Assembly (NCBI GenBank): GCA_026397915.1
Contig: JAPLTX010000014.1
Coordinates: 186,001-250,000, forward strand
Length of the DNA stretch: 64,000 nucleotides
From: Verrucomicrobiota bacterium
Lineage (GTDB): Bacteria > Verrucomicrobiota > Verrucomicrobiia > CAIQCK01
Direction of reading: 5' to 3'
The translations under genes were made by a program, and so were the position numbers. The notes below the pieces were generated by a model. That model did not search any database and was not told where the DNA came from. It saw nothing but the letters and a program-made list of their open reading frames with translations. Shown one piece after another: positions 1 to 64,000 of this stretch (position 1 is its first letter; every line of letters starts with the position of its first letter).

Positions 1-770
1 AAACCGAAGCACGGCTGTTTCACTTGGCGGACCACCTGCGTCATCGCCTTCGGGTCGTCTTTGAAGAACGGCAAGCCGAAGTCGAGCATGGGAATCTCTG
101 CATCCTTGTGCACCATTTTGCGCGTGAGGAAGTAAAAGCAGGTCATGAAGAAATCCACTTCCCAGCCTTCGTCGGCGACGCGCTTGATGCAGTCCGGGTT
201 GTGCGCCGAGACGCCGGCCAGCACGCCGCAGTCGTGCGCCGCCTTGACGTAATCATGCACCTCGCCCGTCTTGCCGGCGGCGAAGAGCCGGTCGGTCGCG
301 CCGCCGTGATGGACCATCGCGATGGGCTGCGTGCGCTCGACCGCATCCTTGACCTTCTCGCGTTGCGAGTGGAGGCAAATGAACGACATCTTGCTGCCGC
401 GCTCGCGCAGCGGACGAAGGTAGGGCAGCGCACGGTCGGGATCGGCGAACTGGTGGGTCGTGATGCCCGCGCGCTCGCAGTTCTGGAGAAACTCCACGGT
501 CCGCTCCGGCGTGTAGTAATCCTTCATGTGACGGTCGGCGTGCTGGCCTGCGTAGGAGTAGCCGAGGATCGGATTGGAGCCGGCCACGAGTCGGCTGATG
601 CGATGTTTGCCGATCTGGATCGTGGGCAGCACGGCCGGCACCGGTTCCGCCGCCTCGATGGCCCATTTCGGTCCCAACGTCGTGGCCGCGGCCATTCCCA
701 TTAGCTGTGCCAGAAAGCTGCGGCGTCCGGTCATTGCGGTTCTCTCGTCAGACATTTTGTCGGTTTGCAT
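1..770 (-). CDS. TAT/secreted aldo-keto-reductase-like or TIM-barrel hypothetical protein (partial, runs off window start)
   Basis: Minus-strand frame open to window edge; N-terminus ...MTGRRSFLAQLMGMAAATTLGPKWA resembles a TAT signal, then ISRLVAGSNPILGYSYAGQHADRHMKDYYTPERTVEFLQNCERAGITTHQFADPDRALPYLRPLRERG. Start may be 734, 755 or 770. Confidence 0.55.
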   Translation of the reverse strand, partial: MQTDKMSDERTAMTGRRSFLAQLMGMAAATTLGPKWAIEAAEPVPAVLPTIQIGKHRISRLVAGSNPILGYSYAGQHADRHMKDYYTPERTVEFLQNCERAGITTHQFADPDRALPYLRPLRERGSKMSFICLHSQREKVKDAVERTQPIAMVHHGGATDRLFAAGKTGEVHDYVKAAHDCGVLAGVSAHNPDCIKRVADEGWEVDFFMTCFYFLTRKMVHKDAEIPMLDFGLPFFKDDPKAMTQVVRQVKQPCFG

Positions 771-883
771 TGTTTGTTGCTCCTTTCGAAGTGGTCGTCT
801 CCGGGACGGCACCACAGTGATGATTGGCTTTTGAATTTTTATGGTGAGTTGGTTCCAATTTGCTTGGGCTTGCGGCTCACGTC

Positions 884-1753
884 TCACGCACTGGCCGCAG
901 CAGATCGGCCACGTGCGCTGCGGCGAAGTTGCCGCCGACAGGTGGCGAGCATCGCGCGCCAGTGGGCGCGCAGGAACGCTGGTTGTTGCAAAGCCTCGCA
1001 GGCGTATTTGCGGCCGGCTTGCGCCAGGTCGAGCTTTGCCTCGATGCGCATCTCGTCGCGGTTGTTCGCCAGCGCCAGCATGCGCATGTCGGGCGCAATG
1101 ATCTTTGAATCGCCCGCGGACCAGAAGCCGCCGCCTTGCGGGCCGACGGTGTTGGCGAAGACGTAGAAGACCTGGTTCTCGAACGCCCGCGCGACGATGC
1201 CATCTTTGCCGCCGCGCTTCGCCTTCGACACGGCGAGCGCGTCCAGCCCGGCGTTCGGATGAAACAGGATTTGCGCGCCCATCATCACCGGCAGGCGAAC
1301 CAGTTCGGGATAGCGCCGCTCGTGGCAGATGATCGCGGTGCACGGGATGCCGTCGAGCCGGAAGAAGGCCAGCACGTTGCCCGGCGCGAAGAACTTCGCG
1401 TCGCCGGGCGTGAGCTGAATCTTGTGGTAGCGGAACACCTCGCGCCCGCGCCGGTCGAAGACGACCAGCGAATTGAGCCATCGGCCACGGGCGCGCGTTG
1501 GCGAGCCGACCAGCACGTTGCAGCGATGCTCGCGCGCCGCGCCGGCGACCGCCCGCAGCCCCGCCTCGACCGCCGCGGGGTCGAGTTCACGGAAGTTGAT
1601 GTTGTAGCCCGTGACGGCGGTTTCCGGAAACAAGATGGCATCGCCGCCCGCGCGCGCGAACTTGTGGATACGGCGCTCAATGAACGCGACGTTCTCCGGG
1701 ATCGTGCGCCGGAACTTCATCTGCACGGCAGCGACTTTCATCTGTGTCTTCAT
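884..1753 (-). CDS. Carbon-nitrogen hydrolase (nitrilase superfamily)
   Basis: MKVAAVQMKF...ILFPETAVTGY...YHKIQLTPGDAKFFAPG...TAIICHERRYPELVR (Glu/Lys/Cys catalytic-type blocks). Confidence 0.85.
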   Translation of the reverse strand: MKTQMKVAAVQMKFRRTIPENVAFIERRIHKFARAGGDAILFPETAVTGYNINFRELDPAAVEAGLRAVAGAAREHRCNVLVGSPTRARGRWLNSLVVFDRRGREVFRYHKIQLTPGDAKFFAPGNVLAFFRLDGIPCTAIICHERRYPELVRLPVMMGAQILFHPNAGLDALAVSKAKRGGKDGIVARAFENQVFYVFANTVGPQGGGFWSAGDSKIIAPDMRMLALANNRDEMRIEAKLDLAQAGRKYACEALQQPAFLRAHWRAMLATCRRQLRRSARGRSAAASA

Positions 1754-1754
1754 G

Positions 1755-2345
1755 TCACGAACGCGGCCCGGAAAGCGCCTTGACTGCCGCCTCGATCCTC
1801 GACTCGTAGGTTTCCTTGCACTTGTTCACCAGCCGGCAGGCGACGCAGACCTCCTCGGCGAAGACCTTTTTGGTGACCTTCGTCTTGATCAGGCGATAGA
1901 GGTCAGCGGCACTCATCGTGTCGCCGGGCTTCAAGCCCAGCACACGGATGGCGTTCTTGTCGGAGGCCATCGAGTTCTCATTGTCCTGCGGATGCGTTGT
2001 CAGACTTCTCTTGCAATGCGCTTTCGCACGATCCCACCACTCGCACGGCGCACAGATGTCGTCCACGCCGATGACGACCTTGATTGGCACCTCGGGGTTG
2101 GCCCGAGTCTTTTGAGCCACCGGTCCGAGCGTCTTGTGGCTGGACTTGCCGGTGCCTAAAGCTTCGAGCATATCGAAAAGGTGATGACCACGGATGATGA
2201 TTGCCTCCGGTTGGCCGGCAGCACGTGCGACACAGCAGAAATCCAGCGGGCAGAGCACTGCTGCTCCGGTCAGAGCGGAGGCTGTCTTGATGAAATCACG
2301 CCGGGTGGTGGAAAGTTTCGCGGGCCGGTCATCTGCGATTTTCAT
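1755..2345 (-). CDS. Secreted/TAT-like DUF1284-type Cys-containing protein
   Basis: Start MKIADDRPAKLSTTRRDFIKTASALTGAAVL; IIIRGHHLFDML and C-x2-C-type cysteines (DDICAPCEWW, CVACRLVNKC). The longer ORF start in the track overlaps lpxA and is rejected. Confidence 0.55.
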   Translation of the reverse strand: MKIADDRPAKLSTTRRDFIKTASALTGAAVLCPLDFCCVARAAGQPEAIIIRGHHLFDMLEALGTGKSSHKTLGPVAQKTRANPEVPIKVVIGVDDICAPCEWWDRAKAHCKRSLTTHPQDNENSMASDKNAIRVLGLKPGDTMSAADLYRLIKTKVTKKVFAEEVCVACRLVNKCKETYESRIEAAVKALSGPRS

Positions 2346-2398
2346 GGCTGTTCTTCTTTTGCTGGGCCAAGCTCCATCATGGCGTCGCCGCTCGCGCC

Positions 2399-3196
2399 TT
2401 ACTCCAACTCTTCCGACGCTTTTCCGCTGAACGCGCAGATGCCGCGCTTGCTGGCGGCGATGAACTCGATGAAATGTTTCAGCTCCGGTGACTCCGGCAT
2501 CTGGCGAAGCTGGACGAGCGCATCGCTGACGTTGAGGCCGCCGAGATAGAGCGTGCGGAACGCCTGTTTGAGCGCAGTGCGGGTCACGAGGCTCACGCCG
2601 GCACGGCGCAGGCCGATGATGTTCATGCCGCTGACATCGTTGGTGTGGTTGGTAATGCAATAGGGCGGCACGTCCTTCGAGACGCGCGAGCCGCCGCGCA
2701 TCAAGCAGAGTGTGCCGAGCCGGACGAACTGGTGCACCAGGCAACTGCCGCTGATATTGGCGCGGTCTTCGATGATGACGTGGCCGCCCAGCGTCGCGCA
2801 ATTGGCCATCATCACGTTGTTGCCGATCTGGCTGTTGTGGCCGACGTGGCTGGTGCACATGAAATAACAGCCGTTGCCGATGCGCGTGGTGCGGTCGTCC
2901 TTGAGCGCGCCGCGGTGGACGGTGACGTGTTCGCGGAAGACGTTCTTCGCGCCGATTTTCAAAAACGCCTCGCTGCCGTCGTAGCCGAGATCCTGCGGGT
3001 AGTCGCCGATGACCGCGCCGAAATGGATGACGTTGTCGGGGCCGATGTCGGTCCAGCCGGTGATGTAGGCGTGCGGGCCGACTTTCGTGCGCGGGCCGAT
3101 GCGGACGTGCTCCTCGATGACGGCGCAGGGGCCGACCTCGACGGTGGAGTCGAGTTCGGCCTTCGGCGAAACGATGGCGGTCGGATGAATGCTCAT
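2399..3196 (-). CDS. lpxA: Acyl-ACP--UDP-N-acetylglucosamine O-acyltransferase
   Basis: Left-handed beta-helix hexapeptide repeats; MSIHPTAIVSPKAELDSTVEVGPCAVIEEHVRIGPRTKVGPHAYITGWTDIG. Confidence 0.9.
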   Translation of the reverse strand: MSIHPTAIVSPKAELDSTVEVGPCAVIEEHVRIGPRTKVGPHAYITGWTDIGPDNVIHFGAVIGDYPQDLGYDGSEAFLKIGAKNVFREHVTVHRGALKDDRTTRIGNGCYFMCTSHVGHNSQIGNNVMMANCATLGGHVIIEDRANISGSCLVHQFVRLGTLCLMRGGSRVSKDVPPYCITNHTNDVSGMNIIGLRRAGVSLVTRTALKQAFRTLYLGGLNVSDALVQLRQMPESPELKHFIEFIAASKRGICAFSGKASEELE

Positions 3197-3891
3197 TGGA
3201 TCAAACCCATTTCTTTCAAGCTGACAAAATCTTCCGTGCGACCGGAGTCGCGTTTGCCGACGATAATGTGGTCAAGCACCTCGATTTTCAACAACCGACC
3301 GGCCTCGACCAGCTCGCGCGTGATCTTGATGTCGTCGCTCGACGGCGTCGGGTCGCCGCTGGGGTGGTTGTGGACAAGGATGACGCTGGCAGCGCCGGCG
3401 CGGACGGCTTCGCGGAAAACCTCGCGCGGATGGACAAGGCTGGCGTTGAGCGTGCCTTTGCTGACCTTCATGTCGCGGACGAGGCGGTTCTTGGTGTCCA
3501 GCAACAGGACATGGAACTCTTCCACCTCGAAGTGTTGCATTTCCTCGCGGAGGCGGTCGGCCACGTCGCGCGGAGTGCGGAGCAGCGGTCGGGCGGCGCG
3601 CGACTTGGGCAGCCGCGCCGCCAGTTCGAACGCGGCCTTGAGCTGCACGGCTTTCGCGAGGCCAACACCCTTGACGGCGCTGAGTTCCTCGACCGACGCG
3701 GCGGCGAGCTGTTCGATGGTTTGGAAGCGCGCGAGAAGGTCGCGGCCAATCTCAATGGCGGAGCGTCCGCCGGTGCCGGTGCGCAGCAGGATGGCGATCA
3801 GCTCGGCGGTGTCGAGCCGTTCGGCGCCGAGCGCGTGCAGTTTCTCGCGCGGGCGCTCGGACAACGGCAAATCGGTGATGCGGTAAGCCAC
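3193..3891 (-). CDS. radC: RadC family JAB-domain protein
   Basis: ITDLPLSERPREKLHALGAERLDTAELIAILLRTGTGG... HNHPSGDPTPSSDDIKITREL... LDHIIVG. Confidence 0.92.
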   Translation of the reverse strand: MAYRITDLPLSERPREKLHALGAERLDTAELIAILLRTGTGGRSAIEIGRDLLARFQTIEQLAAASVEELSAVKGVGLAKAVQLKAAFELAARLPKSRAARPLLRTPRDVADRLREEMQHFEVEEFHVLLLDTKNRLVRDMKVSKGTLNASLVHPREVFREAVRAGAASVILVHNHPSGDPTPSSDDIKITRELVEAGRLLKIEVLDHIIVGKRDSGRTEDFVSLKEMGLIQ

Positions 3892-3971
3892 AGCTGCATC
3901 CTACCGCCACCGTCGCCTGGTGAAAAGCGAATGATTTGAACCCGACCGCGCCGGCCTGCTACGCTGGTGGC

Positions 3972-4775
3972 ATGAAGCTGGTGGACACACACGCGCATCT
4001 GACTGACAAGAGGTTCCACGACGATCTCAACGCGGTCGTGCAGCGCGCTGCTGAGGCGGGGGTCGGGACAATCATCACACTGGCCACCGAACTCGACGAG
4101 TGCGAGGCGGTGTTGAAACTGGCGGAGCGATTTCCGGCGGTGTTCGCGGCAGTTGGCGTGCATCCTCACCACGCCGCCACTTCGCCGGACGACGTGACGG
4201 ACGCGCTGGCGGAGTTTGCGAAGCATCCGAAAGTTGTCGCCATCGGCGAGGCGGGGATGGATTACCATTACCTACCCAGCCGGATGCAGCAGCGGCCTGA
4301 CCTCGACGCGCCTACCAAGGCCAGACAGCGCAGCGTGTTCGCGCAGCAACTCGAGCTGGCGGCGCGGCTCGACAAGCCCATCGTCATCCATCTACGCGAG
4401 TGCACCGACGATTTGCTGGAACTGATGACACCGTATCGCGGCCGGCTGCGCGGCGTGTTCCACTGCTTCAGTGAAGACGCTGATGTAGCGCGTCGCGTCG
4501 TGGAACTGGGGTTTCACATTTCGTTCAGCGGGATGCTGACCTTCAAGAAGAACGCGGCCTTGCGCGAGGTGGCAGCGCAATTGCCGCAGGAGCGGGTGAT
4601 GGTGGAAACGGACTGCCCCTACATGTCGCCGGAACCGCATCGCAGCAAGCGTTGCGAGCCGGCGTTTGTCGTCCACACAGCGACGGCGCTGGCGGTGGCG
4701 CGCGGAGCGGCAGTAGAAACAGTGGCGCAGCAGACAACGGAAAACGCGACGAGGTTGTTTGGATTGCCCTGCTGA
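3972..4775 (+). CDS. TatD family metal-dependent hydrolase
   Basis: MKLVDTHAHLTDKRFHDDL...VAIGEAGMDYHY...GVFHCFSED...VETDCPYMSPEPHRSKRCEP. Confidence 0.92.
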   Translation: MKLVDTHAHLTDKRFHDDLNAVVQRAAEAGVGTIITLATELDECEAVLKLAERFPAVFAAVGVHPHHAATSPDDVTDALAEFAKHPKVVAIGEAGMDYHYLPSRMQQRPDLDAPTKARQRSVFAQQLELAARLDKPIVIHLRECTDDLLELMTPYRGRLRGVFHCFSEDADVARRVVELGFHISFSGMLTFKKNAALREVAAQLPQERVMVETDCPYMSPEPHRSKRCEPAFVVHTATALAVARGAAVETVAQQTTENATRLFGLPC

Positions 4776-4801
4776 GACGGCCGGAGTTCTTCCGCTGCCT
4801 C

Positions 4802-5821
4802 CTACGCCGTCACCGCCGGTTTCGCTTCCGGCGGACGCACGAGCTTGATGGCAAGATGGACGGCGGCAAGGAAGCTGGCCGGGTTGGCGACGTTGCGGCC
4901 GGCGATGTCGTAGGCGGTGCCGTGGTCCGGCGAGGTGCGGACGAACGGCAGACCGAGGGTGATGTTCACGCCGGTGTCGAAGGCCAGCATTTTCAGCGGG
5001 CCCAATCCCTGGTCGTGATACATCGCCACGACGGCGTCGAACTCGCCCTTGTAGGCTTCGTGGAATATCGTGTCGGCTGGGCGCGGGCCGATGGCCGTGA
5101 TGCCTTTTTTGACGGCTGCCTGCACGGCAGGCTCGATGATTCTGCCTTCCTCGTTGCCGAAGGTGCCGTTGTCACCGGCGTGCGGGTTGAGGCCGGCGAT
5201 GCCGATGCGGCGGCGTTGCAAGCCGAAGGTCGCCAGCGCGATGTGGGTCAGTTCGATGACGTCGAATACTTTCTGTTTCGTTAGCGCGCGGGGAACGTCC
5301 TTCAGCGCGAGGTGAGTCGTGGCGAGCGCGACACGCAACCACGCCGTCGGCGCCAGCGTGCCCGGCATGGGGGGCGGTTTCTGGAACTGGCCGACGAGCA
5401 TCATGGCAATGCGCTTGGCGTGAGAGAGCTTGCCGAGCAGTTCGGTCTGACCAGGCACTTTGATGCCAGCCATGTGAAGGCCGGCTTTGTTGAGCGGCGC
5501 GGTGACGAGCGCGGCAATCTTCTTGGCGCGGGCCAGTTTGACGCCGTGTTCGAGCCATTCGGCGGCGGCTTTGGCGGCGCGCTTGTCGGGTTTGCCCGGC
5601 TCGATGTTGGCCAGGTCGTGTTTGCCGACTTCGACGAGGTCGAAGGTCGGCCGCACGCCGAGGTTGCGGCAAGTGCGATCGAGGACGCCCGCGTCGCCGA
5701 TGATGATGTATTGGAAATTGGGCGGCAGCCGTCCGCTGGAGACGGCCTTGACCACGATTTCCGGTCCGATACCTGCCGCATCACCGAGGGTGATGCCGAT
5801 GACGTCATTCGTTGTAGCCAT
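4802..5821 (-). CDS. pdxA: 4-hydroxythreonine-4-phosphate dehydrogenase
   Basis: ITLGDAAGIGPEIVVKA...GLNPHAGDNGTFGNEE...YHDQGLGPLKMLAFDTGVNITLGLPFVRTSPDHGTAYDIAG. Confidence 0.93.
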   Translation of the reverse strand: MATTNDVIGITLGDAAGIGPEIVVKAVSSGRLPPNFQYIIIGDAGVLDRTCRNLGVRPTFDLVEVGKHDLANIEPGKPDKRAAKAAAEWLEHGVKLARAKKIAALVTAPLNKAGLHMAGIKVPGQTELLGKLSHAKRIAMMLVGQFQKPPPMPGTLAPTAWLRVALATTHLALKDVPRALTKQKVFDVIELTHIALATFGLQRRRIGIAGLNPHAGDNGTFGNEEGRIIEPAVQAAVKKGITAIGPRPADTIFHEAYKGEFDAVVAMYHDQGLGPLKMLAFDTGVNITLGLPFVRTSPDHGTAYDIAGRNVANPASFLAAVHLAIKLVRPPEAKPAVTA

Positions 5822-5828
5822 GGTGACC

Positions 5829-6794
5829 TCAGAAATACCGGATGAACGCCTTTTGCTTCAGTCGTTCCATCCACTTTCGCTGGCGGGCGGCACGCATCTC
5901 TTGCGCCAGCGTTCTTTCCACTTCGCCCCGCACTTCAGCCAGGGTGCGTGTGCGCTCCGGGCGCACTTCATCCACCTGGACGATGTAAAATCCGTCTTCG
6001 GTTTCGATGACCTTGCTGTGCTGACCGGCCTTCAACGCGAACGCCAAGTCAGCCAGTTCCTTGCGAAGTCCCGATTCCTTGTCCACCCAGCCCCAGTCGC
6101 CGCCGGGGGTTTTCTGGCCGCCACCGGAGTAGATGTTCGCCAAGCCGGCGAAATCAGCGCCGCCTTCGAGTTTCTGCCAGATGTTGTTGGTCAGGTCGCG
6201 CGCTTCGGTATTGCTGGAGCCGGGTTCCTTCCGAACGACGATCATGCGAAGTCGGACCTGGTAGGGAAGCGTAAACTTCGCCTTGTTCTGGCTGTAATAC
6301 TGCTCGATCGCCGCGGGTGATACCACCACGTCGGAGGAGACTTCTTTCTGCCGCAACGCCTGCACAATGAACGGCTCGCGCACGAATTTTTGCTTCCATT
6401 GTTCCATCGTCAGCCCGCGCGCCTGGATGGTCCGGATCAACGCGTTCTTGTCGCCGCCGTATTGTTCCTCGATGATCTCGCGCATGCGGCTGTCGAAAAC
6501 GTGCTCCGGTAGCTTGTAACCTTTTTCGGTGAACTCTTGGAGGATCAGTGCGCGCTCGACCAGCGTGTTGAGCGCGTCCACGCCGGCCTGCTGGACTTTC
6601 CGGTCGCGTTCCTCACCGGAGTAGAGCCGGTAGGTGTTTTGGATTGCGGGCGTCGCCACCTCGCGCACGTCGGAAAAAGTAATCAGCCGGTCGTTGACGA
6701 TGGCCGCAATTCCATCAACCGTGTCAGCGACCGTTCGAGTGCTGAGAACAACCAGCAGCGCCACAAGCGGGGCACAATAAAACCACTTCCCCAT
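5829..6794 (-). CDS. SurA-like periplasmic peptidyl-prolyl cis-trans isomerase (parvulin domain)
   Basis: Signal peptide, VDGIAAIVNDRLITFSDV (SurA N-type), parvulin-type SGGGQKTPGGDWGWVDKESGLRKELADLAFALKAGQHSKVIETEDGFYIVQVDEV; adjacent to pdxA as in the surA-pdxA pair known in other bacteria. Confidence 0.85.
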   Translation of the reverse strand: MGKWFYCAPLVALLVVLSTRTVADTVDGIAAIVNDRLITFSDVREVATPAIQNTYRLYSGEERDRKVQQAGVDALNTLVERALILQEFTEKGYKLPEHVFDSRMREIIEEQYGGDKNALIRTIQARGLTMEQWKQKFVREPFIVQALRQKEVSSDVVVSPAAIEQYYSQNKAKFTLPYQVRLRMIVVRKEPGSSNTEARDLTNNIWQKLEGGADFAGLANIYSGGGQKTPGGDWGWVDKESGLRKELADLAFALKAGQHSKVIETEDGFYIVQVDEVRPERTRTLAEVRGEVERTLAQEMRAARQRKWMERLKQKAFIRYF

Positions 6795-6895
6795 AAGTTT
6801 GGAGGATAATGGCAGGATTTGGTGCCATCTTCAAGCTTGAAATGCCCGAACACGTAACCATTTGAATATGCAGGTCTTGCGATCAGAATCAGCCC

Positions 6896-10196
<3,301 letters not shown>

Positions 10197-10201
<5 letters not shown>

Positions 10202-10236
10202 TTCGGATTTCGGATTGTGGATTGCGGACCGACTGC
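10197..10236. repeat. Heptamer tandem repeat (ATTNNGG)n at mfd 5' end
   Basis: atttcgg atttcgg attgtgg attgcgg. Confidence 0.8.
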
Positions 10237-10274
10237 TTCCGCCTTCCACATTCCGCAACCCGAAACTCCGCCGC

Positions 10275-11264
10275 CTACTTCGGCAGCAATTCGGCGACGA
10301 GCGACTTCTCTTCCTTCAGCTCGTTCTCTGTCGCCGTGATCTTCGCGCGGCTGAAATCGTTGAGCGGCACGCCCTGGATGATCTCGCGGTTCCTGCCGTC
10401 GCTGCGAATCGGATAGCTGAAGATGAGGCCCTTTTCAATCCCGTAGCTGCCGTCGGAACAGATCGCGACGCTGAACCAATCGCCCGGCGCGGTCGGCGTC
10501 GTCAGCGCGCGCACGGTGTCCACGACAGCATTGGCAGCGCTGGCGGCGCTGCTGAGGCCGCGCGCCTCGATGATCGCCGCGCCACGTTTCTGGACGGTGG
10601 CGATGAAGTCCTTCTCCAGCCACTCGCGGTGGCCGATGACGTCGGTGACGGGCCGGCCGCCGATCTTCGCGTTGAAGAAGTCGGGATACATCGTGGAGCT
10701 GTGGTTGCCCCAGATGGCGAGGTTGCTGACGGCGGTGACATCCACGCTGGCCTTCTTGGCGAGCTGGGTCTTGGCGCGGTTCTCGTCGAGCTTGGTCATC
10801 GCGTGCCAACGATCACGCGGGACGCCGGGCGCGTTGTTCATGGCGATGAAACAGTTGGTGTTGCACGGATTACCGACGACGAGAACGCGCACGTCGCTCG
10901 CAGCGTTCTTCTGGATGGCCTGGCCCTGGCCGATGAAAATCTTGCCGTTGATGCCGAGCAACTCCTTGCGCTCCATTCCCGCCTTGCGCGGCACGCTGCC
11001 GACCAGCAGCGCCCAGTTCACGTCCTTGAAGCCTTCGTTGAGATCGGCGGTGGGGACGACGCCTTTCAATAGCGGGAACGCGCAGTCTTCGAGTTCCATC
11101 ACGACGCCGTTGAGCGCCTTCAGCGCCGGCGCGATTTCGATGAGGTGAAGGATTACCGGCTGCTCCGGTCCGAACATCGCGCCGGAGGCGATGCGGAAGA
11201 GAAGCGAGTAACCGATTTGGCCGGCAGCGCCGGTGACAGCGACACGGATGGGTGTTTTGTTCAT
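10275..11264 (-). CDS. mdh: Malate dehydrogenase
   Basis: [44 protein letters not shown]...[15 protein letters not shown]. Confidence 0.92.
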
Positions 11265-11365
11265 GTGTTTTGGCTCCAAGTGCGCGGAATATAGGTGGCC
11301 ATGTCGGTTCCCGCAAATGTTTTAACGAGAACAAAAAATGTGGGGCGGAATCCACCGCTTCGTAT

Positions 11366-13264
11366 TCAGAAGGCCCACTCACGCGAGAGCTTCTTCGATT
11401 CGTTGCCACCGGTTCCGCTGAAGATCTGAACGCGCTCCACTTGCACCGGCCCCACTGCGGCGGGCAGGTAAATCCGCAGATGAATCAGCTTCTCGTCCGC
11501 AGCCATCGGCAGCGTCACCCTCACGTCCTGCCAGTCGCCGCTTGCGATGGCGAAGCTCACGATGTGCTTGCCGTCGAAATCCTTTGCGCCGGCGGGACGC
11601 CACTCGATCTTGCCGTGGCCACCTTTCTCGCTGCGGACGCGCAGGCGCACCTCAATGGGGCATGGCTCGTCCAGTCCCGCGCGTGCGATGAACGACGTTC
11701 CGCCCTGACCTTCGACCCTCAGCACCCCGTCGCGAACCGACAGCTTGCAGTTGCGACCCAACCAGCTTTGCGTCGAGCCGGGCGGCGAGGCGTGCTTCGT
11801 GCCTAGATGGGTTGCGAACCACTTGATTTCCGCCGGCGAGAGCGGGTCGGCGGGCAAACCGGATGGGTTCAGTGTCGCGGTCCACTTTGTCAGCTTCTCG
11901 CGCAGTTGAGCGGCGATATCAGCGTGGGCGGTGATGATGTTCTTCTTCTCGTGCTCGCTGCTGGCAAGGTCAAAAAGCAACTCGGTGCCATCGGAGAGTC
12001 TTAGGAGTTTCCACTGGCCGCAGCGGACCGCAGCCTGACGCCAGAACCGCCAGTAAAGCGCCTCGTGCGGCGCGCCGTCACATTCGCCCGCAAGGAAGGG
12101 CACGAGGTTCACGCCGTCGAGCGCGCTATCGTGTTTCAGCCCAGCGGCAGCGACAGCGCTGGCGGCGAAGTCGAGCGAGCTGACCGGCTGGTCATAGACC
12201 TTGCCGGCAGGCAGGCGGCCTTTCCATCGCAACAGGAACGGCTCGCGGATGCCGCCTTCGCTGAGCATGCCTTTCTCGCCGAGCCACGGGTCGTTGAGCG
12301 AGCCGTCCCAGCCGGCGTCCATGCCTTTCGGCAGAGGCTCGTCCGGCTTGTTCACACGCAACGGCGCGCCGTTGTCGCCAGTGAACATGACCAGCGTCTT
12401 CTCGTCGAGCTTCAGCGCCGCGAGCGCGTCAAGGACACGCCCGACGCCGTCGTCAACCGCCGAGAGCATCGCCAGCGCGAGCCGTCGGCGCTCGGGCATC
12501 GGGCCAGGGAACCGGCTGAGATATTTCTCCGGCGCTTCGAGCGGCGTGTGCGGCGCGAAGTAGGCGAGGTAAAGGAAGAACGGCTGCTCGTGCCGTTTCC
12601 GGATGAATGCAAGCGCCGCCTCGGTCTGCGCGTCGAGCCGATACAAGCCGGTCTGGACCATCTCGCCTTCCGGCTTCAGCGGCTCGCCCTTGAGATTGAA
12701 GTTTGCATGCGCGTTGCCGAAGTAACCGTGAAAGAAATAGTCGAACCCGCGCGCGCCCGGCAGATATGGTGTGTTCTTCTCGTGCGGCACGCTCGCGGGT
12801 TTGCCTGCCTTCGTCGGCTTGAAATCCGGGAGGTTCTTGCGGAGCCACGCCGAGTCTTCGCGCGTTGCTTCGAGATGCCATTTACCGACCATGCCGGTGG
12901 CGTAACCGGCCGCCTTGAGCCGCTCGGCCAGCGTCTTCTCGCTGAGCGGCAGCGGCCCGTGTCCGTTCTGGTCCATACCGAAGCGCTGTTGGTAGCGTCC
13001 TGTCAGCAACCCCGCGCGCGACGGCACGCACTGCGGCGCGGTGACGTAACCGGCCGTGCAGCGCACGCCCTCGCGCGCGAACCGGTCGAGGTTGGGCGTG
13101 CGGATGTCCTTGAGCACGCCCTGCGCGCCGAGATCGGCCCAACCGTGATCGTCGGTAAGGATGACGATGATGTTGGGTTTCGCCGGCTCGGCGGCCACAC
13201 ACGTCCGACCACAAAGAAGTCCGCCGAGAAACACGAGTGACAAACCGATCCGGAACTTGCTCAT
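11366..13264 (-). CDS. Sulfatase (S1 family), with C-terminal jelly-roll/CBM-like domain
   Basis: Start MSKFRIGLSLVFLGGLLCG; PNIIVILTDDHGWADLG; FGly motif CVPSR; LTGRYQQRFG; GKWHLE. Confidence 0.92.
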   Translation of the reverse strand: MSKFRIGLSLVFLGGLLCGRTCVAAEPAKPNIIVILTDDHGWADLGAQGVLKDIRTPNLDRFAREGVRCTAGYVTAPQCVPSRAGLLTGRYQQRFGMDQNGHGPLPLSEKTLAERLKAAGYATGMVGKWHLEATREDSAWLRKNLPDFKPTKAGKPASVPHEKNTPYLPGARGFDYFFHGYFGNAHANFNLKGEPLKPEGEMVQTGLYRLDAQTEAALAFIRKRHEQPFFLYLAYFAPHTPLEAPEKYLSRFPGPMPERRRLALAMLSAVDDGVGRVLDALAALKLDEKTLVMFTGDNGAPLRVNKPDEPLPKGMDAGWDGSLNDPWLGEKGMLSEGGIREPFLLRWKGRLPAGKVYDQPVSSLDFAASAVAAAGLKHDSALDGVNLVPFLAGECDGAPHEALYWRFWRQAAVRCGQWKLLRLSDGTELLFDLASSEHEKKNIITAHADIAAQLREKLTKWTATLNPSGLPADPLSPAEIKWFATHLGTKHASPPGSTQSWLGRNCKLSVRDGVLRVEGQGGTSFIARAGLDEPCPIEVRLRVRSEKGGHGKIEWRPAGAKDFDGKHIVSFAIASGDWQDVRVTLPMAADEKLIHLRIYLPAAVGPVQVERVQIFSGTGGNESKKLSREWAF

Positions 13265-15237
13265 TTGGAATTGAACTCCCATCGCTGAGGTTTTCCACCG
13301 GCGGACTTGGCGCGCAGCTCGATCCAGTCGAGTTCGAGCGGCTTGTCGCTGGCGGGCAAGTAGAGGCGGATGATGCCGAGCGGGCCGGTTGCAGGAATGT
13401 CCACCGAAAGCTCGCGCCAGTCGCCGGTGGGAACGTCGAAGGCGACGGACTTCGCGCCACTCGGTTCGCCTGCACCGCCGGGCACCCATTCGAGCTTGGC
13501 GGTGCCGCCGGTGCTGCTGCGAACGCGGAGTTTCAAGATAGCGGGGCCGGTGACGTTGCCCGCACCGTGACCGAGGAACGCGGTGCCAGCTTTCCCTTTT
13601 GGTGTCGCGGTCAACACGCCATCCTTGGCGACAGCTTCGCACTGCCGCGCCTTCCAAGCTTCGAGCGGGTCGGCAGGCTTGGCAGGAGCTTTGGCGACGG
13701 CAGGCTGGTAAGCTGGATTCGGCCGCGGATACGTCGCGCCGGTGTCGGCGAGGAAACCGTCAATGAGCACGTCGAGTTCCTTCACGCGCGCGGGCTTGGC
13801 GGCGGCGAGGTCTTTCGTTTCACCAATGTCGTCGCGCAGGTTGTAAAGCTCGTGGGTCGGCGGCACGCCAAACCAGCGGAAAAGCTTCCAGTCGCCGGAG
13901 CGCACCCACACGCCGCCACAGCGACCTGCGCTGCGACCGTGCGGAAAGTAGTTGAAGAACGCCTTGCGTTCAAGCGGGCCGGTTTGTTTCAGCACGCAGG
14001 CGTAGCTCACGCCGTCGAGTTTCTGCTGCGCCGGTCGCGGCAGGCCGAGCAAGTCGAGCAACGTCGGATAAAGGTCAATGTGGCCGACCACGGCGTCGCT
14101 GGTGGTGCCGCCCTTGATGCGGCCGAGCCACGACCACATCAGTGGGACGCGCGTGCCGCCTTCGTAGAGCGTGCCTTTGCCGTCGCGCAACGGCGTATTG
14201 ACGGTAGGCGGCTGATTGCCGGCCCACTTGCGCCAGTCGGCGAGAAACTCGCTCTTGTTCTTCGCCGCCTTGGCCGTTTTCGCGGTGTCGGGCACGTTGC
14301 TGTGCGTGTTGCCGCCGTTGTCGGAGTTGAAGACGATGATGGTGTTCTCCGCGAGACCGAGCCGGTCGAGCGTGTCGAGGACGCGGCCGAAACACTCATC
14401 CACGCTCCGAAGCATCGAAGCCATGATGGGGTTGCCTTGCACGCCACGCGGGTCCTTCTTCGATGCGAACAGTTTCGTGTATTCAACCTTGTGGCCCCAT
14501 GGACCGTGGACGCCATAGTTCCAGAGGTTGAGGAAGAACGGCCGGTCGCGGTTGGCCTCGATGAACTTCACGGCCTCGGCGGCGAGACGGTCCACGATGT
14601 ATTCGCCGGCCGGGCCGTCGGTGATGGTGCCGACTTTGTTCTTGCCGCCTGGCTCGCCGTCGGGCTTCACGTCGTAGGGCGAGAAGTAACCACCCGGCGG
14701 CCCCGGATCAGGATGACAGTGGAAGGCCACGTCGAATCCTTGCTGCTCCGGCCAGTGCGACCGCGTGAGGCCAAGGTGCCACTTGCCGATGTGCGCGGTG
14801 CGATAGCCCGCGTCGCGCAACGCCTCGGCCAGCGTGTATTCGGACGGCTCCATGTAATTCTTGCTTTGCGGCATGAGCATCTGCTGGTTGGGCGGCGCTG
14901 CGTCGGGCAGAAACTTGTGTCCCGGCGGCTGCGGAGGCAGATGGCCGGAGGGTGTGGTGATGCCGTGGCGGGCAGAGTATTTGCCGGTGAGCAGGCTCGC
15001 GCGCGTCGGCGAACAGATCGGCTGCGCGTAAGCATCGGTAAAGCGCATCGCGCGCATGGCGAAGCGGTCCATGTTCGGCGTCTCGTAATACTTCGAGCCA
15101 TACACGCCGCAGTCCATCCAGCCCATGTCATCCACGAGAAAGACAATGACGTTGGGCTTCTTCGGTGCGGGCGCGCTGGAGGCGACGAATGTGCCCGCAG
15201 CGGCGAGCAAGGCGATGGCGGCAGTCAGTGTTTTCAT
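13261..15237 (-). CDS. Sulfatase (S1 family), with C-terminal jelly-roll/CBM-like domain
   Basis: MKTLTAAIALLAAAGTFVASSA; PNVIVFLVDDMGWMD; FGly motif CSPTR; C-terminal domain similar to the neighbour at 11366-13264; 4-bp ATGA overlap. Confidence 0.93.
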   Translation of the reverse strand: MKTLTAAIALLAAAGTFVASSAPAPKKPNVIVFLVDDMGWMDCGVYGSKYYETPNMDRFAMRAMRFTDAYAQPICSPTRASLLTGKYSARHGITTPSGHLPPQPPGHKFLPDAAPPNQQMLMPQSKNYMEPSEYTLAEALRDAGYRTAHIGKWHLGLTRSHWPEQQGFDVAFHCHPDPGPPGGYFSPYDVKPDGEPGGKNKVGTITDGPAGEYIVDRLAAEAVKFIEANRDRPFFLNLWNYGVHGPWGHKVEYTKLFASKKDPRGVQGNPIMASMLRSVDECFGRVLDTLDRLGLAENTIIVFNSDNGGNTHSNVPDTAKTAKAAKNKSEFLADWRKWAGNQPPTVNTPLRDGKGTLYEGGTRVPLMWSWLGRIKGGTTSDAVVGHIDLYPTLLDLLGLPRPAQQKLDGVSYACVLKQTGPLERKAFFNYFPHGRSAGRCGGVWVRSGDWKLFRWFGVPPTHELYNLRDDIGETKDLAAAKPARVKELDVLIDGFLADTGATYPRPNPAYQPAVAKAPAKPADPLEAWKARQCEAVAKDGVLTATPKGKAGTAFLGHGAGNVTGPAILKLRVRSSTGGTAKLEWVPGGAGEPSGAKSVAFDVPTGDWRELSVDIPATGPLGIIRLYLPASDKPLELDWIELRAKSAGGKPQRWEFNSK

Positions 15238-15251
15238 GCATAATCTTTCAA

Positions 15252-15269
15252 CAACCGTGACGACGGTTG
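15252..15269. other. Intergenic hairpin (7-bp stem)
   Basis: caaccgt-gacg-acggttg; T-run only on the + strand side. Confidence 0.5.
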
Positions 15270-15277
15270 GTTTTTCG

Positions 15278-16675
15278 TTATTTCGACTGATTCTTCCTGC
15301 GTTTGCCTTTCGTAGGCGCACCAGGTTCGCGGCCGTCGCTATCGGTTTTGCCGCCGCCCCAGAGCGGCGGAACCAACGTCGCGTTCCAAACGTCCCACTT
15401 CGCTTGCAGTTTCTTCAGTTTGTCGGGCTGCTCGGCGGCAAGGTCCTTGGTCTCGCCGATGTCGGCGGCAAGGTTGTAAAGCTTCGCGGCAGTTACGGGT
15501 TGTTTGCGAGCACCCGTGCGCGTGTCGGCGTTGCTGTCGTAGCGGACGAGCTTGTAATCGCCCGCGCGGATGGCCATCTGTTCGCCGAACCGCCAGTAGA
15601 GGGCGGCGTGCGGTGCACCGGATTTCTCGCCGCTCAGGAATGGCAGCAGGTTCACGCCGTCGAGTTTCCACTCCGGCTTCACGTCCACGCCCGCGGCAGC
15701 CAGCGCGGTGACGTGGAGGTCGAGTTGGATGGCGGGCTGTTGAAACACACCGGGTTTCACGCGGTCAGGCCACGAGACGACGAACGGCACGCGGATGCCG
15801 CCTTCGAGCGTGGTGCGCTTCGAGCCACGGAGTGGGTCGTTGCGCGAACCGTTGACGGTGACACCCGGCATGGTCGGGCCACCGTTGTCGCTAATGAACG
15901 TGACAAGCGTGTTCTGTTCGAGACCAGCGTCGGCGAGTTTCTTGCGCACGCGTCCGATGGCCTCGTCCATCGCGAGCATCATCGCGTTGTAGGTGCGGCG
16001 CTGCTTGTCGGCGACGTTCGGGAACTTCGCGAGCCGATCATCGGTGGCATGCATCGGCGTGTGGACGGCGTTGAAAGCAAGGTAGAGGAACCACGGCCCG
16101 GCCTTGTGCCGCTCGATAAAGCTCACGGCTTCGCGCCCGAACGCATCGGTCGTGTAATCAAGTTCCTTCACCGGCTCCGTGCCACGCAAGATGCCGCCGG
16201 CGTCGAAATAACTGTGCGCGCCACCGAGGAAGCCGAAGAACTCGTCGAAGCCGCGTTTCTGCGGGTGCATCTCCGGCAGCGAGCCGAGGTGCCATTTGCC
16301 GACGCAGCCGGTGATGTAGCCGGCGGCCTTCAGCCGGTCGGCGATTGTCTTTTCAGTCAACGGCAGCCCCTGGTTGGCGCCCGGATTGAACTCATGGCCG
16401 AAGCGCGTCTGGTAGCGGCCCGTCATCAGTCCCGCGCGCGTCGGCGAGCAATACGGCCCCGAAACATAGCCGTTGGTGAACCGCACACCCGAGGCCGCGA
16501 GCGCGTCGAGGTTCGGCGTCGGGATGTCCTTGCAGCCGTGGAAGCCCACGTCCGAATAGCCCATGTCATCGCCGACGATGAGCAGGATGTTGGGCTTGGC
16601 TGCATGCACGGATGCAGTCAAAGCAAGGCACGCGAAGATGAGCGCGGCCGCAAAGATTCGGAGGCGGGTAGTCAT
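15278..16675 (-). CDS. Sulfatase (S1 family)
   Basis: Signal peptide; PNILLIVGDDMGYSDVG; FGly motif CSPTRAG; Lys-rich C-terminus KGKRRKNQSK. Confidence 0.93.
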   Translation of the reverse strand: MTTRLRIFAAALIFACLALTASVHAAKPNILLIVGDDMGYSDVGFHGCKDIPTPNLDALAASGVRFTNGYVSGPYCSPTRAGLMTGRYQTRFGHEFNPGANQGLPLTEKTIADRLKAAGYITGCVGKWHLGSLPEMHPQKRGFDEFFGFLGGAHSYFDAGGILRGTEPVKELDYTTDAFGREAVSFIERHKAGPWFLYLAFNAVHTPMHATDDRLAKFPNVADKQRRTYNAMMLAMDEAIGRVRKKLADAGLEQNTLVTFISDNGGPTMPGVTVNGSRNDPLRGSKRTTLEGGIRVPFVVSWPDRVKPGVFQQPAIQLDLHVTALAAAGVDVKPEWKLDGVNLLPFLSGEKSGAPHAALYWRFGEQMAIRAGDYKLVRYDSNADTRTGARKQPVTAAKLYNLAADIGETKDLAAEQPDKLKKLQAKWDVWNATLVPPLWGGGKTDSDGREPGAPTKGKRRKNQSK

Positions 16676-16699
16676 GGTGAGGTTCCTTTGTTGTCAGAT

Positions 16700-18307
16700 T
16701 CATCTGTCCGGCGAGGTCATCGGCTTGGCGCGCGCATACTCGACCAATCGCAGATAATCCTCCTGGCCGAGTTTCCAGCGCACGGTGCGCTCGGCGCGCG
16801 AGTAGGTGCGGACTTTGCCGGAACCCATCGCGATGACAACGCCCGGCATGCCGTGTTCCGGAACATGGCACGAGATCGAGTTCAGGCTGTGGACGCCCAC
16901 GCGGTCCCGTTCATACATGTGGCAGTGGAGGCACGTCTGCGCCACCGATTGCTGGCGGCCAAACTCGCCCCAGTCCTTCGGTGAGTTCAGCAGCACGCGG
17001 TAGGTGGGCGCGTCGTCGGCTGCCCGTTCGAGACCACCCTGCTTCAAGCCGTCGAACAGCAACCGGCGCCGGGCCACGTATTGCCGGGTGATCAAGCCGC
17101 GCCCGGTGTTGGTCTGCGGATCTGGCGCGCCGTCCACGTTCTTGTAAACGTTCACATGCACCAACTCGACGATGCGCGTGGGGACGGGATTGAGTTCCTC
17201 GTCGAGAACCACCATGAACTCGACGATGGCCGTCTCGGTGCCGACGGGGATTTGCCGCACGTCGCGCTTGAGCCGGATGTAACCCTGCCGCGCGCTCTTC
17301 TCCCAATCCACTCCCTCGCGCTGGAGGTGGCCGAGGTAATCCTCGACCGCACGGCGGCCCTCAGGGAAACGCCAGAAAATGCGATAATACGACCGCCCGC
17401 GGATGCTCCACGACGTGTAGGCCAATTGTCCCTCTGCCTTGTCGCGGTGTTGCGAGCCGGACGCGTTGTCTATCTCGACCCACTCACTGGGCCGGGTCAG
17501 CACGCCGGGCGGGAGATAGTTGCTGCGGCAATCGAAATCGTGCCGCGCCGGAAACTGCCCGGATCGGATCGCCGCCGCGTAGTTGTCCGGCAGAGCTTTG
17601 ATGGCGGCCTTTGGCAACGCGAGCCGCTGGATGGCCGCAGCCAGTTTGCGACAGAGCGTCTCGCGGCGCTGGATGGCCGCCGCGTCGTCGCGTTGGAGTT
17701 CCTCAGGTTCAACCTTGTAATCCGCAGACGCGGCCCGCCGTTTCGCCAGGTCGGCATCGCCGAAGTGGGCGATGTTCTGGCCGACGAGATGGTCGAAGAC
17801 AGCCCACAGGTCACGCTGGAAGAACGCGCGCTTCAGCGGATCAGCGATGAGCCGTTCGCCGCGTGTTCCCAGGAACTCATCCAGCAGCTTGTCCGCGCGC
17901 TGGAAGAACGCCGACTCGGAATAGTGCCGCGTCTTTGGCCACGCCAGGAACCCCAGCACGTCGCCGCCCTCGATGCGTTTGACCACCGGGCCGGGCGGCA
18001 GCTTCCTGACGCGCAACTTGCGGTCCCACTCGTCCAGCTTTGTGGAATCCTGCGGATACTCCGGCCGCGACGGCAACTCGCTCGGCCGGATGTAGAACGC
18101 GGCAAACAAGCGGTTCCAGAGGTGCTCCGGGTTTGCATCGTAGAGCGGCAACGGCGCGTCGCTCTTGAGCGATCCGCGTAACGGACCTTCCGGGTAATAC
18201 CAACTCTGCGGCCCGGCGGCGGCATCGGCGGCAGAAACCGTGTTCACCAGCAACATCACACCGCCGAGCACGGTGAACAGAATGGATCGGACGAGGATCG
18301 CAGGCAT
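16700..18307 (-). CDS. Secreted mono-haem (CxxCH) protein of unknown function
   Basis: Signal peptide MPAILVRSILFTVLGGVMLLVNTVSAADA; single haem-binding motif CLHCHMYERD; no recognised catalytic domain. Confidence 0.6.
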   Translation of the reverse strand: MPAILVRSILFTVLGGVMLLVNTVSAADAAAGPQSWYYPEGPLRGSLKSDAPLPLYDANPEHLWNRLFAAFYIRPSELPSRPEYPQDSTKLDEWDRKLRVRKLPPGPVVKRIEGGDVLGFLAWPKTRHYSESAFFQRADKLLDEFLGTRGERLIADPLKRAFFQRDLWAVFDHLVGQNIAHFGDADLAKRRAASADYKVEPEELQRDDAAAIQRRETLCRKLAAAIQRLALPKAAIKALPDNYAAAIRSGQFPARHDFDCRSNYLPPGVLTRPSEWVEIDNASGSQHRDKAEGQLAYTSWSIRGRSYYRIFWRFPEGRRAVEDYLGHLQREGVDWEKSARQGYIRLKRDVRQIPVGTETAIVEFMVVLDEELNPVPTRIVELVHVNVYKNVDGAPDPQTNTGRGLITRQYVARRRLLFDGLKQGGLERAADDAPTYRVLLNSPKDWGEFGRQQSVAQTCLHCHMYERDRVGVHSLNSISCHVPEHGMPGVVIAMGSGKVRTYSRAERTVRWKLGQEDYLRLVEYARAKPMTSPDR

Positions 18308-18332
18308 GGTTCCTTGGGCCGAGTTGGCTGTG

Positions 18333-19739
18333 TCACTTCTGCTGGCGGCGTTTGGGTTTGGCGGTAGCGGTGGCGGCCTGAACGACGCCACTCGGCACCG
18401 CGTTCTTGAGCAATGCGTCGAGTTTCGCACGAAGCTCCTTTACTTTCTCCGGCTGGGCGTCGGCGAGGTTTTTCTTTTCGCCGATGTCGTCGGCAAGGTT
18501 GTAAAGCTCCACGCCGTGTGTGACGCGGGCCGCTTTGCCGCGCGCCCGCTTGCCAGCGGTCTTGCCTTCGGATTTCTCGGCGTCCACTTCGCTCGCGTTG
18601 GACAATAGTTTCCAATCGCCCATACGGATGGCGGCTTGTTCGGGCCGGCCGCCGCAAAGCAACAGCGCGTCGTGCGGTGACTTCGTGCCTTGTGTGAGCA
18701 CCGGCCAGATGTCGAGGCCGTCGAGCGGCAGCTTTTGCTCCAGCTTGCCGCCGGCGAGTTTCACCAGCGTCGGATACCAGTCCACGGCATGGATCGGCTC
18801 CTTGATCGTGCCGGCGGGGATGCGGCCGGGCCACGACGCAAACGCGCAGACGCGGATGCCACCTTCATAGATGGTGCCTTTGCCGGCGCGGAGTGGACCG
18901 TTGGTGGTGATGCGGCCGGGGCTTGGGCCACCGTTGTCGCTGGAGAAAACGATGAGTGTGTTTTCTTTCAGCTTCTTTTCCTCCAGCGCTGCGACGACCT
19001 GGCCGACCGCCTCGTCCATCGCCAAGACCATCCCGGCGTAGGTGCGGCGCGTGCCGGTGAGTTTGTCGTAGGGCGCAAGGTAGCTGTCGGGAACTTGGAA
19101 CGGCCCGTGGACGGCGTTGAACGGCAGGTAAAGGAAGAGCGGCTTGTCAGGCTGCTTCTCGCGGACGCGGCGGCAAGCTTCCTTGGCGATGAGATGGGTG
19201 GAGTAGCCTTCGTCGTTGCAAGGCTGGTCGTTGCGGTGCCAGTCGAGCGTGGTGTCTCGCGTGTGCTTGAAATAATCAATCATGCCGAACCAGAAGCCGT
19301 ATTGGTGGTCGAAGCCCCGCCGCGTCGGCCGATACGCTTCCTCGAATTCACCGAGGTGCCATTTGCCCGTGATAGCGGTCTCGTAGCCCGCCGCGCGCAA
19401 CGCCTGCGCCAGCGTGCGCTCCTCCAGCGGCAGGCCCCACGGCGCGTGCGGTCGCACGATGGTATAGACGCCGGTGTGCGTGGCGTAACGGCCGGTCATC
19501 AGCGCCGCGCGCGTCGGCGAGCAGACCGGCTGCACATAATGCGCGTCGAGCACCGCACCGGCGGCTGCGAGCTTGTCGAGCTGTGGCGTGCGGATCTCCT
19601 TGCAGCCCATGAAGCCCACGTCGGTGCGGCCGAGGTCGTCGGCCAAGATGAAGACGATGTTGGGTTTCTCGGGTTCGGCGGTGATGGCGTGGCCGGCGAA
19701 CAGACACAGCGACACAAGGAATGATGTGAAGTGTTTCAT
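18333..19739 (-). CDS. Sulfatase (S1 family)
   Basis: [35 protein letters not shown]; FGly motif CSPTRAA; GKWHLG. Confidence 0.93.
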
Positions 19740-21202
19740 GGCTGTGGTTCCGGGGGAATTGACGGTGGCTGCACAGCGGGGTCGGCGGTGGTTCGGACCC
19801 ACTGGCGCAGTGCGGCATACAGACGATCGCGCTCAACTTGGTGCGCGGGCTGGGCGGCGAGGTTGCGCAGTTCGTCGGGGTCGGTTTGCAGGTCGTAGAA
19901 TTCGAGCGTCGGGACTTTGCCACCAAGGTTCTGCGGATCCAGCCCGGCGAGGACGCGAAAGGCTTCGGGAAACTGGTCCTTCACGCGCACAGTCTCGGCG
20001 TAAGTGCGGTTGCCCCACTTGGGCCACTCTTTACTATCGGCTTGCACCTGACGCCACGGCGGCTCGGTTTTCTCGCGATAGATCAGCTTCCATCTTCCGT
20101 CGAAGATCGCGCGTTCCTGCATGCCGTTGTTGGGCAGGTTGCCGCGGTGCGAAATCTCCGCGAAAACAAAGTCGCGCCCCTTCGCGCTGGAGCGGCCTTC
20201 CAAGACTCCCCGCAACGAAATGCCGTGCAGGCCGGGCGGCACGGCGATGCCGGCGAAGTCCAACAGCGTGGGCATCAGATCGAGTTCGCTGGCCAGCGCC
20301 TTGGTCGTGCCGGCGTGGATGCCGGGGCCGGCGATGATCATCGGCACGCGCAAGCCGAGGTCGTAGGGCGTCATCTTGCCGTGCTGGAAGGTGGGGCCGT
20401 GGTCGCCCATGAAGACAACGATGGTTCGGTCCTGCTGGCCTGACGCGCGCAGCACCTCCATCGCCTGGCCTACCAGCGCGTCGGCTCGCTCGATGCCGGC
20501 CAGGTATTCTGCCCAATCCTTCCGCACGACCGGCGTGTCGGGCAGAAACGCCGGCAGCTTCACCTCAGCCGGTTGGACGCGAATCTTCACCTTGTCGCTG
20601 TTCGGATACGGCCGATGCGTGTCCGGGATGTTGTAGAGCAGAAACCACGGCCGCCCGGTCGCAGTCGCGCGCTCCAAGAAGCCCTTCATCACTGGCCCCG
20701 TCGGGTTCGGCAGGAATTCGTCGTAGGGGAACTTCTCGACCGGCGCGACGTGGAGCTTGTGCGTGGCACCCTGGTAATAGCCCGCAGCCTTCAACCGCTC
20801 CGTCAGCGTCGGGATGTCCGCGGCGATGCGATTTCGTATGTAGAGTGGGAAGCGGCGCTGCGCAGGCGTCAACTCGGCGACCGGTTTGTGGTAGTTGACG
20901 GTATTATTGAGGATGCCGTTACGGTGATTGTGCAGGCCGGTGTAGATGCAGGCTTTTGAGGCGGAGCAAACCGGGTAAGCGACGAAAGCGTTGCGGAAGA
21001 GCACACCCGACCGCGCGAGCGCATCCATGTGCGGCGTCTGCAATCCCGGCGTGCCGAGCACGCCGAGATGCGCGCCCTGGTCCTCGGTGAGGATGAAGAG
21101 GATGTTTGGATTGCGGATTGGCGGCGCGTCGTTTGCAAAGCAAACCGCTGCGGCACAACTGAGACTGACCGCGATGGCGAACGTGACGAGTTTTGAGTTC
21201 AT
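19736..21202 (-). CDS. Sulfatase, N-sulfoglucosamine sulfohydrolase-like
   Basis: [35 protein letters not shown]; motif region [19 protein letters not shown]; 4-bp overlap with neighbour. Confidence 0.85.
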
Positions 21203-21233
21203 GCCGAATGTTTCCAAGTTGCTAGACGCGAGT

Positions 21234-23168
21234 TTATGGAACACCGGCGGTGACTTTGAGATGCTCGATGACACCCTCAAACTTCGAGGCGCGCCCGTAG
21301 TCGGCCACGGGCACGGCGTCGTCGAAACCAACACAGAACCTTTCCTGTGGTTGGCGATGCAACAAACCTGCGTTCTTGCCGGTCGCGACTTCTTTGCCGT
21401 TGATCGCCAGTCGCATCTGGCCGCCGGCGGCAAGCGCCGCCTCCACCGAGAAGCGGCCGGTGGGAGTCTCGCTCGCCGCAATGCTCGTGGGTTCCTTTCC
21501 GGCGCGCACCGTGAACATCAACCGGCCGCTCTTGAGGTAAAGCGAGTAACCGACCGCTTTGCCGCCATGCGCGACGATGACACCGTCGGGCGATTTCGGT
21601 TCGACTTCGCACGTGATCGTGATCAGCCGGTTGGCCACTTGCGGCGCGGCCTCGCCGTCGAGCGCATCGCCGATCTTCAGTGCGTCATGCGAGACTGGCT
21701 TCGCGTTCTTCGCGGCCGGCGGTGATTTCTTTTTTGCGGCACCTTTGCGTTTCGGCCCATCCTCGGTTGGATAGAGCGTGACGGGATTCTCAACAAGACC
21801 CGCCGGGCGCACGCCGGGGCCGGGCTGGCCGTCGCCGATGTCGGCGGCCATTTTCAGCGCGAGCGCCTTGAGGCGACTGACCACATCGGGATGCGCCGCC
21901 GCCACGTCATTGCGCTCGCCGATGTCGGCGTCAAGGTTGTAGAGACGCGGCTTGTCCAGCGAGGCCGGGACCATCTCGTCGCCTTTCTTACGGCCTTCGG
22001 ACTGCGGCGCGATGGCGAGTTTCCAAGGACCGACGCGCACGGCTTGGAGTTTATAGCCGTGGTAGTAGTAACGCGCTTCGTGAGGCGACTCTTTCGTCTG
22101 GCCGAACAGCAGCGGCGAGATGTCCTTGCCGTCAATCTTCTTGTCCGTGGGCACCGTGCCGCCCGCAAGTTTCACGAACGTCGGCAGAAAATCAATGTTG
22201 CCTGCGACGGCGGCGCACACGCTGCCGGACGCGACCTTGCCCGGCCACCACGCCAGCGTCGGCTCGCGCACGCCGCCTTCCCACGTCGTGCCTTTGCCGC
22301 CGCGCAACGGCCCGGCGCTGCCGCCGTCGGCGCCTTTGATGAGCCACGGGCCGTTGTCGCTGCTGAACATCACCAACGTGTTTCGGTCGAGCTTCAGTTC
22401 ACGCAACGTGTTCAGCACGCGCCCGACGCTCCAGTCCACCTCCTCGACCCAGTCGCCGAAGCGCCCGTTGGCCGACTTCCCCGCGAACGCCGCGCCCGGA
22501 TGCACCGGCGTGTGCACGGCCGTGTGCGGCAGGTAGAGGAAGAACGGCTTGCCCTTGCTTTGTGTGATGAACTTCACCGCCTCCTCTGTGTAGCGCTCAA
22601 CGATGCGGTTCTGCGCGTCGTTGGTGAGCAACTCGATCACCTGCTCGTCGCGCACGAGTGGCACCACGAGCTGGCCGTTGATCTTCGCCTTCTTCATCAT
22701 GTCGTTCGAGTAGGGCAGACCGAAGTAGTGGTCGAACCCGTGCCGCGTCGGCAGGAACGGCGGCTGGTCGCCGAGGTGCCATTTGCCGATGCACATCGTG
22801 GCGTAGCCTTGCGTCTTCATCAGTTCCGCCACGGTGTGCTCGTCTTTGTTGATGCCGTGCGCCGATCCCGGCGGAAATACACCGGGGATCGAGACGCGCG
22901 CGCCGTAGCAACCGGTCATCACCTGCGCGCGCGACACCGAACAGACCGGCGCGGCGTAAAAGCTGGTGAACTTCATCCCTTCCCTCGCCATGCGGTCGAG
23001 TTGCGGCGTGCGGTTCTTCGTCGAGCCAAACGGCCCGATGTCGCCGTAGCCCATGTCGTCAATAAAGATGAGGACGATGTTGGGCGGCGCGGTTCTTTCG
23101 GCGGCGCGGGCGTAGCCGCAGACAAACGCAAGCAGTGCGGCGACGAGAAGGAAGATGCGTGTTTTCAT
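21234..23168 (-). CDS. Sulfatase (S1 family) with C-terminal concanavalin-like domain
   Basis: [39 protein letters not shown]; motif [13 protein letters not shown]-terminal [33 protein letters not shown]. Confidence 0.9.
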
Positions 23169-23202
23169 GGTTGCCGTTGGTCTTTCTTTTCCTTCTGGCT
23201 GG

Positions 23203-23406
23203 TCACCATTGCGGTCGGGTGTGATTGTTCTTTCGCGCCTCCGCAAGCAAAGCGGAGAGTCGCTTCGCAACGTCGGGTTTCTCCAACCAGAGGTTTTTCG
23301 TTTCGGCGGGATCATCGGCGAGGTTGTAGAGCTGGTTTTGGTTTTCCACGTCGGAGGTGCGGTTTTCTTCGGGCAAGGGGTCATCGGTCTTCGTCGGCCA
23401 ACGCAC
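23203..23406 (-). pseudogene. Truncated sulfatase remnant (C-terminal tail only)
   Basis: Peptide DVENQNQLYNLADDPAETKNLWLEKPDVAKRLSALLAEARKNNHTRPQW* matches the conserved sulfatase tail (LYNLxxDxxExxNLA); no N-terminal or catalytic part; overlaps the 3' end of the SGNH-like ORF. Confidence 0.7.
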
Positions 23407-24361
23407 GGAATTTCTTCAAGCCTTCCCACGCGATGCGCTGCAGGTCAGCGCGGTCCTTCGCGGAGAACACGCGTGTGATCGGTTGGCCGTCGCGGTCTTG
23501 GTCCCGGTGCTTGTTGTCGAGGTTGCGGGTGTCGGTGACCTTGTCCAAGGCCAATCCTTCGGGGCTGCGGTCGAACAACGCGCCGTAAAACGTGCAGGCG
23601 GTCAGATAGGCCATCGTCTGGTTCAGATGCGCGTCGTTGACGAACCGCAGCGTCAGGTCGGGCCGGATCGTCTGGCAATGCAGCGCCACCATCGCCATCG
23701 GCACGACCGTCGCGCCGATGCGCTTCGCCATCGCGGCGATAATCTTCTCCTTCGCGAGCACCGGCGCGGCGTCCGGCGGGGCGGTCAGCGCCTTCTCGTT
23801 CTGCGTCTGGGGCGAGGTCTCGTAGAGCACCACGCGGCCGCCTTGCGCGCGGATGAGTTCGGCGAACTTCGGCGCATACTCGACGTAGCGCGGATCGTCG
23901 GGCATGTCGTCACGGTAGGACTGCAACACCACGATGTCCCACTTGCGGTGCGGCTGGCCCAGCGTCTTGAGCAGTTCCTCATGCCGCTTCAACGCCCCTG
24001 TGGCGTATTTGTCCTTGCGATCCTTCGCGGCCTCACGCAACGACTGGATCGTGGCCTGTTCCTCGTCGCGGGTCAGGCTCGCCAGCTTCACGAAGCTCTG
24101 CGTGCCGAGCCGCCAATGATCCTTGAGCGTGCGTCCGCCGTAAATGACGGTGGTCACCTCGAACTTCAGACTCGGCTGGCCGGCCTCTGCCATCGTCTTG
24201 ACGACCTGCGAGAGGGTGTGCCGGCCCGTGAAACTGTTTCCGATGAACAGCACGTTGAGCGACTTGTCCTCGGCCTGCGACACGCAAGACGCGCACAGCC
24301 AGAGAGCGAGGGCGAGTGCAGCGGTTGGGATTCGGCAGTGGTGTTTGATGGTTGTGTTCAT
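23381..24361 (-). CDS. Secreted SGNH/GDSL-like hydrolase (DUF4886-like)
   Basis: Signal peptide; NVLFIGNSFTGRHTLSQVVKTMAEAG; DIVVLQSYRDD; NDAHLNQTMAYLTACTFYGALF. Confidence 0.7.
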   Translation of the reverse strand: MNTTIKHHCRIPTAALALALWLCASCVSQAEDKSLNVLFIGNSFTGRHTLSQVVKTMAEAGQPSLKFEVTTVIYGGRTLKDHWRLGTQSFVKLASLTRDEEQATIQSLREAAKDRKDKYATGALKRHEELLKTLGQPHRKWDIVVLQSYRDDMPDDPRYVEYAPKFAELIRAQGGRVVLYETSPQTQNEKALTAPPDAAPVLAKEKIIAAMAKRIGATVVPMAMVALHCQTIRPDLTLRFVNDAHLNQTMAYLTACTFYGALFDRSPEGLALDKVTDTRNLDNKHRDQDRDGQPITRVFSAKDRADLQRIAWEGLKKFRALADEDR

Positions 24362-24364
24362 GTT

Positions 24365-25852
24365 TTATCGGCTGCGTTTGGCGTCGCGGAGTTGCTCGAA
24401 GAGCTTGGTCAGCCGGGAGACGGTTTCCGGATGCTCACGATAGAGATTGCGTGTTTCGCCGGGATCAGTGGCGAGGTCGTAGAGCTGCATCGGCGGCGCG
24501 TCGGGTTTGAGCTGGCCGTCGGGCGTGAAGTCACTGTTGACCATGCCGACCTGCGCAAACTTGAGATAAGGCGCGCGGTCGGTTTTCTCCGTCGAGTAGC
24601 CAGATCCTTGTCCCATCACCAGTTTCCAGTTTTCATCGCGCACGGCCCAGATGTCCTCCTGCTTCCTGTGCCGGAACGCGGACGAGGAGCGCGCCTGCAT
24701 GACGAGACTCGTTCGCGCACTGTCGCTGGGGATCTTGCCGAGCAGCACCGGAAGCGCGTTGAAACTATCGGGGCCGGCATCGGTCAGCAGCGTTTGGTCC
24801 GTGATCGCCGCGAATGTCGCCAGCATGTCCGTGAGGCACAGCAGCCGCGACGAGACCGTCCCCGCCGCGATGCGGCCCGGCCAGCGCGCCAGGAACGGCA
24901 CGCGATTGCCGCCTTCCCACACATCGCCTTTCTGGCCGTTGAACGGCGCGCACGGGCGATGGCCGCCCCCAAAGCCTTCTTTCTCATACACTCCGCCGTT
25001 GTCGCTCGTGAAGATGACCAGCGTGTTGTCGCGAAGCTCCAGCCGGTCGAGTGTGGCGAGCAGTTCGCCGACCGACCAGTCGAGTTCATGCACGAAGTCG
25101 CCGTATTTGCCGGCTTGGCTGGTGCCGGCGAATTTCGCGTTCGGCGTCAACGGCGTGTGAATGTTGTTCGGCACGTAGTGGAGGTAGAACGGCTTGTCCT
25201 TGCTACGCTCGATGAACGCGACCGCCTTCTCATGCAGCACGCGGGCGTTCTTCTCGTTCTTCATCGTGAACGCTGAGTTGCCGCCGTTGCGTTTCTCGCC
25301 TTTCGCGGGGCGGATCGGGTCGTTGGGATCGAGTCCGAGGATCCGATGGTTCTCGACATAACAGCCCCAGCGATTGCTGACATCGCCGAAGAAGTAATCG
25401 AAGCCAATCTCCAGCGGCCCGGGCTTGAGTTCGCCGTTCCAGTCCACGCGTTTTTCGGGAGTGCCAAAACCGAGATGCCACTTGCCGATGATGCCGGTGG
25501 TGTAGCCGGCTTGTTTCAACAGCGACGCCGTCGTCATGCGCTCTTCCTCGATCAACAGCGGCGCGCCGGGCGACGCCCACGTGACGGCGCTCCGCCGCCA
25601 CGGGTAACGCCCAGTCAACACGCCATAGCGCAACGGGCAGCACACGCCGGCCGGTGTATGCGCATCGGTGAGCCGGACGCCTTCCTTGGCGAGCCGGTCA
25701 ATGTTGGGCGTCTTGAGCTTCGTCGCACCCTGACACGAGAGGTCGTTGTAGCCGAGGTCGTCAGCGAGGATCAGGACGATGTTGGGCTTGTCAGCAGCGT
25801 GGAGCGCCAGCGGAGCCAGCAGCAGGGCAGTGAGGACATGTGTGGGGTTCAT
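24365..25852 (-). CDS. Sulfatase (S1 family)
   Basis: PNIVLILADDLGYNDLSC; motif VCCPLRYGVLTGRYPWR; GKWHLGFG. Confidence 0.92.
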   Translation of the reverse strand: MNPTHVLTALLLAPLALHAADKPNIVLILADDLGYNDLSCQGATKLKTPNIDRLAKEGVRLTDAHTPAGVCCPLRYGVLTGRYPWRRSAVTWASPGAPLLIEEERMTTASLLKQAGYTTGIIGKWHLGFGTPEKRVDWNGELKPGPLEIGFDYFFGDVSNRWGCYVENHRILGLDPNDPIRPAKGEKRNGGNSAFTMKNEKNARVLHEKAVAFIERSKDKPFYLHYVPNNIHTPLTPNAKFAGTSQAGKYGDFVHELDWSVGELLATLDRLELRDNTLVIFTSDNGGVYEKEGFGGGHRPCAPFNGQKGDVWEGGNRVPFLARWPGRIAAGTVSSRLLCLTDMLATFAAITDQTLLTDAGPDSFNALPVLLGKIPSDSARTSLVMQARSSSAFRHRKQEDIWAVRDENWKLVMGQGSGYSTEKTDRAPYLKFAQVGMVNSDFTPDGQLKPDAPPMQLYDLATDPGETRNLYREHPETVSRLTKLFEQLRDAKRSR

Positions 25853-25863
25853 CGGATGCGTTC

Positions 25864-27693
25864 TTATTTCACCGTCAGTGGCGCGCTTTGGATATGCAGC
25901 GGGGTCTTCTTGAAATCCTCGCCGACAAAGGCGGCGAACTTGATGGCTTTGCCGGACTGCTCCGCCGGCACGGAGAAGGTCACTTCAATCTCGCCGTCTC
26001 CTTTGGCCTTCACCACCTTGCGTTCCAGCCGCGCTTTTCCGGCGCCGGCGAGCATCGTGACGGTGATGGCCTGTTCGCGGTTCTTGTCTGCGAAATGGTG
26101 TGCAATCCTCAGCGTGACGGGTTCTGTCGCCACGATGGCTTTGGGCAGAATGAACGCGATGAGTTTCTTCTCATCCTCGGCAGCCGATGAAGTTTTGCCT
26201 GCCTTGGCCGCCGCTTTCTTTGCCTTGTTCTTGCCTTTCGGGGGACGCTCGTATTCCTCCATCAGTTTCTGTTTGGCGGCGGCGAGAAACTCCGGCTTGT
26301 CGCGGTGGGCGAACGCTTCCGCGAGCGGGTCGCCGGTGCGCTGCATCAACGTGCGCAGTTCCTTGCGGAACGATTCTATCTCGGCTTGGCGGGACGGGTC
26401 TTTGATGAGGTTGTGCCGCTCGAACCGATCCTGCGTCATATCGTAGAACTCCTCCGGCACGCGATAGAGGTAGAAGTCGGCACGCGCTTTGATGGCCGGA
26501 TGAGTCTCGGCGGCGGCGAGCATTGCCTTCCAGGTCAGGCCACCCATGTTCTCGGCGCGATACTGCATTTTGCCGTCGCTCCAAGCGTTCCAGATGTAGG
26601 AGCGGTCCTTGGTGCGAATGCAGCGCATGAGCAGCCAGAGCCGGCCTGATGTTTGGTTGTAGAAGGTGAAGACGCGGTCCCAGCCGCGCATTTTCCCGCC
26701 GTTCATCGCCGGCAGGAACGAGCGGCCGTCAATGTCGGGGATCGCGGGCAGGCCAGTGGCATCGAGCAACGTGGGTGTGAAGTCAAGCGTCGAGACCAGA
26801 TGATCGCGGTCCACGCCGCCGGGCTTGATGACGCCGGGCCAGCGCAGAATGAGCGCGCCGCGCGAACTGTTCTCGTAGTCGTTCGACTTCGCGAACGGGA
26901 ATGACATGCCGTGGTCGCCGCCGTAGAACATAACGAGGGTGTTCTCGTTGGCACCTTCGTCCTTCAGCGCCTTCAACACCGCGCCGACGCAGTCATCAAG
27001 CCGGCGGACGTTGGTGAAATATTGCGCCAGTTCGCGGCGCACCAGTGGCAGGTTTTCGAGAAAGCCGGGCACGCCGACGACCTCCTCGGGCTTGATCCAA
27101 CGGCTGGGCGGATCGCCGCCGGCCAGATCGTCGGGGCCGTTGGCGCCAATGAACGGGCGATGCGGGTCGGTGCAGTTGACGTGATGAAAGAACGGCCGTT
27201 TCTTGTCGCGAGCCATCGTGAGGAACTTTTTCGTGGCCGCCGCCAGTTGGGATGGCGAGCGGCTGATTCGCGTCTCGGCGTAATCCACACAGAAATTTTC
27301 CGCCGGCTGATAATGCGGGTTCTTGCCGAACATCGAGATGAGATAACCGGCGTCGTGCAGTTGCTGATTCAGCGTGCGGACTTCCGGTTTCAACGGGAAG
27401 AAGCCCATCGCACCGTTGCGGTGCGGATAAAGGCCGGTGTGCATGATCTCGCGCACCGGCTGGCACACCGCGACGGTCGAGTAGGCGTAATGAAACCGCA
27501 TCCCGTCCGCGGCAAGCCGGTCGAGGTTGGGCGTGAGGTTCTTGATCGGCCCGCCATAGACATCGGAGGAATCGAAGTTCATGTCGTCGGCCGTGATGAA
27601 GACGATGTTGGGCCTGCGTGCCGTGTCGGCGGCCCGTCCGGAGCCGAACATCAGCAGCAAGATCATGATGAGCAAACCGATGGTTCGTTTCAT
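25864..27693 (-). CDS. Sulfatase (S1 family) with Lys-rich linker and C-terminal beta domain
   Basis: PNIVFITADDMNFDSSDVYG; motif VCQPVREIMHTGLYPHRNG; linker PPKGKNKAKKAAAKAGK. Confidence 0.9.
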   Translation of the reverse strand: MKRTIGLLIMILLLMFGSGRAADTARRPNIVFITADDMNFDSSDVYGGPIKNLTPNLDRLAADGMRFHYAYSTVAVCQPVREIMHTGLYPHRNGAMGFFPLKPEVRTLNQQLHDAGYLISMFGKNPHYQPAENFCVDYAETRISRSPSQLAAATKKFLTMARDKKRPFFHHVNCTDPHRPFIGANGPDDLAGGDPPSRWIKPEEVVGVPGFLENLPLVRRELAQYFTNVRRLDDCVGAVLKALKDEGANENTLVMFYGGDHGMSFPFAKSNDYENSSRGALILRWPGVIKPGGVDRDHLVSTLDFTPTLLDATGLPAIPDIDGRSFLPAMNGGKMRGWDRVFTFYNQTSGRLWLLMRCIRTKDRSYIWNAWSDGKMQYRAENMGGLTWKAMLAAAETHPAIKARADFYLYRVPEEFYDMTQDRFERHNLIKDPSRQAEIESFRKELRTLMQRTGDPLAEAFAHRDKPEFLAAAKQKLMEEYERPPKGKNKAKKAAAKAGKTSSAAEDEKKLIAFILPKAIVATEPVTLRIAHHFADKNREQAITVTMLAGAGKARLERKVVKAKGDGEIEVTFSVPAEQSGKAIKFAAFVGEDFKKTPLHIQSAPLTVK

Positions 27694-27707
27694 GGCTATG
27701 TCACAGA

Positions 27708-29120
27708 CTATTTCCGAACAGACGCACCCGAAGCCTCGCCGCGCAGTTCGTCACTGCGATGGCGCAAGTTGGCCAATGTCGCGGCGCGGTCCTTCGCGCT
27801 AGCGAGGTCGTTCACTTCGTTCGCATCCTTGTCGAGATCGAAGAGCTGTTCGCACGCCGGCTGCACGTCAGTGTAACGGATGTATTTCCAACGGGCGGTG
27901 CGGACGCCCTCGATCATCGGATAATACTGCGTGGGCACACAAAAGTTGTTTTCGCAGAAGAAGTCCTTGCGCCAAGCGACACGCTCACCGCGCACGAGCG
28001 GCGCGAGGCTGCGGCCCTGAATCGCGGCGGGCAAGGGTGCGCCGGCGAGGTCGAGCGCAGTCGGCGCGATGTCAATGTTGAGCGCCAGTTCCGGGCGACG
28101 CCGTCCGCGCGCCGACGCCGGCGCGCGCGGGTCATGGACGATCAACGGCACGCGGATGGACACATCGTGGAGCAGTTCCTTGCCGCCGAGCATGTAGTCA
28201 CCCATCATGTCGCCGTTGTCGCTGAGGAAGAGGATGACCGTGTTGTCAGCCAAACCGCGCCGGGCCAGCTCCGAGCGGATGCGACCGATGGCACGGTCTG
28301 CGCCGGTAATGAGCCGGTAGTAATCCTTCATCACCGACTGATACTGTTCCGGCGTGCTGAACCGCTGTTCCCAATAACTCGTGCGGGCGTTGCAGCGACG
28401 GAGAAACTCCGGCAGCACGTCGAAGTATTTCTGCTTCGCCGTCGGCGGCGCGGCAATGGTCACGTCGGCGTAGAGTTGTTTCAGGTCCGGCTCGGCCTCG
28501 TAGCTGAGGTAGCCCTTGCCGGAGTGAGGCGCCTTGAAGCTGATGGAGAGGCACCACGGTTTGTTGGCAGGAACGCCGTCGAGAAAGTCGCGCGCTTGCT
28601 CGACCATCACTTGGTTGAGGTGTTTGCCCGGATGCGTGTTGGGGAAGTAGAAGCCCTGCCCGTAGAAACCGAACCACCGGTCAAACACCTCCGTCCCCTC
28701 GATCTCGCGCTTGCCGTCGCCGACGCCATACTTGCCGATGAAGCCGGTGTGGTAGCCGGCCCGGCGCAGCAGCATCGGGTAGCTCTGCTCCAGTTGCGCG
28801 CGGCGCAGGATGCCGGTGTTGAAGTTACAGTGGTGTGAACGCTCGTATTGGCCCGTGAAAATCGAGGCGCGGCTCGCGGCGCAAATCGAGCTGGTGGCGA
28901 AGGCGTTCGCAAACATCGTGCCCTCGCGCGCCAGCCGGTCCATCTCCGGCGTGTGCACGATGCGGTTGCCCGCGCAGCCCATCGCATCCCAACGCTGGTC
29001 GTCGGTGAGCAGGATGAGGATGTTGGGGTGTTGGTCTGGCAACGCGTCGGCAGCGGCACTCAGCAGGCCTGCGATGACGTTGGCAAGGAGAACGATGATA
29101 TGGTGGCGTGGGATTCTCAT
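27708..29120 (-). CDS. Sulfatase (S1 family)
   Basis: PNILILLTDDQRWDAMGCAGN; motif ICAASRASIFTGQYE. Confidence 0.92.
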   Translation of the reverse strand: MRIPRHHIIVLLANVIAGLLSAAADALPDQHPNILILLTDDQRWDAMGCAGNRIVHTPEMDRLAREGTMFANAFATSSICAASRASIFTGQYERSHHCNFNTGILRRAQLEQSYPMLLRRAGYHTGFIGKYGVGDGKREIEGTEVFDRWFGFYGQGFYFPNTHPGKHLNQVMVEQARDFLDGVPANKPWCLSISFKAPHSGKGYLSYEAEPDLKQLYADVTIAAPPTAKQKYFDVLPEFLRRCNARTSYWEQRFSTPEQYQSVMKDYYRLITGADRAIGRIRSELARRGLADNTVILFLSDNGDMMGDYMLGGKELLHDVSIRVPLIVHDPRAPASARGRRRPELALNIDIAPTALDLAGAPLPAAIQGRSLAPLVRGERVAWRKDFFCENNFCVPTQYYPMIEGVRTARWKYIRYTDVQPACEQLFDLDKDANEVNDLASAKDRAATLANLRHRSDELRGEASGASVRK

Positions 29121-29175
29121 GATTCGATCCGTGAACGTGTTTCAGTCCGGCGTCGGATCAAGTGTTGTTGACGAT

Positions 29176-30561
29176 TCATTTATCAGCCTTGTCCACCACG
29201 CCGTCGCCGGCGTCTTTCGGCATTTCCTTCAGGTCGCCAGCACGGAGGCCGGCGAGAATGGCCTGCAATGCCTTCACCCGTTCCGGCTCGGCCTGCGCAA
29301 GCTCCTTTTCCTCGAACGGATCGGCGGTGACATTGAACAGCTCAATGCCCGCTTGGTTCTTCTTCGTCTTCTTGCGGGCGATGAGCTTCCAGCCGTCGCG
29401 TAACACAATCGCACCCGATGGATGTGGGATGTAGATGGTGCGCGGTGCCGGCTTCTCAACCGCGCCCGTCAACACCGGCCACGCGTCACTGCCGTCGAAC
29501 TTCAGGTCCGCGGACGGCTGCCAGCCGGCGAGCTTCGTCAGCGTCGGCATCCAGTCAGCGGCGTGAAGCGGCGCGGCGAGCTTGCGCGGCGCGAGCTTGC
29601 CGGGCCAGTTGGCGAACGCGCAGACGCGCACGCCGCCCTCGTAGAGGGTATTCTTGTGGCCGCGCAACGGCAGGTTGCTGCTCAGCGCAGGCGAATCAGC
29701 GACCTTGCCGACATAGGGATTCTTGCCGCCGGGCAGGCCGCCGTTGTCGGAGGTGAACACGATGAACGTATCGCGGCGCTGGCCGGTCTCCTCCAGCGCG
29801 GCGACGAACTCGCCGACTTTCGTGTCGAGCTGCGTGACGAACGCCGCCAGCCGCAGCAGCGAGTCGTTCTTCGCCGGGTCGTCGTCGAATTTCACGCCGG
29901 CGTAGAGGCGCTTGTATTCCTCCGGCGCGTCCACCGGGATGTGGATGGCGAAAAACGGCACGTAAATGAACCACGGCGTCTTCTTCTGGCGGATCCACTT
30001 CAACGCCTCGCGCGCGACCAACTCGGTGGCGTTGCCTTCCTCGTCGAGGCGCTTGAGGTCGCGGTGCCACGTGTCCTCGAACGGGCCTTTGCGATACTTG
30101 TGCGTCCACGGGTCCACCGCGCCGCAGAACGCGCCGTAGCTGTGGTCGAAGCCGTAATGGTTCGGACCCCATTCAGCCTTGCCGCCGAGGTGCCACTTGC
30201 CGGAGATGTGCGTGGTGTAGCCGCATTGTTTGAGCGCGGAGGCGATCGTCGGCGTGCCGGGTGGAAACGCGCGCGAGTTCGACGGCGCGAGCACGTGCGG
30301 CCCGAACCGGCTCGTCCAGCGCCCGCTCATCAGCGCCGTGCGGGTTGGCGTGCAGACCGGCTGGACGTAATGGCGGTCGAGTTCCACACCCTCATGGACA
30401 AGCCGGTCCAGTGTGGGCGTCTTGAACTTCCCGCCATGCCAGCCGACGTCGGCCCATCCGAGATCGTCGGCAACGAGCAGAAGGATGTTGGGTTTCTCAG
30501 CGGCGAAGGATGCGCCAACGAGACTGCACAACGCACACAGGAGGATGAGTAATCGTTTCAT
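29176..30561 (-). CDS. Sulfatase (S1 family)
   Basis: MKRLLILLCALCSLVGASFA; PNILLLVADDLGWADVG; motif VCTPTRTALMSGRW. Confidence 0.93.
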   Translation of the reverse strand: MKRLLILLCALCSLVGASFAAEKPNILLLVADDLGWADVGWHGGKFKTPTLDRLVHEGVELDRHYVQPVCTPTRTALMSGRWTSRFGPHVLAPSNSRAFPPGTPTIASALKQCGYTTHISGKWHLGGKAEWGPNHYGFDHSYGAFCGAVDPWTHKYRKGPFEDTWHRDLKRLDEEGNATELVAREALKWIRQKKTPWFIYVPFFAIHIPVDAPEEYKRLYAGVKFDDDPAKNDSLLRLAAFVTQLDTKVGEFVAALEETGQRRDTFIVFTSDNGGLPGGKNPYVGKVADSPALSSNLPLRGHKNTLYEGGVRVCAFANWPGKLAPRKLAAPLHAADWMPTLTKLAGWQPSADLKFDGSDAWPVLTGAVEKPAPRTIYIPHPSGAIVLRDGWKLIARKKTKKNQAGIELFNVTADPFEEKELAQAEPERVKALQAILAGLRAGDLKEMPKDAGDGVVDKADK

Positions 30562-31937
30562 GGTGAAGTCGGGGTTTGTTGCTTCTTGCCCTTCTTGCCT
30601 TTGCCTTTTTTCGCCTTGTTCGCCGCCTTTTCTTCCTGGCCGTTCCAGCGCTGGTCTTCCCAACGCGGCGGGATGTTCTGCGCGTTCCACGATTCCCAGA
30701 GCGCGGTGAGCTGTTTCACCTTGTCGGGTTGCTGCGCGGCGAGGTCGTTCTTCTCGCTGATGTCGGTGGCGAGGTTGAACAGCGCCGGCTGCATGTCCTT
30801 GGAAGCTTTCGTCAGTTTCCAGTCGCCCTGACGCACCGCGGACTGCACGCCAAACCGCCAGTAGAGCGCCTCGCGCGCGAGCTTGTCAGTTTTACCTTCG
30901 AGCAACGGCAGCAGGTTGACGCCGTCGAGTTTCCAGTCCGGCTTCACGTCCGCTTTGGCGGCGGCGAGCGCTGTGGGCAGGAAGTCGAGCGCGATGACCG
31001 GCGTGTCAAGCACGCGGCCGGGCGCGATGCGGCCTTTCCATTGCACCATGAACGGCACGCGAATGCCGCCTTCCCACACTGTCCACTTGCCGCCGCGCAA
31101 CGGACCGTTGTGGACCGTCCGCGATTGCGGCCCGCCGTTGTCGCTGACGAAGAAGATGAGCGTGTTCTCCTCCAGCTTCAGTTCGCGCAGCTTCGCCAGC
31201 ACCGCGCCGATCTGGTCGTCCATCACGGAGATCATCGCACAAAGCTGGCGGCGGCCTTTCTCCTCGATGTGCGCGAACTTCTTCACGTAACTCTCCGGCG
31301 CGACGTGCGGCGCGTGGACCGCCGTGAACGGCAGGTAGAGGAACCACGGCTCGCCCTTGTGCCGCTCGATGAACGCCGCCGCTTCCTCGCCGAATTTCAC
31401 CGTATGATCTGGCGGCGTCTCCACCTTCTCCCAGCCGCGATAGACCGCCACGCCGCTGCCTTTCTTTTCCGCACCGATGCCGTGCGGCAGGATGCCATAA
31501 AACTCATCGAACCCGCGCGCAAGCGGCATCTGTTCTTTCAACTCGCCGAGATGCCACTTGCCCGTGATGCCCGTGATGTAGCCCGCCTCCTTCATTCGCT
31601 GCGCCATTGTTGTTTCCTTCAGGTCGAGTCCGAACTGGCCCTTGGGATTCGCGTCGTGCCCGCAGCGTTGCTGGTAACGGCCCGTGATGAGCCCCGCGCG
31701 GCTCGGGCTGCACACGCAGCCGCTGACATAACCGCTGGTGAACCGCACGCCGTTCTTCGCGAGCGAATCAATGGCCGGCGTCGCCACGTCTTTGCAGCCC
31801 TGCACGCCGCTGTCGGCGTAGCCCATGTCATCGGCGACGATGAAGAGGATGTTGGGTTTGGAATCGGCAGCGGCGACAACCGGCAACGCGGTAGCGACGA
31901 GCGCGCCGCAAAGGGCAGCGATGATCTTTGCTTTCAT
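30558..31937 (-). CDS. Sulfatase (S1 family)
   Basis: MKAKIIAALCGALVATALPVVAAA; PNILFIVADDMGYADSG; motif VCSPSRAG; Lys-rich tail KKGKGKKGKKQQ. Confidence 0.93.
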   Translation of the reverse strand: MKAKIIAALCGALVATALPVVAAADSKPNILFIVADDMGYADSGVQGCKDVATPAIDSLAKNGVRFTSGYVSGCVCSPSRAGLITGRYQQRCGHDANPKGQFGLDLKETTMAQRMKEAGYITGITGKWHLGELKEQMPLARGFDEFYGILPHGIGAEKKGSGVAVYRGWEKVETPPDHTVKFGEEAAAFIERHKGEPWFLYLPFTAVHAPHVAPESYVKKFAHIEEKGRRQLCAMISVMDDQIGAVLAKLRELKLEENTLIFFVSDNGGPQSRTVHNGPLRGGKWTVWEGGIRVPFMVQWKGRIAPGRVLDTPVIALDFLPTALAAAKADVKPDWKLDGVNLLPLLEGKTDKLAREALYWRFGVQSAVRQGDWKLTKASKDMQPALFNLATDISEKNDLAAQQPDKVKQLTALWESWNAQNIPPRWEDQRWNGQEEKAANKAKKGKGKKGKKQQTPTSP

Positions 31938-31953
31938 AAACCTGCTCCAGTGT

Positions 31954-32031
31954 TGAATCACCGGCTCCTTGTTGCTGCCCTCGCGATGGGCGGAGCGGCC
32001 GTTCCAGTTCTGGCGTTCGACCGGTGATTCA
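31954..32031. repeat. Intergenic inverted repeat (11-bp perfect arms, 56-nt loop)
   Basis: tgaatcaccgg (31954-31964) ... ccggtgattca (32021-32031). Confidence 0.75.
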
Positions 32032-32054
32032 GGCTCAGTTAAACACGCCGACGG

Positions 32055-33554
32055 TTATTTCGTTGCGGAGTTATTCCCGCCCCGCTTCTTCGCAGGTGGC
32101 GGCTCGCGCAACGGCCAGTTGGGCGAATCTTCATGCGCGGTTTTCAGACAAGCCTTCGCTTTCGCAACGATGTCAGGATGCGCGGCGGCGACATCATGTT
32201 CCTCCGCAACGTCGGCGCGCAGGTCGTAGAGTTCAAGCGGCGCGGAGCGGCGGACGTCGCGGAGGGCTTTCCAACGGCCATCAAGAAGAGCGGCCTGCGA
32301 GGAAGCGTTGCCGCCGTGATATTCCCAGTAGAGGAAGTCGTGGCGCTTTTGCTCGCCGGCGCGGCCCAGCAGCGTCGGTGCGAGGCTGATGCTGTCGAGT
32401 CCGGCGGGCGGTGTTACATCAGCAAGTTCCGCCACTGTGGCCATGAAGTCGCCGAAGTAGCCGACATGGCCGCTCACGCTGCCCGGTTTGGTTTTGCCCA
32501 GCCAGCGCGCGATGAACGGCACGTGGATGCCGCCGTCGGTGTGATCGCGCTTGAAACCGCGATATGGGCCGGAAGACTTGAAGAATGTCGTGTCGTAGCC
32601 GGCGGTTTCTTTGAATTCCGGCCCGTTGTCGGAAGTGAAGATAACCAGCGTGTTGTCATCGAGGCCGAGTTGCTTGAGCCGCTTCAGAATCACGCCGACC
32701 TGCGCATCGAGATAGCTGATCATCGCCGCGTAACCTTTTTCCGGCGCGGGCCACGGTTTGTCTTTGTAGATGCCGAGATCAGGCACCTCGGCGCCGTTGC
32801 CGAGTTCCTTCGCGGCCTCGTTGTTCGCGTGGGGGATTGTCGTGGCGAAGTAGAGGAAGAACGGCTGCGACTTGCTGCGCTCGATGAACGCGAGCGCCTC
32901 GTCGAGCATCAGCTTGGGGCTATAGACGACCTTCTTCGTCGCGATGCCGCTCGTGCCCCATGCGCCGTCCTTGCCAACGGGAATGGGCCGCACTTCGTTC
33001 GGCAGCTTTACCTTCTCGCGGTTGCGCCACAACCACTCCGGGTAATAGACGTGCGCATCAACCTGATCGAGGTAGCCAAAGAAAAAGTCGAAGCCCTGCG
33101 CCAGCGGATGGCCGGGCGTGTCGGCGTCGCCGAGACCCCATTTGCCGACGAGCGCCGTCGCGTAGCCGGCTTTCTTCAACAACGCGGCTACGGTCACGTC
33201 ATCGCGCGTGAGCGACTGTTTCAGCCGCTGCGTTGTCGGTGCGTTGCCTCGCACGCGGCAGCGTCCGCCGTGCTTGCCGGTCATCAGCACGCAGCGCGAC
33301 GGCGCGCAGACGCTCGCGCCGGAGTAGAAGTGCGTGAACTTCATCCCCTCGCTGGCAAGCCGGTCAATGTTTGGCGTTTGGATCTCCTTCTGCCCGAAGC
33401 AGCCGACATCGCCATAACCGAGGTCGTCGGCGAGAATGAAGACGATGTTGGGCCGTGGCGCAGACACTCCTGTCTGCGCTGCGGAAGCGGGGCCAGACAA
33501 GAGTGTCTGGCCTACGACTGCGCACAGCAACGCGATAAACAACTGAAGTCTCAT
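32055..33554 (-). CDS. Sulfatase (S1 family)
   Basis: [51 protein letters not shown]; motif VCAPSRCVLMTGKHGG. Confidence 0.93.
   Translation of the reverse strand: MRLQLFIALLCAVVGQTLLSGPASAAQTGVSAPRPNIVFILADDLGYGDVGCFGQKEIQTPNIDRLASEGMKFTHFYSGASVCAPSRCVLMTGKHGGRCRVRGNAPTTQRLKQSLTRDDVTVAALLKKAGYATALVGKWGLGDADTPGHPLAQGFDFFFGYLDQVDAHVYYPEWLWRNREKVKLPNEVRPIPVGKDGAWGTSGIATKKVVYSPKLMLDEALAFIERSKSQPFFLYFATTIPHANNEAAKELGNGAEVPDLGIYKDKPWPAPEKGYAAMISYLDAQVGVILKRLKQLGLDDNTLVIFTSDNGPEFKETAGYDTTFFKSSGPYRGFKRDHTDGGIHVPFIARWLGKTKPGSVSGHVGYFGDFMATVAELADVTPPAGLDSISLAPTLLGRAGEQKRHDFLYWEYHGGNASSQAALLDGRWKALRDVRRSAPLELYDLRADVAEEHDVAAAHPDIVAKAKACLKTAHEDSPNWPLREPPPAKKRGGNNSATK
33454..33518. repeat. Double-hairpin palindromic repeat, copy 1 (inside CDS 32055-33554)
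   Basis: gcgcagaca-ctcc-tgtctgcgc and ggccagaca-agag-tgtctggcc, two perfect 9-bp stems with 4-nt loops. Confidence 0.9.
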
Positions 33555-35020
33555 CTCTTCGCCTTCGTCTTCGCGGCCTTGCCTTTCAGTTCGGCTGGTG
33601 GCGGCGGGGGAACGTCCTTATTCATCCGGTCGTAGAGGGCCTTCAGCCGCGCGACGATCTCGGAATGTTCGGCGGCCACGTCCTTCTGCTCGCCGGGGTC
33701 GGACTGGAGATCGAAGAGCATCGTCGCTTTCGGCGTGTCGCCGCTGCGCAGGCCGGGAAAATCGGTCGGTTGATACTGTTCGTAAGGCGCGAGAATTGTC
33801 ACGCCATCGGGGCCGCGCGGGTCAATCCACCGCTCGCCGGGCTTGCCGATTTTCCAATCGTGCGGCGGTAACACATGCAGCTTCCATCGCTCGTCGCGCA
33901 CGGTGTCCAGCCGCGGACCAACCATGCCGAAGACCGCCTCGTGCGGACTCTTCGCGTCGCTGGTGAACAGCGGCATGATGTCCCGGCCGTCAATGACGCG
34001 GTCGCGCGGCGGCTCGATGCCCGCCGCCTTCAACGTCGTCGCGAACAGATCCATCATCACCGCCGGCGCGTGGCTGACGTGGCCGGCGGGAATCCGGCCG
34101 GGCCAGCGCGCAAGGCACGGCACGCGGTAACCACCTTCCCACGGCACGCCCTTCATCCCGCGCAAGCCGCCGGTGCTGCCGCCGAACCACGGGCCGTTGT
34201 CGCTGCTGAAGATCACCAGTGTCCGCTCGTCGAGGCCGAGCCGCTTGAGCGCGGCAGCCAGCTCGCCGATCTGGTTATCGAGTTCGGCGATCACGTCGGC
34301 ATAGAGACCATCGCCGGATTTTTTGTAGAACTCCTCCGAGCACGCGAGCGGCTTGTGCGGCATGGCGTGCGGCAGGTAGAGGAAGAACGGCCCGTCCTTG
34401 TGGCGCTCGACGAACTCGATGGCGCGCCGCGTATAGCGCTTCGTCAGCGTCGCCTGCACCACCGGATACTCGACGACGCGCTCGCCATCGAGCAGATGCA
34501 CGGGCCGCATGTCGTTGCTGTAGGGAATGCCGAGGTATTCGTCGAAGCCGCGCCGCGTCGGCAGAAATTGCGGCAGGTGACCGAGATGCCACTTACCAAT
34601 GCAACAGGTTGCGTAGCCGGCTTTCTTGAAAAGTTGCGCGAGCGTGATCTCCGACTGAGGCAGACCGATCTTGTCGAACTCCGGCGCGGCGTCCGGCGTC
34701 GGATTGTTCGTCATGCCGCAGCGGAACGGATAGCGGCCGGTCATGAGCGACGCGCGGCTCGGCGCGCAATACGGCATGGCGACGTTGAATTGCGTCAGCC
34801 GCGCGCCCTCGGTGGCCATGCGGTCGAGGCACGGCGTCTTGAACTTCGGGTGGCCGTAGCAACCGAGGTCGCCGTAGCCGAGGTCGTCGGCAAGGATGAC
34901 GATGACGTTGGGTCGTGGCGCGGACACTCCTGTCTGCGCCGCGCAGGAGAGGCCAGACAAGAGTGTCTGGCCTACGACGGCGGCGGCGAGCAGGCGTTTG
35001 ATGATGGGAAGCGGTCTCAT
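33551..35020 (-). CDS. Sulfatase (S1 family)
   Basis: MRPLPIIKRLLAAAVVGQTLLSGLSCAAQTGVSAPRPNVIVILADDLGYGDLG; motif YCAPSRASLMTGRYP. Confidence 0.93.
   Translation of the reverse strand: MRPLPIIKRLLAAAVVGQTLLSGLSCAAQTGVSAPRPNVIVILADDLGYGDLGCYGHPKFKTPCLDRMATEGARLTQFNVAMPYCAPSRASLMTGRYPFRCGMTNNPTPDAAPEFDKIGLPQSEITLAQLFKKAGYATCCIGKWHLGHLPQFLPTRRGFDEYLGIPYSNDMRPVHLLDGERVVEYPVVQATLTKRYTRRAIEFVERHKDGPFFLYLPHAMPHKPLACSEEFYKKSGDGLYADVIAELDNQIGELAAALKRLGLDERTLVIFSSDNGPWFGGSTGGLRGMKGVPWEGGYRVPCLARWPGRIPAGHVSHAPAVMMDLFATTLKAAGIEPPRDRVIDGRDIMPLFTSDAKSPHEAVFGMVGPRLDTVRDERWKLHVLPPHDWKIGKPGERWIDPRGPDGVTILAPYEQYQPTDFPGLRSGDTPKATMLFDLQSDPGEQKDVAAEHSEIVARLKALYDRMNKDVPPPPPAELKGKAAKTKAKR
34914..34978. repeat. 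Double-hairpin palindromic repeat, copy 2 (inside CDS 33551-35020)
   Basis: gcgcggaca-ctcc-tgtctgcgc and ggccagaca-agag-tgtctggcc; same 65-bp layout as copy 1. Confidence 0.9.
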
Positions 35021-36474
35021 GGTGTGTTCCTGGGCTGCGGCTGCGTCTTCGACTTGCCGGGCTTGAAGTTCGGATTGGGTTTCGGCAACGCGGCACCGAC
35101 GGATTCGCGCCACGCGTGGAGGCGCTGGCGCAACGAGGTGGCCCGGTCAGGCATCTGCTGCGCGAGGTCATGTTGCTCGGCGGGATCGTTGCGGAGGTCG
35201 AAAAGCTCGGCGCGGTTGCCCTCGAAATACTCCAGCAGTTTCCAATCGCGTGTGCGGATGGCGCTGACGGGCGTCGTCGTGTGGTAGTAGTGCGGGTAAT
35301 GAAAGAAGAGCGCATCGCGGCCGAGCTTCGCGGCGGGGTTCTTCAGCAACGGCGCGATATCCACGCCGTCGGTGGCGTTGGCGTCGGGCGGCAGTCCGGC
35401 GGCGCCCAGCAAGGTCTGGAAAAGGTCCGTCAGGATGACCGGTTCGCCGCAGGTCGCGCCCGCGGGCGTCAAGCCCGGCCAGCGCACCATGAGCGGGACG
35501 CGGATGCCGCCTTCATACAGCGAGCCTTTGCCGGAGCGCAACGGAGCGTTGCTCGTGACCGGGATGCGCCGGTCGCCGACCTTGTCGAGGCCGACGTAGC
35601 CGCCGTTGTCGCTGGCGAACACGACCACGGTGTTGCGGTCAAGGCCGCGCTGTTTCAGGCAGGCGAGCACACGGCCGACGTTGTCGTCGAGGTTCTTGAC
35701 CATCGCGGCGTAGATGGCGTGCTGATGGTTGAGTCCTTCGCGCAGCTTCGCCTCGAAATGTTTCACGTCGTCCGGCTTCGCCTCGATCGGCGTGTGCGGC
35801 GCATGGTGGGCCAGGTAGAGGAAGAACGGTTTTTCACCGGCGCGAGCGATGATGCGCAGCGCCTCGTCGGTAAGCCGGTCGGTGAGGTATTCGCCGGGTT
35901 GGCCAAACTCCAGATGCGGCACGTAGCGGAACTGCGCGCCGAACCGCCCTGCGCCGCTGTAGGGCCAGAAGAACGTTTGCGGCGCGCCCCAATGCGTGCC
36001 GCCGATATTCACGTCGAAGCCGTGCGTCTCCGGGTAATGGTCCGCGTCGCCGAGGTGCCATTTGCCGACGAGCGCGGTGAAGTAGCCGGCGGACTGGAGA
36101 TGTTTCGCCAGCGTGGTCTCCGTGTGGGCGAGGTTGGGGAACGATTCGCCGGCGAGAAGCTTGCGGTTCTTCGGGCCGCCGTCAATCGCGCCTTCCGACC
36201 AGATGGTCATGCGCAGCCGCGCCGCATGTTTGCCGGTCATCAACGTTGCGCGCGTCGGCGAGCAGACCGGCATCGCGCAGGCCGCGGTGAAGCGCACGCC
36301 GTCGCTGGCGAACCGGTCGAGGTGCGGCGTCTCGTGTAAATCCGCGCCATAGCATCCGAGGTCGGACCAGCCGAGATCGTCGGCGAGGATGAGGACGATG
36401 TTGGGTTTATCAGCCGCAGAGGCGACACACGAAAAACACAAAAGCCAACGGAGAGAGCGGCAGAGGATGTTCAT
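35017..36474 (-). CDS. Sulfatase (S1 family)
   Basis: PNIVLILADDLGWSDLGCYG; motif VCSPTRATLMTGKHAARLRMTIW. Confidence 0.93.
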   Translation of the reverse strand: MNILCRSLRWLLCFSCVASAADKPNIVLILADDLGWSDLGCYGADLHETPHLDRFASDGVRFTAACAMPVCSPTRATLMTGKHAARLRMTIWSEGAIDGGPKNRKLLAGESFPNLAHTETTLAKHLQSAGYFTALVGKWHLGDADHYPETHGFDVNIGGTHWGAPQTFFWPYSGAGRFGAQFRYVPHLEFGQPGEYLTDRLTDEALRIIARAGEKPFFLYLAHHAPHTPIEAKPDDVKHFEAKLREGLNHQHAIYAAMVKNLDDNVGRVLACLKQRGLDRNTVVVFASDNGGYVGLDKVGDRRIPVTSNAPLRSGKGSLYEGGIRVPLMVRWPGLTPAGATCGEPVILTDLFQTLLGAAGLPPDANATDGVDIAPLLKNPAAKLGRDALFFHYPHYYHTTTPVSAIRTRDWKLLEYFEGNRAELFDLRNDPAEQHDLAQQMPDRATSLRQRLHAWRESVGAALPKPNPNFKPGKSKTQPQPRNTP

Positions 36475-38105
36475 GGCTGGGTCGGTGGCGCGGCGATGAT
36501 GTCCACGCTGCGCTTTGAGGCGCGGATGGCGCGATAGGTGGCTTCCATGCGCTTCACGCGTTCGGCGTGGGAAGGTTCGGCGATCAGGTTTTTCTGCTCG
36601 GCGAGATCGTTCTTCAAATCATAGAGCGCTGCGGGAGCGTCGTTTTTCACGTCGAGCATCAGCTTGAAGTCGCCTTCGTAGATCGCGTGGGCGATGCCTT
36701 GGCTGGGCATCTTGGCCGCATCATCGGGCCGAATCTTGCCAGCGCCTTTGCCTTTGCGAGCCGCTTTGCCTTTCGCTCCAGCCTTGGCGGCGGGGGTTTG
36801 TTTCTTCGCGGCGGCGACCGTGCCTTCGCGAGTGAGCACCACGCTCGCGTCAACAAAGCCGCCGTCTTGGTTCACATCGCGGCCGGGCGAGGATTCGATG
36901 AGCATGGCGCGGCGCACGGGCCGGGTGTCATCGCGCTGGCCGAGCAACACGGGCGCGATGCTCACGGAGTCGAGACATTGGTCGCTGGGAACCTTCGCGC
37001 CGGCCAATTCGACCAGCGTGGGCGCGATGTCGTTGATACAGACGAACTGGTCTCGCACGCTGCCGGCGGCGACCTTGCCGGGCCAGCGCACGATGAACGG
37101 CACGCGATGGCCGCCCTCGAAGATGAAACTCTTCTTCCCGCGCAAACCGCCGACCGCGTCGTGGCCGAAGTTGCGCTCGTAGGGCAGGCCGCCGTTGTCG
37201 CTGGTGAAATAGATGACGGTGTTGGCCAGCGAGCCGCGCTGCTCCAGCATCGCCATGAGTTTGCCGAGCAGGATGTCCGGCTCCATCACCATGTCGGTGT
37301 GCTCGGTCATCTTGGTCTGACCTTTCAACGCGGTGCCGCGAATACTCTCGGCTGGCACATAGGGCGCGTGGCCACCATCGGTGCAGAAGTGCATGAAGAA
37401 CGGCGCGTCCTTGCGCTCGCGCTGGTGGAGGTCGAGGAACTTCTCCGCGTGATCCAGCAGCCGCCCGCCGACTTTGCTGTGGTCCCAGCCCGGCTCGGTG
37501 TAATCAATGCACACGCCGCGCTGGACGGTCTTGCCCTGGATGAGCTTGTCTGCGCCGACTTCCGGCAGTTCGTTGACGAGGAACAGCAGCGGCAGCGCCT
37601 GATGCCCGCGCGGAATGATCGCGCTGTAATCGAAGCCCCACGCGCGCAGTCCCTCGATCATCGGCTTGGTGAAGTCGGGATTGCCGTCGGCCAGCTTCGC
37701 GTGTTCGCCGCCAAAGCCCTGTTTGCCGAACATCGCGGTGTGATAACCCGCGTCCTTGAGCAGGTTCGCCACCGTCTTCTGCCCCGGCAGGATTTGCGAG
37801 GGCACGTGAAACCCCCAGGTGCTGCCGGGCGCGCGACCGCGCCAGGGATGATTGCCGGTGAGGAGCGAGTATCGCGTTGGCGAGCAGAGCGCGGCGGGCG
37901 TGTGCGCGTGGGTGAACCGCATGCCTTCGCGCGCGAGCCGGTCCACGCTTGGCGCGGTGATTTTGCTCTTCGGGTTGTAGCAAGCGTAATCGCCCCAGCC
38001 GACGTCGTCGGTGAGAACGACGAGAAAGTTGGGCCTGTCAGCCGCGCGGAGCGCCAGCGGCGCCAACAGCAGCGACATCAGTAGTCTAAGTGCGTGTTTC
38101 ATCAT
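36471..38105 (-). CDS. Sulfatase (S1 family) with internal Lys/Gly-rich insert
   Basis: MMKHALRLLMSLLLAPLALRAA; PNFLVVLTDDVGWGDYAC; motif LCSPTRYSLLTGNHPWRGR. Confidence 0.92.
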   Translation of the reverse strand: MMKHALRLLMSLLLAPLALRAADRPNFLVVLTDDVGWGDYACYNPKSKITAPSVDRLAREGMRFTHAHTPAALCSPTRYSLLTGNHPWRGRAPGSTWGFHVPSQILPGQKTVANLLKDAGYHTAMFGKQGFGGEHAKLADGNPDFTKPMIEGLRAWGFDYSAIIPRGHQALPLLFLVNELPEVGADKLIQGKTVQRGVCIDYTEPGWDHSKVGGRLLDHAEKFLDLHQRERKDAPFFMHFCTDGGHAPYVPAESIRGTALKGQTKMTEHTDMVMEPDILLGKLMAMLEQRGSLANTVIYFTSDNGGLPYERNFGHDAVGGLRGKKSFIFEGGHRVPFIVRWPGKVAAGSVRDQFVCINDIAPTLVELAGAKVPSDQCLDSVSIAPVLLGQRDDTRPVRRAMLIESSPGRDVNQDGGFVDASVVLTREGTVAAAKKQTPAAKAGAKGKAARKGKGAGKIRPDDAAKMPSQGIAHAIYEGDFKLMLDVKNDAPAALYDLKNDLAEQKNLIAEPSHAERVKRMEATYRAIRASKRSVDIIAAPPTQP

Positions 38106-38361
38106 TGTTCGCTTCCTGTGCTCCTTGCTCTGTCGGTCTTTTTCCAACACCGAAATTGGCGAATCGTTTCGGCTCCAATGATACTGCGCGCCGTCCATCA
38201 CGATTGCGAAGCAATCCTTGCCGCGCTCTCGCCGTCTGCGCTACACTCCGCGCCAGAATGTTCGCGGATTCCCCAGACTCTTTCCAGCGAAATGGCCACA
38301 GCAGACTCGGCCCCGACGCGACGGAAGTTCGGCTGCAACAATCTCCAAAGGAGATATCTAA

Positions 38362-39978
38362 ATGCCGGAAGAACTCGAACTGACCGAGGAAATTCGTCGG
38401 GTAGAAAACATTTTCCACAACACCAACCGGAATTTTCTCGTTCTTGGAAGTGCAGGAACGGGAAAGAGTTTTCTGCTAAAACGTTTGGTCGAGAACTCCC
38501 GCAAAAGACTTCAGGTTTTGTCGTTCACGGGCTTGGCAGCTCTCCAAGTTGGCGGGCGCACCATCCACAGCTTCTTTGGATTCGACCTCGGCCTCCAGAA
38601 GCGGTCGCACTTACTGCTGACGGGGACTGCTGAACAACAAGAGAATCGCCGGCGCGCATTTCAAAGTCTCGAAGCAATTCTGATAGATGAGGTTTCAATG
38701 CTTCGCGCAGACCTGCTTGATGCTGTTGATGGCGTTTTACGGGAACACGGTCCGCGACCGGGCGAACCGTTTGGAGGTGTTCAGGTCGGGCTATTCGGTG
38801 ACGTTTTGCAGTTGCCGCCAATTGTCGACGACGACGTCGACCAAGCGTTTCGCGCACAAGCCAACAACCTGTCAATGCCGGTTTGGGATGAGGGATGGAT
38901 TTCACCTTGGTTCTTCGATTCGTTCGCATATAGGACGGGCGGATTTATGCGGCTGACCTTGAATCATGTTTTTCGCCAGCAAAACGAGGCGGTGGAAGGA
39001 GTGGAGTTCATTCGGTCCCTCCAGCGATTACGAGAAGGCCGGATGCAGCCAGAGGATTATGATCTCATCAATTCGAGAGTCCACAACGACCGGCCCCAAA
39101 AAGCTCTCTCGCTCGTGACCACGAACAAGGAAGCTGATAGGGAGAATGACGCGAGGTTCAATGCGCTGCCAGGCCTTCCTAAAACCTATCGGGCATTTCG
39201 AGCAGAGAACTGGCCGAAACATTGGAAGGGGAAATCATACGAGCCAGTTCCTGAAACGGTTGAAATCAAGAAGGACGCTTGGGTGTTGGTTTGCGCGAAC
39301 ATCGCCGATTCCGGTTTGGTGAACGGCAGCTTGGGCACTGTGCTTCACTGCGATGACGAAGAAGTGGTCCTACAGGTCGGCAACCGAGAAGCTTCTGTCC
39401 CGAGATACGTTTGGAAGTTCCCAATCTGGCGGTGGGACGGCGAAAACAAGAGAATGGTCAAGGACGGCGAGACAATCTACTCGCAAATGCCGCTGAAACT
39501 TGCATGGGCCATGACCATTCACAAGGCACAAGGTCAAACTGTTGACGGCCCGATGTGCGTTGACCTCGGACAGCGGATGTGGTCCGGAGGCCAAGCATAC
39601 GTCGCGTTGTCTCGCGTCAGGCGTCTCGATCAACTCCACCTCCGAAGACCCGTGACAAACGAGGATGTTCTGGTCGAGAGGAAAGCGCGGCAGTTTCTCT
39701 GCGAGGGAGACTCGGCCACTTCTTTTGACGAAACTCGTGCACTAGCCGCCACGGTGTATCGAAAAACCAAGAAAATGAAGGACAAGACCGTCGAGGAGAG
39801 AGAGCGTGCAGAACACGCTCAAAAACGCATTGAGACGCTCTTGACCGATGCCGCTGCCACACTTCAAGAATGGAAGCAAGTGGTGACAAGAATCGCCGCC
39901 TCTGAAAAGAAGATTCTGTCAGCATTGGAGCAAGCGAAGAAAGCTGGTTGGTTGGAACGTTTGCTTGGCAGATTCTGA
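38362..39978 (+). CDS. Pif1/RecD-like AAA DNA helicase
   Basis: Walker A FLVLGSAGTGKSFLLKRL; Walker B LIDEVSMLRADLLDAVDGVLR; C-terminal AWAMTIHKAQGQTVDGPMCVDLG...AYVALSRVRRLDQLHL; strong SD aaaggag upstream. Confidence 0.88.
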   Translation: MPEELELTEEIRRVENIFHNTNRNFLVLGSAGTGKSFLLKRLVENSRKRLQVLSFTGLAALQVGGRTIHSFFGFDLGLQKRSHLLLTGTAEQQENRRRAFQSLEAILIDEVSMLRADLLDAVDGVLREHGPRPGEPFGGVQVGLFGDVLQLPPIVDDDVDQAFRAQANNLSMPVWDEGWISPWFFDSFAYRTGGFMRLTLNHVFRQQNEAVEGVEFIRSLQRLREGRMQPEDYDLINSRVHNDRPQKALSLVTTNKEADRENDARFNALPGLPKTYRAFRAENWPKHWKGKSYEPVPETVEIKKDAWVLVCANIADSGLVNGSLGTVLHCDDEEVVLQVGNREASVPRYVWKFPIWRWDGENKRMVKDGETIYSQMPLKLAWAMTIHKAQGQTVDGPMCVDLGQRMWSGGQAYVALSRVRRLDQLHLRRPVTNEDVLVERKARQFLCEGDSATSFDETRALAATVYRKTKKMKDKTVEERERAEHAQKRIETLLTDAAATLQEWKQVVTRIAASEKKILSALEQAKKAGWLERLLGRF

Positions 39979-40096
39979 ATTCATTTCCCCAAGGTAATTC
40001 ATTGCAACTCCGGGTTGATTGCCGCAGCCATGTTAGGGCAAAGGCCAATTCATGGAGGATCGCAGGTTGTTTGGGAGGTCATGGTGGTATTGGAAC

Positions 40097-40152
40097 GCAA
40101 CCGGGCACACGCACTAGAATCGCCAACTCTTGTAGTGCATGTGCCCGGTTGC
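40097..40152. repeat. Long imperfect inverted repeat / hairpin (20-bp arms, 16-nt loop)
   Basis: GCAACCGGGCACACGCACTA (40097-40116) and TAGTGCATGTGCCCGGTTGC (40133-40152), complementary at 19 of 20 positions. Confidence 0.9.
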
Positions 40153-40213
40153 TCTCTCAGCATTGTATGACTGGCAGACGGGAAGATGTTACGAGCCTTT
40201 AGGAGGATTTTTT

Positions 40214-40528
40214 CTATGTTTTCCACACGTTTTCGCATGTTTCCGACGTGGCGCGGCTGTTTTGGAGCCGTCGCGGGGATATGTGCCGCCGTCTGGTGGG
40301 GCTGTAACTCCGCCGGGGGGTTCTTTGCCGCCGCTGTGGAGATATGTTTCGCCGCTTGAGCATTCTTTACCGCCGCTTGGTAGTTCCTTACAGCCGCTGT
40401 GGCGTTATTTCAATCCGCTGGAAGGTTCCTTGCCTCCGCTGTGTGGTTCTTTATCGCCGCTGCGGGATTATTCCGCACCGCTGCGGCATTCCTCGCGGAC
40501 GCTGGAAGGTTCCGTCCCGCCGCCTTGC
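40214..40528. repeat. Degenerate tandem array with strict 21-bp period (12 clear units from 40277; up to 15 including weaker 5' units)
   Basis: Units e.g. ggttctttgccgccgctgtgg / agatatgtttcgccgcttgag / cattctttaccgccgcttggt / agttccttacagccgctgtgg / cgttatttcaatccgctggaa / ggttccttgcctccgctgtgt / ggttctttatcgccgctgcgg; CCGCTK at unit positions 13-18 in 8 consecutive units, no phase slip. Confidence 0.9.
40216..40359 (+). CDS. Possible small ORF (47 aa) reading into the 21-bp array
   Basis: aggagg at 40201-40206, 9-nt spacing to ATG; MFSTRFRMFPTWRGCFGAVAGICAAVWWGCNSAGGFFAAAVEICFAA*. Confidence 0.3.
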   Translation: MFSTRFRMFPTWRGCFGAVAGICAAVWWGCNSAGGFFAAAVEICFAA

Positions 40529-40612
40529 CGGGCTGCGGGCGGCGGGTGGGAAAAACGCTTGCCTTGTCGCGAGGGGCGGAGTTACAAGGGCGCGAACCAC
40601 TCCTTACATATT

Positions 40613-40933
40613 ATGAGCACGACGAACAGTTCCACGGGAAAGCCGCTGTTGTCGCTGGCGCAGGTCAGCAAGTTGTTGAGCGATGAGACGCGGTGGCGGT
40701 TGTTGCGGGAGATGAGCAAGGGAGAGATGCTGCCGACCGCCGATCTGGCCAAGCGCGCGGGGACGACTCCCGACTCGGCATACAAGCACCTGATCGTCTT
40801 GAACCGGATGGGTGTCGCGGTGCAGCGCTATCGCGGGTTCTTCGCGATGACGCCCGCGTTCCTGCCGCCCGCCGGCTCGACGACGCTGGACCTCGGCCAC
40901 TGCGTGGTCAAACTCGACACGCCGCTGGAGTAG
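40613..40933 (+). CDS. Small ArsR-like winged-HTH transcriptional regulator
   Basis: MSTTNSSTGKPLLSLAQVSKLLSDETRWRLLREMSKGEMLPTADLAKRAGTTPDSAYKHLIVLNRMGVAVQRYRGFFAMTPAFLP (ArsR-type wHTH pattern). Confidence 0.75.
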   Translation: MSTTNSSTGKPLLSLAQVSKLLSDETRWRLLREMSKGEMLPTADLAKRAGTTPDSAYKHLIVLNRMGVAVQRYRGFFAMTPAFLPPAGSTTLDLGHCVVKLDTPLE

Positions 40934-40963
40934 GCGGGCGGGCAGAACCGCCCGGCAGCTTCA

Positions 40964-42694
40964 TCACTTGTTCTTTCCGCCGGTGATGAACTCATCGCGG
41001 CTGAGGACGCCGTCCTTGTTCTTGTCGAACTGGATGAAACGCTTCGGCGCTTCGTCGGGATCGGGCTGGCCGGTGAGGAACTCCTCGCGCGTGAGCTTGC
41101 CGTCGCCGTCCTTGTCGCGCTTGTCGAACATCGCGCCCCGGTCTTGCTTTGGCTTTTTCGATGCGGGCTTGGCGCCGGCTTTCTTGGCGCTGCCAATCTG
41201 CGGCTTCGCTTCCGGCTGCTTAGCGAGGATGGCGCGGAGCTGCGCGACGACCTCCGGCTTGTCGGCGGCGAGGTTTTTCGTTTCGTCGGGGTCGGCTTCG
41301 TAATCGTAAAGCTCCAGCACGGCGGTGTCGGCCGGTTCGCCGATCTTCTTCCACTCGACGAGCCGGTAGCGCGCGGTGCGGACGGCGCGGCCCATGCCCT
41401 GGCTGCGCGGATAGACGTGGAGGACGGCTTCCTTCGTCTTGGCGGCGGGATTTTTCAACGCGGCGGCGAAACTCGCGCCGTCGAGGCCTTGCGGCGCGGG
41501 CAGGCCGGCGAGTTCGCAGAGCGTCGGGTAGATGTCCACCGACTCGGCGAGTGCACCGGTCTTCGCGCCGGCCCTGGCAACACCGGGCGCGACGACGATG
41601 AGCGGGATGCGCGCGGCCTGTTCGTAGTTGGTGTGCTTGCACCACATGCCGTGGTCGCCGAGATGCCAGCCGTGGTCGCCCCAGAGGACGATGAGGGTGT
41701 TCTTCGCGAGGCCGTTGCGGTCGAGCGCGTCGAGCACGCGGCCAAGCTGCGCGTCCATGTAGCTCGTCGCGGCGTGGTAGCCGTGGATGAGCAGGCGCGT
41801 CTTCGCGTCGTCGGGCGGGCCGACCTCCGGGATGTCGCTGTATTGGCGCAGCTCGCCCCACGTCGTCGGCGCGAACTCCGGCGCGCCGATGGGCGGCACG
41901 CGCAGCTTCGGCAACGGAAACGCCGCGCGGTCGTAGAGGTCCCAGTATTTCTTCGGCGCGATGAACGGCAGGTGCGGCTTGAGGAAGCCGACGGCGATGA
42001 ACCACGGCTCGCCGGGTTTGGCTTTGGCGGCGTCGAGACGGCGGACGGCCTCGTCGGCGATCATGCCGTCGCCGTAGGTGGTGTCCGGCACGTCAGCGCA
42101 TTCGGTCGCCGCGCCGCGCGGCAGCTTCCACGGGTCCACCTTCGCGTTGGAGAAGCGCGCTTCCTCGCGGGTCATCTCCTTGGGGCGGTTCTCCTTGAGC
42201 ACATAGCCGCCGCCCTGGACGCCCATCGGCCGCCAATGCTCGACGCTCCACGACGCGGGGTCCTCGGTGTTGCCGTGGCCGACGTGGAATATCTTCCCCA
42301 TCGCCTCGGTGCGATAGCCGTGCTGCTTGAAATACTGCGCCAGTGTCACGGCGTCGGGCACGCTCTTGCGGAAGTTGGTGGCGAGGTCGTAGATGCCGAG
42401 TGTCTGCGACCGCAGGCCGGTCATGAGCGCGTTGCGCGACGGCGAGCAGACGGCTTGGTTGCAGAACGCGCGCTCGAACAGCACCCCGCGCGTCGCGAGC
42501 CGGTCAATGTTCGGCGACTTCACGATCGGCGTGCCGTAACAACCGAGCAGCGGCTTGAGGTCGTCCACGCAGATGAGCAGGACGTTTGGATTTTGGATTT
42601 TGGATTCTGGATTTTGGATTGGTGCTTCAGCCGCGTGCAACGTGGCCGGAACAGTTAGCAACAAAGCAGTGAAGATGGTGAGGATATGTCTCAT
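40964..42694 (-). CDS. Sulfatase, iduronate-2-sulfatase-like, with C-terminal EF-hand pair
   Basis: MRHILTIFTALLLTVPATLHAAEAPIQNPESKIQNPNVLLICVDDLKPLLGCYG; motif VCSPSRNALMTGLRSQTLGIYDL; DKDGDGKLTREEF and DKNKDGVLSRDEF. Confidence 0.93.
   Translation of the reverse strand: MRHILTIFTALLLTVPATLHAAEAPIQNPESKIQNPNVLLICVDDLKPLLGCYGTPIVKSPNIDRLATRGVLFERAFCNQAVCSPSRNALMTGLRSQTLGIYDLATNFRKSVPDAVTLAQYFKQHGYRTEAMGKIFHVGHGNTEDPASWSVEHWRPMGVQGGGYVLKENRPKEMTREEARFSNAKVDPWKLPRGAATECADVPDTTYGDGMIADEAVRRLDAAKAKPGEPWFIAVGFLKPHLPFIAPKKYWDLYDRAAFPLPKLRVPPIGAPEFAPTTWGELRQYSDIPEVGPPDDAKTRLLIHGYHAATSYMDAQLGRVLDALDRNGLAKNTLIVLWGDHGWHLGDHGMWCKHTNYEQAARIPLIVVAPGVARAGAKTGALAESVDIYPTLCELAGLPAPQGLDGASFAAALKNPAAKTKEAVLHVYPRSQGMGRAVRTARYRLVEWKKIGEPADTAVLELYDYEADPDETKNLAADKPEVVAQLRAILAKQPEAKPQIGSAKKAGAKPASKKPKQDRGAMFDKRDKDGDGKLTREEFLTGQPDPDEAPKRFIQFDKNKDGVLSRDEFITGGKNK
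42585..42626. repeat. Heptamer tandem repeat (ATTTTGG)n inside sulfatase coding sequence
   Basis: gtttgg attttgg attttgg attctgg attttgg attgg. Confidence 0.85.
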
Positions 42695-42718
42695 GGGCGC
42701 GGTCCTGAATAACTGCAA

Positions 42719-44278
42719 TCACGGCAACTGCGGTTTCAGTGGCGTGGTGCCGTCCTTGTCCACGGGGTAAAGGGCGTTGTGTTTCTCCAAGCTCGCGATC
42801 AACCCACGCATCATGCGGCGGAGTTCGTCGGGTTTGGAGGCGGCGAGGTCGTTTTGCTCGAAGGGGTCGTCCTTGAGGTTGAAAAGCTGGTAATGCGCGC
42901 CACCGGACTGGATGGAGCCGCCATGTGTGGGAACATCGGGCAGGGCGTGGTAGATGACTTTCCAGTCGCCATCCCGCCAGACGGTGAAGTAGTTGCTGCG
43001 ATGCGGCGCGTGCGGATAATTCATGAGGAATTGTTCCGGGCGGCGGCTGTCGCGTTTGCCGGTGAGCAGCGTGTCGAGGCGCGCGCCGTCCACGATGTGC
43101 TTCCCGGGCGATTTGACGCCAGTGAGCGCGAGGATGGTGGGGAACATATCGTAGATAGCCGCTTGCTGACTTTGGATGGCGCCAACGGCGATAGGCAGTC
43201 GCTTCTGATACGCGTTGCCGGCGGCCTTCGCCCACGCGGCGATGAACGGCACTCTCATGCCGCCTTCGTAGTGCGCGCCTTTCTTGCCGCGCAGCGGCGC
43301 GGCGCAGGCGACCTCATGCTGGTGGCCCAGCGGTGCGTCCGAGCCGTTGTCGCCGAGGAAGAAGATGAGCGTGTTGTCGGCCACGCCGAGTTTGTCGAGG
43401 TGATCGAGCACGTCGCCGAGCGATTTGTCCATGCCCTCGATAAGCGTCGCGAAGGCTTGCGCGTCCTTTGGCTTGCCGGAGTTCTCGTAATGCGCGGCGA
43501 ATCGCGGGTCGGAGTTGAACGGCGCGTGGACGGCGTAGTGCGCGAAGTAGAGGAAGAACGGTTTGCCGGACTTTACCGCATCGCCAACGCGCGCGTTGGC
43601 CTCCAGCGTGAGGGCCTCGCTTAGGAAGATGTCTTGGCCGTGGTATTTCTCCAGGCCGGGGACGGCGTTGCCTGGCCCCGCCTTGCCCTTCTTGCCTTTG
43701 GGGTTCGTCGGACGACCGAAGTTCTGCGTGCCGTAGTAACTGCCCGGCGCGCCGATGGAACAGCCGGCAACGTTGATGTCGAAGCCGAGGTTCTTCGGCT
43801 CGGCGCCCTCGAATGCACGCGCCCCGAAGTGGCCTTTGCCGACGTGGATGGTGCGGTAGCCCGCCGCTTGGAGCAACCGTGGCAGCGTCACGTCGCCCTT
43901 CTTCAAACCTTTCCAGTTCCAGTGGGGTGGGCCTTGGGGGCCGGCGTTGTCCTTGTCGGGATTGATCCAGTTCGTCGTGTGATGCCGCGCTGCGTTCTGG
44001 CCGGTCAGGATGGAGATGCGCGTGGGCGAACAAACGCTCATAGCGCAGAAGTTGTTGAAGCGGACGCCGCGCGCTGCCAGCCGTTCCATGTTCGGCGTGC
44101 GGTAGTAGTCGTTGAGCGGATACCGCTTCGGCGTGCCCGCCGCATCGGTGAGGAACGGCACCGAGGTGTCCATCACGCCCATGTCATCCACGAGGAAGAT
44201 GATGATGTTGGGTTTGGTTTCGGCCGCGAAAACCGTCGCGGCCAGCAACGGCAGAAGCAGTTGGATCAGTTTTCTCAT
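42719..44278 (-). CDS. Sulfatase (S1 family)
   Basis: PNIIIFLVDDMGVMD; motif VCSPTRISILTGQNAARH; GKGHFG. Confidence 0.93.
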   Translation of the reverse strand: MRKLIQLLLPLLAATVFAAETKPNIIIFLVDDMGVMDTSVPFLTDAAGTPKRYPLNDYYRTPNMERLAARGVRFNNFCAMSVCSPTRISILTGQNAARHHTTNWINPDKDNAGPQGPPHWNWKGLKKGDVTLPRLLQAAGYRTIHVGKGHFGARAFEGAEPKNLGFDINVAGCSIGAPGSYYGTQNFGRPTNPKGKKGKAGPGNAVPGLEKYHGQDIFLSEALTLEANARVGDAVKSGKPFFLYFAHYAVHAPFNSDPRFAAHYENSGKPKDAQAFATLIEGMDKSLGDVLDHLDKLGVADNTLIFFLGDNGSDAPLGHQHEVACAAPLRGKKGAHYEGGMRVPFIAAWAKAAGNAYQKRLPIAVGAIQSQQAAIYDMFPTILALTGVKSPGKHIVDGARLDTLLTGKRDSRRPEQFLMNYPHAPHRSNYFTVWRDGDWKVIYHALPDVPTHGGSIQSGGAHYQLFNLKDDPFEQNDLAASKPDELRRMMRGLIASLEKHNALYPVDKDGTTPLKPQLP

Positions 44279-44288
44279 GGCTTTCCTC

Positions 44289-45989
44289 TCACGGTTTCAA
44301 TTTGCCGCCCATCGTCACGAACTCTTCCTCGCTGAGCACGCCGTCCTTGTTCGTGTCGAACGTCGGGAAGCGGCGGCGGCCCTCGGCCTCATCGGGGAAC
44401 TTGTGGAGGTATTCCTCCAGCGTGAGCTTGCCGTCCTTGTTCGTGTCCTTGGCTTTGAACATCGTCGGGCGGTCGGGCGCGGCTTTGCCCTGCGATTTAC
44501 CCTTGGCCTTGCCGGGTTGGCGCGGCGTATCCACCGGTTTGCCGGTGGCGGCGGCTGTCTCTCGCGCTTTGCTCGGCGGCAACGTTTTCTGCCATGCCAG
44601 CGACTTCGCCGTGAGTTCCTTCACCACGTCCGGATGCCCGGCGGCGACATCATGCTCCTCGCCGATGTCTTTCGGGATGTTGTAGAGCTGCGCGCCGCTG
44701 CCGCTGTGGTTCACAAAGAGTTTCCACGGGCCATCGCGGACGGCGAGCATCGGCGGCATGTAGTCGTCACCCCAGACGCGGAAAAGCCATTCCCAGTGCA
44801 GCGGCTTCGAGCGCGGGCGCGACTTGCCGAGCCAGATGTCGCTCACGTCTTCGCCGTCCGGCTGCACTTCCGCAGGCACTGTCACGCCGGTGAGTTTGCA
44901 AACCGTCGGCAGCCAGTCCACCGCGCCGACCACACTTGTGTCGTCCACGCGGCCGGCGGCGACGCGGCCGGGCCAGCGCAACAGGCCGAACGTGCGGACG
45001 CCGCCCTCATACATGCTGCGTTTGCGCGCGCGCAGCGGGCCGGTGTTGCCGACGCCGGCGTTCGCGGCATTGCTGATGTTGTAGTCCTCGGGACCATTGT
45101 CGCTGGAGAGAAAGACGATCGTGTTGTCCGTCAGACCGAGTTCGTCCAGCGTGCGCAACAGCCGGCCAACCTGCGTGTCGAGGTCGGTCAGCGACGCGCA
45201 GAAGATGCGCATCTGGCTCTTCAGGTCTTTCGCCGAGCCGAGATACTTCTGCATCCACGGCCCGAACGCCGGGTCGGCGGCACGCGGTTCGAGGTCGTCA
45301 TAGACGGCAAGTTGTTCCGGCGTGGGGTCGAGTTTGGCGTGCGGCAATAGCGTCCAGACGTTGAGGTAGAACGGCTTCTCCTTGTTCTCGCGCAAGAACG
45401 CGATGGCGTGGTCCATGATGATGCCGGTGGACTTGCCCCACCAGTGCGGCTCCGGCTTGGCGTCCTTCTCGCGCAACTGCGGGCCGTTGGAAACGATGGT
45501 GACGTGTTTGTTGATGCCGTAAGCGCCCGGTTCCGGCGCGCCGTCGCCGCTGCCGAGATGCCATTTGCCAAAGTGGCCGGTCGTATAGCCGGCTTGCTGG
45601 AGTAGCCGCGTGATCGTTGGCACCTTCGGGTCAAGCCAGTCGGGCATGGAACGGGACGCGTTCTGCTCGTGCGTCGCGAAGTGGCCGTGGACGAGATGCC
45701 GCGCCGGGTAGTGCGAGGTCATGAACGCGCACCGGCTCGGCGAGCAGACCGTCGCGGCGACATAGAACTGCTTGAACCACGTGCTCTGGCTGGCGAACCG
45801 GTCGAGATTTGGCGTCTTCACGTAAGGATGCCCGGCGAACCGCGCGTCGTTCCAGCCCTGGTCGTCGGTGAGGATGAAGATGACGTTGGGCTTCTTCTCC
45901 GCCGCGATGGCAGAGGCGAGACAGACCGTTGCGACAAGCGCCGCCGCCAGCCACCAACGCCGGCGAGGCCATGATGTTGATGCTGTCAT
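44289..45989 (-). CDS. Sulfatase (S1 family) with C-terminal EF-hand pair
   Basis: PNVIFILTDDQGWNDARF; motif VCSPSRCAFMTSHYPARH; DTNKDGKLTLEEY and DTNKDGVLSEEEF. Confidence 0.93.
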   Translation of the reverse strand: MTASTSWPRRRWWLAAALVATVCLASAIAAEKKPNVIFILTDDQGWNDARFAGHPYVKTPNLDRFASQSTWFKQFYVAATVCSPSRCAFMTSHYPARHLVHGHFATHEQNASRSMPDWLDPKVPTITRLLQQAGYTTGHFGKWHLGSGDGAPEPGAYGINKHVTIVSNGPQLREKDAKPEPHWWGKSTGIIMDHAIAFLRENKEKPFYLNVWTLLPHAKLDPTPEQLAVYDDLEPRAADPAFGPWMQKYLGSAKDLKSQMRIFCASLTDLDTQVGRLLRTLDELGLTDNTIVFLSSDNGPEDYNISNAANAGVGNTGPLRARKRSMYEGGVRTFGLLRWPGRVAAGRVDDTSVVGAVDWLPTVCKLTGVTVPAEVQPDGEDVSDIWLGKSRPRSKPLHWEWLFRVWGDDYMPPMLAVRDGPWKLFVNHSGSGAQLYNIPKDIGEEHDVAAGHPDVVKELTAKSLAWQKTLPPSKARETAAATGKPVDTPRQPGKAKGKSQGKAAPDRPTMFKAKDTNKDGKLTLEEYLHKFPDEAEGRRRFPTFDTNKDGVLSEEEFVTMGGKLKP

Positions 45990-46013
45990 GTTCGTCTCAG
46001 GATTGCGGGCGTG

Positions 46014-46985
46014 TCACTTGCCGCCCTTGAGTTTGGCGATGAGAAACTCCAAGGCGGAAAGATGCTTCACGTCGGGTGCGCCGGGATAGACCAACTCGCA
46101 CTCGACGCCAACATTCTTGCACTTCTCCTGCAACTTCACGCCGTAGTTCGCCGTGTGCGTCGGGTCCTTCTGCGGCTGGCCGAGCGCGGGCACGGCGCTG
46201 TAGATGAGATAGACCGGCGGATCGCCCGCGGTGACATGCTCGATGGGCGAGTATTCCTTGATCCACGGCAGGACCGATTCGCGCGCGGCGAGGAACTCCG
46301 CGAAGCGCGTGTCGCGCGACTTGATATTGTTCGGGTCCATAAAACCAAACGCGTGCCCGCCATAGCGGCTGTTCGGCGTCCACTCCTTCAACTCCCGCGG
46401 ATCGAGCGAGGTCTGCGCGCCCGTCACCGCGGCGCACCAGAGCCGCGTGGACTCGCGCGCCACAAGGTCGCCGCTTTTCGGATCGGCCATGTCCTTGTGG
46501 AACGCCAACCACAACGACGAGCAAGCGCCCGCCGAACCGCCCGACGCGCCGATGCGCTGCTTGTCGAGGTTCCACTCGCCGGCCTTGCTGCGGACGAATT
46601 GCAGCGCGCGCGCCGCGTCATGGAGCGGCCACTCCACCGGCGGCTTCACGCCCGCGAGCTGCGCCTGCCACGAGTAGCGGTAGTTGATAGAGACGATGGA
46701 GATGCCGGCGTCGAGGAGTTTGATCATGCCGCCCACGCCGTTTTTGTCGCCCGCCACCCATCCGCCGCCGTGGATGAAGAACAGCAGCGGCGTCGGCTTG
46801 TCCGACTTGGCTTTGTAGAAGTCCAGCACCTGCCGCTCGTGCGCGCCGTAGGCGACGCCACCGAGCGTTGGTGCCGGCAGCACAACTTTGGGTTTGGCAT
46901 CGGACTTTGGTTTTGTCGGCCCGTCCGCAGCGAAGGATGAAGGAACGCAGAGGGACGCGAGGAGAAGGATGAATAGTTTCTTCAT
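46014..46985 (-). CDS. Secreted alpha/beta hydrolase (esterase-like)
   Basis: Signal peptide; LLFFIHGGGWVAG; GASGGSAGACSSLW; tandem paralog of the next gene. Confidence 0.85.
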   Translation of the reverse strand: MKKLFILLLASLCVPSSFAADGPTKPKSDAKPKVVLPAPTLGGVAYGAHERQVLDFYKAKSDKPTPLLFFIHGGGWVAGDKNGVGGMIKLLDAGISIVSINYRYSWQAQLAGVKPPVEWPLHDAARALQFVRSKAGEWNLDKQRIGASGGSAGACSSLWLAFHKDMADPKSGDLVARESTRLWCAAVTGAQTSLDPRELKEWTPNSRYGGHAFGFMDPNNIKSRDTRFAEFLAARESVLPWIKEYSPIEHVTAGDPPVYLIYSAVPALGQPQKDPTHTANYGVKLQEKCKNVGVECELVYPGAPDVKHLSALEFLIAKLKGGK

Positions 46986-47986
46986 TACTTGGCCTCCGCC
47001 TTGAGTTTCTTGATGAGGTAATCCTGTGCCGTCGGATGTTTCACGTCAGGCGCGCCGGGATAGACCAACTCACACTCGACACCGACGCTCTTGCATTTCT
47101 CCTGGAGCTTCACGCCGAAGTTCGATGTGTGCGTTGGGTCCTTCTGGTCCTGGCCGAGCGCGGGCGGGGCGGAGAAAATCAGATAGACGGGCGGGTCATC
47201 GGAGGTGACGAGCGCGTAGGGCGAATACTCCGCGATCCACGGCAGGATGGTGTCGCGCTTGGCAAGGAACTCATCGAACTGCGAAAGTTTCTTCGCCGGG
47301 TCACCCTTGAAGCCAAACGCGTGGCCGCCGTATTTGCTGTTCGGCGTCCACTCCTTCATCTGCTTTGGGTCGAGCGTCGTCTGCGCGCCGATCACCGCGG
47401 CGCACCAGAGGCGTGTGGATTCGCGCGCCACGGGGTCATTGCTCTTCGGGTCGGCGAGGTTGGGATGAAACGCCAGCCACAACGACGAGCAAGCGCCCGC
47501 CGAGCCGCCCGATGCGCCGATGCGCTTCTTGTCAATGTTCCACTCCGCAGCCTTGCTGCGGACGAACTGAAGCGCCCGCGCCGCATCGTGGAGCGGTCCC
47601 TTCACCGGCGGCACCACGTTGTCGGCGGTCGCCTCCGGGATGAAGCGATACTCAATCGAGACGACGGAGATGCCGGCCTTCAAACATTCGGTCAGGCCGC
47701 TGACCCTGTCTTTGGTGCCGGCCATCCAGCCGCCGCCGTGGATGAAGAACAACAACGGTGTCGGCTTCGACGACTCCGCCTTCCAAAAATCGAGCACCTG
47801 CTTCGGATGCGAGCCGTAAGCGACGTTGGCCAGCGTCGGCTTGGGGCCGGGCGGTGCCTTGGCGGCCACCGCTTTGGCCTGTTTTTTGGCTTTGGGCGCG
47901 TCGGCTGCCGAAGCAATCCCGTGCGCCCACACGAGCGCCGCGCTGATCAATACACACGAAACGAATGCTCTCTTGTTCATCTTCAT
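46985..47986 (-). CDS. Secreted alpha/beta hydrolase (esterase-like), tandem paralog
   Basis: LLFFIHGGGWMAG; GASGGSAGACSSLWLAFH; close match to 46014-46985 over most of its length. Confidence 0.85.
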   Translation of the reverse strand: MKMNKRAFVSCVLISAALVWAHGIASAADAPKAKKQAKAVAAKAPPGPKPTLANVAYGSHPKQVLDFWKAESSKPTPLLFFIHGGGWMAGTKDRVSGLTECLKAGISVVSIEYRFIPEATADNVVPPVKGPLHDAARALQFVRSKAAEWNIDKKRIGASGGSAGACSSLWLAFHPNLADPKSNDPVARESTRLWCAAVIGAQTTLDPKQMKEWTPNSKYGGHAFGFKGDPAKKLSQFDEFLAKRDTILPWIAEYSPYALVTSDDPPVYLIFSAPPALGQDQKDPTHTSNFGVKLQEKCKSVGVECELVYPGAPDVKHPTAQDYLIKKLKAEAK

Positions 47987-48057
47987 CTCCTCGTTTGAGT
48001 TTCAGTTTCTAACACCAACGTCATCCATTCGACGCACAGATTTTACGCGCCGCCCTT

Positions 48058-49578
48058 TCATTTCGGTGCGAATCCTTCGCGAATCTCTCCGTCATGGCCG
48101 ATGAGCGGCTTCGGCTCCGGCACGCGGCCCAGCGCGCGGCAACCGGGGCCGACGCCATCAAGACCGAGATCGTCTTTTATCCGCTCTGCCAACGATTGGA
48201 GCTTCTTCACCATGTCGGGGTTCTCCTTGGCGACGTTAGCGGATTCGCCGATATCGGTGTCGAGGTTGTAAAGCTGCGGCTCGCTCGGTTGAGCTTGTGC
48301 CTTGGCCTTTGCCTTGGCTTTAGGCGCGGCGACACCGAGGTGCAGCTTCCACGGCCCGCTGCGGACGGCTTCCAGTTTGAAACCGCGGAAATAATAGAAC
48401 ACGTCATGTGGTGTCTGTTTGCTCTCGCCGGAAAGCAGCGGCCAGATGTCGCAACCGTCGAGTTTGCGGTCCGCAGGCAGTCGGCCGCCGGCGAGACGCA
48501 CGAAGGTGGGGAGCACGTCCATCATGCCGGTGATCGCGTCGCAACTCGTGCCGGCGGGAATATGGCCAGGCCACCACGCAATGGTCGGCTCGCGCATCCC
48601 GCCTTCCCACGTCGAGCCTTTGAAGCCGCGCAATGGCGCGTTCACGGCGCGCGGCGTGCCGCCGTTGTCGGAGGTGAAGATGACCAGCGTCTTCGAATCG
48701 AGCTTCAGTTCGCGCAACGTATCAAGCACCCTGCCGACGCTCCAGTCCACCTCCTCGACCCAGTCGCTGTAAATCCCGCTCGGCGACTTGCCCGCCCAGC
48801 TCTTGCCCGGATAGATCGGGAAGTGGACGGCGTTGTGCGGCAGGTAGAGGAAGAACGACTTGGCGCGGTTCGTCTGGATGAACTTCACCGCTGCTGTGGT
48901 ATAGCGCTCGACTATGCCCTGCTGCTCGTCCTGCTTCACGCGCGCGATGACCTTCTCGTTCTCCAGCAATGGCAGCGGCGGCTGGCCGTAGCCATACAGG
49001 CCGAACTCATCACCCGCTTTGTTGCGCTGCTTCGCGTTGGGCTTGGGGATGGGATCGCCGAGGCTGCTCTTGGAACCTTCCTCCGCCATACCCATGTCGT
49101 TCGAGTAGGGAATGCCGAGGTAGTAATCGAACCCGCGCCGCGTCGGCAGGAACGGCGGCTGGTCGCCAAGATGCCACTTGCCGATGCAGCCGGTCGCGTA
49201 GCCGGATTCCTTGAGCAACTCCGCCACCGTGCGCCGCTCGGTGGTCAGGCCGACGGCGCTGGCAGGAAAAAGCACGCCAGGAATCGGCAGCACGCGCTTC
49301 GGATAACAGCCGGTCATCAGCGCCGCACGCGACGGCGAACAGACCGGCGCGGCGTAAAAGCAGGCGAGCTTGCATCCTTCCTTCGCCATGCGGTCGAGAT
49401 GCGGGGTGCGGTTGAGCTTCGAGCCGAACGGCCCGATGTCTGCGTAACCCATGTCGTCAATGTTGATGACGATGAAGTTCGGCCTCGGCGCGTCGGCTGA
49501 CGAAGCGGTCCCCAACCCCCACGTGAGAACCGCGCTGATCCACACACACGAAACGAATACTCGCCTGTCCATCTTCAT
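48058..49578 (-). CDS. Sulfatase (S1 family)
   Basis: MKMDRRVFVSCVWISAVLTWGLGTASSADAPRPNFIVINIDDMGYADIG; motif VCSPSRAALMTGCYPKR. Confidence 0.93.
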   Translation of the reverse strand: MKMDRRVFVSCVWISAVLTWGLGTASSADAPRPNFIVINIDDMGYADIGPFGSKLNRTPHLDRMAKEGCKLACFYAAPVCSPSRAALMTGCYPKRVLPIPGVLFPASAVGLTTERRTVAELLKESGYATGCIGKWHLGDQPPFLPTRRGFDYYLGIPYSNDMGMAEEGSKSSLGDPIPKPNAKQRNKAGDEFGLYGYGQPPLPLLENEKVIARVKQDEQQGIVERYTTAAVKFIQTNRAKSFFLYLPHNAVHFPIYPGKSWAGKSPSGIYSDWVEEVDWSVGRVLDTLRELKLDSKTLVIFTSDNGGTPRAVNAPLRGFKGSTWEGGMREPTIAWWPGHIPAGTSCDAITGMMDVLPTFVRLAGGRLPADRKLDGCDIWPLLSGESKQTPHDVFYYFRGFKLEAVRSGPWKLHLGVAAPKAKAKAKAQAQPSEPQLYNLDTDIGESANVAKENPDMVKKLQSLAERIKDDLGLDGVGPGCRALGRVPEPKPLIGHDGEIREGFAPK

Positions 49579-49675
49579 TAACTCCTTTCGATTCGACCTC
49601 TTTAACACCGTCACGCTGCGCTTGGATACAGGAATTTTCCAACCGCCCTCTGCACCGGGGCGTGTGTCCCAACAG

Positions 49676-49691
49676 ACAAGACGGGTCTTGT
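49676..49691. promoter_or_regulatory. Candidate operator palindrome in divergent intergenic region
   Basis: acaagac-gg-gtcttgt between minus-strand sulfatase start (49578) and plus-strand genes (49749, 50049). Confidence 0.35.
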
Positions 49692-49748
49692 TACAACTTT
49701 CTTGCAGAAGCTCTTTTCTTGGCTTCGACAGTCCGCTAGTATTCCGCA

Positions 49749-49949
49749 GTGTCAGATGCGATGAACATGAGACTCGTTACCGCGAAACGTCATCTTTTGC
49801 TTTTCGTTCTGCCCCTCCTGCTTTTGTCGGGATGCGCCATGGAGCCGGCTGACAAGGAGTTTTTCTACCGGAGCTGGACGCGCCCCAGCGGGGCTACAGC
49901 GCCCCTCCGCGAGATGCCACCTTCTCAGCCGCCTCCTCCGCCGCCATGA
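49749..49949 (+). CDS. Small lipoprotein
   Basis: MNMRLVTAKRHLLLFVLPLLLLSGCAMEPADKEFFYRSW... lipobox LLSGC; Pro-rich tail. Confidence 0.5.
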   Translation: MSDAMNMRLVTAKRHLLLFVLPLLLLSGCAMEPADKEFFYRSWTRPSGATAPLREMPPSQPPPPPP

Positions 49950-50048
49950 TCGCCGACCGCCCCGTGTGCCGCTGACGCGCGGTTTCGGCGTTGCTCTCCA
50001 ACGGTCACGGGCCTACGCTCGCGGGCAAACTTCAATGGAGTTGCCGAC

Positions 50049-51965
50049 ATGGAACTGGTTCTGATCACGCTCTTCGCGCTCAGCCCGCTGGAAAAGGTTT
50101 TCCCTGACACGCCTGTGCCGCCACAGCCGGCGCAGGGCGTCGTCCTCTGGTGCGCGCGCAATGAAGCCGAGTGCGCGCAGATCGCTGTCCGCAGCACTCA
50201 GGCGCTCACGGGCGCAACGGTGCGCGTCGGGCCGTTGAAGCACGTCGGCGGCTACACGCTGCCGACCGAGGCGGTCCAGTGGAACTTCGTCGGCTCAATC
50301 CCGCTGAAGAAGAATACGCCGTGTGAGAACGCAACCACCTTGGCCCGCAAGGCGCCGTGCGACATGCCCGACGTGTTGCTGGCGGAGCGTGCGCGAGATA
50401 TCCCGGCCAACAGCACGCAGGCGATCTACCTTACCGTCACCGTGCCGAAGGACGCGCCCGATGGCCGCTACACCGGCACCGTCACGCTCGTCGCCGACGG
50501 GAAGGAAACCTCGCTGCCGGTGGAGTTGAACGTCTGGCCGTTCACGGTGCCAGATGAGCGCCATCTCTTCGTGACCAACTGGATCAATCACGGCACCATC
50601 GCCAAGGCGCACAAGGTCGAGCTGTGGTCGGACGCGTTCTTCGCCATCTACGGCAAGTATCTCGACAACATGCACGCGCACCGTCAGAACATCGCCTGGG
50701 TGCCGTGGTCGCTCATCAAAGTGACGGAGAAGAACGGCGGGCGGCTGAGCTTCGACTATGTGTTGTTCGACCGCTACGTCGAGGAATTGCACAAGCACGG
50801 CGTCGCCGACCGCATCGAGATCATGTTTGTCGGCCACTTTAAAGACGGCTGGAGTGGCAGGGAGATCGCGCTGACGCGGCTCGAAGTGAAGGACGCGAAG
50901 ACGGGCCAGCGCAAGAAACTCGAATTTGATCAAGGCCTCGCGCTGCTGCTGCACGATCTAGAGCAGCATCTGGAGCAAAAAGGCTGGCTCGACAAAGCCG
51001 TCATCCACATCGCGGACGAATCGTCGCAATACACCGTCCTCTCATGGCGCGAGCAATCCCGCCGCGTCCACCAAGCCGCGCCGCGGCTCAAGCGCATTGA
51101 CGCCATTGAAGCGTCCGACTTCGGCGACGACCTCGAGGTCTGGGTGCCGAAGCTCTCGCACCTGAAGAACTGGCTGCCGCAATACCAAGCCCAGCAACGC
51201 GCCGGCAAGGAACTGTGGTTCTATATCTGCTGCCATCCGACCGGCGGCTACTATCCGAACCGCTTCCTCGACTACCGGCTCGGCATGGTGCGGCTTATCC
51301 ACTGGCTCAACGCCGCCTACGACCTCGCGGGCTACTTGCATTGGGGCTGGTGCGCGTGGAAGAGCGACGATCCCTTTGGCGCGCCGCCGGACACATTGCC
51401 GCCGGGCGACACGCACACGGTCTATCCCGGCCCCGACGGCCCGCTGAACTCGCTTCGCTGGGAAGCGCAACGCGACAGCCTCGAAGACTTCGAGTATCTC
51501 TGGCTCCTCACGCAGCGGATGAAGGACGTGAAGCAAAAGCTCGGCAAGGTTGCTGCGGAGTTCGATCCCGCCGAGCGCGGCAAGGACTTCTGCCGGCGGC
51601 TGGTCCGCGACTTCGCCGACGTGACGAGCGATCCGCGCGAGATCGAGGAAACCCGTCGCGCGCTCGCCGCCGAGATCATCGCCGCGCCGCAGGAACCGCT
51701 TGTGATGTGGACGACGCGCCCGGCGGAATGGAGCGAGTTGGTGCCCGGCCCAATCGCCGTCGAAGTCCACGGTGCCGTCCAGCCCGGCACGACAATCAAG
51801 GGTTTGAACGTGGTCATCGAGCCAAGCGGACGTTTTCGAGGTGTCACGCATCTGTCGGCCAAGCACTCGAAGATTGAGTTGACCTTCACGCGCGACGGCG
51901 CGACCAAGACGCTCGTGCGGCAGTTCCGCGTGCGCACCGCACCGGCAACTGCGGCGGCGAAGTGA
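50049..51965 (+). CDS. DUF4091-like putative glycan-active protein
   Basis: NEAECAQIAVR...LFVTNWINHGTIAKAH...HWGWCAWKSDDPFGAPPDTLPPGDTHTVYPGPDGPLNSLRWEAQRDSLEDFEYLWLL. Confidence 0.75.
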   Translation: MELVLITLFALSPLEKVFPDTPVPPQPAQGVVLWCARNEAECAQIAVRSTQALTGATVRVGPLKHVGGYTLPTEAVQWNFVGSIPLKKNTPCENATTLARKAPCDMPDVLLAERARDIPANSTQAIYLTVTVPKDAPDGRYTGTVTLVADGKETSLPVELNVWPFTVPDERHLFVTNWINHGTIAKAHKVELWSDAFFAIYGKYLDNMHAHRQNIAWVPWSLIKVTEKNGGRLSFDYVLFDRYVEELHKHGVADRIEIMFVGHFKDGWSGREIALTRLEVKDAKTGQRKKLEFDQGLALLLHDLEQHLEQKGWLDKAVIHIADESSQYTVLSWREQSRRVHQAAPRLKRIDAIEASDFGDDLEVWVPKLSHLKNWLPQYQAQQRAGKELWFYICCHPTGGYYPNRFLDYRLGMVRLIHWLNAAYDLAGYLHWGWCAWKSDDPFGAPPDTLPPGDTHTVYPGPDGPLNSLRWEAQRDSLEDFEYLWLLTQRMKDVKQKLGKVAAEFDPAERGKDFCRRLVRDFADVTSDPREIEETRRALAAEIIAAPQEPLVMWTTRPAEWSELVPGPIAVEVHGAVQPGTTIKGLNVVIEPSGRFRGVTHLSAKHSKIELTFTRDGATKTLVRQFRVRTAPATAAAK

Positions 51966-51999
51966 CGAACCGTAAACTTGCACTAATAACATTGAGCCG

Positions 52000-54885
52000 A
52001 TGAAAACATTCGCGACGATTCTGTTGGCGCTCGCTTCATGCGTCGTCGCCGCTTCAGCGGCGGACCACGGAGGCGCGGTGTTCAACTACGACTTTGAGAA
52101 CGGGGCTGAGCTTGGCAAATATCCGGAGCTATCGTTCAAGGATATCGAAGCCGCCGTCGTCGCGCCGGGAGCGAGCGGGAGCGGCCATGCGTTGCGCTTT
52201 CGCAACCTCACGCCCGGCCGCTACGCGCAGGTCACCATCAAGCGGTCGTTCCCGTTGCAGAAGAACCTCGTGCTGTCGTTCGACCACCGCGAGGAGATCG
52301 AAGCGGGCGGCGAGGCGAGCTACCTCGGCGTGCTCTTCTACGACATCGCCGGCAAGTCGTGGTTCAGCAGCGACGATTTCGGGCCGAAGTGGCGGCACAC
52401 CGAGATCGTGCTCGGCGAGATGCGCAGCTCCAACGGTGGCGTGCTTGCGCTCGGCAAGGTGATGGAACGCATCAACCTCTACGGCCGCGCCAAGGGCGAC
52501 ACGAAGACCGTGATGACCGTCTGGCTCGACAACATCACACTCCGCGCGCAGGCGCCGTCCGCACGCCAGAGCGACGAGGTGCGCACATCCACGTCGAATC
52601 CACCGTTCTTCAACTGGCCGCGCGCCAAGGGTGAGACGAAACTTCAGCATTCGACCGACCCCGCCTTCCCCGACGCGAAGACCACGACCGTCACCGTGTC
52701 GCAGAACTTCCACACGCCGCCCCAACCGCTCGCGCCGGAGCTGTGGTATTGGCGCGTTTGGACTTCGTCGGAACTGACCGAAGGTTGGTCAGAGGTTCGC
52801 CGAGCCAACATCGTGCCGGAGGCGCACCGGTTCATCACCGAGCCAGTGCCGATGGCGAAGATCACCGCAGCGCCGCGCCCGCGCGTGATTGACCTCGACG
52901 CGGCCCGCAAGGAACACGCCGGCAAAAACGCCACCGCGCTGGTGAAGTCGGCGGAGAAGATTCATCGTAGCGGCGTGCCGGCCGACCCGCCGCGCTACGC
53001 GCCGGGCAATCCCGACTGGCCGACGTGGATTGACTGGTATGGGAAGGTCCACGGCGGCATCACCAGCCGGACCGGCAGGAAACTCCAGCAAATCGCACAG
53101 CTCGCCGCGCTCACGCGTGACCCGCAGGTCGTCACGTGGACCAAGGAAATGGCGTTTGCCGCCGCCGCGTGGAATCCGAAAGGCGGCAGCGCGATGGAGG
53201 TCGGTGACATCGGCGCGCAGCATCTCATCCGCGGCCTGAGTTGGTGCTACGACGCGCTTCATGACGACCTTTCCGCCGACGAGCGCGTGAAGTTGCGGGC
53301 CGTCATCGTCGAGCGCGCGGAGCAGTTCTGGACACGGCTGAATCCTTTCCGCAGCAACGAATTCAACAACCACGCATGGCTCCAGACGCTCGCGATGGCC
53401 GAAGCCGGCTTCGTGCTCATCGGCGAACACGACGAAGCCGCTGTGTGGGCGGAGTATTCGCGGCAACTTTACCTCGGCCGGTTCCTCTGCTGCCTCGGTT
53501 ACCAGGGCGACAACAACGAAGGCATCGGCTACTGGGGTTACGGTCTCCTGTTCGTGATTGATTACGGCGACCTGATGCGGCACGTCTGCGGCATTGATCT
53601 CTTCCAACATCCGTGGCTGAACCAGACGGCGCGGTTTCCGATGTATTGCGCGCCTCCGGGCGCGTGGGCCGTCAGTTTCGCCGACACCGCCAAGCCCAAC
53701 CACAGCGTCCGCGGCCCCGCCGAGCAACGACAGGTGCGCGACCTCGCCGTCCGCACGCGTGATCCCTACGCCCTCTGGTATGCCGGCGCGACCAACGCCG
53801 TGGACGGCCTCGCGCCGAAGCCGCCGACCGACCTGCCACAGTCCATCCACTACCGCCACATCGGTTGGGTTATCTTCAACACCTCGCTCGCGGACGGTTT
53901 GGAGAACTCCACCTTCGCGATGCGCAGCGGGCCGTTCTACGCCGGCCACCAGCATGACGACCAGAACGGTTTCGTCATCCATGCCTACGGTGAGAAGCTC
54001 GCGATAGATTCCGGTTACTACGACTGGTATGGCAGCCCGCACTTCAAGGGCTACTCCACGCTCACCCGCGCCCACAACGCCATCCTCGTCAATGGCAAGA
54101 ACCAGGCGCACATGGAGAAGGGTGCCGACGGTCGCATCGCTGCCTACTTCGATTCGCCTGCCTACGGCTACACCGTCGGCGACGCGTCGAATCCCGCCGT
54201 CTATCTCGGACATCTCAAACGCTTCGACCGCCGCGCGCTGTTCATCAAACCCGGCTTCGTTGTCATTCACGACGTGCTGCAATCGAGCGCCGCGCCCGCC
54301 CGCTACGACTGGCTGCTCCACGCCGTCGCGCCCATCGAAACCGACGCCGCCTCTCAGTCATTCGCACTCACTTCCGGCAACGCCGCGCTGCGCGGACGAT
54401 TCCTTTCCCCGTCGAAGCTCGCGATGACGGTGACGAAAGGCTACCCCGTCGAACCGGTGGACGGCTATAGCACTCGGCCCGTGCCGCCGGAGAAATACGC
54501 CCACGAGTGGACGCTAACGACCACGCGCACCGCGCCGACCGCAAACGAGGACTTCATCACCGTCATGCAAATCCGCCGCCTCGCGCCCGTCGCCGAGCCG
54601 GAGGCGCGCATCGAGTCACTGAAAGCTGCCAACGCATTCGGCGTTCGCATCGTCGCCGACAAAGACACGCACATCGTCCTCTTCCGCCAGCGCGATGCGA
54701 AAGACGCGATGAACGGTGGTGCTTTGGAAAGCGACGGCGACGTGGCGGCTGTCCACTACGACTCGCAGAGCGGCGAAGTGCGGAGCGCATTTGCCTGCGG
54801 AGCCACGCGCCTGTGTTTCCGCGGAAAAGAACTGTTCCGCAACGCAACACCAACCGACTGGTCACTGCCCGCTCAAAGGAACTGA
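52000..54885 (+). CDS. Secreted heparinase II/III-like protein (DUF4962-like N-terminus)
   Basis: Signal peptide; NNHAWLQTLAMAEAGFVLIGEHDEA...NNEGIGYWGYG...AGHQHDDQNGFVIHAYGEKLAIDSGYYDWYGSPHFKGYSTLTRAHNAILVNGKNQ. Confidence 0.75.
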   Translation: MKTFATILLALASCVVAASAADHGGAVFNYDFENGAELGKYPELSFKDIEAAVVAPGASGSGHALRFRNLTPGRYAQVTIKRSFPLQKNLVLSFDHREEIEAGGEASYLGVLFYDIAGKSWFSSDDFGPKWRHTEIVLGEMRSSNGGVLALGKVMERINLYGRAKGDTKTVMTVWLDNITLRAQAPSARQSDEVRTSTSNPPFFNWPRAKGETKLQHSTDPAFPDAKTTTVTVSQNFHTPPQPLAPELWYWRVWTSSELTEGWSEVRRANIVPEAHRFITEPVPMAKITAAPRPRVIDLDAARKEHAGKNATALVKSAEKIHRSGVPADPPRYAPGNPDWPTWIDWYGKVHGGITSRTGRKLQQIAQLAALTRDPQVVTWTKEMAFAAAAWNPKGGSAMEVGDIGAQHLIRGLSWCYDALHDDLSADERVKLRAVIVERAEQFWTRLNPFRSNEFNNHAWLQTLAMAEAGFVLIGEHDEAAVWAEYSRQLYLGRFLCCLGYQGDNNEGIGYWGYGLLFVIDYGDLMRHVCGIDLFQHPWLNQTARFPMYCAPPGAWAVSFADTAKPNHSVRGPAEQRQVRDLAVRTRDPYALWYAGATNAVDGLAPKPPTDLPQSIHYRHIGWVIFNTSLADGLENSTFAMRSGPFYAGHQHDDQNGFVIHAYGEKLAIDSGYYDWYGSPHFKGYSTLTRAHNAILVNGKNQAHMEKGADGRIAAYFDSPAYGYTVGDASNPAVYLGHLKRFDRRALFIKPGFVVIHDVLQSSAAPARYDWLLHAVAPIETDAASQSFALTSGNAALRGRFLSPSKLAMTVTKGYPVEPVDGYSTRPVPPEKYAHEWTLTTTRTAPTANEDFITVMQIRRLAPVAEPEARIESLKAANAFGVRIVADKDTHIVLFRQRDAKDAMNGGALESDGDVAAVHYDSQSGEVRSAFACGATRLCFRGKELFRNATPTDWSLPAQRN

Positions 54886-54889
54886 ACCC

Positions 54890-57800
54890 ATGAAGATACT
54901 CGCAACAGGTTTGCTGGCGCTCGGCCTCGCCGCGCCTTGTTTCGCAGACGTTACCCTCAAGCTCACCGACGCCACCGTCACGTTGAACGAGCGCGGCTGT
55001 GTCACCTCGCTACTCGCCGCTGATAAACACGAATACGCTCCGCCCGGCGCGCCGCCGGCATTCGAGGCGACCGTGGACGGCAGCGTGCTCCAGCCAAGCC
55101 GCGTCTCGCGCAAAGGAAACAAACTCGTGGTGGAGTTCGGGGAGCGAGGTCGGCTCCAGTTCACCGTCTCCGAAGGTCGCGGCTTCGCGTTCTTGAAACT
55201 GACGGAGATGGCGATCAGCGGGAACGTCGAGCGGCTTCAGTTGTTCTGCCTGCCCGTCAACGGCCCGAAGAAGGTCGGCAGCACCATCAACGCCTGTTAC
55301 GACGAGCGGTTTGCGACGGCGGTCATGGGAACCGAGATCAACGTCCGACCTCGTCTGCTCGGCGCGCGCGGCGCTGGCTCTGATAATAAGGGCTGCACGC
55401 ACTTGTTCGAGCAGGTGGCGGACGCCAAACACGGCAGCCGCGCCGCGCGGTTCACCGCCACCAGCGACCGCATCGACAACGCCGGCTGGAGCGTCGTCGG
55501 CCGGAGGTTCGTGCAGCCGCTCGACTTGAGCGGCTGCACGACGCTGCGCGCGTGGGTCCACGGCGACGGCAGCGGCCAGTCGTTGAAGATCCAACTGACC
55601 GACGGCAAGGGCGGCTATCGCGACGACTATGTGAAGATTGATTTCACCGGATGGCGGCAGGTAACGATGGCCAAGCCAGCGCTCAACACGCTGCGCTCCG
55701 AGCGCGTGGTGGCGGGGAACTTCTATTTCAACTCGCTGCCGGCGAAGAAAAAGGTCGTCTGCCTGCTCGATCAGGTCGAAGCCATTCTCGGCGAGAACAA
55801 GACGGTGCTGCTGGAGGATTTCGAGGACGCCTCGTCGGAATTCTGGCCGATGGTCGGCATGAGGCTCTACGCCGAGACGACGAAACAGTTCGGAATCGAA
55901 CCAGCCGGCGTCGGTGTCATCGCCTGCCCGCGCGCGCAGTTCGAGAAGACGATCGAGCGGTTCGAGCGCGCGTCGGGTCTGCCGAGTCCGCGTGTGGACG
56001 GTGTCTGGGCCAAGACTTCGCCGGCGGCGAAACGCTCCTACCTCTTCATCACCAACTTCGCCGAGAAGGACACCGACGAAGTCATTGCTTTCGCCAAGCG
56101 CGGCCACTTCGACGCCATCCTGATCGTGCAGAGTTCGTGGTGCTCCTCGACCGGCCACTATCCGATCAACACGAAAAACTTCCCGCGCGGCCTCGACAGC
56201 CTCAAGGCGACGTTCGCGCGGCTGAAGCGGGCCGGCTTCAAGGTCGGCCTGCATTACCTCGCGCCCTCCATCTATCCGCCCGACCCGTATCTCACGCCCG
56301 TGCCCGACCCGCGGCTGTTCCGCGACGCGTCGGCGGAACTGGCGGCGGACGTGGACGCGAAGGCGACGTTCATCCCGACGATCACTGCACCGGAGAAGTT
56401 CCCTGCCGAGGACGGCGGCTACGACGGCGATGGCGCGGTCATCCAGATCGGCAACGAGTTGATCCGCTACACCGAGCGTTCGATGAAGCCGCCGTTTGGT
56501 TTCACCGGCTGCGCCCGCGGCCTGCATGGCACCGCGGTAGCGGCGCACACACGCGGCGAGAAGTTGGCGCATCTGCGAAAGAGCTACGGCTACTTTCTGT
56601 TCGACATGGACACGACCCTCATCAACGAGGTCGCCGACAACCTCGCGCGCGTCGTCAACGCGCTCAACGCCGACATGGTTTACTGGGACGGCTCCGAGCG
56701 GCTGCAAGGCGACCACGCCTACTACAACGCCAAGCTCCAGAAGGCGTTCTACGACCGGTTCAAGAACAAGAATATGCTGATCCAGGGCAGCAGCCACAGT
56801 CATTATTCGTGGCACATCCACGCGCGCTGCGCTTCCGCCGACGGCCACGGCGACCTCAAGGGCTACCTCGACGAGCGCACGCCGTCATTCACGAGTTACT
56901 ACTTCCCAAACCTCATGCCGCTCGATATCGGCTGGTATTACGTCTATGACGTGCAGGCGACCGTGGACCAGTTCGAGTATGTGCTGAACAAATCCGTCGG
57001 CTTCGATTCCTCCGTCTCACTGCAAACCTCGCCGAAACACATCCGCGAGCATCCTTACGTTGACGTGATTGTGGATCTCATCGGCGCTTACGAGCGGCTG
57101 CGGCTCGGCGGCAAAGTGCCGGAGGAAACTCGCGCCAAGCTGCGCGTGCCGCAGCGCGACTACCGGCTCGTGCGCGACGGCCGCGGGCAGGCGCTTCAGC
57201 GCGTCATCTACGAGCCGTGGCGCAGCATCACCGCGCTCGACGGCAAGACCAACGTCTGGGAAACCGTCGTGACCGATGGCCCGTGCCGCGTTGGCGTGGA
57301 CATCCAGTTGCCGTCCGGCCAGTGGGCCGCGTCGGGGCCGTCGTATCGCTCGGAGAAATCGCTCGCGCTGGAGGACTTCAGCGACGCGCGCGCCTACGAC
57401 AAGATTCGCAACACCTTCCCGGGCGTGACGCAGCAGTTCGAGATCACGACCACCGGCGGCATTGAGGGCAAACCATGCGCGGTCTATTCCGCCACCAGCC
57501 CGTTCCGCAGCGGCTGGTCGGTCGTCGGGCGCAGCATCAGCCCGCCGCTCGACATCTCGTGGCACAAAGGCATCGGCTTCTGGCTGCGCGGCGACGGCAA
57601 CGGCGCGCAGTTCAAGCTCCAGCTTCGCGACGGCAAGGGCGCTGCCGATTTCTACATCCCCAACAGCTACACCGGCTGGCGCTACCACCAGATCACGCGG
57701 CCGGCGAAGGACGCGATAGACTACAGCCGCCTCTCCCAGCTTTACCTTTATTATAATGGCCTGCCCGCCAAGACGAACGTGACCTGCGCCATCGCCGGCG

Positions 57801-58120
57801 TGCGCGCGCTGCCGGCGCTCGACGAGCCGGCGGTCATTGATCCCGTCTTCGAGATCGCCGGCCAGAAGCTCACGTGGCCCGTGACGCTCCTGACCGGCCA
57901 GACGTTCACCTACTGGCCAGACGAAGACGTGCGCATCAGCATCGGCGAGAAACACGGCCCGGTCGTGCGCTTCGAGTTGCCGACGACGATCACGCTCCCG
58001 CCGGGCCGGCACGCTGTGCGGTTCACGACGCCGACACCGCTGACCGCCGCGCCGAGCGTGCGCCTGACGTTGCAGCCAGCGGAGCGGTTGCCAGTAACGA
58101 AGATGGGAAAGACAAAATGA
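54890..58120 (+). CDS. Large secreted protein, possible glycoside hydrolase flanked by two internally homologous CBM-like domains
   Basis: MKILATGLLALGLAAPCFA; repeated module GWSVVGRRFVQPLDLSGCTTLRAWVHGDGSGQSLKIQLTDGKG / GWSVVGRSISPPLDISWHKGIGFWLRGDGNGAQFKLQLRDGKG; central RAGFKVGLHYLAPSIYPPDPY...ALNADMVYWDGSERLQGDHAYY. Confidence 0.7.
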   Translation: MKILATGLLALGLAAPCFADVTLKLTDATVTLNERGCVTSLLAADKHEYAPPGAPPAFEATVDGSVLQPSRVSRKGNKLVVEFGERGRLQFTVSEGRGFAFLKLTEMAISGNVERLQLFCLPVNGPKKVGSTINACYDERFATAVMGTEINVRPRLLGARGAGSDNKGCTHLFEQVADAKHGSRAARFTATSDRIDNAGWSVVGRRFVQPLDLSGCTTLRAWVHGDGSGQSLKIQLTDGKGGYRDDYVKIDFTGWRQVTMAKPALNTLRSERVVAGNFYFNSLPAKKKVVCLLDQVEAILGENKTVLLEDFEDASSEFWPMVGMRLYAETTKQFGIEPAGVGVIACPRAQFEKTIERFERASGLPSPRVDGVWAKTSPAAKRSYLFITNFAEKDTDEVIAFAKRGHFDAILIVQSSWCSSTGHYPINTKNFPRGLDSLKATFARLKRAGFKVGLHYLAPSIYPPDPYLTPVPDPRLFRDASAELAADVDAKATFIPTITAPEKFPAEDGGYDGDGAVIQIGNELIRYTERSMKPPFGFTGCARGLHGTAVAAHTRGEKLAHLRKSYGYFLFDMDTTLINEVADNLARVVNALNADMVYWDGSERLQGDHAYYNAKLQKAFYDRFKNKNMLIQGSSHSHYSWHIHARCASADGHGDLKGYLDERTPSFTSYYFPNLMPLDIGWYYVYDVQATVDQFEYVLNKSVGFDSSVSLQTSPKHIREHPYVDVIVDLIGAYERLRLGGKVPEETRAKLRVPQRDYRLVRDGRGQALQRVIYEPWRSITALDGKTNVWETVVTDGPCRVGVDIQLPSGQWAASGPSYRSEKSLALEDFSDARAYDKIRNTFPGVTQQFEITTTGGIEGKPCAVYSATSPFRSGWSVVGRSISPPLDISWHKGIGFWLRGDGNGAQFKLQLRDGKGAADFYIPNSYTGWRYHQITRPAKDAIDYSRLSQLYLYYNGLPAKTNVTCAIAGVRALPALDEPAVIDPVFEIAGQKLTWPVTLLTGQTFTYWPDEDVRISIGEKHGPVVRFELPTTITLPPGRHAVRFTTPTPLTAAPSVRLTLQPAERLPVTKMGKTK

Positions 58121-61100
58121 ACCGATTCGCATTCCTCTTGTTGGCGGCAACCACGGCATTTGCCGACCGCGCGGCGGACGATGCCGCATGGGAAGCCATC
58201 CGCGTCAAACAGGAACGACCGCTGTTGATGGAGACGCCTCTGGTGAGCAATGGCGTGGCTGCCGCGGCCATCGTTCCGGCTGAGGATGAGCCATGGAAAA
58301 GCGCAGCGGCGAAGTTGCAGGCGGCCGTCGCAGCAAAGACCGGCGTCACGCTGCCCATCGTCGCGCCGGCGAAAATCACCGACGCCGATTGGGCGGGGCG
58401 CCACCTTATCGTCATCGGCAATCTGCTGAACAATCCCGTCTTCGCGCGGCTCTACTTCAACTACTTCGCTTGCGCCGACGCCGCATACACCGGCGCGGGT
58501 GGCTACGAGTTGCGTTCGATCCACGATCCGTGGGGCAACGGCCACAACGTCATCGCACTCGGCGCGCAGGACGTGGCGGGGCTTGAAGCGGGCGTGTCGC
58601 GGTTCATCACGCTCGTCAACGAGCGCACGAAGGACGGCGAGCTGAAACTCAGCCGGTTGATGGAGTTGAAGCTGACGAAAAAAGGCCGACGCGCGCCGTT
58701 GGAGCCAAAGCTGTCCGTGAAGGAGATTGCCGACCGCAAGGAAACCATCGCGAACATCTACGCGCGGCCCGGCACCGAACGCGGCGCGGCGCACCAGATG
58801 ATCAAGTTCGCCATGCAGTATCACCGCACCGGCGACCCCGGCTGGCTGGAGTTGTATCGCGACGCGATGCGCCAGCACATGAACTACTACGCGACCAACG
58901 AATACATCCTGCAAGAAGGCCCGCGTCGCTACGACCGCGATTTCCGCGACAGTTGGGCCTACGCGATGGTCATCGCGTGGGACCTCGTCGAGGAAGCGCC
59001 AGGCTGGAGCAACGAGGAACGGCTAAAACTCACCAACCATGTTTTGAGGATGGTCTGGGAGTCGAACCTTTATCAAGGATGGGACCGGCCCGCCTCCGTC
59101 GCGGCTTGGCGCAAGTTCGACAGCGTCACTCACAATCATCACACATGGCCGGGACTAGCCGATCTCTTTGGCGGATGGTATTTCTCGCGGCATTACAAGC
59201 TGCCAGTGGCGAAGGATTGGCTCGACATCGGGCTGGGCATGTTCCGCTCGTGCTCGCGGAGTTGCAAACCGTGGGAGGACAGCGCGGGCTACCAGTGGAT
59301 TCCGCAACGGCACGTGCTGATGTATGCGCTCGCGTCTGGCGACCGCACGTTCATCGAGCAGGGCCACGCCGCGCAGACCGGCAAGGCCGCGCTCCAAGCT
59401 CTCGACAGCCTCGGCCGTCAGCCCGCATGGGGCGATTGCGGCGGGTTTACGTCGGTGTCGGGGATGCCGGAGTTGATGTGCGCGCTGGAATACGCCACCG
59501 GCGACGGACGCTATCGCTGGGCCATCGAGTGGCTCGGCGTGGACGCGCGCGACGAGATGGAAGCACCGTATTGGACGAACATCGCGCCGAAGCGGCCCGA
59601 CGATCTCACCGGCGTCGCGGTCACTTACCTGCCGAAGATGCACTACGATCTCTTCGGACTCTCAAAGCGCGACGACATCTGGCAAAAGGCGAACCTGCCG
59701 TTTGCCGACACGTTCGACAAACTCACGCTCCGCAGCGGTTGGGCCGAGGACGACGACTACCTGTTGCTCGACGGCACCGCCGCCGGCTCGCACGGCCATC
59801 TCGACGGCAACTGCATCATCGCGTTCACCGCGGCGGGCGCGCAGTGGCTCGTGGACGCCGAATACATCCGCCGCATCACGAAGTATCATTGCGCGGTCAC
59901 CGTGCTCCGCAACGGCGTCGGCTCGATCATGCCGCCCAGCGCGCGGCTTGACCACGCCGTCTGGTTCGGCAACGGCGCGCTCACCCGCACCACGATGCCG
60001 CATTACAACGGCATGACCTGGACGCGCAACATTGTCTTCGTCCCGAAACGCTACGTCGCGGTGATTGACGAGTTGACCGCCGAGCAAGCGGGCGATTACA
60101 GCCTGCGTTGCTGTTGGCGCGTGGCTGGCGAGAGCACGCTCGATGGCGACACGTTGCGCGCACAGCAACGCGAGAGAGGTTTCGTCCTACGGAACCTCAG
60201 CGGCCAGCGCCAGGAACTCGTCTATATCAAGGATTTCGACGGCCTGCCAATTCACCAGCTTTACCAGCGTGCGTCCCGGTCATTTCAGAAGGGCGAAACC
60301 GTTCGCTTCGTGAACGTGTTTGCGGCTGGCAAGAACGGCGTGCCTACCATAGAGGCGTCATGGAAACCTGTAGCGGCAGTCTCTGGCCGCCGAGACGCCG
60401 ATGGCAAAATCCGCGAACGGCGGTCAGATACCATCCCTACAGTTTCTGGTGTTGATTACGGGACTATCATAATCAACGGCAACACGGAGATGTTCGGCAT
60501 CGCCGACGCGATGTTTTATCGTCTCGCCGACAATGAAGAGTGGCTCGTTGGCGCGACGAAGTTCGTCGCAGGTGGAAAAGTCCTGTTGGATTCCAAGTCG
60601 CCGATTGCAGCAAAGCTTGACGGGGACAGTATTGCGTTCGGCAAACCACAGTCAGTGCCGGCGCACGGCCTGCGACCGTCGCAAGTCATCGGCGAGCCGC
60701 AATCACTCACTCGCCCGCTGGAGGCTTCCTCCACCGTCGCCGAGCCAGCAAAACCGAAACCGGTTGCTGCGCCGAAGTCCACGGCGGCACTCGCTGGTGC
60801 GAAGCCGTTGCAAACGCTCTGGCGCTTCGCTGATTTCCCGGTGACACCGCGTCCGCTGAAGATTGCCGCAATTCGCTCCGAGCCACCGCCACGCGAGGCT
60901 TACAGCCCACTGGAGCGGCTGGTTGACGGCGCGTCGAACGGCTCAACAACCTCCTGCATGTTCATGCCCGGCAAGACCGCGACCATCACGCTCGACCTTG
61001 GTGCTCCACAACGCGTGCGCGAAGTCCATGTCAAAGCTTGGGAGAAGCACGATGGCTGGAAGACGAAACGCCTCGCGCTGAGCCTGAGCAACGACGATTT

Positions 61101-62310
61101 CAAGCAAGACATTCGGCCAACGGGCGAGTTGAAGGAAACCGGCTCGCTGTCGTTCGGCAGCAACGTCAACACCATCCGCACAGCATCGCCCGACCAAACC
61201 GCACGCTACGTCCGCATCACCGGCGAACCGGCGACCCCGAAGGCGACGGTCTATCTCGCCGAGATCGAAGTTGTTGGCGAGACGCCCGGCGAGAAGGCGA
61301 AACTGGTCGCGCTCGCGTCGGCCGACCTCGACGGCGACGAAAAAGCTGACACAGTCATCGGCACGGGGGGCGGCGACATTGTTGCGTTGAACGCGTCGGG
61401 CAAGAAGCTCTGGCAGACGAAAGTGGGCGGCGCGGTCACGGCGCTGGCCGCTGGCTCGCTCGACAAGAGCGGCAAGCCGTCGGTGATCTACGGCACCGAT
61501 GATGCCATCCTTGGCATGCTGGCGGCCGACGGCAGCAAAGTGGCCGACGTGAAGCCGCCGATGTATCGCGGCGTGCCGAGCCGCGTGCGGAACATCACGC
61601 TCGCCGACCTCGACGGCGACGGCAAACAGGAGATCGTCATCGGCTGCGACAGTTGGCAATACATGGCCTACTCGCCAGCGTTGAAGCTCGTCGGGCAGAC
61701 GGTCTATTACGCCCACGGCGCGACGGTCGGTCACGTCGCAGACCTCGACGGCGACGGCAAACCGGAGATCATCGCCGGCAACGCCTACTACAGCCTGCAG
61801 ATCCTCAACCATCGCGGCAAAATCGTCAGCCGTGGCTCAGGGTCTTTCGGGCCGGAACAGACAGCCGTGACCTCCGGCGACCTGCGCGGCGACGGCAAAC
61901 GCGCGGCGATTCTCGGCACAGACGGCGGCTCCGTGCTCGCCTTTGACGCGAAAGGCGGCAAGCTCTGGGAAGCCAACGTCGGCGACCGCGTCACGACGCT
62001 CCGCTGCGACGTGGTCGGCGGCAAACCACGCGTCATCGCGGCGTCCGAGAGCGGTTACGTTTGGGCGCTCGACGCGACGGGCAAGCCAATCTGGAAACGC
62101 GACCTCGGCGAGCCGGTGAAGCGCCTCGCGCGCAATGGCGACGCGTATATCGCCGCCGCGTCGGCCAATGGCATCGTGCGCTTGTCGTTGGAAGGAAAGA
62201 TCGAAGCCGCCGCGGCCACAACCGCACCGGTGACCGATTTGGTCGTCAGTGACGATCAAGCCATCGCGTTAATCGAGGATGGCTCAATGTGTGGCATCAT
62301 AGCTCGATAA
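58117..62310 (+). CDS. Heparinase II/III-like protein fused to F5/8C-like domain and FG-GAP/beta-propeller repeats
   Basis: MNRFAFLLLAATTAFA; SHGHLDGNCIIAFTAAGAQWLVDAEYIRR; ARYVRITGEPATPKATVYLAEIEVVG; ADLDGDEKADTVIGTGGG, ADLDGDGKQEIVIGC, ADLDGDGKPEIIAGN; 4-bp overlap with upstream gene. Confidence 0.75.
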   Translation: MNRFAFLLLAATTAFADRAADDAAWEAIRVKQERPLLMETPLVSNGVAAAAIVPAEDEPWKSAAAKLQAAVAAKTGVTLPIVAPAKITDADWAGRHLIVIGNLLNNPVFARLYFNYFACADAAYTGAGGYELRSIHDPWGNGHNVIALGAQDVAGLEAGVSRFITLVNERTKDGELKLSRLMELKLTKKGRRAPLEPKLSVKEIADRKETIANIYARPGTERGAAHQMIKFAMQYHRTGDPGWLELYRDAMRQHMNYYATNEYILQEGPRRYDRDFRDSWAYAMVIAWDLVEEAPGWSNEERLKLTNHVLRMVWESNLYQGWDRPASVAAWRKFDSVTHNHHTWPGLADLFGGWYFSRHYKLPVAKDWLDIGLGMFRSCSRSCKPWEDSAGYQWIPQRHVLMYALASGDRTFIEQGHAAQTGKAALQALDSLGRQPAWGDCGGFTSVSGMPELMCALEYATGDGRYRWAIEWLGVDARDEMEAPYWTNIAPKRPDDLTGVAVTYLPKMHYDLFGLSKRDDIWQKANLPFADTFDKLTLRSGWAEDDDYLLLDGTAAGSHGHLDGNCIIAFTAAGAQWLVDAEYIRRITKYHCAVTVLRNGVGSIMPPSARLDHAVWFGNGALTRTTMPHYNGMTWTRNIVFVPKRYVAVIDELTAEQAGDYSLRCCWRVAGESTLDGDTLRAQQRERGFVLRNLSGQRQELVYIKDFDGLPIHQLYQRASRSFQKGETVRFVNVFAAGKNGVPTIEASWKPVAAVSGRRDADGKIRERRSDTIPTVSGVDYGTIIINGNTEMFGIADAMFYRLADNEEWLVGATKFVAGGKVLLDSKSPIAAKLDGDSIAFGKPQSVPAHGLRPSQVIGEPQSLTRPLEASSTVAEPAKPKPVAAPKSTAALAGAKPLQTLWRFADFPVTPRPLKIAAIRSEPPPREAYSPLERLVDGASNGSTTSCMFMPGKTATITLDLGAPQRVREVHVKAWEKHDGWKTKRLALSLSNDDFKQDIRPTGELKETGSLSFGSNVNTIRTASPDQTARYVRITGEPATPKATVYLAEIEVVGETPGEKAKLVALASADLDGDEKADTVIGTGGGDIVALNASGKKLWQTKVGGAVTALAAGSLDKSGKPSVIYGTDDAILGMLAADGSKVADVKPPMYRGVPSRVRNITLADLDGDGKQEIVIGCDSWQYMAYSPALKLVGQTVYYAHGATVGHVADLDGDGKPEIIAGNAYYSLQILNHRGKIVSRGSGSFGPEQTAVTSGDLRGDGKRAAILGTDGGSVLAFDAKGGKLWEANVGDRVTTLRCDVVGGKPRVIAASESGYVWALDATGKPIWKRDLGEPVKRLARNGDAYIAAASANGIVRLSLEGKIEAAAATTAPVTDLVVSDDQAIALIEDGSMCGIIAR

Positions 62311-62372
62311 GATCGGCATGTTGTTGCAGGGCTTCCAAGGGTTTTCCGTCCAGCACCGATATCGGCCTCAAA

Positions 62373-64000
62373 TCATCGTATCCAATAACGCCCCGCTGGC
62401 AGACTCAGCGGATCGAGCCATCGTTTCCACCATAGCCAAAGCAAGTCACCCACACCCACACTGAACTGGAGATACCGAGGTTCGAGGTGGAACTGTTGCG
62501 CGCCCGTGTGGTCCTTGGGGCGGTCAAACTCCACCGTGATGGGGTCGTCACCGGCAAGATCCCGACGGAGCACGATGACCATGCCCATGTCAGACGCCGC
62601 CCTGGTGTAATCGAGGGATGATTTCAGCATCCGATCGCCTTGCGAGATCGCGAACGTGTCGTAGCTCTCCACGCTCTCCAGAGGGAGCAACAGTCCGGGG
62701 ATCACGATCTTCGAGACCGGCAGGGAACGATGTTCTTTCAGCACCAGTCGGATTCTTTTCGGAACCGCCGCGGTGCAGCCCTCGCCAACAGCAGAACCCG
62801 AGGGATCTTCGCGCGTGACTGTCTCCAGCGGAACGGCTCGATTCTCGGTTTGTTTGACGAAACCCGCTATCAGCAGACACGGCAGCGTAACCGCCGCGAC
62901 GCCGCGTATGGTAAGCGAGCGCCATGCTTTTACTGCGCCGAGATAAGCCAGAAGTGCCGCAAGAGGAATCCACCACGTCCAATAGCGGACGACGAGGTAT
63001 TTGAAGAGGTTGGCGGCTTCGAAACCGGTATAGCCGAGATAGAAGCCCACACAACACCCCATGGCCCCGATCCAACCGGCGTGCCTGAGGCGTTCTGTCT
63101 TCAACAGGTAAACGACTCCCGGTAACACAAAGAGCAGCCAGGGGAATCGGTGGATCAACATGGGTTCGCGGTTGTTCCACATCGTGTTGGCCGACAAGAA
63201 GATGCTATAGGCCTTGCGGAGCACGCCGTCAAAACTCATCCCCCTCCTCATGGATATTGTCTGGACGTAAGGTGTAATCGCTTGGCCAAACACTGCGTAG
63301 TTGATGGCCACGATTGCCCCGATCGAGATTGCAAACAAACCGGCGGTCAGCATTGCCTTCGCAATGCACTGACGGACCTCTCTCTGACGCAAATCCCTCC
63401 AAAGCTCCACAGCGAAAACCGGAATCATGTAAATCGCATCGGCTGCCCTGAACCACGGGATCAACGCCAACAACAACGATGCCGCGAAGTAGCGGGACCA
63501 TCCCGGCCGGCAAAACACGAGCAGCACGATGATGGCGTAGTTGATCAGGTGTGTCGGAATGGAATTCCAAGGGACGACCAACGAATCCGTCAGGATGCTT
63601 CGCGGCAACAGGATGGCGGCCGCAGCTAGCGCCACGGCCTCCCACGGCGAGACGAATTCACGGCAGATTCGATGGAACAGGACGAGGATTCCCACCACGC
63701 ACAGCAAGTCGGGAACCAGAAACGCGTGGGATGGCATCAGCCGGAAGAACAGCGCGCCCATGGCGGGATAACCCAAAGGATAATAATAGTTGTCCGGCTT
63801 CAGACGGAAATGCGCCAAATCCTGAGCCGACCGCCAATACCAGCCTTGATCCCACCATCCCCACCACCCCACAGACCACGCCGGGTCGGCACCGGGCAAC
63901 ACCGGCTGCAAGAAATAGGCAATCAAATACCAAACTATTCCTGCGACCAACAGGACCGCTAAAGGCCATGAGAACCACACCCCTGCGCTTGCCGCCAAGC
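62373..64000 (-). CDS. Polytopic membrane protein, possibly GT39/ArnT-like (partial, runs off window end)
   Basis: Many hydrophobic segments; PGADPAWSVGWWGWWDQGWYWRSAQDL...YPLGYPAMGALFFRL; apparent start at 63998 is TTG, so the true start is likely outside the window. Confidence 0.5.
   Translation of the reverse strand, partial: LAASAGVWFSWPLAVLLVAGIVWYLIAYFLQPVLPGADPAWSVGWWGWWDQGWYWRSAQDLAHFRLKPDNYYYPLGYPAMGALFFRLMPSHAFLVPDLLCVVGILVLFHRICREFVSPWEAVALAAAAILLPRSILTDSLVVPWNSIPTHLINYAIIVLLVFCRPGWSRYFAASLLLALIPWFRAADAIYMIPVFAVELWRDLRQREVRQCIAKAMLTAGLFAISIGAIVAINYAVFGQAITPYVQTISMRRGMSFDGVLRKAYSIFLSANTMWNNREPMLIHRFPWLLFVLPGVVYLLKTERLRHAGWIGAMGCCVGFYLGYTGFEAANLFKYLVVRYWTWWIPLAALLAYLGAVKAWRSLTIRGVAAVTLPCLLIAGFVKQTENRAVPLETVTREDPSGSAVGEGCTAAVPKRIRLVLKEHRSLPVSKIVIPGLLLPLESVESYDTFAISQGDRMLKSSLDYTRAASDMGMVIVLRRDLAGDDPITVEFDRPKDHTGAQQFHLEPRYLQFSVGVGDLLWLWWKRWLDPLSLPAGRYWIR

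Follow-up and report, generated by a model that had tools for sequence, protein, structure and literature searches.

A helix-phased 21-bp repeat array beside a small winged-helix gene belongs to a scattered gene module of Verrucomicrobia

The 21-bp repeat array described here lies in a 64-kb stretch of verrucomicrobial DNA (hereafter the window) and makes up half of a small gene module scattered through Verrucomicrobia, in which about ten to seventeen unit copies precede the gene of a small DNA-binding protein. We consider it reasonably probable that this protein covers the array as its operator and governs the promoter of its own gene, the whole forming a self-contained cassette. Among the roles put forward in a preliminary description of the array, the one that fits best is a phased protein-binding array, with the HTH gene next to it as the predicted source of the binding protein.

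The array is the strongest periodic signal of the window. Its self-identity at lags 21 and 63 is 0.56-0.59 across about 250-300 bp, versus a best value of 0.44 elsewhere (lags 5-79), and TRF independently reports it with periods of 21 and 42 (Table 1). Listing the units bears out that twelve consecutive 21-mers run without a phase slip, that units 3-10 have CCGCTK at positions 13-18, and that CCG fills positions 13-15 in 11 of the 12 units. Likewise, the listing and the match scores to the array consensus confirm that weaker units continue in the same register on the 5' side. At that end the sequence TTTTCCACA raised the idea of a DnaA box and an origin, which we set aside; the supposed box falls within a weak unit. 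On its 3' side the array adjoins a promoter-like site, starting thirty bases past the last unit, and then a gene encoding a 106-aa winged-helix protein. Upstream of the array lies a PIF1-like helicase gene (38362-39978). Between the two sits a 23-bp inverted repeat (40097-40152; 91% complementary, 10-nt loop), which may be a terminator or mark the edge of the module.

Table 1. Features of the module in the window (positions count from the first base of the window).
Feature	Position	Strand	Description	Basis
Three weaker 5' units	40214..40276	+	same register, xxxTGTTTYC-like	unit listing; in-register match scores to array consensus
21-bp unit array, twelve units	40277..40528	+	consensus about GGTTCYTTRCCGCCGCTGKGG	unit listing; TRF; sister arrays upstream of homologous genes
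Promoter-like site	40559..40587	+	TTGCCT, 17-bp spacer, TTACAA; directly 3' of array	placed by eye
106-aa ArsR-like winged-helix gene	40613..40933	+	signature RW ... PGxxxLDFGHCxLRLD	profile matches; AlphaFold model; fold matches

By sequence and by its modelled fold, the 106-aa protein appears ArsR-like. It matches the NCBIfam ArsR/SmtB profile HTH_metalloreg at E 7e-8 (32 bits, cut-off 55) and Pfam HTH_20 at E 1.5e-4, under the curated cut-off, and the best fold matches of its AlphaFold model (pLDDT 87.5) are CadC and CmtR, at E about 1e-3. ArsR/SmtB repressors such as CadC, CmtR and NmtR are autoregulated, and their operators normally comprise one or two inverted repeats, not ten or more units. 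The protein of the module may share their fold and sequence family but differs in an extra conserved C-terminal segment, LDFGHCxLRLD, and in scoring below the family cut-offs. Inspection of an alignment of 36 family members revealed no metal sensor site (e.g. ELCVCDL). Although purifying selection acts on the HTH gene, it evolves faster than most of its neighbours: in three orthologous pairs its dN/dS was 0.36, 0.15 and 0.28, whereas flanking genes in the same comparison gave mostly 0.05-0.19, with one at 0.46.

The nearest homologs of the HTH gene, found in the same genus and in one case in the same class, have 21-bp arrays beside them. We surveyed homologs using one genome per species and obtained 35 verrucomicrobial loci whose sequence was long enough. 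For 33 of these, the signal at lag 21 or 42 outranks every other period in the 700 bp preceding the gene, usually standing far above shuffled sequence; the two array-less loci (L100 and L111) are 5'-truncated gene remnants. Control windows taken away from the module in the same loci pass the array threshold in 5 of 680 cases, and weak non-verrucomicrobial matches to the HTH gene show no upstream array. Distant paralogs also carry upstream arrays (L128, L139, L125, L127, L148, L149, L155, 42 bp; L151, 44 bp), of which the 42-bp array of L128 is nearly perfect and at least that of L155 resembles alternating 21-bp pairs. The module is patchy, being present in 3 of 390 genomes of the phylum at E 1e-20, and some genomes hold several copies. 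The module keeps no constant company: the 10-kb loci contain no recurrent neighbour or operon partner gene family, beyond a few shared contexts.

What the sister loci share is spacing, not sequence. The preliminary description had staked its reading on relatives keeping the 21-bp phase or the CCGCTK framework; the phase is kept, and the framework is confined to the window locus and those most closely related to it. For proteins less than about 70% identical, the unit profiles of different loci are no more alike than in a column-shuffled null, and above this level they are not always more alike. Array GC ranges from 0.21 to 0.60 across loci. In one pair of loci (L094 and L106) the flanks are 88% identical and the array has been largely replaced, with 21 bp kept in both. 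The window array and that of L078 differ by two indels of 21 bp each. Within the unit, information content oscillates with a main harmonic of 10.5 bp, which accounts for 21.5% of the variance (z 6.6, 28 non-redundant loci) and exceeds the null median in 21 of the 28 loci (sign test, p 0.006); the same 28 loci show no 3-bp excess of conservation (z -0.2). Together, the 21/42-bp period, the 10.5-bp oscillation and the 21-bp indels support the earlier proposal of selection on spacing and on one DNA face.

Rotation-aligned unit profiles of all loci reveal a weakly shared pattern, roughly GA-N8-TC. Averaged over the family, the motif has dyad symmetry (0.72 versus a null of 0.36 +/- 0.08; split halves agree only modestly), and individual loci and units are not significantly palindromic (mean dyad z 0.2). 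The 10.5-bp phasing and the dyad of the average fit a dimer that touches each unit twice, both times from the same side of the double helix. As for phased A/T curvature, the A/T profile has no 10.5-bp harmonic (z 0.6); the WW-dinucleotide profile shows a broad low-harmonic excess that includes 10.5 bp (z 4.3) and is strongest at 21 bp, which leaves some room for DNA curvature. Since conservation oscillates at 10.5 bp, and neither a 3-bp signal, nor an RNA fold signal, nor a consistently open frame was found, the array most likely acts as double-stranded DNA that is recognised from one face. Two further periodicities were observed within the units of the 28 non-redundant loci, at 3.5 bp in the G/T profile (z 5.5) and at 21 bp in the purine profile (z 5.3).

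In the explanation that we favour, the array would be the operator region of the winged-helix gene 3' of it. The protein, probably a dimer, would bind each 21-bp unit, that is two helical turns, through two contacts about 10.5 bp apart. Ten or more copies aligned on one DNA face could thus assemble a cooperative nucleoprotein stretch upstream of the gene's own promoter, and this stretch would control expression of the gene, most likely by repression. The promoter 3' of the array is likely real. Just downstream of the array, about 22 sister loci carry TTGNNN and, after it, a 17-bp spacer; we grade the promoter as likely rather than proven because these sites were chosen by eye, their second hexamer varies and the site in the window falls below the strict threshold of a consensus scan. 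The helical phase of the 10.5-bp signal relative to the -35 site is not fixed overall (p 0.54).

The targets of the protein may be confined to the module. In the genome of the window, sites resembling the unit are no commoner outside the array than in the control, and in the 6.6-Mb genome of L080 the unit of that locus occurs in its own array and at two 3-mismatch sites beside it, with none for the control. A regulator whose sole target is its own promoter offers no obvious benefit to the host, which counts against the operator-array explanation. Site sequence would be expected to drift together with the protein of each module; L085 and L089 have common units despite different recognition helices. 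Dozens of protein-site pairs, some of them at orthologous loci of related genomes, occur naturally in these modules, with spacing fixed and sequence free to diverge, which makes joint change of a DNA-binding protein and its sites directly testable.

The module, as array, promoter and gene with no conserved partner gene, would move between chromosomal sites. We regard it as probably mobile and cassette-like because it is patchy, sometimes multicopy and without common neighbours, and because some copies are flanked by duplicated gene ends. Direct repeats of 52-106 bp flank four modules (L094, L096, L105 and L109). In L094 and L096 the repeats are 65 bp long and copy the 3' end of the gene before the module, and in L105 they are about 100 bp long and copy a purQ-like 3' end, which suggests that small cassettes insert at gene 3' ends. 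The module of L079 lies within about 1.9 kb that are missing from the corresponding place in the window.

Several other duplications were seen around the modules. The next stretch of L105 bounded by copies of the purQ-like end carries what look like the genes of a HigBA toxin-antitoxin pair. Copies of a thiC-like 3' end surround cassettes in L103 (+1582..1708 and +4890..5283), L100 (-1884..-1758) and L110 (-936..-542), repeating the arrangement at a different gene. In L097 a downstream duplicate of the C-terminal half of the HTH gene (+1049..1229) encloses an ORF that is unrelated, as though the module had become a target in its turn.

The main rival of the operator-array explanation is a centromere-like, DNA-organising role, in which the HTH protein would form a filament on the array that mainly positions, pairs or stabilises the carrier DNA, in the manner of plasmid centromere-binding proteins, autoregulation being secondary. 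We regard it as unlikely, although the layout is that of two known systems. In TubR-tubC, binding of TubR represses the operon and forms filaments, the centromere sequence differs between members, and a repeat array lies directly upstream of the gene of a small DNA-binding protein, as here (PMC7762940). Likewise, StbA of plasmid R388 acts through direct-repeat arrays (stbDRs) at its own promoter and confers stability without a motor, again pairing a DNA-binding protein with direct repeats around a promoter (PMC3098194). Centromere sequences are likewise non-conserved tandem repeats, and such a role would suit modules that each have a unit of their own and of which one genome can contain several.

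Against it, no motor or partition gene recurs nearby, the modules lie on chromosomal contigs, and no relatives of them were found among 72,556 plasmids or in viral contigs. Compared with the features of plasmid partition systems, TubRZ or other, the module has the array upstream of a DNA-binding gene and lacks the motor gene and the plasmid or phage carriage. TubR-tubC differs in its TubZ motor and its plasmids, whereas the present modules are motor-free and chromosomal, number several per genome and use 21/42-bp units; TubR structures are absent among the PDB sequence matches of the 106-aa protein. The stbDRs differ in having 9-bp repeats with an 11-bp period, in being plasmid-borne together with stbB/stbC and in recurring as a motif in other plasmid promoters. 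Our best reading of these comparisons is that the module may work like TubR-tubC or StbA-stbDRs and, since a motor gene and a plasmid location were looked for and not found, would be a member of neither.

Plasmid iterons are tandem direct repeats about two turns apart that are bound by winged-helix Rep initiators. The module differs from them in being chromosomal, with a single small wHTH protein and no replication initiator. In the open-licence full-text papers searched, we found no description of such a module; as far as these texts go, it would be the first partner-less array module of such kind on chromosomes. The module might also represent an undescribed class of mobile, self-contained chromosomal element, consisting solely of a winged-helix protein and a private helix-phased array, present in several mutually distinct copies per genome, behaving in a centromere- or incompatibility-like manner and with site and protein co-diverging rapidly, an idea that we consider rather doubtful.

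It is improbable that the array is a selfish or decaying repeat, a functionless by-product that arose as slippage and unequal exchange took place next to a mobile regulator gene. The patchy distribution, the multiple copies per genome, the duplicated gene ends around some of them and the free replacement of unit sequence would all be expected of such a by-product. However, the 21 (or 42) period is kept over unrelated units across the whole GC range, conservation is phased at 10.5 bp, the copies without an array are truncated and purifying selection acts on the HTH gene.

The preliminary description also listed a guide-like array and a template for repeat RNA or a heptad-repeat peptide, and these roles found no support. 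Transcription through the repeats, giving an RNA element or guide array, is very improbable: the gene upstream of the module is usually co-directional, so that read-through is possible, but folding of the two strands does not depart from shuffled sequence (z -0.18 and +0.33), no Rfam family matches and the constraint lies at 10.5 bp rather than being structural. A coding heptad-repeat peptide, or a repeat-encoded stretch extending the N terminus of the HTH protein (seven codons per 21-bp unit), is hardly credible, for although the frame 40139-40933 is open through the window array into the HTH gene, it meets in-frame stops in the closest relative (L078/L033), many sister arrays have stops in all six frames and conservation lacks a period-3 signal (z -0.2), which refutes the peptide as a family property and would at most allow one private to the window.

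Downstream of the module in the window runs a convergent ORF, named from its sequence, which we take to be a sulfatase-like gene. The heptamer TTTGGAT occurs in five copies at the start of a sulfatase-like gene (42585-42620).
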